A model generated the notes under the pieces. It saw only the letters and a program-made list of their open reading frames with translations, searched no databases and had not been told where the DNA came from. From Bacteriovorax stolpii (lineage in GTDB: Bacteria > Bdellovibrionota > UBA2428), in assembly GCA_945881775.1 (NCBI GenBank), contig CAMCVE010000011.1, positions 1 through 64,000 on the forward strand: DNA of 64,000 bases. The letters are read 5' to 3'. Below are positions 1-64,000 of this stretch, piece by piece. The number at the start of each line of letters is the position of its first letter. Within the stretch, counting starts at the first letter, position 1. The translations under genes were made by a program, and so were the position numbers.

Positions 1-723
1 AACAAAAATTATTTAACAGAGGCTCAACAACTCACCCACGACATCAAGGCTCCGCTTATGGTCCTCAGGGGCAGCTTCGTCGAAGACACCAATCTTGCAC
101 CAACAGAGCAACTCATCCGCAAGAGCGTTGAACGTCTCTACGAAATGTCGAGAGAGTATCTCCAGAGCCTCGACGACAAGTCAGGCAACGTCCAAGTACT
201 CGAGTCCATCAGCTTGGCCGCACTCAAAAATATTCTAAAAGCGAGACTCTCCCAAGTCCCCCACCTTGCGCAAGCCCACCACATTCACTGCAGCCCCAAG
301 CTCTACAACTATGTTGGGCTCCAACGACTCGCGATCAACCCACCCTACTCCGACTTCATCCTCGGGCGACGCGAGGATTTTGCTCGAATCCTGGACAACC
401 TTATCTTGAATGCTATCGAAGCGGCCTCCGACCAAAGACCCAGCCTCGAACTACTCACAACAATCTACATCGAGGACCGCAATCTAAAGATTGAGATCCA
501 AGACAACGGGAGAGGATGCGACGAGAATGAAAGGACTGCGATGCTCAGTCCCGACTACAAGTCCAAGAAGCCTGGCGGCAGAGGTCTAGGCCTGAGATCA
601 GCCCGCGCGCTAGTTGAGTCATGGGGAGGAAACATGAACTTCGAGAGCAGCGCGGGCAAAGGCAGTGTGCTGACGCTCACCCTTCCCCTGCAGCAGAAGC
701 CGCAAGAACACGAGATCAATTGA
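1..723 (+). CDS. Sensor histidine kinase, C-terminal part (5' end outside window)
   Basis: The reading frame is open from the first base, so the N-terminal sensory part lies upstream of the window. It begins with an H-box (LTHDIKAPL, phospho-acceptor His about 13 codons in). This is followed by a dimerisation helix and an HATPase_c domain with N-box (LDNLILNAIEAA), G1 (DNGRGCDE) and G2 (GGRGLGLRSARAL). It should autophosphorylate on His and pass the phosphate to a response regulator that is not visible here. The H-box has K-A-P rather than R-T-P, a common variant. The 3' end overlaps the convergent TPR gene by 8 bases. Family call is firm; the sensed signal is unknown. Confidence 0.88.
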   Translation, partial: NKNYLTEAQQLTHDIKAPLMVLRGSFVEDTNLAPTEQLIRKSVERLYEMSREYLQSLDDKSGNVQVLESISLAALKNILKARLSQVPHLAQAHHIHCSPKLYNYVGLQRLAINPPYSDFILGRREDFARILDNLILNAIEAASDQRPSLELLTTIYIEDRNLKIEIQDNGRGCDENERTAMLSPDYKSKKPGGRGLGLRSARALVESWGGNMNFESSAGKGSVLTLTLPLQQKPQEHEIN

Positions 724-1636
724 CGATCTTCTGGAAAGCCTGGAGATCTTCGTCGTCTGGGTAGAAGGCCACGGCTTGGCGGAGCATGCCGCGCGCACGC
801 TGCATTTCGCGTTTGTCGATGTAGATCTCGATGAGTTTCTTCTGCGCGCCGAGATCGCTGGGATTAATGCGCACCACCTTTTCGAGAATCTTGCGGGCCT
901 CAGTCTTTCGTCCCCGCGAGAGCTCAAACGCCGCGAGTTTCTTATGGGGGACAGTATTGGTGGGGTCAAGGCTGGTGAGTTTTTCCCAGTCTCCGGCCGC
1001 ATCCACAATGCGCGCGAGTGACTCGTAGTAAGAGGCGCGCACTTGATAAGCGGTAGCGACCTCGACCGTGTTCGCCGTCCGGTCCTTAAAAATCGGCAAC
1101 AAGAAGAATTCCATTTTCTGGTCAAAGTCTTTTTTGTCACCCAGCGCGAGGGCCTTGCGCCCTTTTCCTTTCGAAGCGCTGCTCTGTTCAAGGTCGAGCA
1201 TCGTGTCCTGACTCTTCAACCACAGACTCAGCGTGCGAAGACGTAGTGAGTGATCTAGCGGCAGAATCTTGCTCGCTTCGAGTGAATGAAAGTACGCGCG
1301 CCCGAGCTCTCCGCGCATTTCGTAGCTCGATGCGAGCAACACGTGAAAATCGGCATTCGACTTGAGCTTGGGCGACGCAAGAGAAAGATGCATGTTGAGC
1401 GCGCGGATCTTCGAGTCCATGCAGTTTTGCCAGTAGGACTTAGGCTTGGCGAGATGGTGATCAGGAATGCGGCGCAACTCCAGCGTGTCGTTATGAATAG
1501 CCTGAACCTCTAGGAGTCGAGCACTATCGGTTAAGTTTTCTTGGCTTTTGCGAAATTCGACATCCAAACCTTCGCACTCAAGAGCAAAGCTGGGCATGGA
1601 AAAGCAAAGAATACCGAGAGCTAAAATTCTTCTCAT
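716..1636 (-). CDS. Exported TPR-repeat protein
   Basis: This 306-residue protein has a signal peptide (about residues 1-18, ending SFALEC). A mostly helical body carries at least two TPR-like repeats near the C-terminus, around residues 210-300 (patterns such as LDPTNTVPHKKLAAFELSRG and INPSDLGAQKKLIEIYI). TPR proteins are protein-protein scaffolds, and the export signal places this one in the periplasm. The partner cannot be told from sequence. It is convergent with the kinase gene before it and has only about 20 bases between its start and the end of the DedA gene, so both may be read from one promoter on the minus strand. Confidence 0.75.
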   Translation of the reverse strand: MRRILALGILCFSMPSFALECEGLDVEFRKSQENLTDSARLLEVQAIHNDTLELRRIPDHHLAKPKSYWQNCMDSKIRALNMHLSLASPKLKSNADFHVLLASSYEMRGELGRAYFHSLEASKILPLDHSLRLRTLSLWLKSQDTMLDLEQSSASKGKGRKALALGDKKDFDQKMEFFLLPIFKDRTANTVEVATAYQVRASYYESLARIVDAAGDWEKLTSLDPTNTVPHKKLAAFELSRGRKTEARKILEKVVRINPSDLGAQKKLIEIYIDKREMQRARGMLRQAVAFYPDDEDLQAFQKIVN

Positions 1637-1657
1637 CTGCCTTAGTGTAACAAGTCT

Positions 1658-2329
1658 TCAAGAAGCGCGACGGCGCATCTGCGGCAATTTTTTGATCAAT
1701 AGCCACAGCACAAAGATCACCAGCACCGCCAATATGACGATCTTCACAACCTTGAAGTTCTCGAGAATCACGTCACCATAGATTCCCAATAGAATAATTT
1801 GCGTGGGCACTGTCAGAAGAGCCGCAGCACCATCGACCGCGATGAACTTCCAGATAGGCACACCAAGAAGACCACAGGCCATATGCCCAGGAAATCGCAA
1901 ACCTGGAGTGAAGCGAAAGATACCACTCGCCCAAGCTCCGTATTTGGCCGTCCAAGCTTCTGCCTTTTGAAAACTTTTAGATTGATGCCACTTTTCGAAA
2001 CGTGGGTTCCCTCGAAATCGTTTGCCGATGAATTTACCGATAAAATAAACCAACAAATCACTGGATAGGACGGCAAAGAACGCTACAGCAGCAAGGACCC
2101 ACATATTGACCGCATTAGGACCTGCCCCTTCCGGGATAGGATAGTTCTCAGGATTGTGTGCGATGTGCGCCACTAGCCCCGAGGCAACAAGCGTCACTTC
2201 CTCTGGAAGCGGAAATCCGAAGCTGCTGATGAACATGAGGCCTACAACAGTGAGATAGACCCACATGGGCTCGTAGGCTTTGTCAGCGAACCACTGAATC
2301 AACTCTTGCTCCGTAACTCCAATCATCAT
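1658..2329 (-). CDS. DedA/SNARE-associated family membrane protein
   Basis: About 223 residues from the first of two adjacent ATG codons (2329 or 2326). A GGAG-type ribosome site lies just upstream; a longer frame upstream of this is non-coding looking. Hydrophobic segments flank the family motif FGFPLPEE near the N-terminus and the central RFTPGLRFPGHMACG, which matches the conserved arginine/glycine-rich re-entrant region of DedA proteins. The C-terminus ends in a long membrane helix and a basic tail. DedA proteins are inner-membrane carriers linked to undecaprenyl-phosphate or phospholipid translocation and proton-motive-force maintenance. It is divergent from the subtilase gene across about 220 bases. 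Confidence 0.85.
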   Translation of the reverse strand: MMIGVTEQELIQWFADKAYEPMWVYLTVVGLMFISSFGFPLPEEVTLVASGLVAHIAHNPENYPIPEGAGPNAVNMWVLAAVAFFAVLSSDLLVYFIGKFIGKRFRGNPRFEKWHQSKSFQKAEAWTAKYGAWASGIFRFTPGLRFPGHMACGLLGVPIWKFIAVDGAAALLTVPTQIILLGIYGDVILENFKVVKIVILAVLVIFVLWLLIKKLPQMRRRAS

Positions 2330-2551
2330 CGCGCTCCGATCATAGACTCGCACTTCACGGAAACACGAGCTGTCGTTCGGCCAAACCGAGCCCTTGACGC
2401 GGAGCGCAGTGCTCGCAAAACAAAAGACTCGCCGCGCCACAACTCACAAGTGCCCGGCCTCCTTAAAAAAATGTACAGAACTATTAACTCCACAACGACG
2501 CTTGAAGGGGAGAGAAGTTTCTGCGGCGGATTCGAAGAAAGGATTTTGGCA

Positions 2552-4147
2552 ATGGCAAATTTGGCGACACGGACCTTCACCCTTAGCACTCTACTGGTAG
2601 GTGCCCTTTCGATGAGCGCTCAAGCGCAAGTCGTAAACAGCCGAGTCCTCGTCATCGACGAAGGTGCCGACCTGCAGCACAAAGAGCTCACGACCCAAGC
2701 CTTTACGAATTCGGCCGAGCAAAGCGGCCTTTCGGGAGTCGACGACGATCGCAATGGATTTGTTGACGATGTTTCAGGATGGAACGCCATCAGCAACGAC
2801 GCGTCTTACTTTCCTCAATGGGTGAGAAAGATGTTCGTCGACAATGTCGACACCATTGCAAAGCTGCTTGCGCTCTACAACCGCGTTGAAGAAGGTGATC
2901 AGTCCGCAGTCGAAATCATTCGTGCCAATCCCAATGTCGGGCAGGCTCTCAATGCGATTCTTGGCCATAGCCATGGTACTCATGTCGCAGGTATCGTGGT
3001 TCGTTACGGTAATGCAAACGCACAGGTCGCAAGCCTCAACGTCTTCACCCAAAGCGAAGAGCCACAGGCACCCGGAGAAAATGATGGCATGACCCGCCCC
3101 TCACTCTCGCAACGTATGAGCGTGGGAAATCCCTTAGCGCGCATGAAACGACTCATCCGCAGAAATCTCGCCTCAGTATCGGAGTCTGCAGTCGAGACCC
3201 CCACTGCCAAGCCTTTCGTATCCCAATTCGACGATACGGCAGGAGTAACCGCCTTTCTGACTCAGATGCGTTCCGAAGAAGGCACTGAAAAACGCCTTCT
3301 CTCTCGCTATATTCTTGCGACCCGTCCTCGAGTGGCAAACCTGAGTCTCGGTTCAGCAAAAATCGGAATCCGTAAGGCTCTCGATTCCATGTGGCAAGAG
3401 GAGCTGATCACAGCCAAGCTCCCCCTCAGCACACCAAGAACGGCTCTCCAGGAGAAGAACTTCCAACGAATGCTGAACGAGACCTTCGAGATCTTCCGCA
3501 CGTCGTGGAATGAACTCTTCCGCGCAAATTCTGGAACTCTTTTCGTGATCGCTGCTGGCAACGATGCCGATGACCTCGACGTTCCCGATGCAGGAAACAA
3601 CGGCATCAACGAAGTGCTTCCAGCGAACTGCTCTAAGGACAACGCCAACGTCATCACGATCGCCGCATCGACTCCCGATGGCCTGATCGCGGATTTCTCG
3701 AACTACCACTCCACACTGGTTAACGTTGCGGCATGGGGCACAGCGGTTCCCTCATTGGCCCCCAACAACAACACCGTCAAGATGAGCGGAACCTCGATGG
3801 CGTCTCCCTATGCAGCCGGACTCGCGTCTAAGCTCTTGTCAGTGAATGCCCGCCTCTCGCCAGCGCAGACACGTCAGATCATGGAAGGGACAGTCAAGAA
3901 GATCGCTTCCCTGAAAGGTCGTGTTTCTAGCGACGGAATGGTCGACCCCCAAGCTGCACTGGATGCCGCGCGCCGGACACTTCTCACGAACAATGTTGAG
4001 GTCGCAATTCGGGACGCCATCCAAGCTCGCAATACAACGCTAGGCATGCCCCTAATTTTGGGCCGTCTTCCCTTTGCGAGTGACGATGAAACTCGTATCG
4101 GCCAAGTCCACAAGACTCCCGATCTGGTCAAAGCTTTCATGCGCTAG
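2552..4147 (+). CDS. Secreted subtilisin-like serine protease (S8 family)
   Basis: Start chosen at 2552 because a clear signal peptide (MANLATRTFT..., cleavage near AQAQ) begins there after an AAGGA site; the frame upstream lacks coding character. The mature enzyme has the catalytic triad Asp36 (VLVIDEG), His141 (SHGTHVAG) and Ser415 (SGTSMASPYAAG). The oxyanion Asn is in AAGNDADD. Between His and Asn lies an unusually long insert of about 200 residues. No separate propeptide is obvious, since the catalytic Asp is only about 10 residues after the signal peptide. It is predicted to degrade proteins in the periplasm or outside the cell. A hairpin terminator follows. Family assignment is very secure; substrate is unknown. 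Confidence 0.93.
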   Translation: MANLATRTFTLSTLLVGALSMSAQAQVVNSRVLVIDEGADLQHKELTTQAFTNSAEQSGLSGVDDDRNGFVDDVSGWNAISNDASYFPQWVRKMFVDNVDTIAKLLALYNRVEEGDQSAVEIIRANPNVGQALNAILGHSHGTHVAGIVVRYGNANAQVASLNVFTQSEEPQAPGENDGMTRPSLSQRMSVGNPLARMKRLIRRNLASVSESAVETPTAKPFVSQFDDTAGVTAFLTQMRSEEGTEKRLLSRYILATRPRVANLSLGSAKIGIRKALDSMWQEELITAKLPLSTPRTALQEKNFQRMLNETFEIFRTSWNELFRANSGTLFVIAAGNDADDLDVPDAGNNGINEVLPANCSKDNANVITIAASTPDGLIADFSNYHSTLVNVAAWGTAVPSLAPNNNTVKMSGTSMASPYAAGLASKLLSVNARLSPAQTRQIMEGTVKKIASLKGRVSSDGMVDPQAALDAARRTLLTNNVEVAIRDAIQARNTTLGMPLILGRLPFASDDETRIGQVHKTPDLVKAFMR

Positions 4148-4179
4148 TAACGCGCAGTCGCCTCTAAGCGCCCATAGTC

Positions 4180-4218
4180 AAAAAGCCTCTCCCGCCTAAA
4201 AGCTTGGAGGGGCTTTTT
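4180..4218 (+). terminator. Rho-independent terminator after the subtilase gene
   Basis: A stem formed by AAAAGCCTCTCC and GGAGGGGCTTTT, with one wobble position, is followed by a run of T. It starts about 30 bases after the subtilase stop codon. Confidence 0.8.
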
Positions 4219-4243
4219 TCATGTCGAACTCGTACAACCTCGG

Positions 4244-4409
4244 CTCACTACACCCGTTCGTCACTTTTTGATTAATTTTCGATCGAAGATCCTTACCTAA
4301 TTCCTTCATCTTAGGAAAACCGGGGATGCGCCGTTCCGTGCGTCATCTTCATCGCGATCATTTTAAAACGCGCGGAATTAATCAAAAAGTGATGAACAAG
4401 CGTAGTGAG
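4244..4409. repeat. 34-nt imperfect inverted repeat enclosing 98 nt in a convergent intergenic gap
   Basis: The left arm (4244-4277) and the reverse complement of the right arm (4376-4409) agree at 30 of 34 positions. The inner 17 bases match perfectly (core CACTTTTTGATTAATT), and all four differences are transitions. The gap 4148-4467 is 320 bases long and lies between the ends of the subtilase (+) and the nucleoside transporter (-), so it holds no start-proximal control region. I found no convincing reading frame inside the 98-base interior. The arms could be the ends of a small non-autonomous element or a folded 3' RNA structure. Confidence 0.75.
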
Positions 4410-4467
4410 TTGGCCTCACTCAGGTTCTTCTGGAACTTCGGCGTGGGACTCAGTTCGACACCGAGAT

Positions 4468-5718
4468 CTAGGAGATGAGACCCACAATCGCGGCCGTCAT
4501 GAAAGTCGCTAGGTTTCCGGCGATCATGCAACGGATACCGAGCTGAGCCAATTCGCTGCGCTTGTTGGGAGCCATGGCTCCGATACCGCCGATCTGAATA
4601 CCGATTGAGGCGAAGTTGGCAAAACCACACAGAGCATATGAGGCGATAATGAGAGTGCGCTCTGAGAGGGCTGCTTTGGCTTCGGCCATGTGAACGTAGG
4701 CCACGAACTCATTCAAGACGACTTTCTCTCCAAGCCATTCCCCAACAAGCTTCGACTCGCCCCAAGGAACGCCCATGAGCCACGAAAGAGGCGCAAAGAA
4801 AAACCCCAAGACTCGTTGGAAAGTGATCGGCTCGGGAGAGCCGAGAGTCGTACTTGCCCATCCAAGGCCGAAGTTCGCGAGGGCAATCAGGGCGATAAAC
4901 ACAATCAGCATCGCGGCAACATTGAGAGCAAGAGCCAGACCTTCTGAGGCACCCCGCGCGGCGGCTTCGATCACATTCGTGTCGATTTTCTCAACGGGAA
5001 CATCCACGCCACCCATGGTTTGGGGCACGCCTTTTTCAGGAACCATAACCTTCGCGATGAGAAGCCCGGCTGGGGCCGACATGACACTCGCCGTGACAAG
5101 GTGGCCGGCAATTGAGGGCAAATGATCGTGCAGAAGACCCACATAAGCCGCGAGCACACCGCCCGCCACCGAAGCCATTCCTGGCACCATGATGGCGAAG
5201 AGCTCAGAGCGCGTCATGTTTGCGAGGAAAGGTTTTACGAGGAGAGGTGCCTCTGTCTGACCCACAAAAATATTCGCTGCTGCTGCGAGCGACTCGGCCC
5301 CACTGGTTTTAAGGGTGCGTTCCATAATCTTGGACATCCAACCCACCACCCGCTGCAAAACGCCCAGATGATAGAGGACTGCGACCAGAGAAGAAAAGAA
5401 GAGGATCGTTGGCAACGCGCGGAAGGCAAACACGTAACCGTGCTTATCTGAGCTCATCAGGCTTCCGAAGACAAACGCCGCGCCTTCATCAGAGAAGCCG
5501 AGCAAACGGTCAACGGCCGAATTGATGAACTCGAAGAGAAAGCCAAGCACCCCTGGCACTCCTAAAACCGGAATTCCCAAAATCAAAATCGCGATCGTAA
5601 ACTGGAGAATCCCACCCCACATCACCACGCGCCAAGGGAAAATCTTGCGATCTTCGGAACAGAGCCAAGCGAGGAACACGAAAACAACGAGACCGAGGAG
5701 CGGGATCATCTGATTCAT
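4468..5718 (-). CDS. nupC: Concentrative nucleoside transporter (CNT/NupC family)
   Basis: This 416-residue polytopic membrane protein has about ten hydrophobic segments. It carries the family signatures NIFVGQTEAPLLVKPF and MTRSELFAIMVPGMASVAGG in the middle, and the conserved LCGFANFASIGIQIGG region near the C-terminus. CNT proteins take up nucleosides with protons or sodium across the inner membrane. It lies only 6 bases downstream of the gamma-glutamyltransferase gene on the same strand, so the two are probably co-transcribed and together would salvage peptides and nucleosides. Specificity for purines or pyrimidines cannot be read from the sequence. Confidence 0.9.
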   Translation of the reverse strand: MNQMIPLLGLVVFVFLAWLCSEDRKIFPWRVVMWGGILQFTIAILILGIPVLGVPGVLGFLFEFINSAVDRLLGFSDEGAAFVFGSLMSSDKHGYVFAFRALPTILFFSSLVAVLYHLGVLQRVVGWMSKIMERTLKTSGAESLAAAANIFVGQTEAPLLVKPFLANMTRSELFAIMVPGMASVAGGVLAAYVGLLHDHLPSIAGHLVTASVMSAPAGLLIAKVMVPEKGVPQTMGGVDVPVEKIDTNVIEAAARGASEGLALALNVAAMLIVFIALIALANFGLGWASTTLGSPEPITFQRVLGFFFAPLSWLMGVPWGESKLVGEWLGEKVVLNEFVAYVHMAEAKAALSERTLIIASYALCGFANFASIGIQIGGIGAMAPNKRSELAQLGIRCMIAGNLATFMTAAIVGLIS

Positions 5719-5724
5719 AGACGA

Positions 5725-7479
5725 CTACCTTTCGACGCGGGCAGAACCTTCTGCGCGAATATCAGAAACCGCCGTCAAAGACGAGCTTTCCGTGTCCCGT
5801 TCGACAAGTTGGACTCGGCAACCGAGGTTCGTCGTGTCCACCTTATGACCCAATTTCTCAAGGCGCCCCTTAAGTTCCGCAGGGAATCCAGGTTCATCGA
5901 CCTGAATTTGATCCGGTTGCCACTGCTGGTGGTAGCGGATCTGGGCCACGCTCTGGGCTGGGGACAAACCAAAAACAAGTCGATTGAGAAGCACCTGCGT
6001 GACACAGGTTAGGATGCGCGTTCCAGACGGAGAACCAAGTGCCATGACGAAGCGGCCCTCTTTCTCGACAAGCGTCGGACTCATGCTGGAAAGTGGAGTT
6101 TTGCCGGGCTCTACGAAGTTTGCTCGACTCGAGGCCACGGCGCCAAATAAGTTTGCACCTGACAGCGAAGCGGCAAAGTCATCCATCTCATTGTTCAATA
6201 GGATTCCCGTTCCTCGCACGACGATGCCCGATCCAAAATGACCGTTGATCGTTTGAGTCGAGCTGACAGCGTTGCCCTCAGAGTCCATAATGGAAAAATG
6301 AATCGTGTCATCTGACTCTACAGGTGCCCGAAAAGGCGCAGCTCTCACTTCTGAAACTGGACGCGCTCGATCCAAAGGAATCTTTTCTTGAACTGAGTAC
6401 GCGTATTCTTTGGAAATGAGCTCGGCAACGGGCACTTTCACAAAATCAGGATCCCCGAGGAACTGCGCTCGGTCTGCAAAAGCCTGCTGCATCGCTGACG
6501 CAACAAGGTGTACACTACGCGAATCTAGGATGCCCCACTTTTCCAAAGGAGCGCGTTCGACCGTATTCAGGATCTGCAGGAGGTGAACGCCTCCAGAACT
6601 TGGAGGAGGCATCGAGTAAATCGTGCTTCCGCGAAATTCACTTTGAAGGACAGGACGAAGCTTAACTTTATATCGATGGAGATCAGAACGCGTGATCAGA
6701 AGACGGGAAAGACGAGCCTCTTCAAGAATCTTTTTGGCGATGGAACCCTTATAAAAAGTGTCCTTCCCTTCCCCGGCAATTACCTTCAGCGTGCTCGCAA
6801 GATCAGACTGAACCAGACGCTCGCCCTCTTTCAACACTCTCGGCTCTCTAGGATGAAAAAAGATCGCGCGAGCCGCTGCATTTGCACCCAAGATGTCAGA
6901 CTTTCCCTCAAGTGCGCTAGCTAGCTCGGGATTGACCTCGAAACCGTCCTGCGCCAGGCGTATCGCGGGAGAGAGAAGCTCTTTCCATGGCAGCTTTCCA
7001 TTGGCGCGATGAAATTCATAGAGACCTGCCACCATCCCCGGAACTCCTGAGGCAAGTCTCCCGTAACGACTGAGCTCTGGAACCGCCTTACCCGATTTGA
7101 GATCAATAAACATTTTGGAATGCGCAGCCAACGGGGCGCGCTCCCGGAAGTCCCACGCCTCAACCTTGCCCCCGGCTGCGGTCTTCTTGCCCCATAGAAC
7201 AAAACCCCCGCCGCCTAGTCCCGTGGAGTGAGGGCGCTCCACGGCCTGGACCATCGACACCGCGACAGCCGCATCAACAATATTCCCACCGCGCCTGAGA
7301 ATTTCGAAAGCGGCATCGGTGGCGTAACGCCCTTGGGTCGCGACGGCAACCCCGCCAGCGCCCTTGGCTTCGTAGGATGAGTTAAGATCTGCAGATCGGC
7401 CGTAAGGTGTCGCCGGGACCAAGCCCTGATGCGCACAAGAAGCGACAAGCAGAACGAGAGTGCACTGGAGTTTTCTCAT
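5725..7479 (-). CDS. ggt: Gamma-glutamyltransferase, predicted lipoprotein
   Basis: Start placed at the ATG at 7479 (584 residues), which has a strong AAGGGGG site and opens a lipoprotein signal (lipobox LVASC). GGT is made as a proenzyme and cleaves itself before a Thr that becomes the nucleophile of the small subunit. Here that residue is Thr392, in DTIHFSIMD, followed by NAVSSTQTINGHFGSG. Gly-rich motifs near the N-terminus (GLGGGGFVLW) and PLSSMSPTLV in the small subunit also match. It hydrolyses glutathione and other gamma-glutamyl compounds, here presumably anchored to a membrane lipid in the periplasm. It is coupled to the nucleoside transporter downstream. Confidence 0.95.
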   Translation of the reverse strand: MRKLQCTLVLLVASCAHQGLVPATPYGRSADLNSSYEAKGAGGVAVATQGRYATDAAFEILRRGGNIVDAAVAVSMVQAVERPHSTGLGGGGFVLWGKKTAAGGKVEAWDFRERAPLAAHSKMFIDLKSGKAVPELSRYGRLASGVPGMVAGLYEFHRANGKLPWKELLSPAIRLAQDGFEVNPELASALEGKSDILGANAAARAIFFHPREPRVLKEGERLVQSDLASTLKVIAGEGKDTFYKGSIAKKILEEARLSRLLITRSDLHRYKVKLRPVLQSEFRGSTIYSMPPPSSGGVHLLQILNTVERAPLEKWGILDSRSVHLVASAMQQAFADRAQFLGDPDFVKVPVAELISKEYAYSVQEKIPLDRARPVSEVRAAPFRAPVESDDTIHFSIMDSEGNAVSSTQTINGHFGSGIVVRGTGILLNNEMDDFAASLSGANLFGAVASSRANFVEPGKTPLSSMSPTLVEKEGRFVMALGSPSGTRILTCVTQVLLNRLVFGLSPAQSVAQIRYHQQWQPDQIQVDEPGFPAELKGRLEKLGHKVDTTNLGCRVQLVERDTESSSLTAVSDIRAEGSARVER

Positions 7480-7645
7480 TTGACCCCCTTGATTGATTGG
7501 CGACATTAGAACCCATGCTGAGGAGATTGTCCTCCCATCTGGGAGTCTTTGTTACTTTGCTTTCGGTCCCGTCCTTTGCGGAGGGCACTCAGGTCAACGT
7601 CATGGCGCCCCTCGGCTAGCCGTTCCAGGAAAAGATCCTGCGACC

Positions 7646-8212
7646 CTAAAGCTTATTAAGGAAAGCCTGATGCACAGGCGACGGCCTTTCCCAGGCCAGC
7701 TCAGGGTGAAAGCTCGTGGCCATGTGCCTGCCTTCCTCAACCCAAACTGGCTCGCCGCCATGTTCGGCGAGGACTTTCACTCCAGGACCCACCCGAGTGA
7801 ACTGAGGCGCGCGAATGAAGGCCGCTTCGCGCATTCCTGCTAGCTCGCAAGTGAAGCTATCGAGCTGACGACCGTAGGCATTGCGACGAACATCGAGATC
7901 AATGAATCCAAAGGATTCCTGTTCAGGATTTTCCACGTGTTTGGCCATGAGAATAGAACCGGCACAAATACCCCATACGGGATGACTGTTGGCGTAGTCG
8001 ACAAGAGCTTGCTTCATCTCAAAAACATTCAGCAAACGAAGCATGGTTGAGCTTTCGCCCCCGGGAAGAATCAGTCCGTGAAAGTCTGCTTTCTCCAGGA
8101 CGGCACGCGTACGAACATCCACGAACTCGCAACCTAGAGCCTCAAGGTGAGCCTTATGAGGGTCTACCGCTCCCTGCAGAGCGAGCACTCCAACGCGCAG
8201 GCCATGCTTCAT
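7646..8212 (-). CDS. pdxT: Pyridoxal 5'-phosphate synthase, glutaminase subunit PdxT
   Basis: This 188-residue class I glutamine amidotransferase begins VGVLALQGAV and has the oxyanion and substrate motif LPGGESSTM. The nucleophile Cys is in WGICAGSILMA, and the catalytic His and Glu are in TSFHPEL. It supplies ammonia from glutamine to PdxS in the DXP-independent route to vitamin B6. It starts 9 bases after the end of pdxS, as is typical of this pair. The 166 bases between its end and the ggt start hold nothing I can name. Confidence 0.95.
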   Translation of the reverse strand: MKHGLRVGVLALQGAVDPHKAHLEALGCEFVDVRTRAVLEKADFHGLILPGGESSTMLRLLNVFEMKQALVDYANSHPVWGICAGSILMAKHVENPEQESFGFIDLDVRRNAYGRQLDSFTCELAGMREAAFIRAPQFTRVGPGVKVLAEHGGEPVWVEEGRHMATSFHPELAWERPSPVHQAFLNKL

Positions 8213-8221
8213 GGTGGGTCC

Positions 8222-9121
8222 TTACCAGCCGCGAGGCGCCATCAGGTCGGACGCATCAATGTTGCGTGCCGAAAGGCCTCGCATGGCGGAACCAAGTCCC
8301 CGAGAAGCATCGAGCAAAGCTTGAGGATCGCGGAACTGAGCCGTAGCTTTGACAATGGCTTTGGCGAACTGAGCGGGATTCTCGGATTTGAAAATACCAG
8401 ACCCGACAAACACTGTTTCAGCACCGAGTTGCATCATGAGTGCCGCGTCGGCCGGTGTGGCAATGCCGCCTGCCGCGAAGTTTGGCACGGGAAGTTTACC
8501 CTCGCGAGCCACTCGGAGAACCAGTTCATAAGGAGCGCCGAGCTCTTTGGCTTCGGTCATGAGTTGCTCTTCGGAGAGAATCGTCAAGCGACGGATCTCG
8601 TTGATGATGGTTCTCATGTGTTTGACACCTTCAACGATATCGCCAGTTCCAGGCTCGCCCTTGGTTCTTAGAAGAGCCGCGCCCTCACCAATGCGACGAA
8701 GCGCTTCGCCAAGATTTGTAGCGCCGCAAACAAAGGGGACCTGAAAGTTGTGTTTATTGATGTGGTAACGATCGTCGGCTGGTGTCAGAACTTCAGATTC
8801 ATCGATGTAGTCGACGCCGATTGCTTGCAGAATTTGTGCTTCCGCGAAGTGTCCGATACGGCATTTCGCCATGACTGGGATATCCACAACAGCCATAATG
8901 TCTTCGACAAGACGAGGATCCGACATACGAGCAACGCCACCCTCTTTGCGGATATCCGAAGGCACTCGTTCAAGCGCCATAACAGCGACAGCACCCGAAT
9001 CTTCGGCGATGCGCGCCTGATCAGCGTTGACGACGTCCATGATCACGCCGCCTTTGAGCATTTCTGCCAGACCGACCTTGAGATTGAGAGTGGGAGCCGA
9101 AGAATTAAGGTTGTTCGTCAT
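8222..9121 (-). CDS. pdxS: Pyridoxal 5'-phosphate synthase, synthase subunit PdxS
   Basis: This 299-residue (beta/alpha)8 barrel enzyme begins [15 protein letters not shown]. It carries [35 protein letters not shown], the phosphate-binding [13 protein letters not shown] and [17 protein letters not shown]. The two catalytic lysines expected from the family lie in MAKCRIG and in the VNADQAR/RKEGG region. It condenses ribose 5-phosphate, glyceraldehyde 3-phosphate and ammonia to PLP. The ATG at 9121 gives the usual length; an in-frame TTG at 9139 would add six residues. Using PdxST implies this organism does not need the PdxA/PdxJ route. Confidence 0.96.
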
Positions 9122-9173
9122 GCAGCATCCATTAGTCAAAATTGGCGCACGAGTGAAGGAGATTCTCGAAATG

Positions 9174-9207
9174 AAAAAACGGGATCCCCCGCAAAGGGAA
9201 TCCCGTC
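9174..9207 (-). terminator. Rho-independent terminator after the L31 gene
   Basis: Read on the minus strand, a GC-rich stem (ACGGGATTCCC with its complement) ends in six T residues. It sits between the end of the L31 gene and the start of pdxS, so pdxS should have its own promoter or depend on read-through. Confidence 0.8.
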
Positions 9208-9240
9208 TTGGAACCGAGTCCGGCTGAAGTCCTTAGGGAC

Positions 9241-9489
9241 TTATTTCTTGCCGTACTTCTTGTTGAACTTATCGATACGGCCTTCGGTATCAAGGTTACG
9301 GGTTTTACCCGTGAAGAAAGGGTGCGACTCGCTAGAAATGTCGACCTTGATGAGGGGGTATTCCTTACCGTCTTCCCATTTAACGTTCTCTTTGCTGTCG
9401 AGCGTCGAGCGGGTGAGGAATTTCAAATCGCAGGAGATATCCTGGAAAACGACTTTACGATAGTTCTTTGGGTGAATACCTGGTTTCAT
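9241..9489 (-). CDS. rpmE2: Large-subunit ribosomal protein L31, type B
   Basis: Start set to 9489 (82 residues), because [17 protein letters not shown] is the usual N-terminus; an upstream in-frame ATG adds sequence not seen in the family. Conserved blocks are [34 protein letters not shown] and [16 protein letters not shown]. The CxxC zinc motif of type A L31 is absent, which defines the zinc-independent paralogue. In many bacteria the B form replaces the A form during zinc limitation; whether a type A copy exists cannot be seen here. It is a single-gene unit with its own terminator. Confidence 0.95.
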
Positions 9490-9623
9490 AAGCAGGTAGC
9501 TTCTAATGGCAGACCCCAGGGTCGTCAATCGCAAAAACTCGCTATCTTGTTAAGAAAATTCGATCCAAGGACCATCATGAGCTCGTCATGGAGGTCTAGC
9601 TTCGGGATTCGAAAAGGAGACCT

Positions 9624-9881
9624 ATGAAAATCCTAAGTCTGAAGCTATTTTTCTTTCTATTTAGGCTCTCCCTGGCCCCTGCAGCATTTGCGACAGACCC
9701 CACGTCGCATCCCAGGCCCCGCCCCCCGCGTCAGGCCCTTTGGGAATGCATGAGCCGAAACATGCGCGGCGAACGTTTCTATGGACTGGATCCGATCCGA
9801 GAATGGTCCCAAGGACGCGCTCAGAACAAGTGTCAACGTCGGTCCTATGCGTGCCGGCCTTTAAGCTGTCATCAGGTTTAA
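9624..9881 (+). CDS. Small secreted cysteine-containing protein
   Basis: This 85-residue product follows a good AAAAGGAG site and starts with a hydrophobic signal peptide (residues 1-23, cleavage after AFA). The mature part of about 60 residues is proline- and arginine-rich and has four cysteines, which would suit disulfide bonds in the periplasm. I do not recognise the family. It is divergent from the L31 gene and stands alone before the tRNA gene. The ribosome site and signal peptide make it a likely real gene; function unknown. Confidence 0.55.
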   Translation: MKILSLKLFFFLFRLSLAPAAFATDPTSHPRPRPPRQALWECMSRNMRGERFYGLDPIREWSQGRAQNKCQRRSYACRPLSCHQV

Positions 9882-9908
9882 GGACCTAGACTCCCGTCAA
9901 GGTCAAGC

Positions 9909-9995
9909 TGGTACCGAAGGAGAGACTCGAACTCTCATATTCTTGCGAATGGTGGATTTTGAATCCACTGCGTCTACCAATTCCGCCACTTCGGC
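9909..9995 (-). tRNA. tRNA-Leu (anticodon CAA)
   Basis: Reading the minus strand, the gene starts GCCGAAGTGGCGG and has a D-loop with GGTAGACGC. The anticodon stem GTGGA/TCCAC encloses loop TTCAAAA (anticodon CAA), there is a long class II variable arm, and the T-arm has GTTCGAGTC. The 3' CCA is encoded. The acceptor stem has G-U at its first pair. Size (87 nt) and layout match the leuX type that reads UUG codons. Confidence 0.95.
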
Positions 9996-10128
9996 CCGTA
10001 AGAGGGCACTGACGATTCTGGTGTACCTCTTAGCCTTGAGGGAGACAATCCCCGCCTAAAAATTTGCCCCTCAAGAAACCCTCACGTTCGGTTGCCAGCC
10101 TCTCGAATTCATATGAGAATCAGGAACA

Positions 10129-10497
10129 ATGAAATCGGCGAGATCTCGTGATTCTGTGAGCTGGCGAGCCTATCGCTGGGTCCGCCACTTTGTGGCACCT
10201 TCACTTCGCGAGCTGCTCCGCACTGGCAAGGTCATGCAAACCCTCTGGGACTCGGCACGACTCCAACGCAAGCAGAGGGACTATTACCGTCGCGCGGGCG
10301 AGCGCGCCATTGAACTCGCTCGTCTTGGAAAACTTCAAGACATCCATCTCGAGCGCATCCTCCTGAAGATCGACCGCAGCGAGCGCATTTTGAAGCGCCA
10401 AGATTTGCTGCTCCGCAGCTATCAGCAACGCGGAGATATCAAAGAGGTTTTGCGTATTGACCGCCAACAAAATAAAGATCAGTTGGAGCCCGTCTAA
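10129..10497 (+). CDS. Small basic helical protein of unknown function
   Basis: This 122-residue protein is rich in Arg, Lys, Leu and Glu and is predicted almost entirely helical, with a likely coiled coil over residues 45-115 (heptad-like RLGKLQDIHLERILLKIDRS). It has no signal peptide or known motif. A GGA site precedes the ATG. It ends 45 bases before the nuoB-nuoD gene and may head that transcription unit, but it is not a known Complex I subunit. Length, ribosome site and position support it modestly. Confidence 0.55.
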   Translation: MKSARSRDSVSWRAYRWVRHFVAPSLRELLRTGKVMQTLWDSARLQRKQRDYYRRAGERAIELARLGKLQDIHLERILLKIDRSERILKRQDLLLRSYQQRGDIKEVLRIDRQQNKDQLEPV

Positions 10498-10542
10498 AAC
10501 GGAGCCTTCAGACACGGAAAAAAGAGGTTAGCAAAAGCAGAC

Positions 10543-12249
10543 ATGGGACTCGAAGCCAAACTCGGTGAATCGATCATCACGACCCGACTCGACGAAGTCA
10601 TCAACTGGGGTCGTGCCAACAGTCTTTGGCCCATGCCGATGGGCATTTCTTGCTGCGCGATCGAGATGATGGCGTCGGTCGGACCGAAGTTCGACCTCGC
10701 TCGTTTCGGCTCGGAAGTTCTTCGCTTCTCGCCTCGCCAAGCGGACGTGATGCTTGTCGCAGGAACCCTCACCTACAAAATGGCTCCTGTTGTTCGTACG
10801 ATCTACGACCAAATGATGGAACCCAAGTGGGTTATTGCGATGGGAACCTGTCTTTGTACCGGCGGAATGTTCGATAGCTACCCCGTTGTTCAGGGTCTCG
10901 ATAAAGTGATTCCTGTGGATGTTTACATTCCTGGCTGTCCCCCTCGTCCCGAAGCGATTCTGCAAGCCTTCATGAAAATCCAAGAAAAAGTGAAGCGTGA
11001 CCGCGGCACCAATCCCTACTCACGCACACAGGAAAAGCCGTTCATCTCTTTCCCTAAATCTTCGATGCCTCTTAAGCGCAAACACACAGACACTTTGGTG
11101 CTCAACATGGGCCCCCAGCATCCGGCGACCCACGGAGTTCTGCGCCTGATCCTCGAAGTTGACGGCGAAACTGTTGTCCAATGCGTTCCTGAGATTGGCT
11201 TCCTCCACCGCGGCTTCGAAAAAATTGCCGAGAACAAACGCTATCACCAGTTCATCCCCTACACAGATCGCCTCGACTACTTGGGGCCACTCTCAAACAA
11301 CGTGAGCTATACCGTAGCCGTCGAGAAACTCCTCGGCATCGAAGTGCCTCGCCGCGCTCAGTACGTGCGCACGATCGCTTGCGAACTCGCGCGCATTCAG
11401 TCGCACTTGGTCGCTCTGGGGACCTACGCTCTCGATGTGGGCGCTGGAACGGTCTTCTTCCACACCTTCGACGAGCGCGAAAAGATTTATGATCTGATCG
11501 AGAAGCTCGCAGGTCACCGTTTCACGACAAGTTATACACGCGTGGGTGGTGTCTCTCGCGACGCGAGCCCGGAGTTCGTGCGCGAAACGAAAGCCTTCCT
11601 CAAGCAACTCCCCAAAACACTCGACGAGATGGAGTCGCTCCTCACAAACAACCGCATCTGGATTGATCGCACCAAGGGCGTAGGCGTGATCACTCCCGAA
11701 CTTGGTCTTCAGTACGGAGTGACGGGACCCAACCTTCGTGCGACCGGGATCAAGTGGGACCTGCGCAAAGACATGCCGTACATGGTCTACCCGGAGTTCA
11801 ACTTCGATGTGCCCGTGGGCACCAACGGCGACGCTTACGATCGCTACATCGTGCGTGGTCGCGAGATGCGCGAATCCATCAAGATCCTCGAACAAGCTCT
11901 CGACGGATTGCCCGAAGGCCCCATCAACGCCGACGTCCCCGAGGTGGTCATCCCCACCAAGCAGCAGGTCTACACTCAGATGGAAGCACTCATCTGGCAC
12001 TTCAAGATCATTTCCGAAGGATTCAAAGTCCCCCCCGCACAGATCTACTCTGCGATCGAAAATCCCAAGGGTGAATTCGGATTCTTCCTTAAGAGTGACG
12101 GCGGTAACAAGCCCGTTCGCTGCCGTATCCACAGCCCCGCGTATCGCAGCACCCAGATCATTCCCGAGCTTGTCAAAGGCAAGCTGATTGCCGACGTCGT
12201 CACGACGGTGGCAAGTCTTGACCCCGTCTTGGGCGAGATCGACCGCTAA
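10543..12249 (+). CDS. nuoBD: NADH-quinone oxidoreductase NuoB-NuoD fusion protein
   Basis: One uninterrupted 568-codon frame holds two Complex I subunits. Residues 1 to about 150 are NuoB, with the N2 cluster ligands Cys37-Cys38 ([10 protein letters not shown]), Cys103 (MGTCLC) and Cys132 (IPGCPPRPE). Residues about 180-568 are NuoD ([38 protein letters not shown], and C-terminal [14 protein letters not shown]). The joint is a basic linker of about 25 residues with an internal Met175 at 11065. No stop separates the parts, and no NuoC (30-kDa) domain lies between them, unlike the known NuoCD and NuoBCD fusions. Both form the quinone-binding peripheral arm at the inner membrane. nuoG follows 12 bases later. 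Confidence 0.93.
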
Positions 12250-12261
12250 GGAGAGAACGAC

Positions 12262-14064
12262 GTGTCTGACAAACCTCTTGTAAAACTCACGATCGACGAC
12301 GTTGAAGTTCAAGTTCCCGCAGGCACAACAGTGCTCAAAGCCTCACAAAAGCTCAGCAAAGAGATCCCCCACTTTTGCTACCACGATGGCCTTCCCATCG
12401 TGGGCCAATGCCGCATGTGCTACGTCGAAATCGAAGGCCAAAAGAAACTCGCGACGTCCTGTTCCACGACAGTCACCGAAGGGATGAAGGTCAAGACTGA
12501 CTCGCCTGCGGTCAAACAGGGTCAGAACTCCACTCTAGAATTTGTCTTGCTCGATCACCCACTCGACTGTCCGATCTGTGACCGCGGCGGCGAGTGCAAG
12601 CTCCAAGATTATACCTACGAGCATGGCCCCGCCCGCTCGCGCATGATTGACCAGAAAGAGCTTCTCCTGAAGCACCACCCTATTTCTCCTGAAGTCGTTC
12701 TCGACCAAGAACGCTGTATTCTTTGCACGCGCTGCGTGCGTTTTTCGAGCCATGTCGATGGTCGGGGCGAGCTTGTGGTAAATGAACGCGGCTCCCACTC
12801 GGTGATCAATGTTTTTGAAGACCGTCCGATGGAATCCCGTTTCTCCGGGAACGTCGTGGACCTATGTCCCGTGGGAGCACTCACGGCTCAAGATTTTCGC
12901 TTCAAGGCGCGCCCCTGGGAACTTCGCAAACACTCCGCCATCTGCACGGGCTGCTCGATCGGCTGCAACATCGAGATACACACCAAGCACCGCCACCCTG
13001 GAATTCCTCGTCCGGACGGCAACAAGCCCAAACCCAAGATTGAACGTCTTGTGCCTCGCGAAAACAAGCTCGTGAACGACTGGTGGATGTGTGACAGCGG
13101 TCGATGGGGCTATCACTTCCACAACGACGAACACAACCGTCTGGCCGATCCGATGCTCCGCCGTAAGAAGGGCTCGTCGCTCGAGAAAGTCAGCCTTAAA
13201 GAAATCCAACTTGTCATCGACGAAGCGAGCAAATCTGCTCCATGGGAATTCTGGATCGCAGATGAAGCCTCTCACGAAGAGATCTCTTGGGCCAAAGAAC
13301 TCGCCGCAAGCTGGACGGCTCGCGGTCGCAAGGTTGAGACGCTCTTCAACCCTACCGAGTTTTCTTCCAAACTTGTCTCAGCGCTCAGTGCTCGCATGGA
13401 CTCCCCCTGGTTCTCTGGCGAAGTTCGCTTCGACGGCATTACGACCGTTGTGAGTACTTACGACTCGTACCGCACGCTCGAAGACGTGATTCCGATGCTG
13501 GCGCTTAAGCTCGGCCAGAAAGTGCGTCACGAAGGGCTCAAGTGGATCACCCGTTCACCAACGAGTCTTTACGAGTCAAGCGACGCGCCCGGGACCACGG
13601 CCTATCTCGTGCCCGTCCCTAAAGTTGATGCGGACCTCGCAGCTCTTGCGAAAATTCCCGCCACTGAAAAGCTCCTGGTTCTTTGGGGTGCCGCTAACTC
13701 ACGAGGGCTGCTCAACGAAGGCATCGCACCCTTGCAAGCTGTTCGAAGCGCCCTCGAGACCGCGACCCCAAAAGGCCCGGTTGTGGTCTTCGGGCAGACT
13801 AGCCAAAACGCCAAGAGCACGGCTCTCACGGACTACCTCAAGAAAGCTCCCTTCGTGGTGCTTGTGGATTCCTACGCGAGTGCTTGGACTGAGGCCGCCG
13901 ACGTTGTCTTGCCGATCGAACCTCTTTACGAAAGCGACGCAACACTCACAAACCTCTTCAACATGAAGCAGGAATCGCGCGGCATTCAGATCCACCACCC
14001 GAATCATGAGTCGATTCGCCGCGGTTCAGCGAGCCCAGTTAGCCCAAGCCTCAGCCTGATTTAA
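12262..14064 (+). CDS. nuoG: NADH-quinone oxidoreductase subunit NuoG-like
   Basis: Starts at GTG after AAGGAGAG (600 residues). The N-terminal [2Fe-2S] ferredoxin domain has Cys39, Cys50, Cys53 and Cys67. Then come the His-Cys3 cluster site (DHPLDCPICDRGGEC), a [4Fe-4S] site (CILCTRCVRF with CPVGALT) and the N7-type site (CTGCSIGCNIEIHTK). The rest is a molybdopterin-oxidoreductase-like domain without cofactor chemistry in NuoG. The subunit carries electrons through the peripheral arm. The C-terminus is short: after NLFNMKQESRG it diverges and ends in a serine-rich tail, so the last part of the domain seems missing. It is in the nuoBD operon; other nuo genes are not in this window. Confidence 0.9.
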   Translation: MSDKPLVKLTIDDVEVQVPAGTTVLKASQKLSKEIPHFCYHDGLPIVGQCRMCYVEIEGQKKLATSCSTTVTEGMKVKTDSPAVKQGQNSTLEFVLLDHPLDCPICDRGGECKLQDYTYEHGPARSRMIDQKELLLKHHPISPEVVLDQERCILCTRCVRFSSHVDGRGELVVNERGSHSVINVFEDRPMESRFSGNVVDLCPVGALTAQDFRFKARPWELRKHSAICTGCSIGCNIEIHTKHRHPGIPRPDGNKPKPKIERLVPRENKLVNDWWMCDSGRWGYHFHNDEHNRLADPMLRRKKGSSLEKVSLKEIQLVIDEASKSAPWEFWIADEASHEEISWAKELAASWTARGRKVETLFNPTEFSSKLVSALSARMDSPWFSGEVRFDGITTVVSTYDSYRTLEDVIPMLALKLGQKVRHEGLKWITRSPTSLYESSDAPGTTAYLVPVPKVDADLAALAKIPATEKLLVLWGAANSRGLLNEGIAPLQAVRSALETATPKGPVVVFGQTSQNAKSTALTDYLKKAPFVVLVDSYASAWTEAADVVLPIEPLYESDATLTNLFNMKQESRGIQIHHPNHESIRRGSASPVSPSLSLI

Positions 14065-14067
14065 GGA

Positions 14068-14083
14068 GGCGGGTCGTCCCGCC
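14068..14083. terminator. GC hairpin at the end of the nuo unit
   Basis: GGCGGG and CCCGCC form a 6-bp stem with a TCGT loop directly after the nuoG stop codon. There is no T run, so it may stabilise the transcript end or pause polymerase rather than be a full terminator. Confidence 0.4.
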
Positions 14084-14139
14084 AAACTTCAATCAAGCAG
14101 CCTGTTGACGCCTCGCGTTAAACGCGCTAGAAGCGCCAC

Positions 14140-15636
14140 ATGCAAAGCTCGAAAACTTACTTAAGAGCCTGTTTTTTATCAATTATTGCAATTTCTTTCT
14201 TTACACCACGACCCGTCTTGGCCCGCCCGGCGACTTTAGTGCCCCCCAACACCTATCTCAATTTCGAGACAAGCAATGCGTCAGCGCGCGTCGCCTACCC
14301 CTTCCCTGAGAATTTCCTCTTTGGAACTGCGAGTGCCGCCTTCCAAATCGAAGGTCACAACACACACTCCGACTGGGCGGCGTGGGAAAAACTCGGAAAG
14401 AACGAAGACGCTCAGATGGTAGGAGCCGGCACGGACCACTGGAACCGCATGTCTGAAGACGTCGAACTTCTCAAGAAGCTCGGGATGCGCAGTTACCGTT
14501 TCTCCATCGAATGGAGTCGTCTCGAAACCGAACCCGGTGTGTGGGACGCGAACGCAATCGAGCAGTACCGGTCCTTTGTCGACAAGCTCGAAGCTGCGGG
14601 CATCAGCCCCATGATCACCCTCGTGCACTTTACGCTCCCCAACTGGCTCGCTCGAAAGGGTGGCTTCCGAGAGACCAATTTCGTGAAGCGATTTGGCGAC
14701 TTTACCCAAGTGGTCTCTAAAAAAATCGCCCCCCATGCCACCCATTTCATCACGTTCAACGAACCCATGGTGCACCTTTTGGGCGGCTATGTGGATGGCA
14801 GCTTTCCCCCAGGACTTAAGAACGACTTCAAGGCCTTCTTCCAGGCAGAGATTCAGATGATCAAAGCGCACGCTTACGCTTACAAAATTTTGAAATCTTC
14901 TGGATCAAAGAATCGCAAGGTTGGCATTGCGCAAAGCCTCGTGAACTTCAAACCCAAGACCCCGATTCTCGACTCGTGGCTTTCTTCGGCCGCTCAAAAA
15001 TTCTTTAACCGCAGTCTTCTCGATGCGCTTTACTCAGGTGAACTCAAACAAAGCATTCCCACAAAAGGCCGCATCCACTACGACCTGAGCCGTTGGCAAG
15101 AGGCTTCTTTCGGCCAGAGGGTCCCCGCGGCACCCTTCACACCTCTCTTAGATTTTATCGGGATGAACACTTACAGCACGAGCTACTTGCGAGCTCGCTG
15201 GTTCGAAAAGGGCATCCTCGACGTTGAGCGCGTCGGAAAGACAGACAAAAAATTCTCCCATGGCGGAGACCTCGACCCTCGCGCGATCTACGAAGTCCTC
15301 CAATGGATTTCTCACAGTTATCCAAACATGGACATTCACATTACCGAGTCCGGATACAATGGCTCAAGCGATGCCATGAGACGAGCTTACATCCTGGAAG
15401 TGCTCGCCTATTGTTCGCGTGCGATTTCAGAGGGAGTCCGCCTCAAGGGATATCAGTACTGGTCCTTCATCGATTCCTTCGAGTGGCTCAAGGGTTGGAA
15501 AGCGAAAGATGCATTCGGACTCGTTGCCTTCGATCGAAAGAATTTTACGCGCACTCCCAAACCCAGCGCCATTCTCTATCGCACCATCATTCAGGGCAAC
15601 GGATTTGTGTCCCTACCCTTGAAGGAAGCAAAATGA
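14140..15636 (+). CDS. Exported glycoside hydrolase family 1 (beta-glucosidase-like)
   Basis: 498 residues with an N-terminal signal peptide (hydrophobic stretch to about residue 29) followed by the full GH1 barrel. Motifs are FLFGTASAAFQIEG, RFSIEWSR, acid/base Glu208 in TFNEP, and nucleophile Glu403 in HITESGYNG (usually ITENG). The W-S-F-I-D-S-F-E-W region binds the sugar. GH1 enzymes hydrolyse beta-linked glucosides, galactosides or phospho-sugars, and most bacterial members are cytoplasmic, so export is notable. The next gene starts inside its stop codon, so the two are translated together. Substrate not predictable. Confidence 0.92.
   Translation: MQSSKTYLRACFLSIIAISFFTPRPVLARPATLVPPNTYLNFETSNASARVAYPFPENFLFGTASAAFQIEGHNTHSDWAAWEKLGKNEDAQMVGAGTDHWNRMSEDVELLKKLGMRSYRFSIEWSRLETEPGVWDANAIEQYRSFVDKLEAAGISPMITLVHFTLPNWLARKGGFRETNFVKRFGDFTQVVSKKIAPHATHFITFNEPMVHLLGGYVDGSFPPGLKNDFKAFFQAEIQMIKAHAYAYKILKSSGSKNRKVGIAQSLVNFKPKTPILDSWLSSAAQKFFNRSLLDALYSGELKQSIPTKGRIHYDLSRWQEASFGQRVPAAPFTPLLDFIGMNTYSTSYLRARWFEKGILDVERVGKTDKKFSHGGDLDPRAIYEVLQWISHSYPNMDIHITESGYNGSSDAMRRAYILEVLAYCSRAISEGVRLKGYQYWSFIDSFEWLKGWKAKDAFGLVAFDRKNFTRTPKPSAILYRTIIQGNGFVSLPLKEAK
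15015..15015. other. Reference point inside the GH1 gene (no separate feature)
   Basis: No independent element is claimed here; the position falls inside the GH1 coding sequence and needs no further annotation. Confidence 0.05.
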
Positions 15637-17012
15637 GCTGCCTCAAAATCATCACGGGCCTAACTCTGCTTCTGCCGCTCTGTGCGCACGCTGATTTTGA
15701 GTGGGCTAAAAACGAAGCCGCACCCATGGACCGGAGCCGGCTCTGGCATGCTGTCGACTCAGGACGCGTCTTCGAGGAGACACTCGCCCATCGTATGTCG
15801 AGTTTTGATTTGCTCCCTGGGGCTGCGCGCAAGGATTATTTCCACTGGAAAGACGACATCCTGAGCATCCCCCTGGAACGAACTGAATCCCACTACCGAG
15901 AACGCGTCCAGAAAAGCTACTCCAGACGCTGTTTGTCGTTTGAGCAGCTACGAGACCGCCGCCTGGGAGGCGAAAAACTGTCGTCGCACAAGCTACGACA
16001 ACTCGAAGAAACACGAGACCCTCTCGAAGAAGGCGGCACCGTCGACAACCTCGCCTCGAAAGCCTCCAACACCTGCATCATGCAGAAGTATCGCAGCGTC
16101 CGCCAGATCCCCTCTGATTTGCGCGCAGTTTATTTCCCAGAATCAGCAGCTCAGCCTCATCGCTATCATTTCCTTGGCAACATCAAGCATGAAGACGCCC
16201 ACGGCGTCCGCTACCTGGTCGCACAAATTCCGCGCCATGCCATCACACGAGCTCTCATCCAACGCTCAGAGTTCGAGAACGGCAAGGCTTCGCATCTCCA
16301 ACTCCGTCTTTCGTTCTCACAGGACATTGTCTTGCGAGACCAAGCCATCGCAAAGCAGGAAGCCCCGCTCCTCGAAATGAAAACAGATGAACTCGTGTTT
16401 AGCGTGGAAGCGGCCGCTTCGGCCGAGGACAACTCCAAAAACTCTCTGGTTTCGAGTTTGTTCGGCACTTATGCGGAAGAATCCTTTGCCTTCAAGGGGA
16501 GTGCCTTCATCTTGAAGACGGCGAGCAGTGCCGTCAGAGACGCAATTCTTGCTAAGTCCGACCCGCGTCTGCGCCGCGTCTACCAGTACCCGCTTCACTT
16601 TTTTTCAGACCGCCAGCAGAACCGTAAGCGGTTTGAGGGACTTTTCCTGGATCTCATCGGTGCTGCCGAGTCCCACGGACTTCACACATCCTACAACTTG
16701 CTGCGAAGGCACTGCGGGATATGGCTTTGGAAAATCATTGATGCGCATCTCGGCAAAGGCCGCCTCAAGCCCTTCGATTTCAACGTTCGACTCCCCAATC
16801 GTGTCGAAAAGGCGATCCAAAAGCGCTCCATCGGCGGCTCGCAGGTCCAGATCCAAGGAGCAGGACAATTCCTCAGATACCCAAAAGATCACTCGTCTTT
16901 GCCCGCACCCTATCTCTTCTGGATCGATGAGATTTGCGAACGAAGCCCAACTCGATTTCCCAAACTGAACTGCCAAAGACACAGCCCATTGAGGCTCCCC
17001 ACAGCAAAATAA
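15633..17012 (+). CDS. Secreted protein of unknown function, coupled to the GH1 gene
   Basis: The start is the ATG at 15633 overlapping the GH1 stop (ATGA), giving 459 residues with signal peptide CLKIITGLTLLLPLCAHA. The mature part is mixed alpha/beta and rich in charged residues. A C-terminal region has FGTYAEESFAFKG, then YQYPLHFFSD and TSYNLLRRHCGIWLWKI. The last block resembles the pattern around a conserved Cys in some uncharacterised membrane-associated peptidase-like domains, but the match is too weak to name. Operon position suggests a role alongside the exported glycosidase, for instance on cell-envelope or environmental polymers. That is inference. Confidence 0.7.
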   Translation: MSCLKIITGLTLLLPLCAHADFEWAKNEAAPMDRSRLWHAVDSGRVFEETLAHRMSSFDLLPGAARKDYFHWKDDILSIPLERTESHYRERVQKSYSRRCLSFEQLRDRRLGGEKLSSHKLRQLEETRDPLEEGGTVDNLASKASNTCIMQKYRSVRQIPSDLRAVYFPESAAQPHRYHFLGNIKHEDAHGVRYLVAQIPRHAITRALIQRSEFENGKASHLQLRLSFSQDIVLRDQAIAKQEAPLLEMKTDELVFSVEAAASAEDNSKNSLVSSLFGTYAEESFAFKGSAFILKTASSAVRDAILAKSDPRLRRVYQYPLHFFSDRQQNRKRFEGLFLDLIGAAESHGLHTSYNLLRRHCGIWLWKIIDAHLGKGRLKPFDFNVRLPNRVEKAIQKRSIGGSQVQIQGAGQFLRYPKDHSSLPAPYLFWIDEICERSPTRFPKLNCQRHSPLRLPTAK

Positions 17013-17014
17013 AA

Positions 17015-17046
17015 AAGGGCTATGAGACCGAAGTCTCATAGCCCTT
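17015..17046 (-). terminator. Strong terminator hairpin after the small lipoprotein gene
   Basis: A perfect 14-bp stem (AAGGGCTATGAGAC with its complement, loop CGAA) lies between converging genes. The T run is on the minus strand, so it serves the lipoprotein gene; the same hairpin could also stop transcripts from the plus strand less efficiently. Confidence 0.9.
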
Positions 17047-17076
17047 GCCGAAATACCGGAACAAGTCCGGAATTTC

Positions 17077-17280
17077 TTAGTGGCCTTCGGTCGTAGCAGC
17101 AGGAGCAGCTTCTTCGACGGGAGCTTCGACTTCAGCGCCAGCAGGCACTTCGGTCGCAGGAGGAGCCATGGTCTCAGCAGGTGCAGTTTCAACAGGAGGA
17201 GCAGCTTGCTCTTCCTTGTTGCATGCAGCGGCAGCCAAGACGAGAACGGACAGAACGAGAGAGAATTGAAGTTTCTTCAT
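17077..17280 (-). CDS. Small Ala/Pro/Glu-rich lipoprotein
   Basis: A 67-residue protein: lipoprotein signal with lipobox LAAAAC (Cys20), then a short acidic low-complexity tail of alternating Ala, Pro, Glu and Thr. Such tails often act as flexible tethers or spacers in the envelope; no catalytic residues are present. Its mRNA leader contains a 7-bp hairpin (GCTTCCC/GGGAAGC at 17305-17323), and a strong terminator follows, so it forms its own short transcript, probably abundant. Function unknown. Confidence 0.8.
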   Translation of the reverse strand: MKKLQFSLVLSVLVLAAAACNKEEQAAPPVETAPAETMAPPATEVPAGAEVEAPVEEAAPAATTEGH

Positions 17281-17427
17281 GATGGTTATAACCCTTTCTT
17301 AAAGGCTTCCCCTCTTGGGAAGCACTTGCGCAAGATCCACTATAAAGCTTTTTTGACACAGAGGCTCCGTCTCCAAGAAATATTTTTTCTGGAATCTCGC
17401 ACCCCCCTTGGACTAGGGTCTTTGGAC

Positions 17428-18399
17428 ATGAGTTCCATCAAAATCCAAACCCTCGACATCAACGAATTCCGCTCCACAAACCCAGCCGAGAAAATGGCCT
17501 TTGTGGAAATGCTCGGCAAGAGTTTCAGAGAAATTGGGTTCATCGTCGTAAAGGGACACGACATCTCGGCCGACCTGCAGAAGAAGGCCTACGACAAGAT
17601 CGATGCCTTCTACAAACTGCCACTCGCCGAGAAGGAGAAGTTCGAAGTCCCCGGTATTGGCGGAGCTCGTGGCTACACCGTCTTTGGGAAAGAACACGCC
17701 AAACACACCAACGTGGGAGACCTGAAAGAGTTCTTCCATGTCGGAGTTGAACTGCCTGCCGACCATCCTATGGCAAAGACAAAAGACTATCCCGCAAACG
17801 TGAGCGTGCCCGTAGTTGCTGGATTCGACGAGACCCTGCGTGAACTCTTCAACAAGCTCCGCTCCCTGGGTCTTGAATTGCTCCAGGCGATCGCTCTGGA
17901 TCTCAAACTGAACGAGAACTACTTCACCGACCAAGTCTATTTCGGCAACTCCATCCTGCGCCCTATTCATTACCCTCCCCTCAAAGGTGATGAGCACCCC
18001 GACGCCGTTCGCTCTTCGGCCCACGAGGACATCAACCTCATCACGCTGCTCATTGGAGCGAGCTATCCTGGCCTCCAGGCAAAGTCCGCAGCGGGAGAGT
18101 GGATCCCGGTGAACGCAGAGGCCAATCAGATTGTAGTGAACGTGGGCGACATGCTCCAACGCCTCACCAATCATCGCTTTGTTAGCACCACACACAGAGT
18201 GGTGAACCCACCTAAAGATTCTCAGCTCGGCGACTCCTCACGCCGCTATTCAATACCCTTCTTCGTGCACCCCGTTTCTCCCATGTCTCTGAAGGCGCTG
18301 GACAATTGCGTGAGCCCCCAGAATCCCGCCAAAGACCCCCCTATTTTAGCGGGCGACTATCTCAACCAGCGCCTGCGCGAAATTGGACTGATCAAATAA
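17428..18399 (+). CDS. 2-oxoglutarate/Fe(II)-dependent oxygenase, isopenicillin-N-synthase-like
   Basis: 323 residues from the ATG at 17428, where the family N-terminus (IQTLDINEF) begins. The N-terminal DIOX_N part includes EIGFIVVKGHDI and RGYTVFGKE. The jelly-roll core has the iron ligands His199 and Asp201 (SAHEDINLITLL) and His256 (TTHRVV). The 2-oxoglutarate-binding Arg273-x-Ser275 is in RRYSIPFF. Such enzymes hydroxylate or desaturate small molecules in the cytoplasm, and the non-secondary-metabolism members are common in Proteobacteria. It has its own start region, including a TTGACA sequence at 17353. Substrate unknown. Confidence 0.88.
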   Translation: MSSIKIQTLDINEFRSTNPAEKMAFVEMLGKSFREIGFIVVKGHDISADLQKKAYDKIDAFYKLPLAEKEKFEVPGIGGARGYTVFGKEHAKHTNVGDLKEFFHVGVELPADHPMAKTKDYPANVSVPVVAGFDETLRELFNKLRSLGLELLQAIALDLKLNENYFTDQVYFGNSILRPIHYPPLKGDEHPDAVRSSAHEDINLITLLIGASYPGLQAKSAAGEWIPVNAEANQIVVNVGDMLQRLTNHRFVSTTHRVVNPPKDSQLGDSSRRYSIPFFVHPVSPMSLKALDNCVSPQNPAKDPPILAGDYLNQRLREIGLIK

Positions 18400-18464
18400 G
18401 CCGCGGTGCCGTTTGTGCGCCGCGCTAACGTGAAGTTTCTGTAAAACTCGTCCGACAAGAGAAG

Positions 18465-19379
18465 ATGCTTAGGGCTCTTGTTTTGTCGATCGGCGCGCAC
18501 TTGCTGGTGCTTGTCCTCTTCGCCGTTCGCAAAACTCAGAATGATTTGCGAGAGGCTTTCCCCACAAAGACCCTCAGCACGCGAGTGCTCAGCGAAAAAG
18601 AGTTCCTCAAAGAAACATCTCAAACAAAACGAGCCCAGCTCGTTCAGGCCGATGATCAACTGAAAACCAAGGAACTGCCACTGGAACACGAAGAAGTTTT
18701 TCTAGCTCGGCACAATCAGCGCGTTGACGAGAACACTCGCGCGGCCCGGGTGGGAGCTTTCAAGAATGTTCTTAAAGAAGGCCTCAAAGACGCCCACGAT
18801 CTCTTTAAGCTCGAGTCTGAACCCTCAACCCAGCGAGCGCCCGCATCGATCACATCAGACGAGTCCCAAGGTCAGACAACACGTTTCCCCTCGAGCGTTC
18901 CGGGCCCGAGTCCGACACCTGGTGAAGGTCACTCGGCAACGGACGACTACCTTCCCCATATGGCCATCGGAGCCAACACCCTCCTCAACACACGCGAATA
19001 CAAATACGCCTCGTTCTTCGAGCGAATCCGAGAAAAGCTCAATCACCAATGGCAAAACCGTTTGCGAAGGGAAATGGAGGGCCTCTACCTGCAAGGGGTC
19101 CGTGGCTTTTCGGGAGAGCGCCTCACAAAACTTCGTGTGATCCTCGACGCAAAAGGGACCGTAAAAAGAATTATCAAAGAGGGAAGCGCGGGTTACGTGG
19201 AACTCGATCGCGCGGCGGTCGGGGCCTTCCAGGCTGCAGCTCCCTTTCCGAATCCCCCAAAAGATTTACTTGAAGGATTAGATTCAACTCTTTCGATTGA
19301 TTGGCATTTTGTAGTTATAGGGAATGAAGACCTAGGGCTACGGATGCGAGTGGACCGAGTGCCCGCAGGCTTTCGCTAA
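18465..19379 (+). CDS. TonB-like C-terminal domain protein
   Basis: 304 residues. An N-terminal membrane anchor (about residues 3-20, VLSIGAHLLVLVLFAV) is followed by a charged, low-complexity periplasmic linker and a Ser/Pro-rich stretch near residues 125-165. A C-terminal TonB-like fold covers about residues 180-290 (IREKLNHQWQNRL, LRVILDAKGTVKRIIKEG, DRAAVGAFQAAAPFPNPP). TonB proteins pass proton-motive energy to outer-membrane receptors; TolA/TonB-like relatives bridge the envelope. No exbB/exbD genes are nearby. Some deltaproteobacterial proteins of this layout serve gliding or secretion complexes, so energy transduction to a receptor is not certain. Confidence 0.78.
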   Translation: MLRALVLSIGAHLLVLVLFAVRKTQNDLREAFPTKTLSTRVLSEKEFLKETSQTKRAQLVQADDQLKTKELPLEHEEVFLARHNQRVDENTRAARVGAFKNVLKEGLKDAHDLFKLESEPSTQRAPASITSDESQGQTTRFPSSVPGPSPTPGEGHSATDDYLPHMAIGANTLLNTREYKYASFFERIREKLNHQWQNRLRREMEGLYLQGVRGFSGERLTKLRVILDAKGTVKRIIKEGSAGYVELDRAAVGAFQAAAPFPNPPKDLLEGLDSTLSIDWHFVVIGNEDLGLRMRVDRVPAGFR

Positions 19380-19388
19380 GCGAGACCT

Positions 19389-19841
19389 CTAAGGCGTGAC
19401 AGCCCAGACTCTCACTCGCAAACGAAGCGCTTCGTCCTCTTGGGGGCGCTCTACCGGATAGATCGGCGACACTTGCCCAGGAAAGAGGCTCATCGAAGCA
19501 CAAACGGCTTCTTCAGGGTAAGAGTTCGTCGCGAGAATCTGGCCCAGTGGAGAGAGCCAAGTGAGCTCCACATGGTAGATCGTTGAAGGCAGTCCCAAGC
19601 CAGGCATTTTGTTCTCAAAACGAAGTGACTTGTCTTTGAACTGAGCCTGAAGCCATGAAGGGCCAAATCTCCCTTGCAAGTCCACAAGCGCAGCCTGAGA
19701 AACACCGCCTTGCGATTCACTAAAATACAAATCTCTTGAGATCCTGACTCCACCCCATTCATCACAAGGGGGCGCTTTGGCGACGGCCGCTCGCGCGAGC
19801 AAGAGGCCGAGTGCCAAAAAAGCGATGCGCGCCAACTTCAT
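19389..19841 (-). CDS. Exported protein of unknown function
   Basis: 150 residues with a signal peptide (residues 1-21, AAVAKA) and two cysteines in the mature part (PPCDEW and AVCASM) that could pair. The rest is predicted mostly beta strand (YHVELTWLSPLGQ, RLRVRVWAV), like a small periplasmic domain. It is convergent with the TonB-like gene, 9 bases apart. No family is recognised. Confidence 0.65.
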   Translation of the reverse strand: MKLARIAFLALGLLLARAAVAKAPPCDEWGGVRISRDLYFSESQGGVSQAALVDLQGRFGPSWLQAQFKDKSLRFENKMPGLGLPSTIYHVELTWLSPLGQILATNSYPEEAVCASMSLFPGQVSPIYPVERPQEDEALRLRVRVWAVTP

Positions 19842-19913
19842 ATGGTCTCTTCGGCACTGCGTTAGCGACCTTAACGAAGTCTCACGATATCCTAACCAAA
19901 AGGCCTAAACTTT

Positions 19914-20918
19914 ATGGATGCTTCACCAGACCTTCATCTGCAGGACCTCTCCACACCGAGTCCAGCTTGGCTCGGCCGACTTTTGGGCTTTCGTGACCTG
20001 AAAGAAGCTCTGAGCAATCGAGAAGGGCCTGCGCTCTTCGCCGAAGTCTCCACCCTCGATGAATTCCGCCGAGGACTCGATTTGCCCATCGACGCCCCAC
20101 TCAAGCTCCTACGATCCTCACACTCGCTACCTCCACCCTTTTTACTGGGGCTCGAAGGAGCCGAATTCACCTATGAGCCCGATCGCTGGAGCGACGAACT
20201 CCGCCAACTCGATATTCAAGATCCCGATGAAACGCTCATAGTCTTCCTACAAAATCCCACTTTCTTCGAGGGTCGGATACTCTCCCCCGATTTCCTAGCT
20301 TCGCTCCTGAGAGACTTTGCGCCACAACTTAAGAAATGGCGTCGATGTGTTTTCATTTCCGATGAAAGCTTCGGATCTTTTGCCTGGGACGCGACGGAAG
20401 AACCCACACAGGGGGCTCGACTGCCGGCAGCGCTGGTTTCCGATTGGGAGATCTTTGTGTGTTTGCGCCCCTCTCAACTCCTCGGCCCTGATTTTGAGAG
20501 CGGTGCCTTGCTCTTGCCTGTCGAGCGCTCCCGCGCCTCCTGGAAGGGAGTGCTCACAGCGTCACCCGTCGCTTGGAAACTCTTTAGGCGGGACCTCAAC
20601 CAAGGGATCGAAATCGTGCGCTTTCGCCATCTGGCGATGCGAAACCTCAAGCTCCTTGGGAACATGCTGGCACCGCTGGTTCAAAGCGGAAAAATCCGCG
20701 TCGACCACTGGCCTCTGAGTGGCATTTACGTAAGCCTCCACTGCCCTGGCCGAGGAGAAGAAGACTCCGCCCTGCTACGCAAAAGACTTGAGAAAACAGG
20801 GGTTCGTCTTTCGGCGTTGGCGCAACCCCCCGGGCAAATCTCGTTTTGCTTTGTTTTAGACAATGACCCTCTCCGCAAGGGCCTCGAGAAATTGGCGCAG
20901 GGCCTAGAACTTTTATAA
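19914..20918 (+). CDS. Degenerate fold-type I aminotransferase-like protein
   Basis: 334 residues without a signal peptide. The order of motifs follows small class I/II aminotransferases of the histidinol-phosphate/threonine-phosphate decarboxylase type. LIVFLQNPTFFEGRILS stands where NPxNPTG lies, VFISDESFGSF where the DE-[AS]-[YF] strand lies, and CLRPSQLLGPDFESGALL where the PLP-lysine motif S[LF]SK-x-[FY]GLPGLR lies. The lysine is absent in this alignment, so it probably cannot bind PLP as a Schiff base. This is my by-eye alignment and remains an inference. It precedes the ferredoxin gene by 75 bases, separated by a promoter. Confidence 0.5.
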   Translation: MDASPDLHLQDLSTPSPAWLGRLLGFRDLKEALSNREGPALFAEVSTLDEFRRGLDLPIDAPLKLLRSSHSLPPPFLLGLEGAEFTYEPDRWSDELRQLDIQDPDETLIVFLQNPTFFEGRILSPDFLASLLRDFAPQLKKWRRCVFISDESFGSFAWDATEEPTQGARLPAALVSDWEIFVCLRPSQLLGPDFESGALLLPVERSRASWKGVLTASPVAWKLFRRDLNQGIEIVRFRHLAMRNLKLLGNMLAPLVQSGKIRVDHWPLSGIYVSLHCPGRGEEDSALLRKRLEKTGVRLSALAQPPGQISFCFVLDNDPLRKGLEKLAQGLELL

Positions 20919-20957
20919 AGCCTTGATTTATCGATTGTTTCGACATTAAAACTGATC

Positions 20958-20986
20958 CTGAAAGCGGCCAAAGATCCTGGTATAAT
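20958..20986 (+). promoter_or_regulatory. Sigma-70 type promoter of the ferredoxin gene
   Basis: A perfect -10 box TATAAT (20981-20986) lies 17 bases after a CTGAAA -35-like box. Transcription would begin about 7 bases downstream, at or next to the ATG at 20994, and no ribosome-binding site is present, so the mRNA is probably leaderless. Confidence 0.6.
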
Positions 20987-20993
20987 TAAATGT

Positions 20994-21389
20994 ATGTACG
21001 ACTATAGGGACATTTCCGCGCAACGTGCTGAAGAGGTTCGCAAGACCCTCGCAGAAAAACCCGTGCGAAAAATCAAGCTGCCTAAAGTGCTAGCGGTCAT
21101 CGACCAAGCTGGCTGCACGGGCTGTGAAGCTTGTATTCAAGTTTGCCCCGTCGACTGCATTGAACTCGTGCCCGGACCTTTGTATCCCGACATGGGAAAA
21201 ATGGTCGAAGTCGATCTCGATCGTTGCATCGGCTGCAAAGCCTGCGCAAAAATGTGTCCTTGGGACACCATCGAGATGGTCGATTCCGCGAAGTCTTACG
21301 ACATCGCCAACGACTGGACTCTTCGTTCCGTGATCAAACCCCAGGCGGAGAACAACGCGATCTGGGGAGCTGACAATCCCGACGCTTAA
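20994..21389 (+). CDS. 2x[4Fe-4S] ferredoxin
   Basis: 131 residues. Two canonical cluster sites are present: Cys41, Cys44, Cys47, Cys51 (CTGCEACIQVCPVDC) and Cys78, Cys81, Cys84, Cys88 (CIGCKACAKMCPWD). A basic N-terminal region and a C-terminal extension of about 40 residues flank them. It is a soluble electron carrier. It is shorter than NuoI and lacks its membrane-facing N-terminus, so it is not the Complex I subunit. The recombination nuclease genes follow 67 bases downstream and may be co-transcribed. No other Met start fits, which supports the leaderless reading. Confidence 0.9.
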   Translation: MYDYRDISAQRAEEVRKTLAEKPVRKIKLPKVLAVIDQAGCTGCEACIQVCPVDCIELVPGPLYPDMGKMVEVDLDRCIGCKACAKMCPWDTIEMVDSAKSYDIANDWTLRSVIKPQAENNAIWGADNPDA

Positions 21390-21456
21390 ATCTTTTTTCG
21401 AATCGCTTCGTCCTGGCGGCGCTCTTTGTGAGTCGAACTCTCATTCGAGTGCCATC

Positions 21457-23814
21457 GTGGTGCTCGACCGCACACTCACTCCCGCTGGAGAACGCCGCCT
21501 CAAAGACTTGCGATGTCTGGGTCGAGGTGCTGATTTTCGGTGGCCCAGCCCCGGAGTGTTCTCGGTCTCACAACTGGCCGAGAAAATTCTTATCGATCTT
21601 GCCGGACAAGGTCTGTGCGAATGCCCCACCGAAGTCCTCCCCACTGAGGAGCTCATGCTCGGCCTTTGGGTGCAGGAGTCCTGTAAGCCTCATCTCGATG
21701 TTTTTCGACGTGAAATGCGCGAGGCACTCAAACTCGCTCCGCTTGGACTTTCTCCCGCAGAATGGATCTCGGTGCGCACAGAGATTGAAAGCGCTGACAA
21801 GACAAACGGAGAACTTCGCATTTGGAGCGAACGGATTTATCTCTACGTTCAAGCCATTGCCTTCGCAGCCACTCGCGGGCGCTCGCTCACGAGGTGGGAT
21901 GATGTTTACCGAGTGGTCCACGGACTTGAGACAACCCAGCTCCAACAAGTCGCATGGATCAAAATTCTCGAACGCCACCCCTTTCGCTCAAAAAATCTCA
22001 GCTTAACAGTCTGCGAAGTCCAAGATCCCCAACCCCTTGAAGATGCCTTCCTAAAGAAGCTTCCTCTGCCTGTGACTCGCTTGCGCCGTGAGTGTGACGA
22101 CGAGAGCTTCCCTCTCGTTGGGCGTGCACGCGTCGACGACTTAAAAAACATTTCGAGCGCCGATGACTTGGCTTTTGCTTGGGCCTTTGATGCTTCGGCC
22201 CCAGGTCCCGTCGAAGCCGTCGTCGCCGTACCCGGAGATTTTCGGATTGATGTAACTCTGAAAAGCACGGAGGACGACAACGAAGAATTGCGTCTGCTAG
22301 GCCTTTACTGCGATGCACTCTCGCATCCGGAAAATCTGCAGCATCCTTTTCATCGTCAGCTCCGAGAGGCCCACTTTGTGCGCGACTGGGGGCTCGACAA
22401 GCTTCCAAGTCCCCAGACTTCAGACATCTTGCGCGCCTGGACAATTGAGCGCGACATCCGCGTGAACCCAGACACTTTCGCATCTCTCGAGGGCCTCAGT
22501 CTTAGAAATTTGGCTCAAGCCTTCGCCTATTTGGCCGAGTCGCCGCTCTTTGCGGTAGAGCGTCGCCCGTTTTCTGATACTCGTCTAGATGCTCGCGGTG
22601 CCCCACTCGTGACCCTGGTTGATTTGCCCTTTATGGGTGCAAGTCGTTTTGCCCTCTGGGGAATCGAGAAGGATTTTGAAAAATATCTAAGCCCCACATC
22701 CACCGCAATTTTGCGAAAGCAGGACACTCCCTCGTCACTGCGAAAAATTCTTGAAGGGAGAGGACACTGGACCCCAGATCCCGAGCGCGAGCAACGTGCC
22801 TTACTGGGCGCTCTTTCAGAGCTGGGAGACGCGCTTGTTGTCATGGATCCACGCTCACCCGAATCCTTCGCCACTACTGCCGCTCCGACTTGGAGCCTCA
22901 AAAAAATATCTGAGCGAAAGAGTTTTTCCCCATCAGCGCTTGAGGCTTATGCCGAATGTTCGCTTCGCTACTATATCGAGCGAGTCTTGCGCCCAGGGCG
23001 TGTGGTCGATTGGGATCCTGTGCCCATAGATCCGCTTCTTGCCGGACAATGGGTCCATGCCATCCTCGAAGATTTCCTACAGAATCCTGATTGGACAAGT
23101 CCCTTAGATGCGCTCGAGACGATCATCGAAAAGCATCGCGCGCAAATTTTTTTGAGCCCTCGCTCGGAGTCTTATAACAAGATCCTCGGCCAGGAAGGTT
23201 TCTTGCTGAGAGAAAAACTCTGCGAGCACCTGATGGATTTTGAGAAGCCACTCCTGGATCTCATGGGAGGACGAGTCATGCTCGAGACTGAGGCACCCAT
23301 TGAAGGAACTTTTGCAGATCGCCCCTACCAGGGGAAACTCGATCGCCTCGATCACTACCCGGGCGCGAGAGCCCTGCTATGGGACTACAAAACCGGCACC
23401 CTTGCGCACACAACCGCGCTCAAACAAATCGAAAACCACAAGTTTCAGTGGCATCTCTACCGAGCCTTGCTCTCAAGCACTCGACCTTCGCTGAGTATCG
23501 TAGGTGGAGGCTATCTCAATCCACTGGATTCTTCGAAATCTCGGCTCATTGTCTACCGAGAACTTATGACAGAACCACAACAGTCGGGATTCGAAGATCT
23601 ATGCGCTCAAACCGGGCATGCCCTAGAGATCATCGAAAATGCGCACCCCCTCAGCGAGCGCCTGCTGAACACGATCGGGGCGCTCAGAGAACGCCTTGAT
23701 CAGGGACACGTCGCTCCCGACGGTGCTCTTAAGACGGCTTGTCGTCGCTGCTCCTCGATCGGCCTGTGCGGCAAACCGTATCTCGAAGGAGCGCTCGATG
23801 ATGCCCTTGCGTGA
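21457..23814 (+). CDS. addB: AddB-like PD-(D/E)XK exonuclease of the AddAB recombination complex
   Basis: 785 residues from a GTG at 21457. The C-terminal third is a RecB-type nuclease: FSPSALEAYAECSLRYYIE, then GKLDRLDHYPG and LLWDYKTG with the catalytic Asp and Lys. A CRRCSSIGLC block, together with the Cys in YAEC, makes the four-cysteine iron-sulfur staple of AddB. The N-terminal two thirds are poorly conserved. The start is uncertain: the frame is open upstream into the ferredoxin gene, with plausible coding for about 25 more residues but no better start codon. With AddA it resects double-strand ends for RecA loading. addA overlaps its end by 17 bases. Confidence 0.85.
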   Translation: MVLDRTLTPAGERRLKDLRCLGRGADFRWPSPGVFSVSQLAEKILIDLAGQGLCECPTEVLPTEELMLGLWVQESCKPHLDVFRREMREALKLAPLGLSPAEWISVRTEIESADKTNGELRIWSERIYLYVQAIAFAATRGRSLTRWDDVYRVVHGLETTQLQQVAWIKILERHPFRSKNLSLTVCEVQDPQPLEDAFLKKLPLPVTRLRRECDDESFPLVGRARVDDLKNISSADDLAFAWAFDASAPGPVEAVVAVPGDFRIDVTLKSTEDDNEELRLLGLYCDALSHPENLQHPFHRQLREAHFVRDWGLDKLPSPQTSDILRAWTIERDIRVNPDTFASLEGLSLRNLAQAFAYLAESPLFAVERRPFSDTRLDARGAPLVTLVDLPFMGASRFALWGIEKDFEKYLSPTSTAILRKQDTPSSLRKILEGRGHWTPDPEREQRALLGALSELGDALVVMDPRSPESFATTAAPTWSLKKISERKSFSPSALEAYAECSLRYYIERVLRPGRVVDWDPVPIDPLLAGQWVHAILEDFLQNPDWTSPLDALETIIEKHRAQIFLSPRSESYNKILGQEGFLLREKLCEHLMDFEKPLLDLMGGRVMLETEAPIEGTFADRPYQGKLDRLDHYPGARALLWDYKTGTLAHTTALKQIENHKFQWHLYRALLSSTRPSLSIVGGGYLNPLDSSKSRLIVYRELMTEPQQSGFEDLCAQTGHALEIIENAHPLSERLLNTIGALRERLDQGHVAPDGALKTACRRCSSIGLCGKPYLEGALDDALA

Positions 23815-26797
23815 AATCATCGAGGCCGGTGCGGGTTGCGGCAAAACTACCGGCCTCGTGGACCGTTATGTCGCCGCACTCGGACTGCACACTGATGCGT
23901 CGTTGAACGGACTCTACTCACCTTCCACGAAGAGGCTCCCCCAGCCTCGTGAAATACTTGCACTCACTTTCACAAACGAAGCGGCTCGCCAGATGCAGGA
24001 GCGCATCTTGAAACGCTTGGCACAAAGCGACCACTCTCTCGAAGCGAGAACAGTGCGCGAAGAGTCGCAGATCTCCACTTATCATAGTTTTTGTTTGCGG
24101 CTGCTCCAACCCTATCTGGTGGAGCGAGGATTCGAGGGCCCACTCCTAAGTCCAGCCCTCGCACAGTTCCTGCGCCGCGAATACCTTATCAAAGCTCTCG
24201 CCTCATATCCTCAAGCAAGTGAAGTGCGTCGCGTCCTAAGCCTCCCCGCAATTCTTAAGATGGCATGCGAACTTTGGTTCCATCCACTAGAAAAAAATCC
24301 CGCAGAAGAACTACTCCTCAGTTATATAGATCTCGAGAAGCGTCTCCAAGAATTCATGGACCAGACACAGTCTCGGGCCGAGGGCGCCCTGAGTGCAGCT
24401 ATTTCCCGCGACAGCAAAGTCGGTGGCGACGGCTGGCTTGCATCTTTGGTTCAGGCCTTGCGTGATCGCAAAAACGCCTCTTTCGCGCGAATCAATTTCA
24501 CTCGTGGCCCAAAGTGGGTCAAACAAGAGTATCCCGAACTCGCCGAAGACGCCGAGAATCTGCGTGATTTCTTCAAAGATGGCTATGGCGCCTTTCTTGA
24601 TCCAGAGTTGCGCCACGAGGAAATCTGCGGGCAAGAAGCTCTTTGGAATTTTCTTAAATGGGCCCTCCCGCAAGCACCAAAGATCTTCGACTTCGAAGCT
24701 GCTGAGCAAGAACTTCTGAAGCTCTTGAGAGAAAACGAAGGCACGCCTTTAATGCCCACCCCTCGGCTTGTCCTCGTGGACGAATTTCAAGACACGAATT
24801 CCGTTCAATACGAGATTCTCGAGCGCATCTCTGGCGACGAAACCGAATGGTACTTGGTAGGCGATCCTAAACAGAGCATCTATGCTTTCCGCGGCGGAGA
24901 TGTGAGTCTTTTCTACCGGCTGCGTGGCGAGCTGAAACACAAGGGACTCGACACCAACTACCGAAGTCACACCCGCATTCTCGAACTCATCAATCGACTG
25001 CAGCCTGCGATCTTCCGCCCCTTGGAGAATCCCAACGATCCCGAGCCCCAAACTCTCAAGTGGCCTGCAGACAAGAGCCCAGGCGAGCTAAACCTCCATT
25101 GGCTCGACTCCCAGGATTCTACGCTCGAGTACACGGTGCGCTTATTGCTCGATCGAAGAGATCACTTTGAAAAGGCTTCAACCGCAGTTCTCTTCAGGAC
25201 CTGGGACAAGCTTTACGCCTTTGCTTCGATTCTTCGAAGTTCGGGAGTGTCTTTTCGGGTGGCCGGATCTGAGAACCCCTTCAACCACGTCTTGAGTGAG
25301 CTCTTCTGCGATTTTCTTGTCTCACAAGACAATGAAGACAATTCCGAAGGCTTTTGGGCCCTCGACAGGTGGAAGAATCCGAAAAATTTTAGATGGGAAA
25401 TGCTTCCTACTTCGAAAGAACTTAGAGACCAGCATGGGGTCCCAGAGCGAGGATGGTCCGCTGTCTTCCAACGCTTTTGTGAAAAGGCTAGCGTAAAACG
25501 TTTTGAAGGTTCTGTTGCCTGGGTGGCAGCAATGGAGCGCTGGCTCATGGCAAGCACAAATGAAGGCCTTGCGGCGCGCATGAGCAGAACGCAGCTTGCC
25601 CAGTGGCTTCTGAGTCACCGAGCTGAGCTCGATGCCGAGAATCCCTACCGCATTACTCCCGACGAGCCCCATCAACCTGGGCTGACCCTCTTAACTTTGC
25701 ACGGATCCAAAGGACTCGAGTTTGGCCACGTTTACTTGCCAGAACTTTTTGAACGTCCCAGTGCTCAGAGAGATGAGAACCTTGAGGGCGAAGACGGCGA
25801 TGTGCTCTTGCGACTGGCACTGCGTAAACGGCCTGGGGAGGCGCGTCGCTCACTCGCCTATGAACTCCGCAAGAAGCAACTCGCCCACTCTCAAAACGCC
25901 GAACAAAATCGTCTCCTGTATGTCGCCTTAACACGCGCCATTGAAAGCCTTCATGTGGTGGGCCACCGTGCGAGCGAAGCAAAAAAGAAGAAAGACCCTC
26001 TGCGGGTGCTCGGATGCCCAAAGACAAATCCCGATTTTTGGAATCGAACACTGCAGAATCTTCCCACAGCTGATTTTGCGATCACCACCCTTGTCGAGCC
26101 ACGCAATGATGGCGCCCTTGAGCAGGACCTCGAAGCTCCTCGCCCGTGGTCCTACCCGAACCCCGTCACTTCTGCTGCTGCGCTCGACTCGTCTCCCCTA
26201 TTCAACCGCTGCGGCGTCAGTCGCTATCTGAAACTGCCGCAATCCGGAGCCGAAGACACCGAGTCCCCCTCTCGCCATTCCAAACACCGCAGTGCGAGTT
26301 TCGATTTCGCGGCACAAGACGAGCTTGGAACTGAGTTCCATGCCCTGCTAGAACTTTGGAACGGAGAAGAGGAGCGCCTCGATTCTCTTTTGAATTCCTT
26401 CAACGCGAAACTTGTTCGTCCTCTAAACACAGCAGCCCGTAAGCTGCGCGATCTTGCGGAACTACTTCCCTACTGGCGAGCGCTCCAGAAGACACCCGAA
26501 CAAGTCCAGCGAGAGTTTGGGGTGTTTCTACTTGCTCCCGAGTACCGACTCTCGGGTTTTGCCGACGTCGTGTGGTTTAGGTCCGAGTCCGAACTGTGCC
26601 TGATCGATTGGAAATCTGGCGCGAGCTTGGAGCGTCTCCAGTCGAAAGACCGAATCGACAAATTCCGCAAGCAGCTCAAGTTATATGCAAGTGGATTCCA
26701 GGAGCATTTCCCAAGAATCCGTATCGAGGTTTATGGAATCGAACTGGGAGAAAACCCGCGAGTTGCTCAGATTCTCTCAGAGACTCTTCTTACTTAG
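23798..26797 (+). CDS. addA: AddA-like UvrD-family helicase-nuclease
   Basis: About 999 residues. The ATG at 23798 follows AAGGAG, and the second ATG at 23801 is also possible. SF1 helicase motifs are present: Walker A EAGAGCGKTT, LTFTNEAARQMQERI (Ia), VLVDEFQDTN (II), VGDPKQSIYAFRGG (III), LTLHGSKGLEF (V) and LLYVALTRA (VI). The C-terminal PD-(D/E)XK domain is seen in GFADVVWF and LCLIDWKSG. This makes it an AddA/RecB type end-processing enzyme for homologous recombination and repair. It overlaps addB, so both are made together. The 3' end overlaps the next convergent gene by 8 bases. Confidence 0.93.
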   Translation: MMPLREIIEAGAGCGKTTGLVDRYVAALGLHTDASLNGLYSPSTKRLPQPREILALTFTNEAARQMQERILKRLAQSDHSLEARTVREESQISTYHSFCLRLLQPYLVERGFEGPLLSPALAQFLRREYLIKALASYPQASEVRRVLSLPAILKMACELWFHPLEKNPAEELLLSYIDLEKRLQEFMDQTQSRAEGALSAAISRDSKVGGDGWLASLVQALRDRKNASFARINFTRGPKWVKQEYPELAEDAENLRDFFKDGYGAFLDPELRHEEICGQEALWNFLKWALPQAPKIFDFEAAEQELLKLLRENEGTPLMPTPRLVLVDEFQDTNSVQYEILERISGDETEWYLVGDPKQSIYAFRGGDVSLFYRLRGELKHKGLDTNYRSHTRILELINRLQPAIFRPLENPNDPEPQTLKWPADKSPGELNLHWLDSQDSTLEYTVRLLLDRRDHFEKASTAVLFRTWDKLYAFASILRSSGVSFRVAGSENPFNHVLSELFCDFLVSQDNEDNSEGFWALDRWKNPKNFRWEMLPTSKELRDQHGVPERGWSAVFQRFCEKASVKRFEGSVAWVAAMERWLMASTNEGLAARMSRTQLAQWLLSHRAELDAENPYRITPDEPHQPGLTLLTLHGSKGLEFGHVYLPELFERPSAQRDENLEGEDGDVLLRLALRKRPGEARRSLAYELRKKQLAHSQNAEQNRLLYVALTRAIESLHVVGHRASEAKKKKDPLRVLGCPKTNPDFWNRTLQNLPTADFAITTLVEPRNDGALEQDLEAPRPWSYPNPVTSAAALDSSPLFNRCGVSRYLKLPQSGAEDTESPSRHSKHRSASFDFAAQDELGTEFHALLELWNGEEERLDSLLNSFNAKLVRPLNTAARKLRDLAELLPYWRALQKTPEQVQREFGVFLLAPEYRLSGFADVVWFRSESELCLIDWKSGASLERLQSKDRIDKFRKQLKLYASGFQEHFPRIRIEVYGIELGENPRVAQILSETLLT

Positions 26798-28109
26798 CAG
26801 AATTTGAAACACAATTCATGAGCTTGCCCATGTTGTCTTTGACGGAGTTGCGCCAAGGACCAAAGTGCGAATAGATTCTTCCCGCTCCACTCCGCGCAAC
26901 AAGACTCACGCAACGATCTTGGGGAGCCTTAATTTGACCGTTCGGCAAAAGATTCGACGTATCGACACCTGTGGGAATATTGGTGTTCACTTGGGAGTTG
27001 AAAGCCTGAACGACTTTCTGAACTCCACAGAAGGTGTTGAAAGTTTGTCCTGGCGACGCCAGAGCGCGCATCACATCGGACGGCGATGAGCCGTTGATCT
27101 TACACGCGGGATTGGTGACAATCTTATTCCACTGATCCACACACGGACCCACGTTGCCGAATTTCGGGTTGAACTGGTAAGTCCCCACGACCGGCCACGA
27201 TTTGTACTTTTCCTTGAGAGACTTCAATAGGTCGGGAGTCAGCATTCCATTTTTCTTCGCTGCACGAATCTCATTGAAAAAATTTCCATCGCGATCTTCT
27301 GCAAACAGCACTCCAGAAGGTCGCGTGACATTTCCGGACGAATCCGCGAAGAATTTTTTAGCATCGGGCATCGCTTTTAGAGCCGCCTGAAAACCCTCTT
27401 CGACAGCGGCTTCGTCCTCATCAGACTTGAACGAATTCAACGACTCTTCGTAGGATAGACAACCCATCATTTGCGTCATACGCCGGTTAAACAAGGCCAG
27501 CGCCTGTGTGTCGCCCTGGAGTGCCAGTCTACGATCGGCATTTGAAGCTTCACTAAATTTTTTGAGAGACTGGATACTTTTAGCATCCGGAAGAAATTCT
27601 TTTCCAAGAATCGCCGCAATCTGATCAGCATCCTGCACACAGATCGGGTTCGAGAGCAAACTCACGGGTTGGGAATTGGCAGTACCCGGCAAACCATAGG
27701 GAGGATCGATGTGTATATTCGTTTCGATCTGGCGATCTGTAAGACTCATCCGAACGGCGCCTTCGATTGAGTTGAGGAAGTTCTTCTGTCCCGGGATGGA
27801 TGCACAAGCATCCACTCCGCTGAGGTCCTGCTGACGATTGACAATCAAATGACTGCGTCCGTTGTGGGAATCGGCACCCGCCGATGTCATGGCTGGAATC
27901 GCAGCCAACTGCTGATGCACAGACGGCAAAGATACAGGAATTGCCTGAGCGACGGGGAGGTTGTCTTCATACACGGGCTCAGCCTTAGGAACGTTCTTAT
28001 TAGAATGATCTTTCTTTTTGAAGGGCCACGCGGCCTCGGCTGCAGGACTCAAAAGTCCGAGTAGAGAAACAGAAAGCACGGATGTGTAAATACGGCGGCG
28101 CATCATCAT
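26790..28109 (-). CDS. Exported protein of unknown function
   Basis: 439 residues with a signal peptide (residues 1-27, LLSPAAEAAW) after three adjacent Met codons, the third (28103) being equally likely as start. The mature part has a short basic stretch (PFKKKDHSNK) and then a mostly helical body. It contains about eight cysteines (CASIPG, NPICVQD, MMGCLSY, GPCVDQW, NPACKI, FCGVQK, DRCVSL and MNCVS), suggesting several disulfides in the periplasm or outside. No catalytic motif is recognised. It ends against addA. Very likely a real, lineage-specific gene. Confidence 0.72.
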   Translation of the reverse strand: MMMRRRIYTSVLSVSLLGLLSPAAEAAWPFKKKDHSNKNVPKAEPVYEDNLPVAQAIPVSLPSVHQQLAAIPAMTSAGADSHNGRSHLIVNRQQDLSGVDACASIPGQKNFLNSIEGAVRMSLTDRQIETNIHIDPPYGLPGTANSQPVSLLSNPICVQDADQIAAILGKEFLPDAKSIQSLKKFSEASNADRRLALQGDTQALALFNRRMTQMMGCLSYEESLNSFKSDEDEAAVEEGFQAALKAMPDAKKFFADSSGNVTRPSGVLFAEDRDGNFFNEIRAAKKNGMLTPDLLKSLKEKYKSWPVVGTYQFNPKFGNVGPCVDQWNKIVTNPACKINGSSPSDVMRALASPGQTFNTFCGVQKVVQAFNSQVNTNIPTGVDTSNLLPNGQIKAPQDRCVSLVARSGAGRIYSHFGPWRNSVKDNMGKLMNCVSNSAK

Positions 28110-28156
28110 GGCCTGAGTATGCCTCAGCCAAGCTCCCAGCTCTTGTGAAGATTTGA

Positions 28157-28882
28157 TTAAAAAATGGAACCGGAGGCGGCTCGCCAGCGAAGAAGCGCAA
28201 CCGCGAGCACGGCCTCTTTAACAATCGAGCCACTCATCTTGCTCTGCCCCGCTCGGCGCTCTTGAAACACAATAGGAGTTTCGACAAAGCGCTTTCCGAG
28301 AAGAAGCGAGCGGTATTTCATTTCGATCTGAAAAGCGTAGCCTCGAGTACGAATGGTCTCGAGATTCAGATCCTCGACGGTCTTGCGGCTCCAAGCGTTG
28401 TAGCCACCCGTCCAGTCCTGCACAGGATAGCGCAGCCAGAGCGTAGAGTAGAACGAGCCCAAACGAGAAAGAAGCAGACGTCCCTGGCTCCAATTGGAGA
28501 CGCCCCCACCCTCGACGTATCGGCTCCCGCAAACCACATCAACCGTGCCCGAATCAATGTCCTTAAGAAACTGTGGCAGATGGGCTGCATCGTGCGAGAA
28601 ATCCGCGTCCATCTCGAAAAACCAATCGTAATCGCGCTGAAGGCCCCATTGAAATCCTTGAATATAAGCGGTGGCGAGCCCGAGCTTGCCTGACCGGTGC
28701 ATCACATGGATCCGAGAATCGGCAGACGCCATTTCGTCGAGAAGATCTCCTGTTTTGTCCGGAGAGTTGTCATCGATGAAGAGCAAATCTGCCCGAGTCC
28801 CCGTGAACAAAAATATCCGATCAACGAGCGCGCGAACGTTGTCGCGCTCGTTGTACGTCGGAATACAGATCAGGGCCTTCAT
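28157..28882 (-). CDS. Polyprenol-phosphate sugar synthase-like glycosyltransferase family 2
   Basis: 241 residues of GT2 fold. The nucleotide-binding start is LICIPTYNERDNVRALVDR; others are FIDDNSPDKTGDLLD, RSGKLGLATAYIQGFQWG, the metal-binding DxD (EMDADFSHD), the acceptor region GSRYVEGGGVSNWS, and QDWTGGYNAWSRKTVE. These match bacterial dolichol-phosphate-mannose-synthase-like enzymes that load a sugar on undecaprenyl phosphate at the inner membrane. There are no C-terminal membrane helices, so it is the soluble-catalytic-domain type. It starts 5 bases after the end of the alanine dehydrogenase gene and is probably co-transcribed with it. Confidence 0.9.
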   Translation of the reverse strand: MKALICIPTYNERDNVRALVDRIFLFTGTRADLLFIDDNSPDKTGDLLDEMASADSRIHVMHRSGKLGLATAYIQGFQWGLQRDYDWFFEMDADFSHDAAHLPQFLKDIDSGTVDVVCGSRYVEGGGVSNWSQGRLLLSRLGSFYSTLWLRYPVQDWTGGYNAWSRKTVEDLNLETIRTRGYAFQIEMKYRSLLLGKRFVETPIVFQERRAGQSKMSGSIVKEAVLAVALLRWRAASGSIF

Positions 28883-28887
28883 TTAAA

Positions 28888-29997
28888 TCAACCGAGGACT
28901 TCTTTAAGGGCGGTGTAAGGGACGCCGAGGTCATCGGCAACTGCTTTGTAGACACAGCGACCATCCCAAGTGTTCACGCCCAGGGCGAGCGAGGGATCTT
29001 CCATGATCGCGCGCTCCAGGCCTGAAGCGATTTTCAAAGCGTAGGGAAGCGTGTGGTTCGTAAGTGCGTAGGTGGACGTGCGCGCAACATTGCCCGGCAT
29101 GTTGGTCACGCAATAGTGAGTGACGTTCTCCTCGATGTAAGTCGGGTTCTCGTGGGTCGTAGGACGCGAGGTCTCAAAGCATCCGCCTTGGTCAATTGCG
29201 ACGTCGACAACAACCGAACCAGGACGCATCTGACGAAGCATTTCGCGCGTCACAAGCTTCGGGGCTTTTGCTCCCGGTATCAGAACGCTGCCGATGACAA
29301 GATGCGAAGTTGCTACCGCTTCTTCAATGTTCACTTCGTTGGACATCTTGGTGCTCACGGCCGTTTTGAAAATGTCGTCAAGATACGCGAGGCGAGCTTG
29401 GTTTTTTTCGATGATCGTGACTTCTGCGCCAAGACCGACAGCGATTTTTGCAGAGTTGATGCCCGCTACGCCGCCCCCGATGATTGTTACCTTGCCGCGC
29501 GCGACACCAGGGACTCCCCCTAGGAGGATACCGGGGCCGCCATTGCGCTTCTCAAGAAGACTTGCTCCGACTTGTGGAGCTAAACGTCCCGCAACCTCGG
29601 ACATGGGAGTCAAAAGAGGCAGGGCACCGTTGGGAAGTTGGATGGTTTCGTAGGCAATCGCTCGGACTTTCTTCTCGAGCAGCGCCTGACCGAGCTTGGG
29701 CTCGTTGGCCAAATGCAAATACGTGTAGAGGATAAGTCCGGGACGAAGGAACTCGAACTCAGGGGAGATGGGCTCTTTCACTTTGATGACCATGTCCACG
29801 TCCCAGGCCTCTTTCGCTGAGGCCACGATGCGAGCGCCAACAGCTTTGTACTGATCGTCGGAGATGCCCGACCCGAGGCCTGCACCGGTCTGAATGACGA
29901 CTTCGTGTCCGGCGAGCTTCAGGGACTTGACGCCAGCCAAAACAATAGCGACTCTGTTCTCAAGGTTTTTGATTTCTTTTGGAATTCCGATTTTCAT
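28888..29997 (-). CDS. ald: Alanine dehydrogenase
   Basis: 369 residues from the ATG at 29997; the frame extends upstream but only as antisense to the Nudix and regulator genes. Family blocks are [48 protein letters not shown], the Rossmann motif [36 protein letters not shown] and [14 protein letters not shown]. It converts L-alanine to pyruvate and ammonia with NAD, useful for growth on amino acids. The start is only 24 bases from the divergent Nudix start and has no clear ribosome site, so its mRNA may have a very short leader. Confidence 0.96.
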
Positions 29998-30021
29998 AAG
30001 CCTGGAGGAGATTATCACGAG

Positions 30022-30456
30022 ATGGACACCGGTCAAAAGACACCCCATGCAAATCCAGGCGCACCCGAGACACCGCGTCTCTGCACAGACCTGATCATCG
30101 AAGTCGGCGCTGGCCTCGTGGTTCTTATCGAACGCAAGAACACCCCAAACGGGTGGGCGCTGCCGGGCGGCTTTGTCGATGTCGGCGAAACTGTTGAAGA
30201 AGCCGCACTCCGCGAAGCCAAAGAGGAAACGGGCCTCGACGTGGAGCTGGTTCGTCAATTTCACGTTTATTCCGACCCCAAGCGCGACCCCCGTGGACAC
30301 ACGGCGTCGGTGGTTTGGGTTGCACACGCCCGAGGCAAACCTCGTGCAGGCTCGGACGCGGGCAACGTCGGTCTTTATCATCAGATGAATCTCCCTGAGA
30401 CCATCTCCTTCGATCACCGCCAGATCCTGACCGACTACTTCCAAGAACGATACTAA
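30022..30456 (+). CDS. Nudix hydrolase
   Basis: 144 residues from the ATG at 30022, which has GGAGGAG 11 bases upstream. The Nudix box is intact: [23 protein letters not shown] fits G-x5-E-x7-R-E-U-x-E-E-x-G-U. The N-terminal part (ALPGG before the box) and the C-terminal strand pattern resemble 8-oxo-dGTP or ADP-ribose diphosphatase-like members. It cleaves a nucleoside diphosphate linked to another group. It is divergent from ald and 24 bases before the response regulator gene, so it may share that transcript. Confidence 0.9.
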
Positions 30457-30480
30457 GCGAGCGAGTGGAGGTAGGCCCGA

Positions 30481-31614
30481 GTGAGCAAAGCGCGCGTCCT
30501 GATCGTCGACGACGAAAAAGACAACCTCAATGCGCTTCGCCGCCTGCTCCGCACTCATTTCGAAGTCTTTACCGCGAACAACGCTGAGGAAGCCCTCGAA
30601 CTTGTCCAAAAACAACCTCCCTTCGATGTCTTGGTCTCGGACCAGCGCATGCCTGGCATGACCGGTTCGCAATTTTTCGAAAAAGTTCAAAAATTCACTC
30701 CAAAGTCGACACGCATTCTTCTGACAGGATTTGCTGACCTTGAAGCGGTGATCGAGGCCGTCAACAACGGCCATATCTGGCGCTATATCTCGAAGCCCTG
30801 GGAGCCCGAAGATCTCATTCAAACGCTTCGCCAAGCCGCCGAGCGCACCCAGATGTCACGCTCACTGGATCGTTCAAAAAAGGAACTCGAGAAAGCCCTC
30901 AACGAACTTCGTGCCAAGGACTGGGCCCGTGAACGGCTCTTACTGATCCTTCTGCACGAATTTCGTACCGCTCCCCAAATTCTCCAGAACCTTATCACTC
31001 TCAATGATGACAAAGACCCCGCCGACAGGGCCCTGCGCGCTCATTTCCTCGGAAACCTCAACAAACGCTTCGAACTCATGTCGAGGGACATCACTTCTCT
31101 GCTCGAAGATGAGAAGCGCTTCGCGGCACTCGAGAAGACCTCGGTTTCGCTTCTTGCGATCCTCGAAGAACTCCGCCTCAAGCGGGGGGTCGCTTTCGAA
31201 TCGCAACTCAGTGAAGGCCGCGATGCGGAGATTTTCACAAATGCTCCTCAACTCCGAGAAGCTCTCGATCATTTCTACAGAGTCATCGCCAGCAATTCGC
31301 GAGACGCGCGCCCCGTCCTCTCGCTTGAAGAACTGAGCGGTCAGTATTTCGTTAGCTACCGTATCAAAAGCCCCACACCACCCCTGCTTCCGAAGGGTCT
31401 CGAGAAAGCCGCACTCCATGCCGATTTAGCTTGGACCGCTCTCCTGGAGCCCTTCGTAGGTCTCGAAGCTTTTGAGCACCATTCGACTGGTCTGCGTGTA
31501 GAAACAGCCCGCTGGGTTCGTTTCCTCAATAGCCAGGGCTTCCGTCCCGAATTCCAGATTTCTGAGAACGGTTCCCAGGTCGAGCTGCTGCTTTCAATCA
31601 AAGCCTCCCCCTAA
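30481..31614 (+). CDS. Response regulator fused to a degenerate histidine-kinase-like module
   Basis: 377 residues from a GTG with a GGAGGT site. Residues 1-120 are a receiver domain: acidic Asp10-Asp11 (IVDDEKDN), phospho-acceptor Asp54 ([11 protein letters not shown]), Thr in LLTGFAD, and Lys in [11 protein letters not shown] coiled coil follows (about 118-145). Then comes an H-box-like helix [12 protein letters not shown] around residue 160 and a tail that could be a remnant HATPase domain but shows no N, G1 or G2 motif. The W-R-Y-I-S-K-P-W layout is common in RpfG-like receivers. It is likely a phosphorylation-controlled adaptor rather than an active kinase. Followed 42 bases later by the secretin-like gene. 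Confidence 0.82.
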
Positions 31615-31656
31615 AAAGTCATTTTCTTGGTCTGGTTCTTGTAGAGGCTAAGGCCA

Positions 31657-32919
31657 ATGGCGGCACTCGGAACTCAACTCATCCTTGGCGGAACTCTTTT
31701 TTTGTCGAATGCGAATCCCGCATTCATCAAACACCCGGCAGCCGATGTGTGGTTCTCAGACCCTCAAGCGATCTCCGTACAGACACTGTCTCAGGGTCTT
31801 CTCCTTAGAGCAAAGGACTCGAGCACCGGCCATCAAGCCCTTGGCATCGACTCGCAAAAGCCCAGCGCCCTCGTGCGCCTCCAGAACGTGTCCGATGCAA
31901 ACTACCAGGCGCTCAAGCGCTGTCCCCAGGCTCCGCTCCTAAGCGGACGTATCGGACTCCAGCTTTCAGAAATTCCCATGGCTACAGCGCTCAGCGCACT
32001 CGGAGATTGCGGCTTTGAAGGCTTGAGGCTTTCGCCCCAGCAACAGTCCGACTCCCTCGTCGCCCAGGGATTTGCTCTAAAAGAATCTGAAGCTTTGGCA
32101 AAAGGCTACCGCATCCTCTCTACTTCTTGGGACAACGGCCTTCGAGTCATCCTTATCGAAGAAACCCAACGTGCCCAAATTGCACCCCTCAAGGAACTCT
32201 TTGCCGAACTCGCCAGCTTTGCTGAATTTCGAACTCGCAAAGCCCCCCGTCCTGGTAACACGCTCATCTTTGAAGTCACACTCTTTGAATTTTTCCGCAA
32301 CGCCGCTTCGAAAGTTGGAGTATCTTGGCCCGCTAGCTTTCGCATCCTTGATCTTGAAGGCTCTCCGTTTAAAAAACTCAATCCTGCGCTAGCGCTGGGC
32401 CTGGACTTTGGAGAGTCCCAAGGAGTGTCTCGCGTCTTGGCGAGACCCCAAATTCGAGTCAAGGCTGGCGAGAAAGCTCGCTTCCAGAGCGGCGGTGAGA
32501 TCCCGGTGCAAATCGTGACTGAGACCGTGCGTAGCACCCAGTGGAAAGAATATGGACTCATTCTTGAGCTGTCCGTTGCAGCTGAAACCCCGACGGGTGC
32601 CGATGAGATCAGTCTCGATTTTAGGGTGGAGGTGTCGGAACCAGACTTCAGCCGCGGGACGGACGTGGTTCCTGGACTGGCTGTACGTCGTCTCGAAAGC
32701 CGATTTGATGTGCGCACACGCGAGACAACCGTTCTCACCACCCTCCTCCAGATGCGAAGCGGCGCTCTCAGGGCCGGACTCGCTGGGCTGAGTCGAGTTC
32801 CCATAGCTCGAGAACTATTCTCATCGCGCAGTCGTCAAGAACAAGAATCGGAACTCTGGTTTGCGATTCGTCCTCACTGGGACGAAATTCCGTGGAACGA
32901 GGAGACGCTCGGCCGATGA
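31657..32919 (+). CDS. Secretin-like outer-membrane channel protein (CpaC/RcpA type)
   Basis: 420 residues. The hydrophobic N-terminus (residues 1-22) looks like a signal peptide. Next is a beta-rich domain (VWFSDPQAISVQTLSQGLLLRAKD) like the N-domain of Tad pilus secretins. A second domain follows (residues about 130-190), then the secretin core, with VLARPQIRVKAGEKARFQSGGEIPVQIV and a WKEYGLILEL strand. The C-terminus is RSRQEQESELWFAIRP. Secretins form the gated outer-membrane pore for type II, type IV and Tad systems. The next gene starts in its stop codon (ATGA), so it is expressed together with the ATPase. Confidence 0.8.
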   Translation: MAALGTQLILGGTLFLSNANPAFIKHPAADVWFSDPQAISVQTLSQGLLLRAKDSSTGHQALGIDSQKPSALVRLQNVSDANYQALKRCPQAPLLSGRIGLQLSEIPMATALSALGDCGFEGLRLSPQQQSDSLVAQGFALKESEALAKGYRILSTSWDNGLRVILIEETQRAQIAPLKELFAELASFAEFRTRKAPRPGNTLIFEVTLFEFFRNAASKVGVSWPASFRILDLEGSPFKKLNPALALGLDFGESQGVSRVLARPQIRVKAGEKARFQSGGEIPVQIVTETVRSTQWKEYGLILELSVAAETPTGADEISLDFRVEVSEPDFSRGTDVVPGLAVRRLESRFDVRTRETTVLTTLLQMRSGALRAGLAGLSRVPIARELFSSRSRQEQESELWFAIRPHWDEIPWNEETLGR

Positions 32920-33794
32920 CGCTTCAACTCGAAGAGCTGCTCACTCGCCCGAGCGTCGAAGACATCCTCCTTTCACCACGTGGACTTTGCTTCTACGAGA
33001 ATTACGCTTGGCAAGGTCCCTTTGCCTCGACAGATTCCGAACCCAAACAGCTCTGGCATCTCGCGAACAAGATCGCTGAAGAAGCACGCTTGCAACTCGG
33101 CCTCACTCAGCCGAGCGTCGACTCGTTTCTGCCTGTCTCAAAGAATCTCTCCTTTCGAGCCCACGTCGTAGTGCCACCCCTCGTACTCGACGGGCCCGAG
33201 ATCACTCTACGGCGCCTGCCGAGCCTCGAGGGTTTTCGTCTGGATGATTTTGTCATGTCACCCTCGGAGCGCGAGTGTCTTGAGAGCGCGGTCCAAGAAG
33301 GGCTCTCCCTCCTGATCTCGGGTACTACGGGCGCCGGAAAAAGCAGCTTCCTCACTGCACTTCTGAGACTGATTCCCCGCACACAGCGCGTCTTGATCCT
33401 CGAAGACAGTCCCGAGCTCCCCGTACCCGGCCCCCTCTGTAGCAAACTTCTTTGCCGCAACGACCGATTTGGGTTTCGCGAAGGCGCAGCCTGGTCGCTT
33501 GAGGACTTGGTTTTCGAATCCCTCCGCATGCGTCCCGATCGTATTGTAATTGGCGAATGTCGAGGGCGCGAGGCAGCAGCGATCCGTCGGGCACTGCAAA
33601 CGGGTCACCGCGGGACTTGGACAACCTTGCATGCGGCTCATCCCTCGGAAGCACGGCACCGTTTCGAAGCCCTCTGTTCGAATAACGCAAACCCGCAGGA
33701 GAATTCACTTTGGGATATCGTCGTGCAGCTCGGTCGCGACTCCGAAGGTCGGAGGGCGGTCCTGGGAATTGACCGAAAGGAATCCCCCGCATGA
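32916..33794 (+). CDS. Secretion ATPase of the GspE/CpaF (VirB11) superfamily, short form
   Basis: 292 residues from the ATG overlapping the secretin stop. Motifs in order: Walker A GTTGAGKSS near residue 140, Asp box LILEDSPEL, Walker B-like RPDRIVIGECRGREA, and His box GHRGTWTTLHAAHP. The N-terminal region (residues 1-125) is a reduced version of the CpaF N-domain; typical CpaF/TadA proteins are 400-500 residues. Hexamers of this family power pilus assembly, secretion or retraction on the cytoplasmic face. The next gene overlaps its stop. Cysteines in the C-terminal half do not form a zinc motif. Confidence 0.88.
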   Translation: MTLQLEELLTRPSVEDILLSPRGLCFYENYAWQGPFASTDSEPKQLWHLANKIAEEARLQLGLTQPSVDSFLPVSKNLSFRAHVVVPPLVLDGPEITLRRLPSLEGFRLDDFVMSPSERECLESAVQEGLSLLISGTTGAGKSSFLTALLRLIPRTQRVLILEDSPELPVPGPLCSKLLCRNDRFGFREGAAWSLEDLVFESLRMRPDRIVIGECRGREAAAIRRALQTGHRGTWTTLHAAHPSEARHRFEALCSNNANPQENSLWDIVVQLGRDSEGRRAVLGIDRKESPA

Positions 33795-34666
33795 AGAGCC
33801 TCGAGGAACTGCGCGACGCTCTCGATATTGTGCTCCTGCGAGTCGAGTCAGGGCAGACTCTACGAACTGCGCTGGACGATGCTCCCCGCTTTCGCTGCTC
33901 GCGTGAATGGGCAGAACGCTGGATAGAAGTGCGTCGGCGCATTCAGAACGGCGAGGGATCCGCTCTCGAGGCCTTGGCGCAATTTCGAAAAAGCGTCGAT
34001 CTCGAACTGCGCGTGAGTCGCCTCGTAGCGAAACGTTCACTTCTGCCGATAGCGCAAGCGGGAGCTGTTGGACTGAGCGCGCTCCTATTTCTCGTGGCTA
34101 CTCAAACTCTCTTTGGAGACATTTTTCGTCTGCTAGCGTCTGAGCTCTTCTGCGTCCTCGGTCTCATGGGACTGGGAGTTTTTTGGATCTCGAGACTGAT
34201 GCGTGCTTATCGAAAAGAACTTTGGTTTCTTGAATGGCTGGACTTCATAAGCGGCTTGGCTTCGAGAGTCAGCTGGGGGCAAAGCCTTCTCGTAGCTTGG
34301 CAACAGGGTCTCGCTTCAGTCAGGAAAAATCAGGAGCTCAAGAACTTTCTCGAATCTAGCTACGGACTGGCGCAAAACTATGAGCCGCTACCGATACACA
34401 AGACAAACCAACGCGACAGGCGTTTACTCCACTGCCAAACCAGGTGGGCCCAAGTTCACCGACTGTTTATTGCCAACGAGCGTGTCTTGCCGCTGCTCCA
34501 AAAAGAACTCGACCGGGCTTTCGAAAGTTTTCAGGACGATCTTGAGAAGAACGCAGAGCTTCTAGGAGTTAAACTCATGCTGCCGCTTTTTGGGTGTTTC
34601 GCACCCGCCTATCTTTTGATGCTTCTCGCGCCGCTTATTCGCCCTTTGTGGCAGGGGGCACCTTAG
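33791..34666 (+). CDS. GspF/TadB-TadC-like inner-membrane platform protein
   Basis: 291 residues, starting inside the ATPase stop codon. A cytoplasmic helical domain (1-85) resembles the GspF-type helical bundle. Two membrane helices (about 88-140) follow, then a second helical domain (about 145-260), and a final hydrophobic hairpin KLMLPLFGCFAPAYLLMLLAPL. This order matches TadB/TadC, which sit at the base of Tad pili and interact with the ATPase. Only one such gene is present, whereas canonical tad loci have both tadB and tadC. The 3' end overlaps the convergent lipoprotein gene by 32 bases. Confidence 0.75.
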   Translation: MKSLEELRDALDIVLLRVESGQTLRTALDDAPRFRCSREWAERWIEVRRRIQNGEGSALEALAQFRKSVDLELRVSRLVAKRSLLPIAQAGAVGLSALLFLVATQTLFGDIFRLLASELFCVLGLMGLGVFWISRLMRAYRKELWFLEWLDFISGLASRVSWGQSLLVAWQQGLASVRKNQELKNFLESSYGLAQNYEPLPIHKTNQRDRRLLHCQTRWAQVHRLFIANERVLPLLQKELDRAFESFQDDLEKNAELLGVKLMLPLFGCFAPAYLLMLLAPLIRPLWQGAP

Positions 34667-35201
34667 CAATTGGTAAAATCCAAACCGTCAGTGCGTTGGC
34701 TTTTTTGTTCCAAAACAGCGTCACCTGCGACGTTTCGTCGGGGGATATGAATTCCCACTTCGTCCCTTTGGTGCCCAGTGGATTCTGAGGAGATTCCTTG
34801 AAAGCCGCTTTGCGCAGAGCCTCGATCCAAAGATCACGAGTAGCCGTCCACTTGGTGTCGATGGTGATCTTCGTCAAATGTCGTTCCTGAGGGTCGGCCA
34901 TGTAGGTTTCAATAATCTTAACGATGAAAACGTTGCGAGCGTCTTTCACGACACAGGAATACACGTTCTCGGGCGGTCCCTGGGTCTCGAGCTTGAGCGT
35001 ACAATCGACACCGGGATTGTCCTGTTCGGCGGAGCGGAACCAATCCACAGGATGGACGACAAGGCCTAAATCTTGATCCGCGACAAACCGCAACAAGACG
35101 GGCGCTTGAGGGCCTGAGGACTTCGTCGCGCAGCTACCAAGTCCGAGGACGAGTCCGCCCAGGACAACGAGCTTCAGAGAAGGTTTGTTCAGTTTTTTCA
35201 T
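34635..35201 (-). CDS. Lipoprotein of unknown function
   Basis: 188 residues with lipobox LGLGSC (Cys24). The mature domain is beta-rich: GLVVHPVDWF, VDCTLKLETQG, NVYSCVVKDAR, VTLFWNKKANALTVWILP. Two cysteines (VDCTL and YSCVV) may pair. It is convergent with the TadC-like gene and overlaps its 3' end. The upstream gene, running in the same direction, is the large envelope protein 13 bases away, so both may be one unit. No family is recognised. Confidence 0.75.
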   Translation of the reverse strand: MKKLNKPSLKLVVLGGLVLGLGSCATKSSGPQAPVLLRFVADQDLGLVVHPVDWFRSAEQDNPGVDCTLKLETQGPPENVYSCVVKDARNVFIVKIIETYMADPQERHLTKITIDTKWTATRDLWIEALRKAAFKESPQNPLGTKGTKWEFISPDETSQVTLFWNKKANALTVWILPIAKVPPATKGE

Positions 35202-35214
35202 GACGATTCAACTC

Positions 35215-37194
35215 CTAAAAAATGCGGAAACTCAGACCGGCTCCACCCCAGAATAAATTCGACTGCGATGCAAAATTGATCCGAAACAAGGCATTGAGCT
35301 GCATCCAAGCCGTGAGAGACATAATTCCTCGTGCGCCAATCAAAAGACCAACACGGGGGCTAATGGCGTCGCGAATTCCGGTCTCACTAATGATTTCTTC
35401 ACTCAGGCCTGAAAGACTCGCACTTGTCAGTTGGTATGTGCCTGCCGCCTCTAGGGCTCCACCAATGAAGCCCGCGTCGGAGAAACCGACCCACCGGGCG
35501 CCTGCACCAAAAACGGAATAACTGCTGATGAGCTGATAGGTGTCACCGCTCTGCTGACTCGAAAAACTGAGCTGTTCGCCGGCGAAGCTTTGAAAGAAAG
35601 CTCCCACCTCGAAGCGCGAAGAGGCGCGATAGGGAGACTCGTCGTTGATCAGATTGAAATAAGTTCCAAGACCAAAGCCATAGTTGCGACCCGAAGTTCC
35701 GTAGGCGCCATCAAAATCAATGGTGACGAGCCCATTTCCGGCACCACTCACACGATTGCCACGTGAAATCCGCAACCACTCAGAGGGAAACCAACCCTCT
35801 TCCCCCGTCAGCAAAAGACGCACGTAGGCCCAGTCGCCTTTCTCGCCTCGTTTGAGGATGAGAACCTTGTCACCAGGCTGGACGCTCGCGTAGCGCACCG
35901 AAAGGGGATCGGGCTGTTCATGCAGAGGTCCGCTGCTTGTGGCGATGACAGTGTCGAGATCTTTATTGAACTTGAGAAGATCGTCTTCACCGATATCGCC
36001 CTCGGAAGGCACAAAAATAGGATCCCCTTCGAGAAGGGTTGATGAACTCACGTTGGGCGAAGAGCCTTTTGATCGGCCCATGACAAGGTCGCCCGCAACT
36101 TCTGGACGGGCGAGCTGACCCACAACAGAAAGTTTTACTGCAGGTACCCAACCTTGCATCTTGCGACTCCTCAGAAAAATCCAATCTCCTGTAGGGTCCA
36201 CGGTGAACGCGAGAAATGTTTGGCCTGGCTTGACCTCGAGGAGGTCCGCGGACCATTCCGAAGGAGAGCTCTTGAGGCTCACGGCCTCATTGGGAGAAAC
36301 GAGAAAACGAGGATTGTCTGAAGTGCGCACTTTCTCGTCAAAGTCATTCAACTCATCGGCCAAGGTCCCTTGTGCGGGCGCGTTCTTGCCAGCATAGCGG
36401 TCTTCCCAGGGCCAGCGCCAAGTACGACGGGCGTCGTCGTCGGCATGGACTCGAGGAGTACAGAGACTGGCACCGAGTAGAATCCATGAAAACATCTTTG
36501 GAACAAAGCGGAGGGTCGGTCGGGTCACTCGCTGCTTTTTGCGCTCCTCAAAATCGGCGTGGGTCCCCTTCAGGAGAAGGTGCTCTCGAAGCTCGGGCTT
36601 TTTAAGGAGAGCCTCCTCCGTGAGTTCACGCACACGTCGATTGTAAGCTGCTGGAGTCGGACCGTGGTGGATATGGGGCTTTGGAAAACGTCGCAAATCA
36701 CCTCGGAATTCGGGGTGCATGTGATAAAGCTCGTGCACAATTGTCTCGATGCGCTCCTCAAAACTCAGATAGAAAAATCTTGGGACAAGAATCGTCACCA
36801 AATAGAGAGGCGCGGTTTGCGCTTCGAGGTCTTCAGAGCCGAGCTTGTAGGTGTAAACTCCGGGCACGCCTCGCCTGAGACCTTTGCGGTAAAGTCCGCC
36901 CCCAACGTAGCGCAGAGGCGTGACGTAGGCCCAAACACCGTGCTTTGAGCGCGAGCGAGAAGTGCCCACAGAGATCTTCACTCGCGAAAGATCGAAGCGC
37001 GCAAATTCATAAATCGCACCGCAGAGTTCATGCATGAGTGAGGCAAATAAATCGTTGAGAGTGGCCTGTGGGGCCCGACCGCGAAGAGGTAGACGGGGAG
37101 CATCGGGGGCCAAAATCGGGGCAGGCAGGCGCCTGGGGAGCTCCTTTACAAGGTTTCCAAAGAGAGAGAGCTGCAAAACACGCAGAAGACCCAT
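35215..37194 (-). CDS. Metallopeptidase-like domain joined in frame to an exported SH3-repeat/beta-barrel-like protein
   Basis: A 659-codon frame with two very different halves. Residues 1 to about 225 look cytoplasmic and contain HELYH (HExxH zinc motif) within RIETIVHELYHMHPEF, as in uncharacterised putative metallopeptidases. At Met234 (position 36495) a signal-peptide-like segment begins (MFSWILLGASLC, cleavage near VHA). It is followed by about 230 residues with SH3-like repeats (LLEVKPGQTFLAF, GDKVLILKRGEKGDWAYV, GEEGWFPSEWLRI), then a C-terminal alternating-strand region ending in Phe, like an outer-membrane barrel. No stop or frameshift separates the halves. Two proteins could be made from one frame, or a real fusion. 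Confidence 0.7.
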   Translation of the reverse strand: MGLLRVLQLSLFGNLVKELPRRLPAPILAPDAPRLPLRGRAPQATLNDLFASLMHELCGAIYEFARFDLSRVKISVGTSRSRSKHGVWAYVTPLRYVGGGLYRKGLRRGVPGVYTYKLGSEDLEAQTAPLYLVTILVPRFFYLSFEERIETIVHELYHMHPEFRGDLRRFPKPHIHHGPTPAAYNRRVRELTEEALLKKPELREHLLLKGTHADFEERKKQRVTRPTLRFVPKMFSWILLGASLCTPRVHADDDARRTWRWPWEDRYAGKNAPAQGTLADELNDFDEKVRTSDNPRFLVSPNEAVSLKSSPSEWSADLLEVKPGQTFLAFTVDPTGDWIFLRSRKMQGWVPAVKLSVVGQLARPEVAGDLVMGRSKGSSPNVSSSTLLEGDPIFVPSEGDIGEDDLLKFNKDLDTVIATSSGPLHEQPDPLSVRYASVQPGDKVLILKRGEKGDWAYVRLLLTGEEGWFPSEWLRISRGNRVSGAGNGLVTIDFDGAYGTSGRNYGFGLGTYFNLINDESPYRASSRFEVGAFFQSFAGEQLSFSSQQSGDTYQLISSYSVFGAGARWVGFSDAGFIGGALEAAGTYQLTSASLSGLSEEIISETGIRDAISPRVGLLIGARGIMSLTAWMQLNALFRINFASQSNLFWGGAGLSFRIF

Positions 37195-37272
37195 CTTCTA
37201 AGAAATTTAACACACAAACCCTTGAAACCACGATACTCTCATATTTGTGCAGTGCGTTAGAAGGAGCCCCAA

Positions 37273-37902
37273 GTGAAACCGTTTGCCTTTGACCAAAGGG
37301 ACCCCAACCTCAACAGTGGATCTCCAATCCTCAGCGTCCAAGAAGTTGCAGACGCTGAAATCCTCATTATTGAAGACGAAACTCTGATGTCTGCTCTGAT
37401 GCAGCGCTATCTGAAGACCCTGGGCTCAACCGATTTTGGCGGCCACAAACGAAGCATCGGCCAGGTAAAGGTCCTGAGCATTGAGTCCGGCTGGGAGCTT
37501 CTCAACGCAGATCTGAACCACGTGAAAGTCGCCATCGTCGACGTTCTTTTGCCGCAAGTCACCGGCGTCGACCTCATTCGTGACTTTAGACGCCGCTACC
37601 CGGGCATGGGCCTTCTTCCGATCTCAGGAATGGCCACAGAGCCGATGAAACGCAGCCTGAAAGAGCTCCTTCCGGAGGGTTTCGAGCTCCTACCCAAGCC
37701 GCTCCGGCGCGAGGAGTTCCTCGAAAACTTCCTGAAAGCCTGGACCTATTCGCGGTCCAGCGGCAGCATTCGCGCCGTTCGGGTCGATCCAGCCTCAGAT
37801 CCGATTCCCATCGAAAGCTCACTTTGGAGTACTGGAGTGTCGCAGTCGCACCCCGAGGTGTCTGTCATGAAACGAAAGAAGCTTCCTAAAAAAGCAGCCT
37901 AA
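37273..37902 (+). CDS. Response regulator with atypical insertion
   Basis: 209 residues. The receiver core shows the acidic pair in LIIEDETL, phospho-acceptor Asp90 (VAIVDVLLPQ), Ser in LPISGMA and Lys in LLPKPL. About 15 extra residues lie between the first helix and second strand (HKRSIGQVK), compared with CheY-like domains, and a basic tail (MKRKKLPKKAA) ends the protein. The tail could bind nucleic acid or a partner; no output domain is evident, so it may be a single-domain regulator. An upstream leader segment of about 27 residues precedes the domain. Its cognate kinase is not adjacent. Confidence 0.85.
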   Translation: MKPFAFDQRDPNLNSGSPILSVQEVADAEILIIEDETLMSALMQRYLKTLGSTDFGGHKRSIGQVKVLSIESGWELLNADLNHVKVAIVDVLLPQVTGVDLIRDFRRRYPGMGLLPISGMATEPMKRSLKELLPEGFELLPKPLRREEFLENFLKAWTYSRSSGSIRAVRVDPASDPIPIESSLWSTGVSQSHPEVSVMKRKKLPKKAA

Positions 37903-37916
37903 AGATGAAATCGAGC

Positions 37917-37932
37917 CCCAAAGCTGGGGCTT
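37917..37932. terminator. Short hairpin after the response regulator gene
   Basis: GCCCC and GGGGC form a small stem 15 bases after the stop codon. It lacks a T run. It is the first of several structures in the 397-base gap up to the S1 gene. Confidence 0.35.
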
Positions 37933-37974
37933 CGGGAGGGACGGGACTCCAAATTCCCGTGGGAGGATACTGAA

Positions 37975-38058
37975 ATGAATCGCGTAGAACGTCGAATGCT
38001 CGGTCAGAACCTTGTGCTCCTCGAAATTTCAAATGCTGCGTCGACGGGCCCACCCTGA
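37975..38058 (+). CDS. Possible 27-residue peptide
   Basis: A 27-codon frame (begins MNRVERRML) with GGGAGGAT 7-8 bases upstream of the ATG lies in the gap between the response regulator and rpsA. It has no recognised family, and the peptide is too short to judge by composition. It precedes a terminator, so it would sit at the 3' end of the regulator transcript. Could be a small protein or chance. Confidence 0.3.
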   Translation: MNRVERRMLGQNLVLLEISNAASTGPP

Positions 38059-38092
38059 CGACTGCATCCTAGATCACAAGAAAGCCTGTTTT

Positions 38093-38138
38093 AGGACTGA
38101 GGGAGCAACAAACGCCCCTCGGTCCTTTGTCATTTTTT
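38093..38138 (+). terminator. Rho-independent terminator upstream of rpsA
   Basis: AGGACTGAGGG pairs with CCCTCGGTCCT (one G-U pair), with a loop of about 12 bases, followed by a run of eight T after a short spacer. It ends the regulator unit; the remaining 160 bases up to 38300 must contain the rpsA promoter and leader, where I see no perfect consensus. Confidence 0.75.
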
Positions 38139-38299
38139 TTCGCTGAATTTTGTCCCATCATCCGTCGAAAATAGACTTTGAATTTTTGTTCAAAAACTTT
38201 GACTCATCCCCCGAAGTCCCGTAGCTTTCCGGTGTTTTCTAGAGGACCCGTCGGCCCCCCCCAAAAGCCGCAGTTCCAAAGAGACAAAAATCCACACGA

Positions 38300-40096
<1,797 letters not shown>

Positions 40097-40119
40097 GTCT
40101 CTCTTTAGAATAAAGCCTC

Positions 40120-40161
40120 GAAGGGCGCGCTTCCTGCTTGGGAGTGCGCCCTTCTTCTTTT
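40120..40161 (+). terminator. Rho-independent terminator after rpsA
   Basis: A stem of 15 bp with one or two weak pairs (GAAGGGCGCGCTTCC with GGGAGTGCGCCCTTC) and a five-base loop, followed by TTCTTTT, starts about 24 bases after the S1 stop. Confidence 0.85.
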
Positions 40162-40263
40162 GAGCCGCCTCCGCCAAAGAGCGATGTGTCATCGCCCCAA
40201 CTCTATCAATTTTCCTCTTCGTGGCCTCGATCACCTGCAAAACTGCGCCTAAACTCCAAGTCT

Positions 40264-41277
40264 ATGAAATCCAAACAACCTCTGCTCTGGATGCTCCTTG
40301 GCTTCGCAACCCTTGTGGTCGCGTTCATTTATTCGACCAGTCGCTCACTCGAGGTGATGAGTTCCTTCATCGGCTCACCGCTCTCTATGTCGGGTGATCT
40401 CAGCGAGGAAGATGATTACACGGTCGACGAAGCGGATGTCGCTATCGTCGGACTCGAGGGCGTCATCGAAAATGGCGATGACTGGGTGAAACGCTTTCAG
40501 TCGCTGAGCAAGAAAGACAACCTGCGTGCGCTGGTGATTCGCATCGACAGCCCTGGCGGCGCCGTCGCCCCCTCACAGGAAATGTACAACGCCGTCGTGA
40601 AAGTGCGCGAGAAGACACCCGTGTACTGCTCGATGGGAGACCTGGCCGCGAGCGGGGGCTACTACGTGGCCGCTGCCTGCTCGAAAGTCTTTGCCAATCC
40701 CGGAACACTCACCGGATCCATTGGTGTGATTATGTCGTTCATGAACCTCAAGGGACTCTACAACTGGGCTAAGCTCGAGCCACTGACCCTCAAGGCCGGC
40801 AAGTTTAAAGATATCGGATCCGATTCGCGCGCCATGACGCCTGATGAACGCGACCTGATGGAAAAACTCCTTTCAGCGGTTCACACTCAGTTCAAAGCAG
40901 CCATTGCTAAGGGCCGCCCCTCACTCTCAAAAGAGACAATCGAGACTTATGCCGATGGCCGCGTCTTTACGGGTGAACAAGCGAAAGAACTGGGATTTGT
41001 CGACGAGATCGGCGGTCTCGCCGAAACCCTTGAGATGCTTCAAAAAGATTTGGGCATTAAGGAAGAACTTCGCGTGGCCTATGCCGATGAGAAGCACTCC
41101 CGCCTGAGCGAATGGCTTGAGCAAGCGTCTCACCTGAAAAATCCCAATGTTGTTCACGATGCGATTCTCTCGAAAATTTCCACTTGGGCACCGCAGATGA
41201 GCGCCCAACTGCGACCCGGCCAGCCCTATCTGCTTCCCTACCACTGGTTCCAAGGATCGGGCGTGAGCACGCGATGA
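40264..41277 (+). CDS. sppA: Signal peptide peptidase SppA, short (36K) type
   Basis: 337 residues from the ATG at 40264, where a single membrane anchor (LLWMLLGFATLVVAFIYS) begins; the longer upstream frame is not convincing. The catalytic Ser130 is in GDLAASGGYYVAAAC, the general-base Lys is in AGKFKDIGSDSR, and the S/K-protease hallmarks RIDSPGGAVAPSQEM and GTLTGSIGVIM are present. It degrades leftover signal peptides at the inner membrane. It is the single-domain form, which makes homo-octamers. It starts a run of genes joined by ATGA overlaps (HIT next). Confidence 0.93.
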   Translation: MKSKQPLLWMLLGFATLVVAFIYSTSRSLEVMSSFIGSPLSMSGDLSEEDDYTVDEADVAIVGLEGVIENGDDWVKRFQSLSKKDNLRALVIRIDSPGGAVAPSQEMYNAVVKVREKTPVYCSMGDLAASGGYYVAAACSKVFANPGTLTGSIGVIMSFMNLKGLYNWAKLEPLTLKAGKFKDIGSDSRAMTPDERDLMEKLLSAVHTQFKAAIAKGRPSLSKETIETYADGRVFTGEQAKELGFVDEIGGLAETLEMLQKDLGIKEELRVAYADEKHSRLSEWLEQASHLKNPNVVHDAILSKISTWAPQMSAQLRPGQPYLLPYHWFQGSGVSTR

Positions 41278-41831
41278 GCTCGGAGATACCGCGCCTCTGG
41301 GCCCCGTGGAGAGGGGAATGGATTCAGTCCCAGAAAGAGCTTCGCAAGGATGCTCAGACTGAAAAGGACAAATGTCCCTTCTGTGAGATGCCTGCTCAGG
41401 GACCCAGCGACGAGACGCTGGTGCTTTTTGTGAACGAGCGAATTGCCGTGATCATGAATAAGTTTCCCTACAATCCAGGACACCTCATGGTGATCCCGCG
41501 AACGCACGCCGCTCTACCCAAGGACCTTAGCCCCGCAGTCTGGAACGAAATCAACCAAGCTATCCCCCTGGTTATGGAATGCATTCAACGCTCCTATTCG
41601 CCGCAGGGATTTAATCTTGGAATGAACCTGGGTCAGGCCGGAGGAGCCGGTATCCCAGGGCACCTGCACTGGCACATTTTGCCGCGTTGGGTTGGAGACA
41701 CGAACTTCATGCCCCTTCTCGCCGAAACCAAGGCGATCAATGCCCATAACCTCACGATCTACGCGCGTCTCGAAGCTGAGTTCAAAGACTTTGCAGAGAA
41801 GCTCGCAGACGCTATGATGAAGTCAAAATGA
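41274..41831 (+). CDS. HIT-family hydrolase (HIT/AP4A-type)
   Basis: 185 residues beginning in the sppA stop codon. The histidine triad H-x-H-x-H is GHLHWHILPRW, preceded by the loop LGMNLGQAGGAGIPG. A CPFC motif near residue 40 marks the FHIT/Ap4A-hydrolase-like branch with a zinc or structural Cys pair. Such enzymes cut dinucleoside polyphosphates or nucleotide conjugates. Its genomic partners are sppA before and a LapA-like membrane protein after. Substrate not determined. Confidence 0.92.
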   Translation: MSSEIPRLWAPWRGEWIQSQKELRKDAQTEKDKCPFCEMPAQGPSDETLVLFVNERIAVIMNKFPYNPGHLMVIPRTHAALPKDLSPAVWNEINQAIPLVMECIQRSYSPQGFNLGMNLGQAGGAGIPGHLHWHILPRWVGDTNFMPLLAETKAINAHNLTIYARLEAEFKDFAEKLADAMMKSK

Positions 41832-42175
41832 GATTCGTTAAAGTCGGAGCCTGGGTCCTCTTCACTCTTTTTCTTTTGGCTGTGGCCGTCGCGCTCATCG
41901 GACAAAACACCGAAGCTCTCACGGTGACGCTCTTCACCTACACAACTGCTCTGATGCCCAAGTGGGTGCTGCTGCTGGGATGTCTTTTCCTGGGCGCCTT
42001 GCTCGCCTCGCTCTTCTTCATTGTCGAGCTCATCGTTCTTGAGACCAAAAACATTCGCCTGCGTCGTCAGAATCGCGCCCTCGCCAAGACCCTCGAAGTC
42101 CAGGGCATGAAAGCTCCCTCCGATGATAAATCCCCGCGCATTGTCGCCGACGAAGACGATCTGAGCGATGTCTAG
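41828..42175 (+). CDS. LapA-like (DUF1049) two-helix membrane protein
   Basis: 115 residues with two hydrophobic helices (residues about 8-25 and 45-67). The connecting loop NTEALTVTLFTYTTALMPKW follows the DUF1049/LapA layout, then a coiled, basic and finally acidic tail (DEDDLSDV). LapA/LapB proteins tune lipopolysaccharide synthesis in enterobacteria; here no LapB is adjacent, so the role may differ. Starts inside the HIT gene stop and overlaps the next start by 8 bases, which puts it in the same operon. Confidence 0.75.
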   Translation: MRFVKVGAWVLFTLFLLAVAVALIGQNTEALTVTLFTYTTALMPKWVLLLGCLFLGALLASLFFIVELIVLETKNIRLRRQNRALAKTLEVQGMKAPSDDKSPRIVADEDDLSDV

Positions 42176-42494
42176 ACCCGGCTTCGCCTCACTTGGGCGC
42201 TGCCTTTTTGGGTCCCTAAGTTTTCTTTTTTCTACACACGTCTTCGCAGCCACGCCCCCTCCTGGATCTTGGGAAGCCTGGCTTGCTGAGCTTCGTCTCG
42301 GCGGCAGTCCGCCTCCCGCCAGACCCGACTCCAAGAACATTGCACTTCCACTGCCCCTTTGGGTGGACTGTCATTTGAGCTGGGTGGCCGACCGGCCGAA
42401 GAGCAAAACGCGACCTTATCTGTCGGGTGAAATTGTGCTCGTGGGAAATTCGAAACTCTGTCGTGGGCAACTCGAGGAGTGGGCCATCGAATGA
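42168..42494 (+). CDS. Small exported protein of unknown function
   Basis: 108 residues, with a signal peptide (residues 1-28, cleavage after VFAA) and a mature part with Pro-rich segment (PPPARPDS) and beta strands (WVDCHLSWVADRPKS, GEIVLVGNSKLC). Two mature cysteines could pair. It overlaps the LapA-like gene upstream and the methyltransferase gene downstream, so it is an embedded operon member. No family recognised. Confidence 0.65.
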   Translation: MSRPGFASLGRCLFGSLSFLFSTHVFAATPPPGSWEAWLAELRLGGSPPPARPDSKNIALPLPLWVDCHLSWVADRPKSKTRPYLSGEIVLVGNSKLCRGQLEEWAIE

Positions 42495-43693
42495 GTTTCG
42501 AAGATTCCATCGGGCAAGCACTGAAACTCATGCCGCGCCACCGCGAAGCCGCGAGCCGTCGCGCAAGCTCTCTAGGCCTTGATGATCTGATTGATGAAGC
42601 TCGGGCCCAAGGTCAACTTGATTCCGGAGCACTTGATCTTCTCCTGATGGGCACTCGCTACCGCGCCCGTGCGCTCAGATCGTTAAAAGATTTCCTTAAA
42701 GGCAAACCCCTGAAGCCCCGCGAGATCGAAGATCTTCTGGTTCTCATTTTCGCATCTTTGTTGTCTCGAGATAAGATGCCGGCGCCTGTGCAACTCAATA
42801 CCTTTGTTGAAATTGCTGCTAAGAGTTTTGGACCACACCTGAAGGGACTCGTGAATGCGTGGGGACGCCAAACACTGCGCGACCGCGAAAACTTCGAGCG
42901 CGAACGCCGAGAGCAACCCACAGAGTGGCTTCCCCTAGCGTGGCGCGAACGCTGGGCGAAGCACCCTGCCCTTCTCGACGAGGCCGCACGTCGCGGATTC
43001 GAACGCCCTGAGGCTGGAGTTTCAGCCTTCGGAAAAGATTTGGAGTTTGCGCGTCGACCGTTTTCTGAATGGCAAGAGCGCCGTCCATTTCAAGCGATGG
43101 ACCCGGGCTCTTGGGATCTCGTGCGCTGGATCGATGGAGAGCTCCAAGGCATCCCCACTCCAAATTTTCTAGATGCGTGCGCGGCGCCAGGTGGAAAGTT
43201 TATCGCACTCGCACTCCTCAGATCCCGCCACGGTGGACTGAAACATGCACTGGGCACCGACTCGAAATTTCCGCGGCTGACACGCCTCAAAGAAAATCTC
43301 GCAACCTGGCAGGCTGAGCTTCCCAGCGACATTCAAACTCAAGTTCTCGCTTGGGGCGAGGACCTCGTTCCCGAATCCATTGGCTCCAAGACGTGGGATC
43401 TTGTTCTGGCCGATTTGCCCTGCTCGGGATCGGGAACGCTGCACACTCGCCCTGATCTTCTCGACCGCAATCCGTTTGATCGCCTCGAAACGCTTCAAAA
43501 GATTCAGGCCTCAATTCTCGCGGCGCTTGGAGAACTGCGCCCCCGCCATCTTTTTGTTTCTATCTGCAGTGTCGATCCGATCGAGATCGAATTTGTCTCC
43601 CGCTGTCTCAAGCGCGATCCCAGTTTTAAATCGTGGGACCGCGCCCACTCCAAGGCTGAGCCCCGCGAAGGACTCACGGCCTGGCGGTTGTGA
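42491..43693 (+). CDS. RsmB/NOP2-family RNA m5C methyltransferase
   Basis: 400 residues from the ATG overlapping the previous stop. The C-terminal half is a Rossmann methyltransferase: SAM motif LDACAAPGGKFIALALL, DLPCSGSGTLHTRPDL with the first catalytic Cys, and the second Cys in SICSVDPIEIE. The N-terminal part (residues 1-130) is helical, as in RsmB with its NusB-like domain, although shorter and divergent. Enzymes of this family make 5-methylcytosine in rRNA or tRNA. No SAM-binding alterations seen. The last gene of the sppA operon or just before the following gene (30 bases). Confidence 0.88.
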   Translation: MSFEDSIGQALKLMPRHREAASRRASSLGLDDLIDEARAQGQLDSGALDLLLMGTRYRARALRSLKDFLKGKPLKPREIEDLLVLIFASLLSRDKMPAPVQLNTFVEIAAKSFGPHLKGLVNAWGRQTLRDRENFERERREQPTEWLPLAWRERWAKHPALLDEAARRGFERPEAGVSAFGKDLEFARRPFSEWQERRPFQAMDPGSWDLVRWIDGELQGIPTPNFLDACAAPGGKFIALALLRSRHGGLKHALGTDSKFPRLTRLKENLATWQAELPSDIQTQVLAWGEDLVPESIGSKTWDLVLADLPCSGSGTLHTRPDLLDRNPFDRLETLQKIQASILAALGELRPRHLFVSICSVDPIEIEFVSRCLKRDPSFKSWDRAHSKAEPREGLTAWRL

Positions 43694-43723
43694 ATCTCGC
43701 AACTTGCCCCTAGACTGAAGGTC

Positions 43724-44599
43724 ATGTCCGACTCAGACGCAGCAATGAAGCAGCTACAAGAACGCCTGATGCGCCTCGAGCGTGAGTTGAAAATTCTTTT
43801 TGAGTCGACTCAAGAAGATCTCCAGATGGCACGTGCGCTCCAAAGCCAACTCATGCCCAATCGCCTGCCGGAGATGATCGGTCTTCAGTGCCAGGCGCGC
43901 TACATCAGCGCCCGCGAGCTGAGCTCCGAGTCCTACGACCTGATTCCCGTGCATCGCAACCGGGAGCTCTGGATCATTCAATCTTGGACTTCGAGCTTTG
44001 GCCTGAGCAGCGTGCTTCTCCAAAGCCTCATCCACGCCAAATCAACAGAGCTTGTGTCGACGGCTCAAGGTCCCAGCGTCGAAAAAGTTTTTGATGATCT
44101 CACTGAGTCCCTAAGCAGCGCACAAAAAAAAGGATCTTACCGCCTTATGGTCGCGCGCCTTGATCTCAACAAGTTGCTTCTTGAGGGAGTGGGCATTGGG
44201 CAAGCGCCGGTTTTTTCGCGCAAATACGAGAAAGGCTCTCTGGGAGACATGGCTTACGTCGAGCCCGAAGCGATCCTAAAGAACGCTTCTCTCATGCAAC
44301 GTGCGCCGAGTTCTGAGCCAATCAGCGCCCTGCGTGCTTACCGCTTTTCGCAAAATCTCGAAGCGGGATCACGTTTCTTTATTACGGGAACCGAATGGAA
44401 CGGGGATGCAGAACTGTCGCAGTACGCGAAACCTTTGAACCTCAAAGGCCTTCTTGGTGATTCTTCAGAAGACAATTTGCTTGCGAATCTGAACCATCTT
44501 GCGATTTCGATGGAAGATCATATGAAGACGCGGGAGAAAAAATCCGACATCACTGTGATCGGGTTTGAGCTCAATTCGCGACTTCTTCACTTGGCGTGA
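43724..44599 (+). CDS. SpoIIE/RsbU-type phosphatase-like protein with lost metal ligands
   Basis: 291 residues: coiled coil (about 1-30), then a PP2C/SpoIIE fold. The typical linker MARALQSQLMPNRLPEMIG is intact. The metal-binding motif usually GGDYYD is SSESYDL, the DVSGxG motif is SWTSSFGLS, and TDGVTE is TGTEWNGD. Only the last Asp (KSDITVIGFEL) is kept. With three of four acidic ligands changed it is unlikely to dephosphorylate proteins, so it may act as a binding regulator. This is my alignment by eye. A perfect hairpin overlaps its stop codon. Confidence 0.72.
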   Translation: MSDSDAAMKQLQERLMRLERELKILFESTQEDLQMARALQSQLMPNRLPEMIGLQCQARYISARELSSESYDLIPVHRNRELWIIQSWTSSFGLSSVLLQSLIHAKSTELVSTAQGPSVEKVFDDLTESLSSAQKKGSYRLMVARLDLNKLLLEGVGIGQAPVFSRKYEKGSLGDMAYVEPEAILKNASLMQRAPSSEPISALRAYRFSQNLEAGSRFFITGTEWNGDAELSQYAKPLNLKGLLGDSSEDNLLANLNHLAISMEDHMKTREKKSDITVIGFELNSRLLHLA

Positions 44600-44611
44600 A
44601 GAAGTCGCGAA
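44575..44611. repeat. Perfect 16-bp hairpin overlapping a stop codon
   Basis: TTCGCGACTTCTTCAC and its exact complement are separated by five bases. It covers the last codons and stop of the pseudophosphatase gene and no T run follows. It could protect the mRNA 3' end between two converging genes. Confidence 0.75.
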
Positions 44612-44631
44612 CTCTGAATTTAAAATCTATC

Positions 44632-46791
44632 TTAAACAACAGGACCTGTGTCGTTGTTGGAGCCCTCGGCTCCACCATCGGAAACTTCTAGAATCAGCTG
44701 ATCATCGAGTTTTTTCTGAATCGCTTTCTGGGTTTCCTCGGCGGCCTTACGGTTGTTCAGATAAGAGCGGAAATGCTGTTCTATGCGCTCGCCAAATTCG
44801 TAGTTCGTCTTCGCCGCAAAGCTCCGATGAGCGATGTAGAGGAAGCTGAGCTCCGAGAGAGCGAGGCTCTGTGTTTCAGCGCGAAGTCCCGTGAGAGCAT
44901 CGTGACAGCTCTCAATTGTATCCCCAGTGCGTTTCTCCCAGCGACGGAAGAAGACATCGTGACGTGCGATATTGAGGCCCGCTTCGATCTCGACCATCTT
45001 CACTTCGGTTTCGCTCGTGCCCATGAACCAGAGAGTCGTTGCGCCAACGGCCCAACTGTAGCCCTTGAAGAGATCAGCCGTCTCGACGGGAACACCGAGG
45101 AAAGCATGCCCTAGGTCAAGTGCGGCAGCGGCCCAGCCCACCACAGGTAGCAGGTAAGTCGCTGTTGCACCGACGCGCGAGAGCGTGTCGACATAGATTT
45201 CGTCTTTGCGGTCCTGGTCGTCGGAGGCGCGGTACTCGATCACGCCCACGGTGATCTGCGTGGCAGCCACGACGAGCGTGAGAACACCGGTTGCCGTGCC
45301 GTTCTTAACGTACTTGTTGTTTTTAGCAGCAGCGAGAAGCTGCGTGGCTTTGGGGCTGAGAGTGCTCGTGACCTTCACGCCGACGTTCTGTAAGGAGACC
45401 ACGCCCTTCAACGCCCAAGCGACGGATTTGAGACCAGCGCCAATGGCGCCTGAGTTGGCGGTGCGAGCCATCTCATTGACGGCCTTGGCGGCTGTCGGAA
45501 GTGCCGCAAGAAGCTTCGCGAGCGAGAGGCTACCAAGCGACTGAAGTTTTCCGAGAGCAGGAATCGAGGCGGCAACTCCGCTTCCGATCTTCACGGCGCG
45601 GTCTGCGTCGCGAGCGATGGTGGCAGCCATCTGAAGCGTGCGAATCATCATCTGCTCTTCGCCGGAGACGGCACTGATCGCGTACAAGATCGTGCGGCCA
45701 CTGCCTTTGACGTCTTGGAGGCTCAGCTCAAGCCCGCTCTTGAGGAAGGGATTTCCACGTTGCTTGTCGATCAGATAGCCAAGGCGAATGCGAGTCTCGC
45801 CGTCTTTTTCGACGATCGCTTTATTGCCGAGCAAACTTTTGAGAGCCATGAGATCGTCGTTTCCAGGCTTGTCGCTTTGGCCGAGAGCCACTTTCAGACG
45901 CACACCTTTGAGGAAAGACTGAAGTTGGGGATCAAAGAGCGCTGTGCCCGGATCGACGATTGCTTGTGTGAGCATCGCAACAGGCAGGTAGCGGTTGTGC
46001 ACGCGGTTAGGAACTTCGTAGCGTTTGATGAGAGACTGCACCTCTTTGGTGATCTCTGCGATCGCAACGCCGCCATCAATGATTTCAGAGATGAAGCCGT
46101 TAGCTAATGAATAGCGCCGGGTTAAATCGCGGTCGTCGAGGTCAACCCCCAAAGCTGTTGTGTCGGGAGTCTGCTCCGATTCGTCTTTGTTCGGAAAGTC
46201 CGATTCGGCCTGGTCGCTGCGCTCACGACGAGCGCTCGCGATATTTTCAGCAGTGAGCGCGTAGAGATCGAAGGCGTAGGTTTCGTAAGCGGGATATTCA
46301 ATCTGGCCTTGAGCCTCGTTGCCGGGGAAGAAGTAACTCTTCAGAAGCATCTCAGCAAACATGACTTCCGAATCGGAACTCGTGTTGAGAGCGATACGCG
46401 AATCCATGATGGCTTCGTTGATGAGATAGCTCGCCTCGAGGAAGGGGCGCAGGAGATGGCGACCATTGAACGTTCGGCTGAACCAGCGGCCGGGCAAATA
46501 ACTCCTCACTTGGCCAGCGGCATTCTCAAGCTTCTTGCGCGCGACCTTCGAGAGTGTTTCGTCATTCTTGAGGACGTCGCGGAGGAGCTCGTAGGACTCG
46601 GGCCAGTTGCGGTAGTCCTCGAGCAAGACACGCGCGCGATAGACCTTCGAAAGCGATGACTCGAGCATCGATGTGTTGTTTAGAACCGCGCGTGATTCGG
46701 AACCCAGATCGTTCGCGTGAGCGGCTGGCCCCCCGAAGACTAGAGTGAAAAGAAGAAGCAGGAGGGTGACAGGACTTGTGCGTTTCGTCAT
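44632..46791 (-). CDS. Large exported protein with a central hydrophobic region
   Basis: 719 residues from the ATG at 46791, which opens a signal peptide (KRTSPVTLLLLLFTLVFGG, cleavage near AHAND); the longer frame to 46842 overlaps the promoter. The N-terminal 400 residues are helical and charged. Residues about 420-620 are strongly hydrophobic and glycine/alanine-rich (SGVAASIPALGKLQSLGSL; VVGWAAAALDLGHAFLGVP), resembling repeated membrane-inserting helices. The C-terminus is a coiled region (KAAEETQKAIQKKLDDQLIL). I know no family. The mix of signal peptide and late hydrophobic block is like some pore-forming or bilayer-associated proteins, which is speculation. Confidence 0.7.
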   Translation of the reverse strand: MTKRTSPVTLLLLLFTLVFGGPAAHANDLGSESRAVLNNTSMLESSLSKVYRARVLLEDYRNWPESYELLRDVLKNDETLSKVARKKLENAAGQVRSYLPGRWFSRTFNGRHLLRPFLEASYLINEAIMDSRIALNTSSDSEVMFAEMLLKSYFFPGNEAQGQIEYPAYETYAFDLYALTAENIASARRERSDQAESDFPNKDESEQTPDTTALGVDLDDRDLTRRYSLANGFISEIIDGGVAIAEITKEVQSLIKRYEVPNRVHNRYLPVAMLTQAIVDPGTALFDPQLQSFLKGVRLKVALGQSDKPGNDDLMALKSLLGNKAIVEKDGETRIRLGYLIDKQRGNPFLKSGLELSLQDVKGSGRTILYAISAVSGEEQMMIRTLQMAATIARDADRAVKIGSGVAASIPALGKLQSLGSLSLAKLLAALPTAAKAVNEMARTANSGAIGAGLKSVAWALKGVVSLQNVGVKVTSTLSPKATQLLAAAKNNKYVKNGTATGVLTLVVAATQITVGVIEYRASDDQDRKDEIYVDTLSRVGATATYLLPVVGWAAAALDLGHAFLGVPVETADLFKGYSWAVGATTLWFMGTSETEVKMVEIEAGLNIARHDVFFRRWEKRTGDTIESCHDALTGLRAETQSLALSELSFLYIAHRSFAAKTNYEFGERIEQHFRSYLNNRKAAEETQKAIQKKLDDQLILEVSDGGAEGSNNDTGPVV

Positions 46792-46812
46792 TGAAACCGC
46801 CTTTCCAGGCTG

Positions 46813-46842
46813 CTTATAGCGGAATGGCGCGCACCGCGTCAA
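46813..46842 (-). promoter_or_regulatory. Sigma-70 type promoter of the large exported protein gene
   Basis: On the minus strand TTGACG (46837-46842) and TATAAG (46813-46818) are separated by 18 bases, and the ATG is 22 bases further on. Confidence 0.65.
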
Positions 46843-47101
46843 AGACTTTTAACAAGGATGCATCCAATACAATCAATTATTTATAGCTAGAACGATGTCA
46901 AAATGGATGACCAGAAGCCCAGAGAAGCACACCTTGCCTCGCCTTAGCTTTTGCTGTCCGCTTCAGGAGACAGCAGAACAATGCGAAAATCACGGGAGAA
47001 TATTCCTCCTGCGAGAGCGACTTCGCAATAGAGGCATCAAGGGTAGAGAACGAGGGTGACGTCTTGCTTCTTTTGAATCACGAGGCCACCTAGCAGGGGA
47101 C
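46843..47101. other. Intergenic gap between mreB and the exported protein
   Basis: With the promoter region the gap runs from 46792 to 47101 (310 bases). The mreB-distal part is AT-rich (near 46870-46895). The stretch just after mreB on the minus strand contains two short reading segments in one frame, interrupted by a stop, with coding-like composition (for example LAGGIFSRDFRIVLLSP). They could be a decayed gene, but no family is recognised. No terminator with a T run was found after mreB. Confidence 0.35.
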
Positions 47102-48139
47102 TCAGTCGATCGTGACACCCTTGAGGTAGTCCATGTTCTCGAGTGCGAGGCCCGCGCCGAGAGCAACTGCCGCAAGCGGATCTTCTGCAAGGAAGACAGG
47201 AAGGCCGGTTTCTTCGCGCAAGAGCACGTCGAGGTTCTTCAAGAGAGAGCCTCCGCCCGCCATCACGATGCCCTTGTCGACAATGTCGGCTGCAAGCTCA
47301 GGAGGTGTGCGCTCAAGAGTGACCTTGACCGCTTCAACGATGCCGTTGACAGTCTCGGACATCGCTTCACGAATTTCGTCGGACGAAACTTCAATGGTCT
47401 TGGGAACGCCCGCAAGCAAATCGCGGCCTTTGACTTCCATGGAAGTTTCTTTGCCAACAGGATAAGCGTTGCCGATGGTTTTCTTGATCATCTCGGAAGT
47501 GCGCTCGCCGATGGCGAGATTGTACTTACGGCGAATGTAGTTAAGGATCGACTCGTTCATCTTGTCGCCGCCCACGCGCACGGACTTCGAGAACACGATG
47601 CCGCCGAGAGAAATCACCGCAACGTCTGTCGTGCCTCCGCCGATGTCAACGATCATGTTCCCGCTTGATTCGGTGATAGGAAGTCCTGCGCCGATAGCTG
47701 CGGCCATCGGTTGTTCGATCAGATAAACTTCGCGCGCGCTCGCCGAGAGCGCGGCTTCTTTAACGGCGCGCTTTTCGACTTCGGTGATTCCGTAGGGAAT
47801 CGAGATCATGATGCGCGGACGGAAGAGCGTCTTGTGCTGCTGCGCTTTTGCGATGAGCTGCTTGATCATCACCTGAGTGACTTCGAAGTCGGCGATGACA
47901 CCGTCTTTGAGCGGACGAATGGCCTGAATGTTTCCGGGAGTCCGGCCAAGCATTTCTTTGGCTGCTTGACCGACTTCGATGACTTTCTTCTGGCCGCGAT
48001 TATCGCGAAGGATGGCGACCACACTGGGCTCGTTGACGACGATGCCGAGGCCCTTTACGTACACCAAAGTGTTCGCGGTGCCCAGATCGATGGCGATGTC
48101 GTTGCTCAAAACGCCCTTAAAGGAGTTCCATAGTTTCAT
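47102..48139 (-). CDS. mreB: Rod shape-determining protein MreB
   Basis: 345 residues of actin-like fold: phosphate 1 [16 protein letters not shown], connect [15 protein letters not shown], phosphate 2 [17 protein letters not shown] and adenosine motif [14 protein letters not shown]. Full length compared with other MreB proteins. It forms membrane-bound filaments directing lateral wall synthesis. mreC and mreD do not follow, since the next gene on this strand is the unrelated exported protein. That separation from mreCD is less common. The gene runs from an ATG divergent from the TPR gene across about 185 bases. Confidence 0.98.
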
Positions 48140-48324
48140 GTTTACACGTTACGTTAAAACGCCAAGATCCTTCAACCCTTGGTAAAAATTTGCGCAAAGC
48201 ATAATGCGGGGAATCATAGAATCCGCAAGATTCTCAAAAAAACCGTTGCCCTTACGCCGAAACTCGAAAAAGCGACGTGCCGCTGACATCGGCCGTCGCC
48301 GCTTTCCCTGCTATCCTTAAGGCC

Positions 48325-49029
48325 ATGGCGCGCAGCTTTTCCGGTCGATTTCTCATTCTCGGGATCGTCACTCTACCCTGGGGAGTGGTCGCCTCCGCGG
48401 TCAAAACGCCCACCGAGCGCGGCGACAAGCTCCTGAGGCAGGCGGCCTGTGAAAACTTGCCCCAAAAATCGAGCGAGGATCTGTGGCGGGTTGCTGAGTG
48501 TTTTCGAAAAGAGGGCGACCCCAAGCAGGCCGTAGCCAGCCTGCGAGAGATTGTGCGCAAGGATCCGCGCGAGCTCGAGGCTTCGTTCATCGCAGCCTGG
48601 CTTCTATGGGAAGACGGGCACCGCCGGGGCGGACGCGAGGAACAAGACAAGACCCGCGAGGCCCTTGAGGAATTAAAGTCTGCACGGGTGAACAATCCGA
48701 GTCACTGGCTCATGGACACGGAGCTCGGGGATTTCTACCTGCTGAGACTCAAAGCACCCGAACTCGCCTTTCCGGAATACATCAAAGCGCGCAGTCACTA
48801 CGACGGCGACTTTGCCCGCAACGTCGAGAACGCGAGTCCTGGCCGCAAAGCATCGATTGAAAACCGTATCGCCCGCACAGCCGATATGATCGGACGCAAA
48901 GGCGAATCTGTTGAAGCGAGTTGCCGAGCCCTTTTCTTCGATCCCGACGACAAAGAGGCCTTAGCGCGGATTGAAAGACTTTCCGGTTCTTGCGAGCGCA
49001 AAGGCATCAAAGACCCTCGCTCGAAATAA
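48325..49029 (+). CDS. Exported TPR-like protein
   Basis: 234 residues from the ATG at 48325, where a hydrophobic signal (RFLILGIVTLPWGVVASA) begins. The mature part has TPR-type helices (SEDLWRVAECFRKEGDPKQAVASLREIVRKDP; GRKGESVEASCRALFFDPDDKEAL), probably a periplasmic scaffold. It has about three repeats. It lies 12 bases before the MFS transporter gene and is likely in one operon with it. Partner unknown. Confidence 0.72.
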   Translation: MARSFSGRFLILGIVTLPWGVVASAVKTPTERGDKLLRQAACENLPQKSSEDLWRVAECFRKEGDPKQAVASLREIVRKDPRELEASFIAAWLLWEDGHRRGGREEQDKTREALEELKSARVNNPSHWLMDTELGDFYLLRLKAPELAFPEYIKARSHYDGDFARNVENASPGRKASIENRIARTADMIGRKGESVEASCRALFFDPDDKEALARIERLSGSCERKGIKDPRSK

Positions 49030-49041
49030 AGGCGGTCCCAG

Positions 49042-50295
49042 GTGCAGCTTCGCTCCGAGAGAACTCTCATCGCTCTTCTGGCGGCGGTCCAGTTTACCCA
49101 TATTCTGGATTTCGTGATCATGATGCCGCTCGGCCCCCAGCTGATGCGCGCCTTTGCGATCGACGCAAAAGCCTTCTCGGTCCTTGTTTCAAGCTACACT
49201 TTTAGCTCGGCGGTTTTTGGAATCATCGGCGCCTTCATCATTGACCGATTCGATCGCAAACACGCGCTCTTGTTTGCATTTGCAGGATTCCTGATTGGCA
49301 CCTTGCTCTGCGCTCTTGCGCCAAGCTTTGAAACGCTTCTTGGAGCTCGCATTTTTGCGGGCGCTTTTGGTGGAGTCGTCAATACCTTGGTCTTCACGAT
49401 CGTCGGTGACACCGTGCCTGAAATGAGGCGCGGTCGTGCCACAGGCACGATCATGGCGTCATTCTCGGTGGCGAGCGTGGTCGGCATTCCAATCGGGCTC
49501 TACATGGCGAGCGTTTTTAGTTGGCATGCTCCTTTTTTTGCACTCGCCTTCGGGGGATTTCTCACGTGGATTCTCTTTTCTGTAAAAATGCCTTCGATGC
49601 GCGAACACATCGGAACAAGTTCCAACAAACCACTCGACCGAAGCCAGAATTGGCGTGAAGAACTTTCACGATTTGCAAGCGTACTTGGCGAGGCAAATCA
49701 TCAACGCGCCTTTGCACTCACGACCTGCCTGATGTTCGCAGCATTTTCGATTATTCCGCTCCTAAGCCCTTACGTCGTCGGCAACGCTGGCTTGCCCGAA
49801 AAAAATCTTCCCCTGATCTATCTTTGTGGAGGAGCATGCACCTTCTTCACGTCGAGAATTTTTGGAGGACTGGCAGATCGTTACGGAAAATATCCCGTGT
49901 TTTTCGTACTTGCGTCTGCATCGCTCGTTCCAATTTTCCTCGTTACGCGTCTTGGCCCTTCTCCGGTCGCCGTGATTCTTGTTACAACGACTTTGTTTAT
50001 GGTCTTAGTTTCGGGACGCTTTGTGCCAGCCATGGCACTCATCACTTCAAGCGCCAATCCGGCTAAGCGCGGCAGCTTTATGAGCGTCAACAATGCCATC
50101 CAGCATCTTTCGTCGGGACTCGCTTCGCTTTCGGCTGGAGCGCTCATGACGACAACAGCCTCCGGTGGGCTCGTCGGCTTCGAAAAAGTCGGCTATCTCG
50201 CTCTTGGAATGACAGTACTGAGCCTCTATCTCGCGAGGCGTATTCGAAGCGGGTCGCTCAGCGCCCCTGCAGGGCACGATCAAGGTGATGTGTGA
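49042..50295 (+). CDS. Major facilitator superfamily transporter
   Basis: 417 residues from a GTG start. About 12 membrane helices, with the loop 2-3 motif GAFIIDRFDRKHALL (motif A G-x3-D-R-x-x-R-K/R type) and a second copy FGGLADRYGKYPVFF between helices 8 and 9. AYMASVFSWHAPF-like region in helix 5 supports drug-H+ antiporter-like 12-helix families. It should export or import a small solute using protons. The Gly/Ser-rich helices give no substrate hint. It follows the TPR gene directly. Confidence 0.88.
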   Translation: MQLRSERTLIALLAAVQFTHILDFVIMMPLGPQLMRAFAIDAKAFSVLVSSYTFSSAVFGIIGAFIIDRFDRKHALLFAFAGFLIGTLLCALAPSFETLLGARIFAGAFGGVVNTLVFTIVGDTVPEMRRGRATGTIMASFSVASVVGIPIGLYMASVFSWHAPFFALAFGGFLTWILFSVKMPSMREHIGTSSNKPLDRSQNWREELSRFASVLGEANHQRAFALTTCLMFAAFSIIPLLSPYVVGNAGLPEKNLPLIYLCGGACTFFTSRIFGGLADRYGKYPVFFVLASASLVPIFLVTRLGPSPVAVILVTTTLFMVLVSGRFVPAMALITSSANPAKRGSFMSVNNAIQHLSSGLASLSAGALMTTTASGGLVGFEKVGYLALGMTVLSLYLARRIRSGSLSAPAGHDQGDV

Positions 50296-50373
50296 GTCGG
50301 GCGCCGCGATATCGACGACCTCAGGCCCGTAGTTGCTAAAATACGAATGACTTTATGTCTTTCGTATCAGTCG

Positions 50374-52989
50374 TTAAGCAAAAGGTAATGAGATGTTTTC
50401 TAAGGCGCGAGTGCGCAGCTCTTCGAGCAGGCTCCAAGCCGCTTTTGGGCTCAATGCTTCCAAATCCGTAGAGAGAATCTGTTCTTGGAGCTCCTTGAGA
50501 CGCTGAAATTCATCGTTATCCAGAGAGGGGGTCACGGAAAAAAGACTCAGCTGATCTTTGGTTTCGCTCCCGGCTTTTTCGAGTGCAGAAAGTCGATCCA
50601 GCTCCTTCTGCGCTCTCGACAGAAGCGACTGAGGCAAGCCGGCCCATTTGGCTACGTAGAGACCATAACTGCTCTCAGCGGCTGCACGCACGAGTTTGCG
50701 CAGGAACACGAGGTCCCCTTTCCACTCGCGAATCCCCATACTGGCGTTGAAGGCTTGAGGGAGGCGAGCGGCGTCTTCTGAGAGTTCGTGATAATGTGTC
50801 GCAAAAATACACAAGGATTGAACACGGTCGTGCAAGTGCTCAAGAACCGCGCGAGCAATGGAGAGTCCATCGGTGGTTGAGGTGCCGCGACCGATTTCGT
50901 CGATCAGCACGAAACTTCTTTCGTCGGCCTCGCGCAAAATCGCTGCGGTCTCCTTCATCTCGACCATGAAAGTCGACTCACCCGCAAGAATGCGGTCACT
51001 GGCACCCATGCGACTGAAAAAACCCGAACAAGCAACAAAGCGCATTGAGCGCGCAGGCACCTGGAAGCCGCATTGAGCCAGCAAAAGACAAAGTCCCGTT
51101 TGGCGCATGAGCGTGGATTTCCCGGCCATGTTGGGTCCAGTAAGGAGCAGGAGACGCTCCGTGCGCGCATCGAGAGATAGTGAATTGGGAACAAAATCTT
51201 TGTAGAGCGCCTCCAGGATCGGATGGCGCGCCTCTTCGATGTCGAAGAAAACCTGAGTTGACTCTACGGCCACAGGTTCTGACCACGGACCATACGCAGA
51301 GAGCGAACGGACCGAGTGTTTGACGCCAGCAAGGGCGTCGACAAACGAGAAAGTCTCAACAAAAACACGAAGCGCAGCGTCCAGAGACAATATCGAGTCA
51401 ACAAGTTCGCCTACGATCTTTAGGGCGCGAGCCTCCGCCCTTGAGGAGGCCGACAAAATTTCGCGTTCGCGTTCGCGAAGCTCCAAAGTCGAGAAACGCT
51501 CACCACCAACGGTCGTCTGCTTGCGTTCGAAATGCACTGGCACCTTAGTGAGATGAGTCTTGGTGATCTCGATGTAATAACCAAAGACGCGGTTTGAGCG
51601 CACTTTGAGCGAAGCGATCTGAGTCTCTGAGCGCAAGCGTTCTTCGTAGTTGTGAAGCCAAGTTTCACTCTCGATATTGAGCGTTTGAAGCCGATCAAAT
51701 TCGGCATCAAATCCTGTGCGAATAAGCTCAACAGGCGAAAGCCCCTTTCGAAGTTCGACGTCGTCTTTGAGTGCGCGACGCAACTCGGCGCAAAGATCAC
51801 CCAGAGGAGCAAAAATTGCGGGACCCGCGCTGAGCGTTTCACTCTGAAGCAGAGCCCGCCAATCATCGCTTCCAAGATCGACACCCGACAAGGCTTTAAG
51901 TGCGGCGCCGAGAGAATTGCGAAAGCGCAGAAGCTCGAGTGGCTGAGCCACTCCAACGCGGAAGCGCCCCAAGAGACGCTCAAAATCGTAGACCTCACGC
52001 GAGCCTTCCAGGAATTTTTGTTCATCCAGAGCTTCACGGAGAACCTTTTGCCTTAAGCCAATACGAGAGGCGCTGGCTAGCGGACGCGAGAGGATTTGCC
52101 GCAAGCAGCGGGACCCGACAACGCTCCCGCAGGAATCGAGAAGCTCATAGAGCTCCGGAAACACGGCCCACTGCTCGAGCACGCTTTGCGAGATATGGGC
52201 GTATTCGGGATGATGCGCCCCCGAGAGCGCCGCGAGTCCTTTGGCCTCGGGAAGCAGTCTCTGAAGAGCCTCGTGCGAAAGACGCTGCGTATAGGCAAGA
52301 TACTCTTCGAGATTCTTACGAGCGTCGTTCGTGCCCCATGAGGTCCAGTGACATTTGCGAAGTCCCGCATCCTCAGGATCGAGCTCCCAAGCTTTGAGTT
52401 GCAGCGGATCGCTGAGCCAGGTCGACTCAATCAGGATCTCCTTGGGCGCGAGTCGACGAACGAGATCCATCAACGAGGAGGGGGTGTCGAGAGATCCTTC
52501 AAAGAGTTTCGCTCCGAGTAAATCAAAGACCAGCACATCGACAGCTTTGGATCGCGCCTTGCGCGCCATCGAAACAAGCCAGTGCGGTTCGCGCCCATTG
52601 AGACGCTCAAAATCGATCGGCAAACCGGGTGTGAGGATTCGCACGATCTTGCGATCAACAAGCTTCTTGCCAGTGTCTTCTAGGTCTTCGACCTGATCGG
52701 CGATGGCGATCTTATGGCCCTGGGCAAGAATCTTTTCGATGTAGTTTTCAAGTGCATGCGCGGGCACGCCGCACATCGGGATCGGTTCGGGGTGGTTCTT
52801 GTTGCGAGCTGTGAGTTGAACTTCGAGGATCGGAGCCGCCTTGAGGGCGTCGTCGCCAAAGAGTTCGTAGAAATCTCCCAGTCGGAAAAAGAGCAGTGCT
52901 TGTGGAGCTTCGTCTTTGAGACGCCAAAACTGTTCGTAGAGCGGCGTTTTCCAGGCCGAAGCCTGGCGATCGGGGGACTGACTCAGCAT
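50374..52989 (-). CDS. mutS: DNA mismatch repair protein MutS
   Basis: 871 residues from the ATG at 52989, the usual N-terminus start (TPLYEQFWRLKDEAPQ). The mismatch-binding Phe-x-Glu motif is in FFRLGDFYELFGDDA. The connector and clamp domains lead to the ATPase with Walker A TGPNMAGKSTLMRQTG, Walker B FVLIDEIGRGTSTTDG, and the His in FATHYHELS. MutS recognises mismatches and starts repair with MutL. The final segment (after SKAQKELDRL-type region) holds the dimerisation helix-turn-helix. No gene on this strand is near it; MutL is not in this window. Confidence 0.98.
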   Translation of the reverse strand: MLSQSPDRQASAWKTPLYEQFWRLKDEAPQALLFFRLGDFYELFGDDALKAAPILEVQLTARNKNHPEPIPMCGVPAHALENYIEKILAQGHKIAIADQVEDLEDTGKKLVDRKIVRILTPGLPIDFERLNGREPHWLVSMARKARSKAVDVLVFDLLGAKLFEGSLDTPSSLMDLVRRLAPKEILIESTWLSDPLQLKAWELDPEDAGLRKCHWTSWGTNDARKNLEEYLAYTQRLSHEALQRLLPEAKGLAALSGAHHPEYAHISQSVLEQWAVFPELYELLDSCGSVVGSRCLRQILSRPLASASRIGLRQKVLREALDEQKFLEGSREVYDFERLLGRFRVGVAQPLELLRFRNSLGAALKALSGVDLGSDDWRALLQSETLSAGPAIFAPLGDLCAELRRALKDDVELRKGLSPVELIRTGFDAEFDRLQTLNIESETWLHNYEERLRSETQIASLKVRSNRVFGYYIEITKTHLTKVPVHFERKQTTVGGERFSTLELREREREILSASSRAEARALKIVGELVDSILSLDAALRVFVETFSFVDALAGVKHSVRSLSAYGPWSEPVAVESTQVFFDIEEARHPILEALYKDFVPNSLSLDARTERLLLLTGPNMAGKSTLMRQTGLCLLLAQCGFQVPARSMRFVACSGFFSRMGASDRILAGESTFMVEMKETAAILREADERSFVLIDEIGRGTSTTDGLSIARAVLEHLHDRVQSLCIFATHYHELSEDAARLPQAFNASMGIREWKGDLVFLRKLVRAAAESSYGLYVAKWAGLPQSLLSRAQKELDRLSALEKAGSETKDQLSLFSVTPSLDNDEFQRLKELQEQILSTDLEALSPKAAWSLLEELRTRALENISLPFA

Positions 52990-53089
52990 GGCCGCTTTAT
53001 AGGCGGCCCCTGCGTTTTGGACAAGCTTTTGAGAGGGAGCCGCAAGCCAGCGACTCAAATCAACAACCTAGGCTCTGTTGGGGTCGTGC

Positions 53090-55000
53090 TTAGCGGCGGC
53101 TGTTGTACTGAACGCCCAAAGACAAGTTCGATCCACCGCTCGAATAGGGAGGATAGTAGATCCCCGTGTTGCCGCCCATGTAAGAGCCGCCCGCGCCGTA
53201 TCCCGACGAGCCATAGCCCATTCCCATGCCGCCGATCGAGCCGAGACCACTGAGACCCGAGCTGGCCGTTTGAGCAGCCATATAGGACTGGTAGCTCTTG
53301 CCGTAGGTTTTGTAGAGGGCATCGAGGTCTGCCTTGTAGCGCGATTGGGCTTTTGCCGCTTCATCCGCCTGACGTTGAATCGCTTGAGCGTATTGCTGCA
53401 TCTGTTGCGCCATCAAGGTCGCCTGCTGAGCATCGTAGCCACCAGCACCGCTGCCATAGAAAGGTGTTTGACCGTAGAGACCGCCAGGTCCCCACTGTCC
53501 CATGTTGGCGCCGTTGCCGCCCCAACCGTTTCCACCATTGAGAGATCCGAAGGGACCGGGCATACCACCAACGCCTGAGCCAAGGCCGTTGCCACCCCAG
53601 CCACCGCCGGCACCACCTGGCCCGTAGAAGCCAGGAGTTCCGCCCGAGTAAACACTTCCAGGATAACGACCGGCTGCTCCGCCGTTGAGCCAAGGATTGC
53701 CGCCAGCATAGCTTCCGCCTGTGCCACCGCCCATTCCACCACCGAATCCGCCACCAAGGCCTCCGCCGATCATGCCACCGCCACCGCAGCCGCCGAACTG
53801 ACCAGACCACGGAGCATAGGGAGGCACACCGCAGGTTCCGCCCATGACGCCGCCACCACCGAATCCACCGCCCATACCGGGACCGTAGAAGCCGCCACCG
53901 CCGCCGACAATAATGCCGCCGTTGCCGCCGCACTGACCGTAAGGGCAGGCGCCGCCGTGACCGGTGTAACCGTAGCCACCGCCCCCATAACCATAGCCGC
54001 CGCCGGAGCCGTACATGCCGCCGATGCCGCTACCGGAGTAGGAGCCGCTCGGGAAGCCGAGTTCTTTGTTGTAGCTGAGAGCCATCTGCGCGGTTTGGTT
54101 GGCGCGCTTATTGGCGTCGTTCATCACCCAAAGAGGCGCGATGACTTTCGTGAGACCCAGCGTCGTGTTGGCGAGGGTGTCGTACCATTTGTTTTGCTGT
54201 TGAATGACGACAACACCGCCACCTCCGCCGCCGCCACACTGGCCACCCATGAAATGGACGCCAGACGAAGCGTAGGAGTTATACTGAGACTGAGACATAC
54301 GACGACGCATGTCCGCGCCGGCTTTTTCACATTCTTTCAGGATGGACTTAGCAAATCCCTTGAGAGCATTGGGGCTGTCGACGGTTTCGCGCACGGCGAG
54401 AACACGGCACGCGAAGCGCTCGTTGCCCGACATCACGTCAACATCATCACAGCTTTGCTCGCCACCACCACCGTCGCCACCTGAAGAGGAACCAAAGAAT
54501 GCGTCGAGAGCTGAGAAGTTGCCGACTTGCGAAGAGTCATTGCCTGATCCAGCAACTTCTTCGAGGACAGTTTCACGAATCGCTTCGCAGCGGTCACGGA
54601 ATTTTGCGAGACCATTGTTGTCCCTACGAAGATTTTGAAGAAGGAACATTTCGCACAGGGAGTTGCGATAGTCCGAATTCGCGAACGAGCGACTCCACTG
54701 GAATTTATTGATATCGAGATAGCTGTCTTGCCAAGCGAGAGAGAGGGATCCGCCGCGCTCAAAAGGATTTCCACGAGGAAGACGACCGGTCCATCCACAC
54801 TGAGCGATGATTGCCGCACGATCGACTTCGCTGTCGTCAAGTGATCCACCGCTGTGGCCGCCACCGCCGGTTGAAGGGGGAGTGCCCGTTCCGTAATCTT
54901 TATCAGAACCTGCCCAACCCACAGGCGCCGCAGCCAGCACAACAAATGCGAGCGTGCCATGCAGAGCAAGCCTATCCAAAGCGAAGAAACGTGGCATCAT
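53090..55000 (-). CDS. Secreted glycine-rich protein
   Basis: 636 residues with a signal peptide (LAFVVLAAAPVGWA). An N-terminal domain of about 270 residues has six or more cysteines (AQCGWTG, SLCEMF, DRCEAI, QSCDDV, ACRVLA, KECEKA) that may pair. The middle (about residues 320-510) is extremely Gly-rich with GGY, GGG and GGM runs plus further cysteines (GTCGVPPY, FGGCGGG). The C-terminus has a helical stretch (QQMQQYAQAIQRQADEAAKAQS) and a final beta part (SNLSLGVQYNSRR). Gly/Tyr-rich regions are found in surface adhesins and extracellular-matrix-like proteins; its place in the envelope is inferred. Confidence 0.75.
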   Translation of the reverse strand: MMPRFFALDRLALHGTLAFVVLAAAPVGWAGSDKDYGTGTPPSTGGGGHSGGSLDDSEVDRAAIIAQCGWTGRLPRGNPFERGGSLSLAWQDSYLDINKFQWSRSFANSDYRNSLCEMFLLQNLRRDNNGLAKFRDRCEAIRETVLEEVAGSGNDSSQVGNFSALDAFFGSSSGGDGGGGEQSCDDVDVMSGNERFACRVLAVRETVDSPNALKGFAKSILKECEKAGADMRRRMSQSQYNSYASSGVHFMGGQCGGGGGGGVVVIQQQNKWYDTLANTTLGLTKVIAPLWVMNDANKRANQTAQMALSYNKELGFPSGSYSGSGIGGMYGSGGGYGYGGGGYGYTGHGGACPYGQCGGNGGIIVGGGGGFYGPGMGGGFGGGGVMGGTCGVPPYAPWSGQFGGCGGGGMIGGGLGGGFGGGMGGGTGGSYAGGNPWLNGGAAGRYPGSVYSGGTPGFYGPGGAGGGWGGNGLGSGVGGMPGPFGSLNGGNGWGGNGANMGQWGPGGLYGQTPFYGSGAGGYDAQQATLMAQQMQQYAQAIQRQADEAAKAQSRYKADLDALYKTYGKSYQSYMAAQTASSGLSGLGSIGGMGMGYGSSGYGAGGSYMGGNTGIYYPPYSSGGSNLSLGVQYNSRR

Positions 55001-55082
55001 AAACCTCTCCCTAGTCTTCAGTGTAACCTATCGACGAAAAATCCTGTAAACTTGAGTCTAAGGCCAGGGAGGGCCGACCTGA

Positions 55083-56711
55083 ATGGACGCACGATTGAAG
55101 GGGAGTCTGCGCCAAAGAACGGCTATATTTTTGATATTGCTGCTCTTTATGTCCACTGGGGGCTTCTATCTGATGTCCCGCTCCCAAGAGGCCTTGAGCG
55201 CCGCATCGACAAGAATCCGTGAGGTGCTGCTGCCGGCAGGTCGATTAATTGACAATGCTAAGCGCGAAATCGATCTCCAGGTTCATGAACTGAGCCTTCT
55301 CTCGACTTTCGAGAGCCCGCGTCGCGATTTGGATTTGCAACAACGCACCCTCTTACGCCTGAGTCCTTCGGTGCAGTCTTTACTCAACCTTCATGCGAGT
55401 CCGCTTTTTCCGCAACCGCTCTCTCAACTGTTTCAACCTTGGGCGCTCGCCGCACGTGCGTACCAGCAACGCGTGCCCGCGTTCCAAAGCTTTGAAGATG
55501 CGTCTCAAGCCTTGGTGGACCTGCGTTCTAAGACGCACATTCTTCAACGCGCCGTCGACCGCGAGCTCAGTGTGCAGCTGATCCGCGTGACCGAATCCTC
55601 CGAAAAAAATATGGCTTATTGGGCGCTAGCTTTGGCTTTGGCTTTTGTGTCATCCACGGCTTTTGCGTTCCTCGTTTGGCAATGGATGGAGCCTCTCGCG
55701 ACTCTGAGAAGCTTCCTTCAAGAAGACGTGGCCCTCGGACAGTCACCCTTCCCTTCCTTTAAAACTCAAGGCCTCCGGGCCCCACCCCGCGAAGTTCACG
55801 AACTCAGCGAGTCGCTGCGTGAACACGTTCTCGGATCCATTCGTCAAAGAGCCGAACTCTCCGAACGGGAGGCGAAGCTCCAGGATGCGGACCGCTCCCT
55901 CTCCACACTTTTTGCCGCAATCTCACACCTGCTTCGCCATAACGAAAAACTCACCTCCGAGCTCGTGCGCAAAGAACGTCTTGCTTCGATGAGCGAAATG
56001 GCCGCCGAGCTCGCACACGAAATCAAGAACCCTCTCAACAGTATGAGCCTTAAGCTCGAACTCCTGAGAGAAGATCTTGGCGCCGCGGATCAAAAAGTGC
56101 TGGACCGAGTCCTCGATGAGATCGATCGCCTCGATGCGCTCACCGAAAGCCATCTCAGCCAAACGCGCGGTGGCCTCAGAGGACAAATGCCGGTGCTTAT
56201 GAAGGAACAAGGCGAATCTGCCGTGACCCAGCTCTTCGACGAGATCCGCGAATTCCATGCCGCTCCACTCGAAGAAAAGAACATCACTCTCGATATTTCG
56301 TCGGTGGACGGATTTGCGCTCCCCGTGCCTAAGAGTGTCATGAAGTCGGCGCTCGTCAATCTCCTCAAAAACTCAGAAGAGTCCCTGGTCGAAGTGAATG
56401 ACCTTCGTCCGAGAATAATTCGAATGGAACAGGTGGCCACCCCTTCGGGTGGCTGGAAACTCAGACTCATGGACAATGGGTGCGGTTTCCCTGAGGACTA
56501 CAAGGCGAATCCTTTCCAACTCTTCCGCACGAGCAAGCAAACCGGTTCCGGTCTGGGACTTGTCACAACTCGAAAGATGCTCGAAGCTTACGGCATTCGC
56601 ATGAGCCTCCAAGAAGCAAGCCCTCCTTTTGTGACGTGTTGGAGCCTCGAGCCCGCCACGGAGACTGAGACGACATCCACGCTCGCAGACACCAAGGAGA
56701 TCACGACATGA
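55083..56711 (+). CDS. Membrane sensor histidine kinase (NtrB-like)
   Basis: 542 residues with two membrane helices (about 12-30 and 178-198) around a periplasmic sensor of about 145 residues. Coiled linker segments follow, then H-box AAELAHEIKNPLNSM with His312, N-box ALVNLLKNSEESL, G1 DNGCGFPED, and G2 TGSGLGLVTTRKML. The kinase core is complete. It should autophosphorylate and pass phosphate to the NtrC-type regulator whose gene begins in its stop codon (ATGA). The sensed signal is unknown, but the sensor has no recognised PAS or Cache domain. Confidence 0.92.
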   Translation: MDARLKGSLRQRTAIFLILLLFMSTGGFYLMSRSQEALSAASTRIREVLLPAGRLIDNAKREIDLQVHELSLLSTFESPRRDLDLQQRTLLRLSPSVQSLLNLHASPLFPQPLSQLFQPWALAARAYQQRVPAFQSFEDASQALVDLRSKTHILQRAVDRELSVQLIRVTESSEKNMAYWALALALAFVSSTAFAFLVWQWMEPLATLRSFLQEDVALGQSPFPSFKTQGLRAPPREVHELSESLREHVLGSIRQRAELSEREAKLQDADRSLSTLFAAISHLLRHNEKLTSELVRKERLASMSEMAAELAHEIKNPLNSMSLKLELLREDLGAADQKVLDRVLDEIDRLDALTESHLSQTRGGLRGQMPVLMKEQGESAVTQLFDEIREFHAAPLEEKNITLDISSVDGFALPVPKSVMKSALVNLLKNSEESLVEVNDLRPRIIRMEQVATPSGGWKLRLMDNGCGFPEDYKANPFQLFRTSKQTGSGLGLVTTRKMLEAYGIRMSLQEASPPFVTCWSLEPATETETTSTLADTKEITT

Positions 56712-58060
56712 TTCTCGTAGTCGACGACGATCAAGAAAACCGACTGAGCCTCATTCAAGTTCTCGAGCGCGAAGGTTGGAGCTGCTGCGACGCCGAAAAT
56801 GGCGAAGCGGCCTTGCAGATCTTGCGAGACCGCCCCGAAGTTCAACTGCTGATCACCGATATGAAGATGCCGGGCTTGGTGAACGGACTCGAGCTCCTGC
56901 AGATGTCGCGGCGCCTGCGCCCCGATGTGCAGCGTTTACTGATCACAGCTTTTGGCACCATCGAAGCCACGGTCGAAGCGATGCGCGCGGGAGCCTTCGA
57001 TGTGCTCACAAAACCCGTGAAGATCAAAGCACTCAAGGAGAACGTCGCTCGCCTCCTCGAGAACGCGCCCAACAAGCCGTTGGTCTCGCAGTCCGGCGCC
57101 GGATCCTCAGTTTCTGCGCAATTTTCGCCTCAATACGCGAAACTCACCGAAACTCTACGCCGCGCGGCCCAGTCTGAAGCCTATGTGCTTTTCACCGGCG
57201 AGAGCGGCAGCGGCAAATCCTACCTCGCAAAACTCCTCCACGAGTGGTCGCTTCGCCGCGAGCACCCGTTTGTGGGCCTCAACTGTGCCGCTATTCCAGG
57301 AGAGCTGCTGGAGAGTGAACTCTTCGGGGTCGAGAAAGGTGCTTTCACGGGAGCTAACAGCAGTCGCGAAGGAAAAGTGCAGGCCGCTCACAAAGGCACT
57401 CTGCTGCTCGACGAGATCGGCGACATGAGTTTTGCCCTGCAAGCGAAGCTCTTGCAGCTGATTCAAGAAAAGCGCTTCTACAAACTCGGCTCCAACAAAG
57501 AACTCCACGCGGATCTTCGAATCGTTTCGGCCACAAACAAGAACCTCGCGGAGATGATCCAAGCGGGCAGCTTCCGCGAAGATCTGCTCTATCGCCTCAA
57601 AGTGATTGAGATCCACGTGCCCTCATTGCGCGAGCGCAAACAAGACCTCTTGTGGATCATTCCAAACCTTCTTGATTCGCTCGCAGAGAAGAACCATCTC
57701 CCGCCCGTGCGACTCGCACACGAAGCGCTCGCACTGCTGTGGGCTTACGATTGGCCCGGCAACATTCGCGAGCTCGAGAACGTGCTCGAGAGCACCTTGG
57801 TGCTCGCGCCTCGCGAGGATCTTCGTGAAGGACTGCTTGGGGCTCACCTCTTGCCTGAGACTTTCCGCAAAAAAGTTGAGCACCTCAGTGCTTCGAGTCC
57901 CCTTCCTCCGATGGCCGACCTGGCCACGATTGAGCGCATGGCGATCGAACAAGCGCTGGCCATTTCCGGAGGACGACGCAAACTCGCGGCGAGTCTCCTA
58001 GGCATCAGCGAACGCACTTTGTATCGGGTGCTCGGTGCCGAGAATCGCCTCGACAGCTAA
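56708..58060 (+). CDS. NtrC-family sigma-54-dependent response regulator
   Basis: 450 residues. Receiver: acidic VVDDDQEN, Asp51 (LITDMKMPGL), Thr in LLITAFGTI, Lys in LTKPVKIK. AAA+ domain: Walker A TGESGSGKSY, the sigma-54 contact loop GAFTGAN, Walker B GTLLLDEIGDMSF, sensor/arginine-finger region FREDLLYRLKV. C-terminal Fis-type helix-turn-helix: AISGGRRKLAASLLGISERTLYRVLG. It activates sigma-54 promoters when phosphorylated. It is coupled to the kinase gene before it, so the pair works as one system. Target genes cannot be read from this window; no sigma-54 box was found near it. Confidence 0.96.
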   Translation: MILVVDDDQENRLSLIQVLEREGWSCCDAENGEAALQILRDRPEVQLLITDMKMPGLVNGLELLQMSRRLRPDVQRLLITAFGTIEATVEAMRAGAFDVLTKPVKIKALKENVARLLENAPNKPLVSQSGAGSSVSAQFSPQYAKLTETLRRAAQSEAYVLFTGESGSGKSYLAKLLHEWSLRREHPFVGLNCAAIPGELLESELFGVEKGAFTGANSSREGKVQAAHKGTLLLDEIGDMSFALQAKLLQLIQEKRFYKLGSNKELHADLRIVSATNKNLAEMIQAGSFREDLLYRLKVIEIHVPSLRERKQDLLWIIPNLLDSLAEKNHLPPVRLAHEALALLWAYDWPGNIRELENVLESTLVLAPREDLREGLLGAHLLPETFRKKVEHLSASSPLPPMADLATIERMAIEQALAISGGRRKLAASLLGISERTLYRVLGAENRLDS

Positions 58061-58115
58061 CGCATTGCGCGAAATTTCACTGGCGCTCTGAAACGAAGCG
58101 TCCTATAAGGGCAGC

Positions 58116-59246
58116 GTGGAAACCGCTGTCTTTCAAGATATCGTCTTAGGTCTAGGCACCTTTGGGCTCATCTTGGCCCTCTTGTGGCTCGTGCTCCGCA
58201 AAAAACGCCCGAGGACCCTTCCCGCTGCTGTCGAAGTTGCAGGCCCCCAAAAAATCGAAAGCGTCGAAGCTAGCGAGCCTGAGACCGCGAGTTCCTCTTG
58301 GTGGAAGGCTCTCACAAAAACTCGCAGCCGTTTTTCTCTCAGCTCTAGGGGCGACATCAAGGACCTGAAAAACGCCCTCGAAGAAGCCTGCCTCGTGAGC
58401 GACCTCGGAGTCTCAAACACCGAAGAAGCCTTGCGTGAGCTCCCTTGGTCAGATCTGTCCAAAGTTGCAGAAGACGAGCGTCTTCAAGGTTCTAAGCTCG
58501 CTCTCGGCCGTCTCATGACCAAGTGGCTACAGAGCGCCGGTCAGACAGACGACTCCCGCGAGTGGCCCAAAAAATCGAGCGACGGCGAGCCAACCGTGCT
58601 GTGGTTTGTGGGCGTCAATGGCGTCGGTAAAACCACGAGCATCGCTAAGCTCGGTGCAGAACTCAAAGGCCGCGGCGCGAGCGTGCTGCTTGCAGCAGGC
58701 GACACCTTCCGAGCAGCGGCTGGCGAACAACTCGAAACTTGGGCTGAACGCCTCGGCATGGAATGCGTTCGAGGAGCCGCGGGCGCAGATTCATCGTCTG
58801 TCCTTTTTGATGCGATTCAATCGGCGCGCGCCAAGAAAATCGATTTCGTCCTCTGTGATTCCGCAGGTCGTCTGCACAACCAGACGCAGCTCATGGAGGC
58901 CCTTGCCAAAAACAAACGCGTGATGGCCAAAGCTCTTCCCGCAGCTCCCCATGAGACGCTGCTGGTCCTAGACGCCCACACAGGTCAAAACATGCTCGCT
59001 CAAGCGAAGCAGTTCCAAGAAGCCGTGGGGCTCACCGGGCTCATTCTCACCAAACTCGACGGCAGCGCCCGTGGAGGTGCTGTTGTGGCCGTCGCCCGCC
59101 AAACGCAGGTGAAGATCCGTCGTCTTGGCCTCGGTGAATCCGAAAAGGATTTCGTAAATTTCGAAGCCAGAAGCTTCGTTGACGCACTGCTAGGCCTCCC
59201 AGAAAGCCCCAAAGTTCTTTCGGAAGGACCCGTGCAAAGTCTCTAG
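58116..59246 (+). CDS. ftsY: Signal recognition particle receptor FtsY
   Basis: 376 residues from GTG. An N-terminal membrane segment (VLGLGTFGLILALLWLVL) and short charged linker replace the long acidic A-domain of E. coli. NG domain: helical N part, G1 GVNGVGKTTSIAKLGAEL, G2/closing loop AGDTFRAAAGEQLETWA, G3 CDSAGRLHNQ, G4 TKLDGSARGG. It docks SRP-ribosome complexes at the Sec translocon. A TATAAG box (58104-58109) is so close that the transcript may start at the GTG itself; AAGGG also lies just upstream. zapA follows 26 bases later. Confidence 0.97.
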   Translation: METAVFQDIVLGLGTFGLILALLWLVLRKKRPRTLPAAVEVAGPQKIESVEASEPETASSSWWKALTKTRSRFSLSSRGDIKDLKNALEEACLVSDLGVSNTEEALRELPWSDLSKVAEDERLQGSKLALGRLMTKWLQSAGQTDDSREWPKKSSDGEPTVLWFVGVNGVGKTTSIAKLGAELKGRGASVLLAAGDTFRAAAGEQLETWAERLGMECVRGAAGADSSSVLFDAIQSARAKKIDFVLCDSAGRLHNQTQLMEALAKNKRVMAKALPAAPHETLLVLDAHTGQNMLAQAKQFQEAVGLTGLILTKLDGSARGGAVVAVARQTQVKIRRLGLGESEKDFVNFEARSFVDALLGLPESPKVLSEGPVQSL

Positions 59247-59272
59247 AAATATGGGATGATTTCCTCTGAACC

Positions 59273-59614
59273 ATGGAAAAGACTCTGATCGAAACACTGC
59301 CCAAAGGAAGTCCGAAAATCACGGAGATTTCTCTGGGCGGCACCACGGTCAAAGTCAAAACAGAAGCCACTCCGGCGTCACTCAAGCAAATCCGCGACCT
59401 CGTGAATTCAAAATTTGATGAATTCCCCGAATCCGTTGCGAAGAGCATGAGCGGCCAACAGATGGCAGTGCTTGTCGCCTTCAATCTGGCAGAAGAGCTC
59501 CTGCGTGAGCAGGAAAAGATGCGTCTTCTCAAACGACGAGCCACGGACACGACCGATCGCCTCATCAAACGCGTTGAGGCTCATTTGGGAACGATGTCTG
59601 GACGTTCTTCTTGA
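59273..59614 (+). CDS. zapA: Cell division protein ZapA
   Basis: 113 residues of ZapA type: N-terminal beta-hairpin (ITEISLGGTTVKVKTEATPASLKQI), dimerising long helix with KSMSGQQMAVLVAFNLAEELL and a C-terminal coiled coil (MRLLKRRATDTTDRLIKRVEAHLG). ZapA crosslinks FtsZ filaments at the division ring. It is close behind ftsY. In many bacteria zapA is followed by 6S RNA and the 5-formyl-THF cyclo-ligase gene, and that neighbourhood is seen here for the two protein genes. Confidence 0.85.
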   Translation: MEKTLIETLPKGSPKITEISLGGTTVKVKTEATPASLKQIRDLVNSKFDEFPESVAKSMSGQQMAVLVAFNLAEELLREQEKMRLLKRRATDTTDRLIKRVEAHLGTMSGRSS

Positions 59615-59748
59615 TCGAGCTCACGAGAGAGCTCTCGATGAACGTTGACCCGCAATTTTCCGTGGGGCCTGACCGGATGAATTTTTAGAGATTGGAGCGA
59701 GGTTCTGCACGCACCCGCTAAGAGCTAAGAGCAGGACCCAAAGATCGT
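59615..59748 (+). other. zapA-cyclo-ligase gap, position where 6S RNA is often found
   Basis: A 134-base gap with a hairpin just after the zapA stop (GAGCTC/GAGCTC at 59614-59639) and a second 7-bp hairpin (AGCGAGGT with ACCCGCT near 59697-59723). The 6S RNA gene commonly occupies this place in other bacteria, but the gap is shorter than usual 6S RNA (about 180 nt), and I could not fold a convincing central bubble. Treated as a candidate only. Confidence 0.25.
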
Positions 59749-60399
59749 ATGAACTTAGGACACCGCGAGGGGGCATCGAGCTCCTTCTCGATTTCATTTA
59801 TGGGACAGGGACAAGCGCGTCCCTCTCGTGAAGAGGCCCGCGCGCAGGCGAAATCCCTGCACACGCAACTTCATGCGGCCGCCGAGACCTTCAAGCTTCC
59901 CACACGCGCGCCCGCAGAACTCGTCGAGCTTCTTCGTGCGCATCCCACAGTTGGAGTCTTTGCAGGCCGGGCGGAATGGTTTGAAGTGCTAGGATTTGAG
60001 AACTGGCTCCGCTCACAGAGCCCCCTCGACGTCACGACCTGTTATCCTCGCAGCGCTCACGATTCTTTTGAGTTCTGCGTCGCTCACGAGTCCGAGCTCG
60101 TAAAGAGCCAACCCTACGGTCTCTTTGAGCCCGTGCCCTCGGCGCCTCTAGCCGAGCCTTCTTTAGTATTTGCTCCTTGCACACTCGCAGATGTCCTCGG
60201 ACACCGGATGGGTCGCGGCAAGGGTCATTTTGATCGCTATCTCGCCCGCCATCCTGGAACGATCACGGTGGGCGTCTGTCACGAGGACTTCGTCCTCGAA
60301 CAGTTTCCGGCCGAATGGATCCAGCCTCATGACCGGGACATGAGCGCTTTACTCACCAACCAACGCTACCTCAAGATTCCCACCAAAGGAGACCGCTAA
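59749..60399 (+). CDS. fau: 5-formyltetrahydrofolate cyclo-ligase
   Basis: 216 residues. The N-terminal part contains a basic Arg/Ala-rich helix (REEARAQAKSLHTQL) in place of the usual R-x3-R-x2 start. The ATP and folate motif is GHRMGRGKGHFDRYLAR (family G-x-R-[LI]-G-x-G-G/K-G-x-Y/F-D-R), with VFAPCTLADV before it and TVGVCHEDFVLEQ after. It converts 5-formyl-THF to 5,10-methenyl-THF with ATP. The sequence in the middle is divergent. Ends two bases before the RNase Y ATG, so it is probably cotranscribed with rny. Confidence 0.88.
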   Translation: MNLGHREGASSSFSISFMGQGQARPSREEARAQAKSLHTQLHAAAETFKLPTRAPAELVELLRAHPTVGVFAGRAEWFEVLGFENWLRSQSPLDVTTCYPRSAHDSFEFCVAHESELVKSQPYGLFEPVPSAPLAEPSLVFAPCTLADVLGHRMGRGKGHFDRYLARHPGTITVGVCHEDFVLEQFPAEWIQPHDRDMSALLTNQRYLKIPTKGDR

Positions 60400-60401
60400 T
60401 T

Positions 60402-61976
60402 ATGTCACTCTTCATCACCATCGGCATCGCGCTCGTCGCAGGCCTCGTCATTGGACTGCTGCCACTCGCGCTCAAACAAAAACAACTTCTTGCCAACGCC
60501 CGTCGCAAATCCGACGACATCATGAAAGAAGCGCGTCGCAAAGCCGACAACATCGCCAAAGACGCGCAGAACAAGTCCAAAGAAGCCGTCAACCAGGCCA
60601 AGCGCCAGTTCGACCAATCCGTTCAACAAAAGCTCGACGAAACCCGTCGCGCCGAGCAGAAAGCCCGCGACATTGAGAAGACACTCGTCGACGAGCGTCG
60701 TGAAGTTCAAGAAGCCAAGGACCGCGCCGAGCTTGCTGCCCGCAAGGCTGAGCTTGCGGCTACAGAGCACGAGCGTGTGACCAAGGCCAGCGCCCAAATG
60801 GAACAACACTTTCGAACCAAGCTCGACGAAGCCAAGCGCGAATTCGAGCGCATTGCGAGCATGACCGAGCGCGAAGCTCGCGAAGCCCTCCTGAAGACTA
60901 TCGAAGACGACACCAAACTTTCTGCGGCTCGCATGGTCCGCGAAATCGAAGAACACGCCAAAGACGAAGCCGAGTCGCTCGCCAAGCGCATCATCTCAGT
61001 TGCAGTCTCACGCTACTCCTCGGACTACATTCCCGAGCGCACGACCTCTTCTGTGCACCTTCCCTCGGACGACCTCAAAGGTCGCCTGATCGGTCGCGAA
61101 GGACGCAACATCCGCGCCATCGAAGCCGCCACGGGCTGCGACCTAATCGTCGACGACACCCCTGAGACCGTCGTCGTGAGCTGCTTTGACCCCGTTCGTC
61201 GTCACATCGGCAAGACGGTGCTCGAGAATCTCATCGCTGACGGCCGTATTCACCCCGGGCGCATCGAAGAACTTGTCGAAAAAGTCACTAAAGGTGTCGA
61301 CGCTAAGATCCGCGAAGCGGGCAAGGCCGCGATCCTGGATCTTGGAATCGTGAGCATGCACCCCGAACTTCTCAAAGTGATCGGACAGTTGCAGTTCCGC
61401 TTCTCCTACACTCAGAACATTTATCATCACTCGATCGAAGTCGGTCACCTCTGTGGACTCATGGCCGCAGAGCTCGGCCTCGACGTGAAGAAAGCCCGCC
61501 GCGCAGGTCTCTTGCATGACATCGGTAAAGCGATGACCCACGAAATGGAAGGCTCACACGCCGTCATCGGCGCCGACCTCTGCGAAAAATATGGAGAAGC
61601 TCCGGACATCGTCTATGCAATTCGTGCCCACCACGAAGACGTCAAGCCCCAGTCATGGCTCGACTTCATGGTCATCGGCAGCGACGCCATCAGCGGCGCG
61701 CGTCCCGGTGCGCGCCGCGAACAGCTCGACAACTACGTTCGTCGTCTCGAAGATCTCGAGAACATTGCCAACGGTTTCCCCGGAGTGGAGCGCAGTTTTG
61801 CGATCGCAGCCGGACGTGAAGTCCGCGTGATGGTCGAGAACTCGCGCGTCAACGACGAAGCGGCCGTGATGCTCTCGCGTGACATCGCTAAAAAGATCGA
61901 GTCGGACATGACTTACCCAGGTCAGATTAAAGTCACCGTCATCCGCGAAACCCGCGCAACATCGCTCGCGAAGTAA
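60402..61976 (+). CDS. rny: Ribonuclease Y
   Basis: 524 residues. An N-terminal membrane anchor (FITIGIALVAGLVIGLLPLAL) is followed by a long coiled coil (about 25-200), a KH domain (GRLIGREGRNIRAIEAATG), and an HD domain with the metal-binding HD in GLLHDIGKAMTHE and the histidine in AIRAHHEDVKPQ. RNase Y is a membrane-bound endonuclease that starts mRNA decay in Firmicutes and many other lineages, including some delta-like Proteobacteria. Its presence with YmdB immediately downstream is the common pairing. Confidence 0.97.
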   Translation: MSLFITIGIALVAGLVIGLLPLALKQKQLLANARRKSDDIMKEARRKADNIAKDAQNKSKEAVNQAKRQFDQSVQQKLDETRRAEQKARDIEKTLVDERREVQEAKDRAELAARKAELAATEHERVTKASAQMEQHFRTKLDEAKREFERIASMTEREAREALLKTIEDDTKLSAARMVREIEEHAKDEAESLAKRIISVAVSRYSSDYIPERTTSSVHLPSDDLKGRLIGREGRNIRAIEAATGCDLIVDDTPETVVVSCFDPVRRHIGKTVLENLIADGRIHPGRIEELVEKVTKGVDAKIREAGKAAILDLGIVSMHPELLKVIGQLQFRFSYTQNIYHHSIEVGHLCGLMAAELGLDVKKARRAGLLHDIGKAMTHEMEGSHAVIGADLCEKYGEAPDIVYAIRAHHEDVKPQSWLDFMVIGSDAISGARPGARREQLDNYVRRLEDLENIANGFPGVERSFAIAAGREVRVMVENSRVNDEAAVMLSRDIAKKIESDMTYPGQIKVTVIRETRATSLAK

Positions 61977-61987
61977 GGCCCGGTTTT

Positions 61988-62788
61988 GTGAAAGTCCTCT
62001 TTATCGGAGATATTGTCGGAGAAGCGGGCCGGGATATGGTCCGCGATTTTCTCCCGAAGCTTAAGGCTGCAAAGGGCATTGGGCTCGTGATCGCCAATAC
62101 AGAGAACATGGCCGGTGGTTTTGGAATCACGCCGCAAACAGTACAGGAAATGTCGCAAGCCGGCGTGCAGCTCATGAGCGGCGGCAACCACAGCTTCGAC
62201 AAAAAAGAGGCCCTTGGGACCTACGAAGACGATCCCTACCTCATTCGACCCGCGAATTATCCCGAAGGCACACCCGGGCGCGGCTGGACGATCTATTCGG
62301 TCTCAGCCGATATCAAGGTCGCCCTCGTGAACTTGATGGGTCGCACCTTTATGGACCCGCTGGACTGCCCCTTCAAAAAGGCCGAAAAGCTGCTGCCTGA
62401 GATTCAGGCCAAGACCAAAAACATCATTTTCGACTTCCATGCCGAAGCGACCTCCGAGAAAATGGCGTTTGGTTGGTTTATGAACGGGCGCGCAAGCGCT
62501 GTCGTGGGCACTCATACCCACGTCCAAACGGCCGATGAGCGCGTTTTGGATAAGGGAACGGCCTACATCTCGGATTTGGGCATGACCGGACCTTACGATT
62601 CGGTCATTGGCGTTAAAAAAGAGATCATTATCGAGCGTTTCGTGGAGCGTCGGGGTAAAAAATTTGAAACCGCTAGCGGTGACCCGTGGCTCTGTGGTGT
62701 TATCATCGATCTCGATACGGACTCTGGACGAGCCCGCTCGATCGAGCGAGTCCGTATCGAACGAAAGGACCCGAGTACTCACCCATGA
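61988..62788 (+). CDS. ymdB: YmdB-family metallophosphoesterase
   Basis: 266 residues starting at GTG (11 bases after rny). Metal-site motifs: [11 protein letters not shown] with the first Asp, [25 protein letters not shown] (usually GNHxWD; here Phe for Trp), [10 protein letters not shown] and the HTHV block [12 protein letters not shown]. These enzymes cleave 2',3'-cyclic nucleotides in Bacillus and influence biofilm or motility genes. tyrS starts in its stop codon. The site residues all look present; physiological substrate is inferred from the family. Confidence 0.93.
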
Positions 62789-64000
62789 AATCCGAGACCG
62801 AAGCTAGCGAGAACCTCATCACTCCCGAGATCAAGAAGCTGGCGCGCGAGCAGTTCGACAAGATCGCTCGCGGTGTGGCTGAGATCGTCCCGGAGCACGA
62901 ACTCCTTAAAAAACTCGAGAAGAGTCTCGCTGAACGTCGTCCCCTTCGCGTCAAACTCGGCGTGGACCCCTCGACTCCCGACCTTCACGTCGGCCACACC
63001 GTCATCCTTCAGAAGCTCAAGACGTTCCAAGATCTTGGCCATCAAGTCCTCTTCCTCATCGGCGACTTCACGGCGCAAATCGGAGACCCAACCGGCAAGT
63101 CCGAGACCCGCAAGGTTCTCACGCGCGAAGACACGCTCCGCAACGCTCAGACCTATTCCGAACAAGTCCTCAAGATCCTCAACCCGTCAAAGACTCAGAT
63201 CGTCTTCAACTCGCAGTGGATTGACGGCCTCAAGATCCAGGACGTGATCCGCCTTGCAGGACAAATGACTGTGGCGCGCATGCTCGAGCGCGATGACTTC
63301 TCCAAGCGCTACAAGTCAGAGCAGCCGATCGCAATTCACGAGTTCCTCTACCCCATCCTGCAAGCCTACGACTCTGTTCAGCTCCGCGCGGATGTGGAGC
63401 TCGGCGGCACCGACCAAAAATTCAACGTCCTCCTGGGACGCGATTACCAAAAAGCCGCAGGCCAAGAATCCCAAGTGGTCGTGCTCATGCCTCTGCTTGA
63501 GGGCACCGATGGCCAGCAGAAGATGTCCAAGTCCCTGAACAACGCGATCGGAATCACCGAAGCGCCCAAGGATATTTTCGGCAAAGTCATGAGCGTGAGT
63601 GACACTCTCATGGTCAGATACTACGAGCTCCTCACGGACGTGCCGCTGTCGGAGATTCGCGAAATGCACCCGCGCGCTGCCAAAATGCGCTTAGCTATCG
63701 AGCTCGTGACACGCTTCTGGAGTCGCGAAGAGGCCGAGAAATGTGCCGAAGACTTCGATGCGGTTTTCTCAAAGAAACAGCTCCCCTCCGATTTGCCCTC
63801 CGTGGTGATCAACGCGAGCCAAGTGCCTCTCACCAAACTCATGGCCGAGCACGAACTCGTAGGATCGCTCTCTGAAGCGCGCCGCATGATCGTGCAAGGT
63901 GGCGTTTCGGTCGATGGAGAAAAAATCTCTGATACTGCTTACGTGATTGAGAACGTCCAAGAAGCTCTCATCAAGGTCGGCAAACGCAAGTTCCTTCAAA
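62785..64000 (+). CDS. tyrS: Tyrosyl-tRNA synthetase, 3' end outside window
   Basis: About 405 codons are visible; the gene runs off the right edge. It begins in the ymdB stop codon (ATGA). Class I motifs: HVGH (in [12 protein letters not shown]) and KMSKS (in [13 protein letters not shown]). The tyrosine site RVKLGVDPS and the S4 RNA-binding domain near the end ([21 protein letters not shown]) are present. It charges tRNA-Tyr. Its place behind rny-ymdB suggests one transcript. The tail of the S4 domain is cut by the window. Confidence 0.96.

Follow-up and report, generated by a model that had tools for sequence, protein, structure and literature searches.

An inverted repeat between converging genes of Bacteriovorax stolpii that appears to belong to an undescribed family of repeat-spreading elements

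MITEs, including Correia-type repeats, and TIMEs are short elements with terminal inverted repeats. In two other systems, dispersed repeats are partnered by a gene. TIRYT genes are RAYT-type transposase genes flanked by long terminal inverted repeats (TIRs), and families of TIRs are dispersed as well (PMC3733652, PMC6006769); REPINs combine two REPs in inverted orientation and are linked with RAYT transposases (PMC3116915). The TIRYTs listed in PMC3733652 keep the HUH motif and the catalytic tyrosine. REPINs and TIR repeats are both explained by a tyrosine transposase; a described counterpart with a helix-turn-helix (HTH) protein was not found in the open-licence papers searched. Here we describe an inverted repeat from B. 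stolpii that seems to be one of a family of repeat-spreading elements not described before, whose full form would be an HTH gene between two long arms.

The window analysed, a stretch of 64,000 nucleotides, comes from a genome of 2.3 Mb in 34 contigs that is 94.94% complete. Within it, a preliminary description had noted 34-nt arms around a 98-nt gap between converging genes, with 30 of 34 positions matching, every mismatch a transition and the inner 17 positions identical. Both the placement and the details of the match are borne out, as follows.

2306–4147, + strand: neighbour outside the element, a subtilase-family protease (Peptidase_S8, 4.6e-28), whose true start is probably further in than 2306
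4244–4277, + strand: left arm of the inverted repeat, 34 nt, one of 8 arm copies in the genome
4257–4263, + strand: left arm, first putative protein-binding half-site, TTCGTCA, 11-bp lag
4268–4274, + strand: left arm, second putative protein-binding half-site, TTGATTA, 11-bp lag
4278–4375, no strand: 98-nt interior between the arms, with no relation to the sequences that the other short copies enclose
4376–4409, − strand: right arm of the inverted repeat, 34 nt, one of the 8 arm copies
4379–4385, − strand: right arm, second putative protein-binding half-site, TTGATTA on the − strand
4390–4396, − strand: right arm, first putative protein-binding half-site, TTCATCA on the − strand
4468–5718, − strand: neighbour outside the element, a CNT-type nucleoside transporter (Nucleos_tra2_C, 4e-76)

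In the arm consensus of this genome the putative half-sites agree at 5 of 7 positions, one short of the 6 required for counting. The arms themselves, 88% complementary with four mismatches, form the first entry among the inverted repeats listed for the window and lie far beyond chance: the pair scores 22 (+1 per match, −2 per mismatch), and 970 random placements in the same window reach at most 12. The inner 17-mer occurs at two sites in the window, both in the arms, against a chance expectation of 0.10 with up to 3 mismatches. Either strand of the element folds into a long hairpin (+ strand, −70.2 kcal/mol, z −8.0; − strand, −69.4 kcal/mol, z −6.7), a trivial consequence of the inverted repeat being present. 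No curated Rfam family scores above threshold; the one match, SECIS_1 (E 2), has 16.9 bits where the gathering score is 35. This sub-threshold match (4167–4230, − strand) overlaps a separate hairpin at 4179–4219, which has an A-run before it and a T-run after it (AAAAAGCCTCTCC...GGAGGGGCTTTTTT), is absent from a terminator scan restricted to loops of 3–8 nt and is probably the subtilase terminator.

Searching the genome for further copies of the arms, as the preliminary description had proposed, yields eight arms, two in the window and six elsewhere, that form four inverted pairs. The three pairs outside the window are these.

Contig C22, locus L014, 1872–2033: short pair, arms complementary at 33/33 positions, 98-nt interior
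Contig C17, locus L015, 1920–2078: short pair, arms complementary at 29/30 positions, 99-nt interior
Contig C7, 46330–46909 (L016, 1331–1910): gene-enclosing pair, arms complementary at 31/34 positions, 512 nt between the arms

The preliminary description had counted unique arms and transcripts that do not fold against its own readings; the arms recur, and both strands fold. Interiors of the three short pairs, 98, 98 and 99 nt when the same inner boundary is applied, are not significantly alike (p 0.07–0.17 in direct orientation, with one reversed comparison at p 0.03), and the window interior has no match in the rest of the genome (E up to 1) beyond an extension of at most 16 nt adjoining an arm. 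The fourth pair, on C7, has an Xre-type HTH gene inside it (HTH_31, 3.9e-9; HTH_3, 4.2e-9), and the reading frame of this gene continues into the right arm. Directly past that arm, at L016 1912–2016, stand short direct repeats (ATGAGCCTGGGGTCAAGA, ACGAGACTGCGGAA).

This arm sequence, common to four loci that include the surroundings of an HTH gene, speaks against one alternative, namely that the repeat has no link to the C7 gene and either terminates transcription in both directions or is a plain RNA hairpin. Its strong fold and its position between convergent 3′ ends are what a terminator would call for. In addition to the shared arms, the scan of loops of 3–8 nt counts against it, with 0 terminator-like sites; no T-run follows the stem, one lying inside it, and the subtilase already has a T-run hairpin of its own at about 4179–4219; we regard this explanation as very improbable.

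The arms are absent from the three other genomes of family f1 searched, which counts against a mobile family, and a covariance model built from the short copies, three in number, gave nothing better than E 0.3 against 58 relatives under strict filters. Viral contigs hold no match to the arm pattern, and the nine plasmid records that matched each cover at most 18% of the query. Two isolated candidates were set aside: an arm-like match in the relative G039, unaccompanied by an inverted partner within the surrounding 1.5 kb, and a single match among GTDB contigs (Flexilinea flocculi), likewise unpartnered in 1.5 kb, where about one was expected by our own chance estimate.

The gene enclosed on C7 belongs to a wider family. 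When 368 genomes of the phylum were searched with a single sequence and with a profile, a cut of our own placed 26 members of this family in 20 genomes, the C7 member included, among the matches listed; four weaker profile matches among those listed, which start at profile positions 26–39 (G353, G352, G150 and G202), were left out. Members have a C-terminal HTH in common and a poorly conserved N-terminal region (alignment A5, n = 24), the first part of which is missing from the shorter C7 protein. All 24 aligned members match both HTH_3 and HTH_31. For the first member, the listed Pfam, NCBIfam, PHROGs and PADLOC matches all lie over the HTH, as do the best 60 of 102 solved-structure matches. 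An IS5 transposase model is matched by one member (0.0016), HTH_Tnp_4 by one (0.0023) and MobT relaxase by 14 (best 1.3e-6), the last covering only positions 2–47 of 383 in the first member; we read all of these as matches to the HTH. In all, the 24 members match 15 Pfam families, none of them a Y1 family, and an HUH-like motif occurs in one of the 24 sequences and is not conserved. With single-sequence queries, proteins of this family were not found in viral contigs, plasmids or phages.

Several lines of evidence tie this gene family to paired arms. First, most members are enclosed as on C7. Scored by the best inverted repeat whose two arms stand on opposite sides of the gene, 19 of 25 testable members score at least 14 and 16 of 25 at least 17. 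Those in alignment A5 account for 18 of 23 testable members, with scores of 14–43; of two later members found by profile, L203 has a 25/26 repeat (score 23) and L204 has none, and L092, cut by a contig end, stands outside the test. A flanking repeat is absent in 6 of the 25. Among 1410 control placements in real stretches of 12 other genomes, 23 reach 14 and only an N-run reaches 17; 870 shuffles give a maximum of 14. Thirteen loci that match mainly over the HTH (L083–L085, L088, L205–L209 and L211–L214) reach at most 13; L089, scored separately, gives 10, and L087 and L210, at a contig end, were not used as controls. The three lowest-scoring enclosed members (L075, L078 and L090, 14–16) fall in a range that 1–2% of control placements also reach.

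Second, the arms differ from gene to gene. They stand 479–733 nt apart and vary in sequence from genome to genome, and where one genome has two or three such genes, each has a separate arm set, two of which resemble each other in G130. Protein and arm similarity correlate weakly and not significantly (Mantel rho 0.155, p 0.10), which counts against such a tie. By eye, the arms of L069 and L070 each have a palindrome within them (GTCGG...CCGAC) and then a tail, a REP-like form unlike the other arms; each REP is itself palindromic with a GTAG-type foot, and by eye most arms, those of the window included, are not palindromic. TIRtrons, too, have one gene flanked by long TIRs whose sequence varies with the species, and their TIRs may overlap the gene ends (PMC3733652).

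Third, the arms of enclosed genes recur away from the gene. We searched 17 arms in 12 source genomes and took 55 loci around the matches listed, mostly where two matches stood close together; at the chosen threshold, 45 of these hold an inverted pair or cluster, nine a single arm and one none. Inverted pairs occur in 9 of the 12 genomes (G349, G043, G366, G053, G130, G367, G127, G115 and G358), in addition to the window's own. Among the loci taken, G115 and G358 have one dispersed pair each and G061 single arms only; none was found in G094, nor in G109 among the matches listed. TIRs likewise recur as dimers or clusters in some genomes (PMC3733652). The loci taken hold at least one to eight pairs per arm set, against many hundreds of REPs per genome in PMC3116915. 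As in the REPINs described there, the doublets are dispersed, extragenic, inverted and able to form hairpins, there is a gene per repeat type, and the spacer is less conserved than the repeats. Two local arrangements were also seen. G127 carries nested arm arrays (L168, 917–1207, and L169, 237–455) of three forward and then two to three reverse arms, mostly 53–55 nt apart, about a centre. By eye, a second hairpin type (CACTGGCCCATTTTGGGATTTGGCATT...) resembling the arms of the main pairs lies near them in the right flanks of L143 and L146 of G366, in intergenic DNA rich in CCGGTACCGG-like runs.

Interiors are unrelated within these genomes too: 3 of 178 comparisons give p < 0.01 and 14 give p < 0.05, the three being reversed-orientation matches in G130, so no recent copy is seen. 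Interior length is nevertheless characteristic of the genome (Kruskal p 3e-5, 7 repeat families). Arms conserved while interiors are unrelated, together with this set length, are what the main rival to a mobile element would predict. In that reading, a regulon, selection maintains the arms as sites for the protein or as hairpins, in RNA or as cruciforms. Through them the HTH protein would regulate its own gene and act at the 3′ ends of target genes, and the interiors would drift. The arms, however, change between genomes, and the HTH gene stands in unrelated neighbourhoods.

Placement and variation within the arms bear on the regulon as well. Twenty of 38 elements lie between converging genes, against 12 of 60 in the background (p 0.002), and 3 of 38 between diverging genes, against 17 of 60. 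These counts come from a crude ORF caller and a hand tally of 38 of 49 elements, ten having been dropped for an overlapping ORF and one for a missing neighbour; at least L157 was probably miscalled, as divergent instead of co-directional. The bias towards the space between converging genes would suit control at 3′ ends and also, in the proposed element family, units lying past gene ends. Variants common to both arms of a pair exceed chance in G349 (permutation p 2e-4) and G043 (p 1e-3), as a regulon with functional hairpins would have it, but show no excess in G366, G053, G130 or G367a, or in the window's genome (p 0.12). They are compatible alike with selection on a hairpin and with correction between arms. 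The bases immediately beyond the two arms of an element do not pair clearly better with each other than with those of other elements in the same genome (p 0.07; 0.17 with G-U pairs), which again speaks against a regulon, and we judge that reading rather unlikely overall. The long-range RNA fold suggested in the preliminary description may yet apply, two of the seven repeat families tested having arm-shared variants far beyond chance; the fold itself adds little, being what any inverted repeat gives.

Many arms carry two similar half-sites in tandem. Such half-sites at lags of 7–11 reach 6/7 in 10 of 95 arm-lag tests, where about 1.5 are expected, and at lag 5 in 3 of 19, where 0.4 are expected, with the proviso that the pattern had been spotted ahead of the test and that some arms depend on one another; the window's genome has 5/7 at lag 11. 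Two tandem half-sites would suit binding by an HTH protein.

Neighbourhoods of the enclosed genes differ, the neighbours being unrelated housekeeping genes. Among 19 neighbours of 13 enclosed genes there is no transposase or Y1 match; with one short-pair neighbour added, 5 of the 20 proteins have no Pfam match and the sole recurring type is an HD-domain protein, seen twice. The G366 HTH element at L081 1351–1948 lies between urocanase (hutU-like) and aromatic amino acid lyase (hutH-like) genes on the same strand. At one G130 element, L157, the syntenic intergenic stretch of the congener G358 holds no counterpart (one comparison, at about 70% identity); the empty-site search covered four G130 loci and gave this one congeneric match, and matches to L158 in two other genera, where the hairpin is absent, were not used as empty sites. 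Scattered sites and this one apparent empty site suggest that the elements have moved. Across 53 elements, target-site duplications show no excess over random places (mean 2.96 versus 3.12 in controls), and none stands out at the window element, in agreement with the preliminary description. With neither a duplication nor common interiors, movement would have been old, slow or unusual.

The same observations divide the preliminary reading of a MITE-like small mobile element. The short size, the terminal inverted repeats and the recurrence of the arms, one pair of which encloses a gene whose relatives are mostly repeat-enclosed, fit that reading; the lack of an interior common to the copies and of a target-site duplication does not. 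The window arms are shared with the C7 HTH-gene element, which is no known transposon. A related alternative makes the arms the terminal repeats of a classical insertion sequence that lost its transposase, with the HTH gene carried as a passenger, in the manner of a MIC or TIME. The size of the element, its terminal repeats and its location between genes would fit, as would a C7 interior gene with no recognised transposase domain. One HTH family coupled to differing arms in many genera is not expected of a chance passenger, however, and common interiors, duplications and a transposase among the 19 neighbours tested are all missing, which makes such a relic improbable.

We consider it probable, by a modest margin over an even chance, that the inverted repeat of the window is a non-autonomous copy, lacking a gene, from an element family that in full form has two long arms around a single gene of the Xre-type HTH kind. 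Here the C7 element would be the full form, and the three dispersed short forms would include that of the window. The HTH protein would bind the arms, many of which have two tandem half-sites 7–11 bp apart (here TTCATCA and TTGATTA, 11 bp), and the paired arms could form a hairpin by folding or extrusion. Once an arm pair is recognised, short arm-interior-arm units could spread or persist in intergenic DNA past gene ends, on the model of REPINs with RAYT transposases and TIR repeats with TIRYTs; cutting activity might come from a host enzyme or from the uncharacterised N-terminal region. As far as sequence can tell, the design is the REPtron/TIRtron architecture and the protein is not. Unlike a TIRYT, it combines an Xre-type HTH with that N-terminal region, has no conserved HUH motif and matches no Y1 family; unlike a REPtron, the system has no RAYT (no Y1 match) among the 24 members or the 19 neighbours; and no HUH or tyrosine transposase is recognised. 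Our reading is therefore of a system designed like a REPIN or a TIRtron whose movement is old or unusual.

More tentatively, and with the balance still against it, these elements may form a distinct class of bacterial mobile element, whose sole gene encodes a small, fast-evolving HTH protein and which spreads itself and gene-less arm pairs without a recognisable transposase, each lineage with its own arms. It would be a third repeat-gene partnership beside RAYT-REP and TIRYT-TIR. If true, an HTH-based repeat system would mean that a DNA-binding protein, with host enzymes or a new catalytic domain, can keep or spread paired repeats. Nineteen candidate genes carry their presumed recognition sequences at their flanks, so their binding specificity is directly testable.
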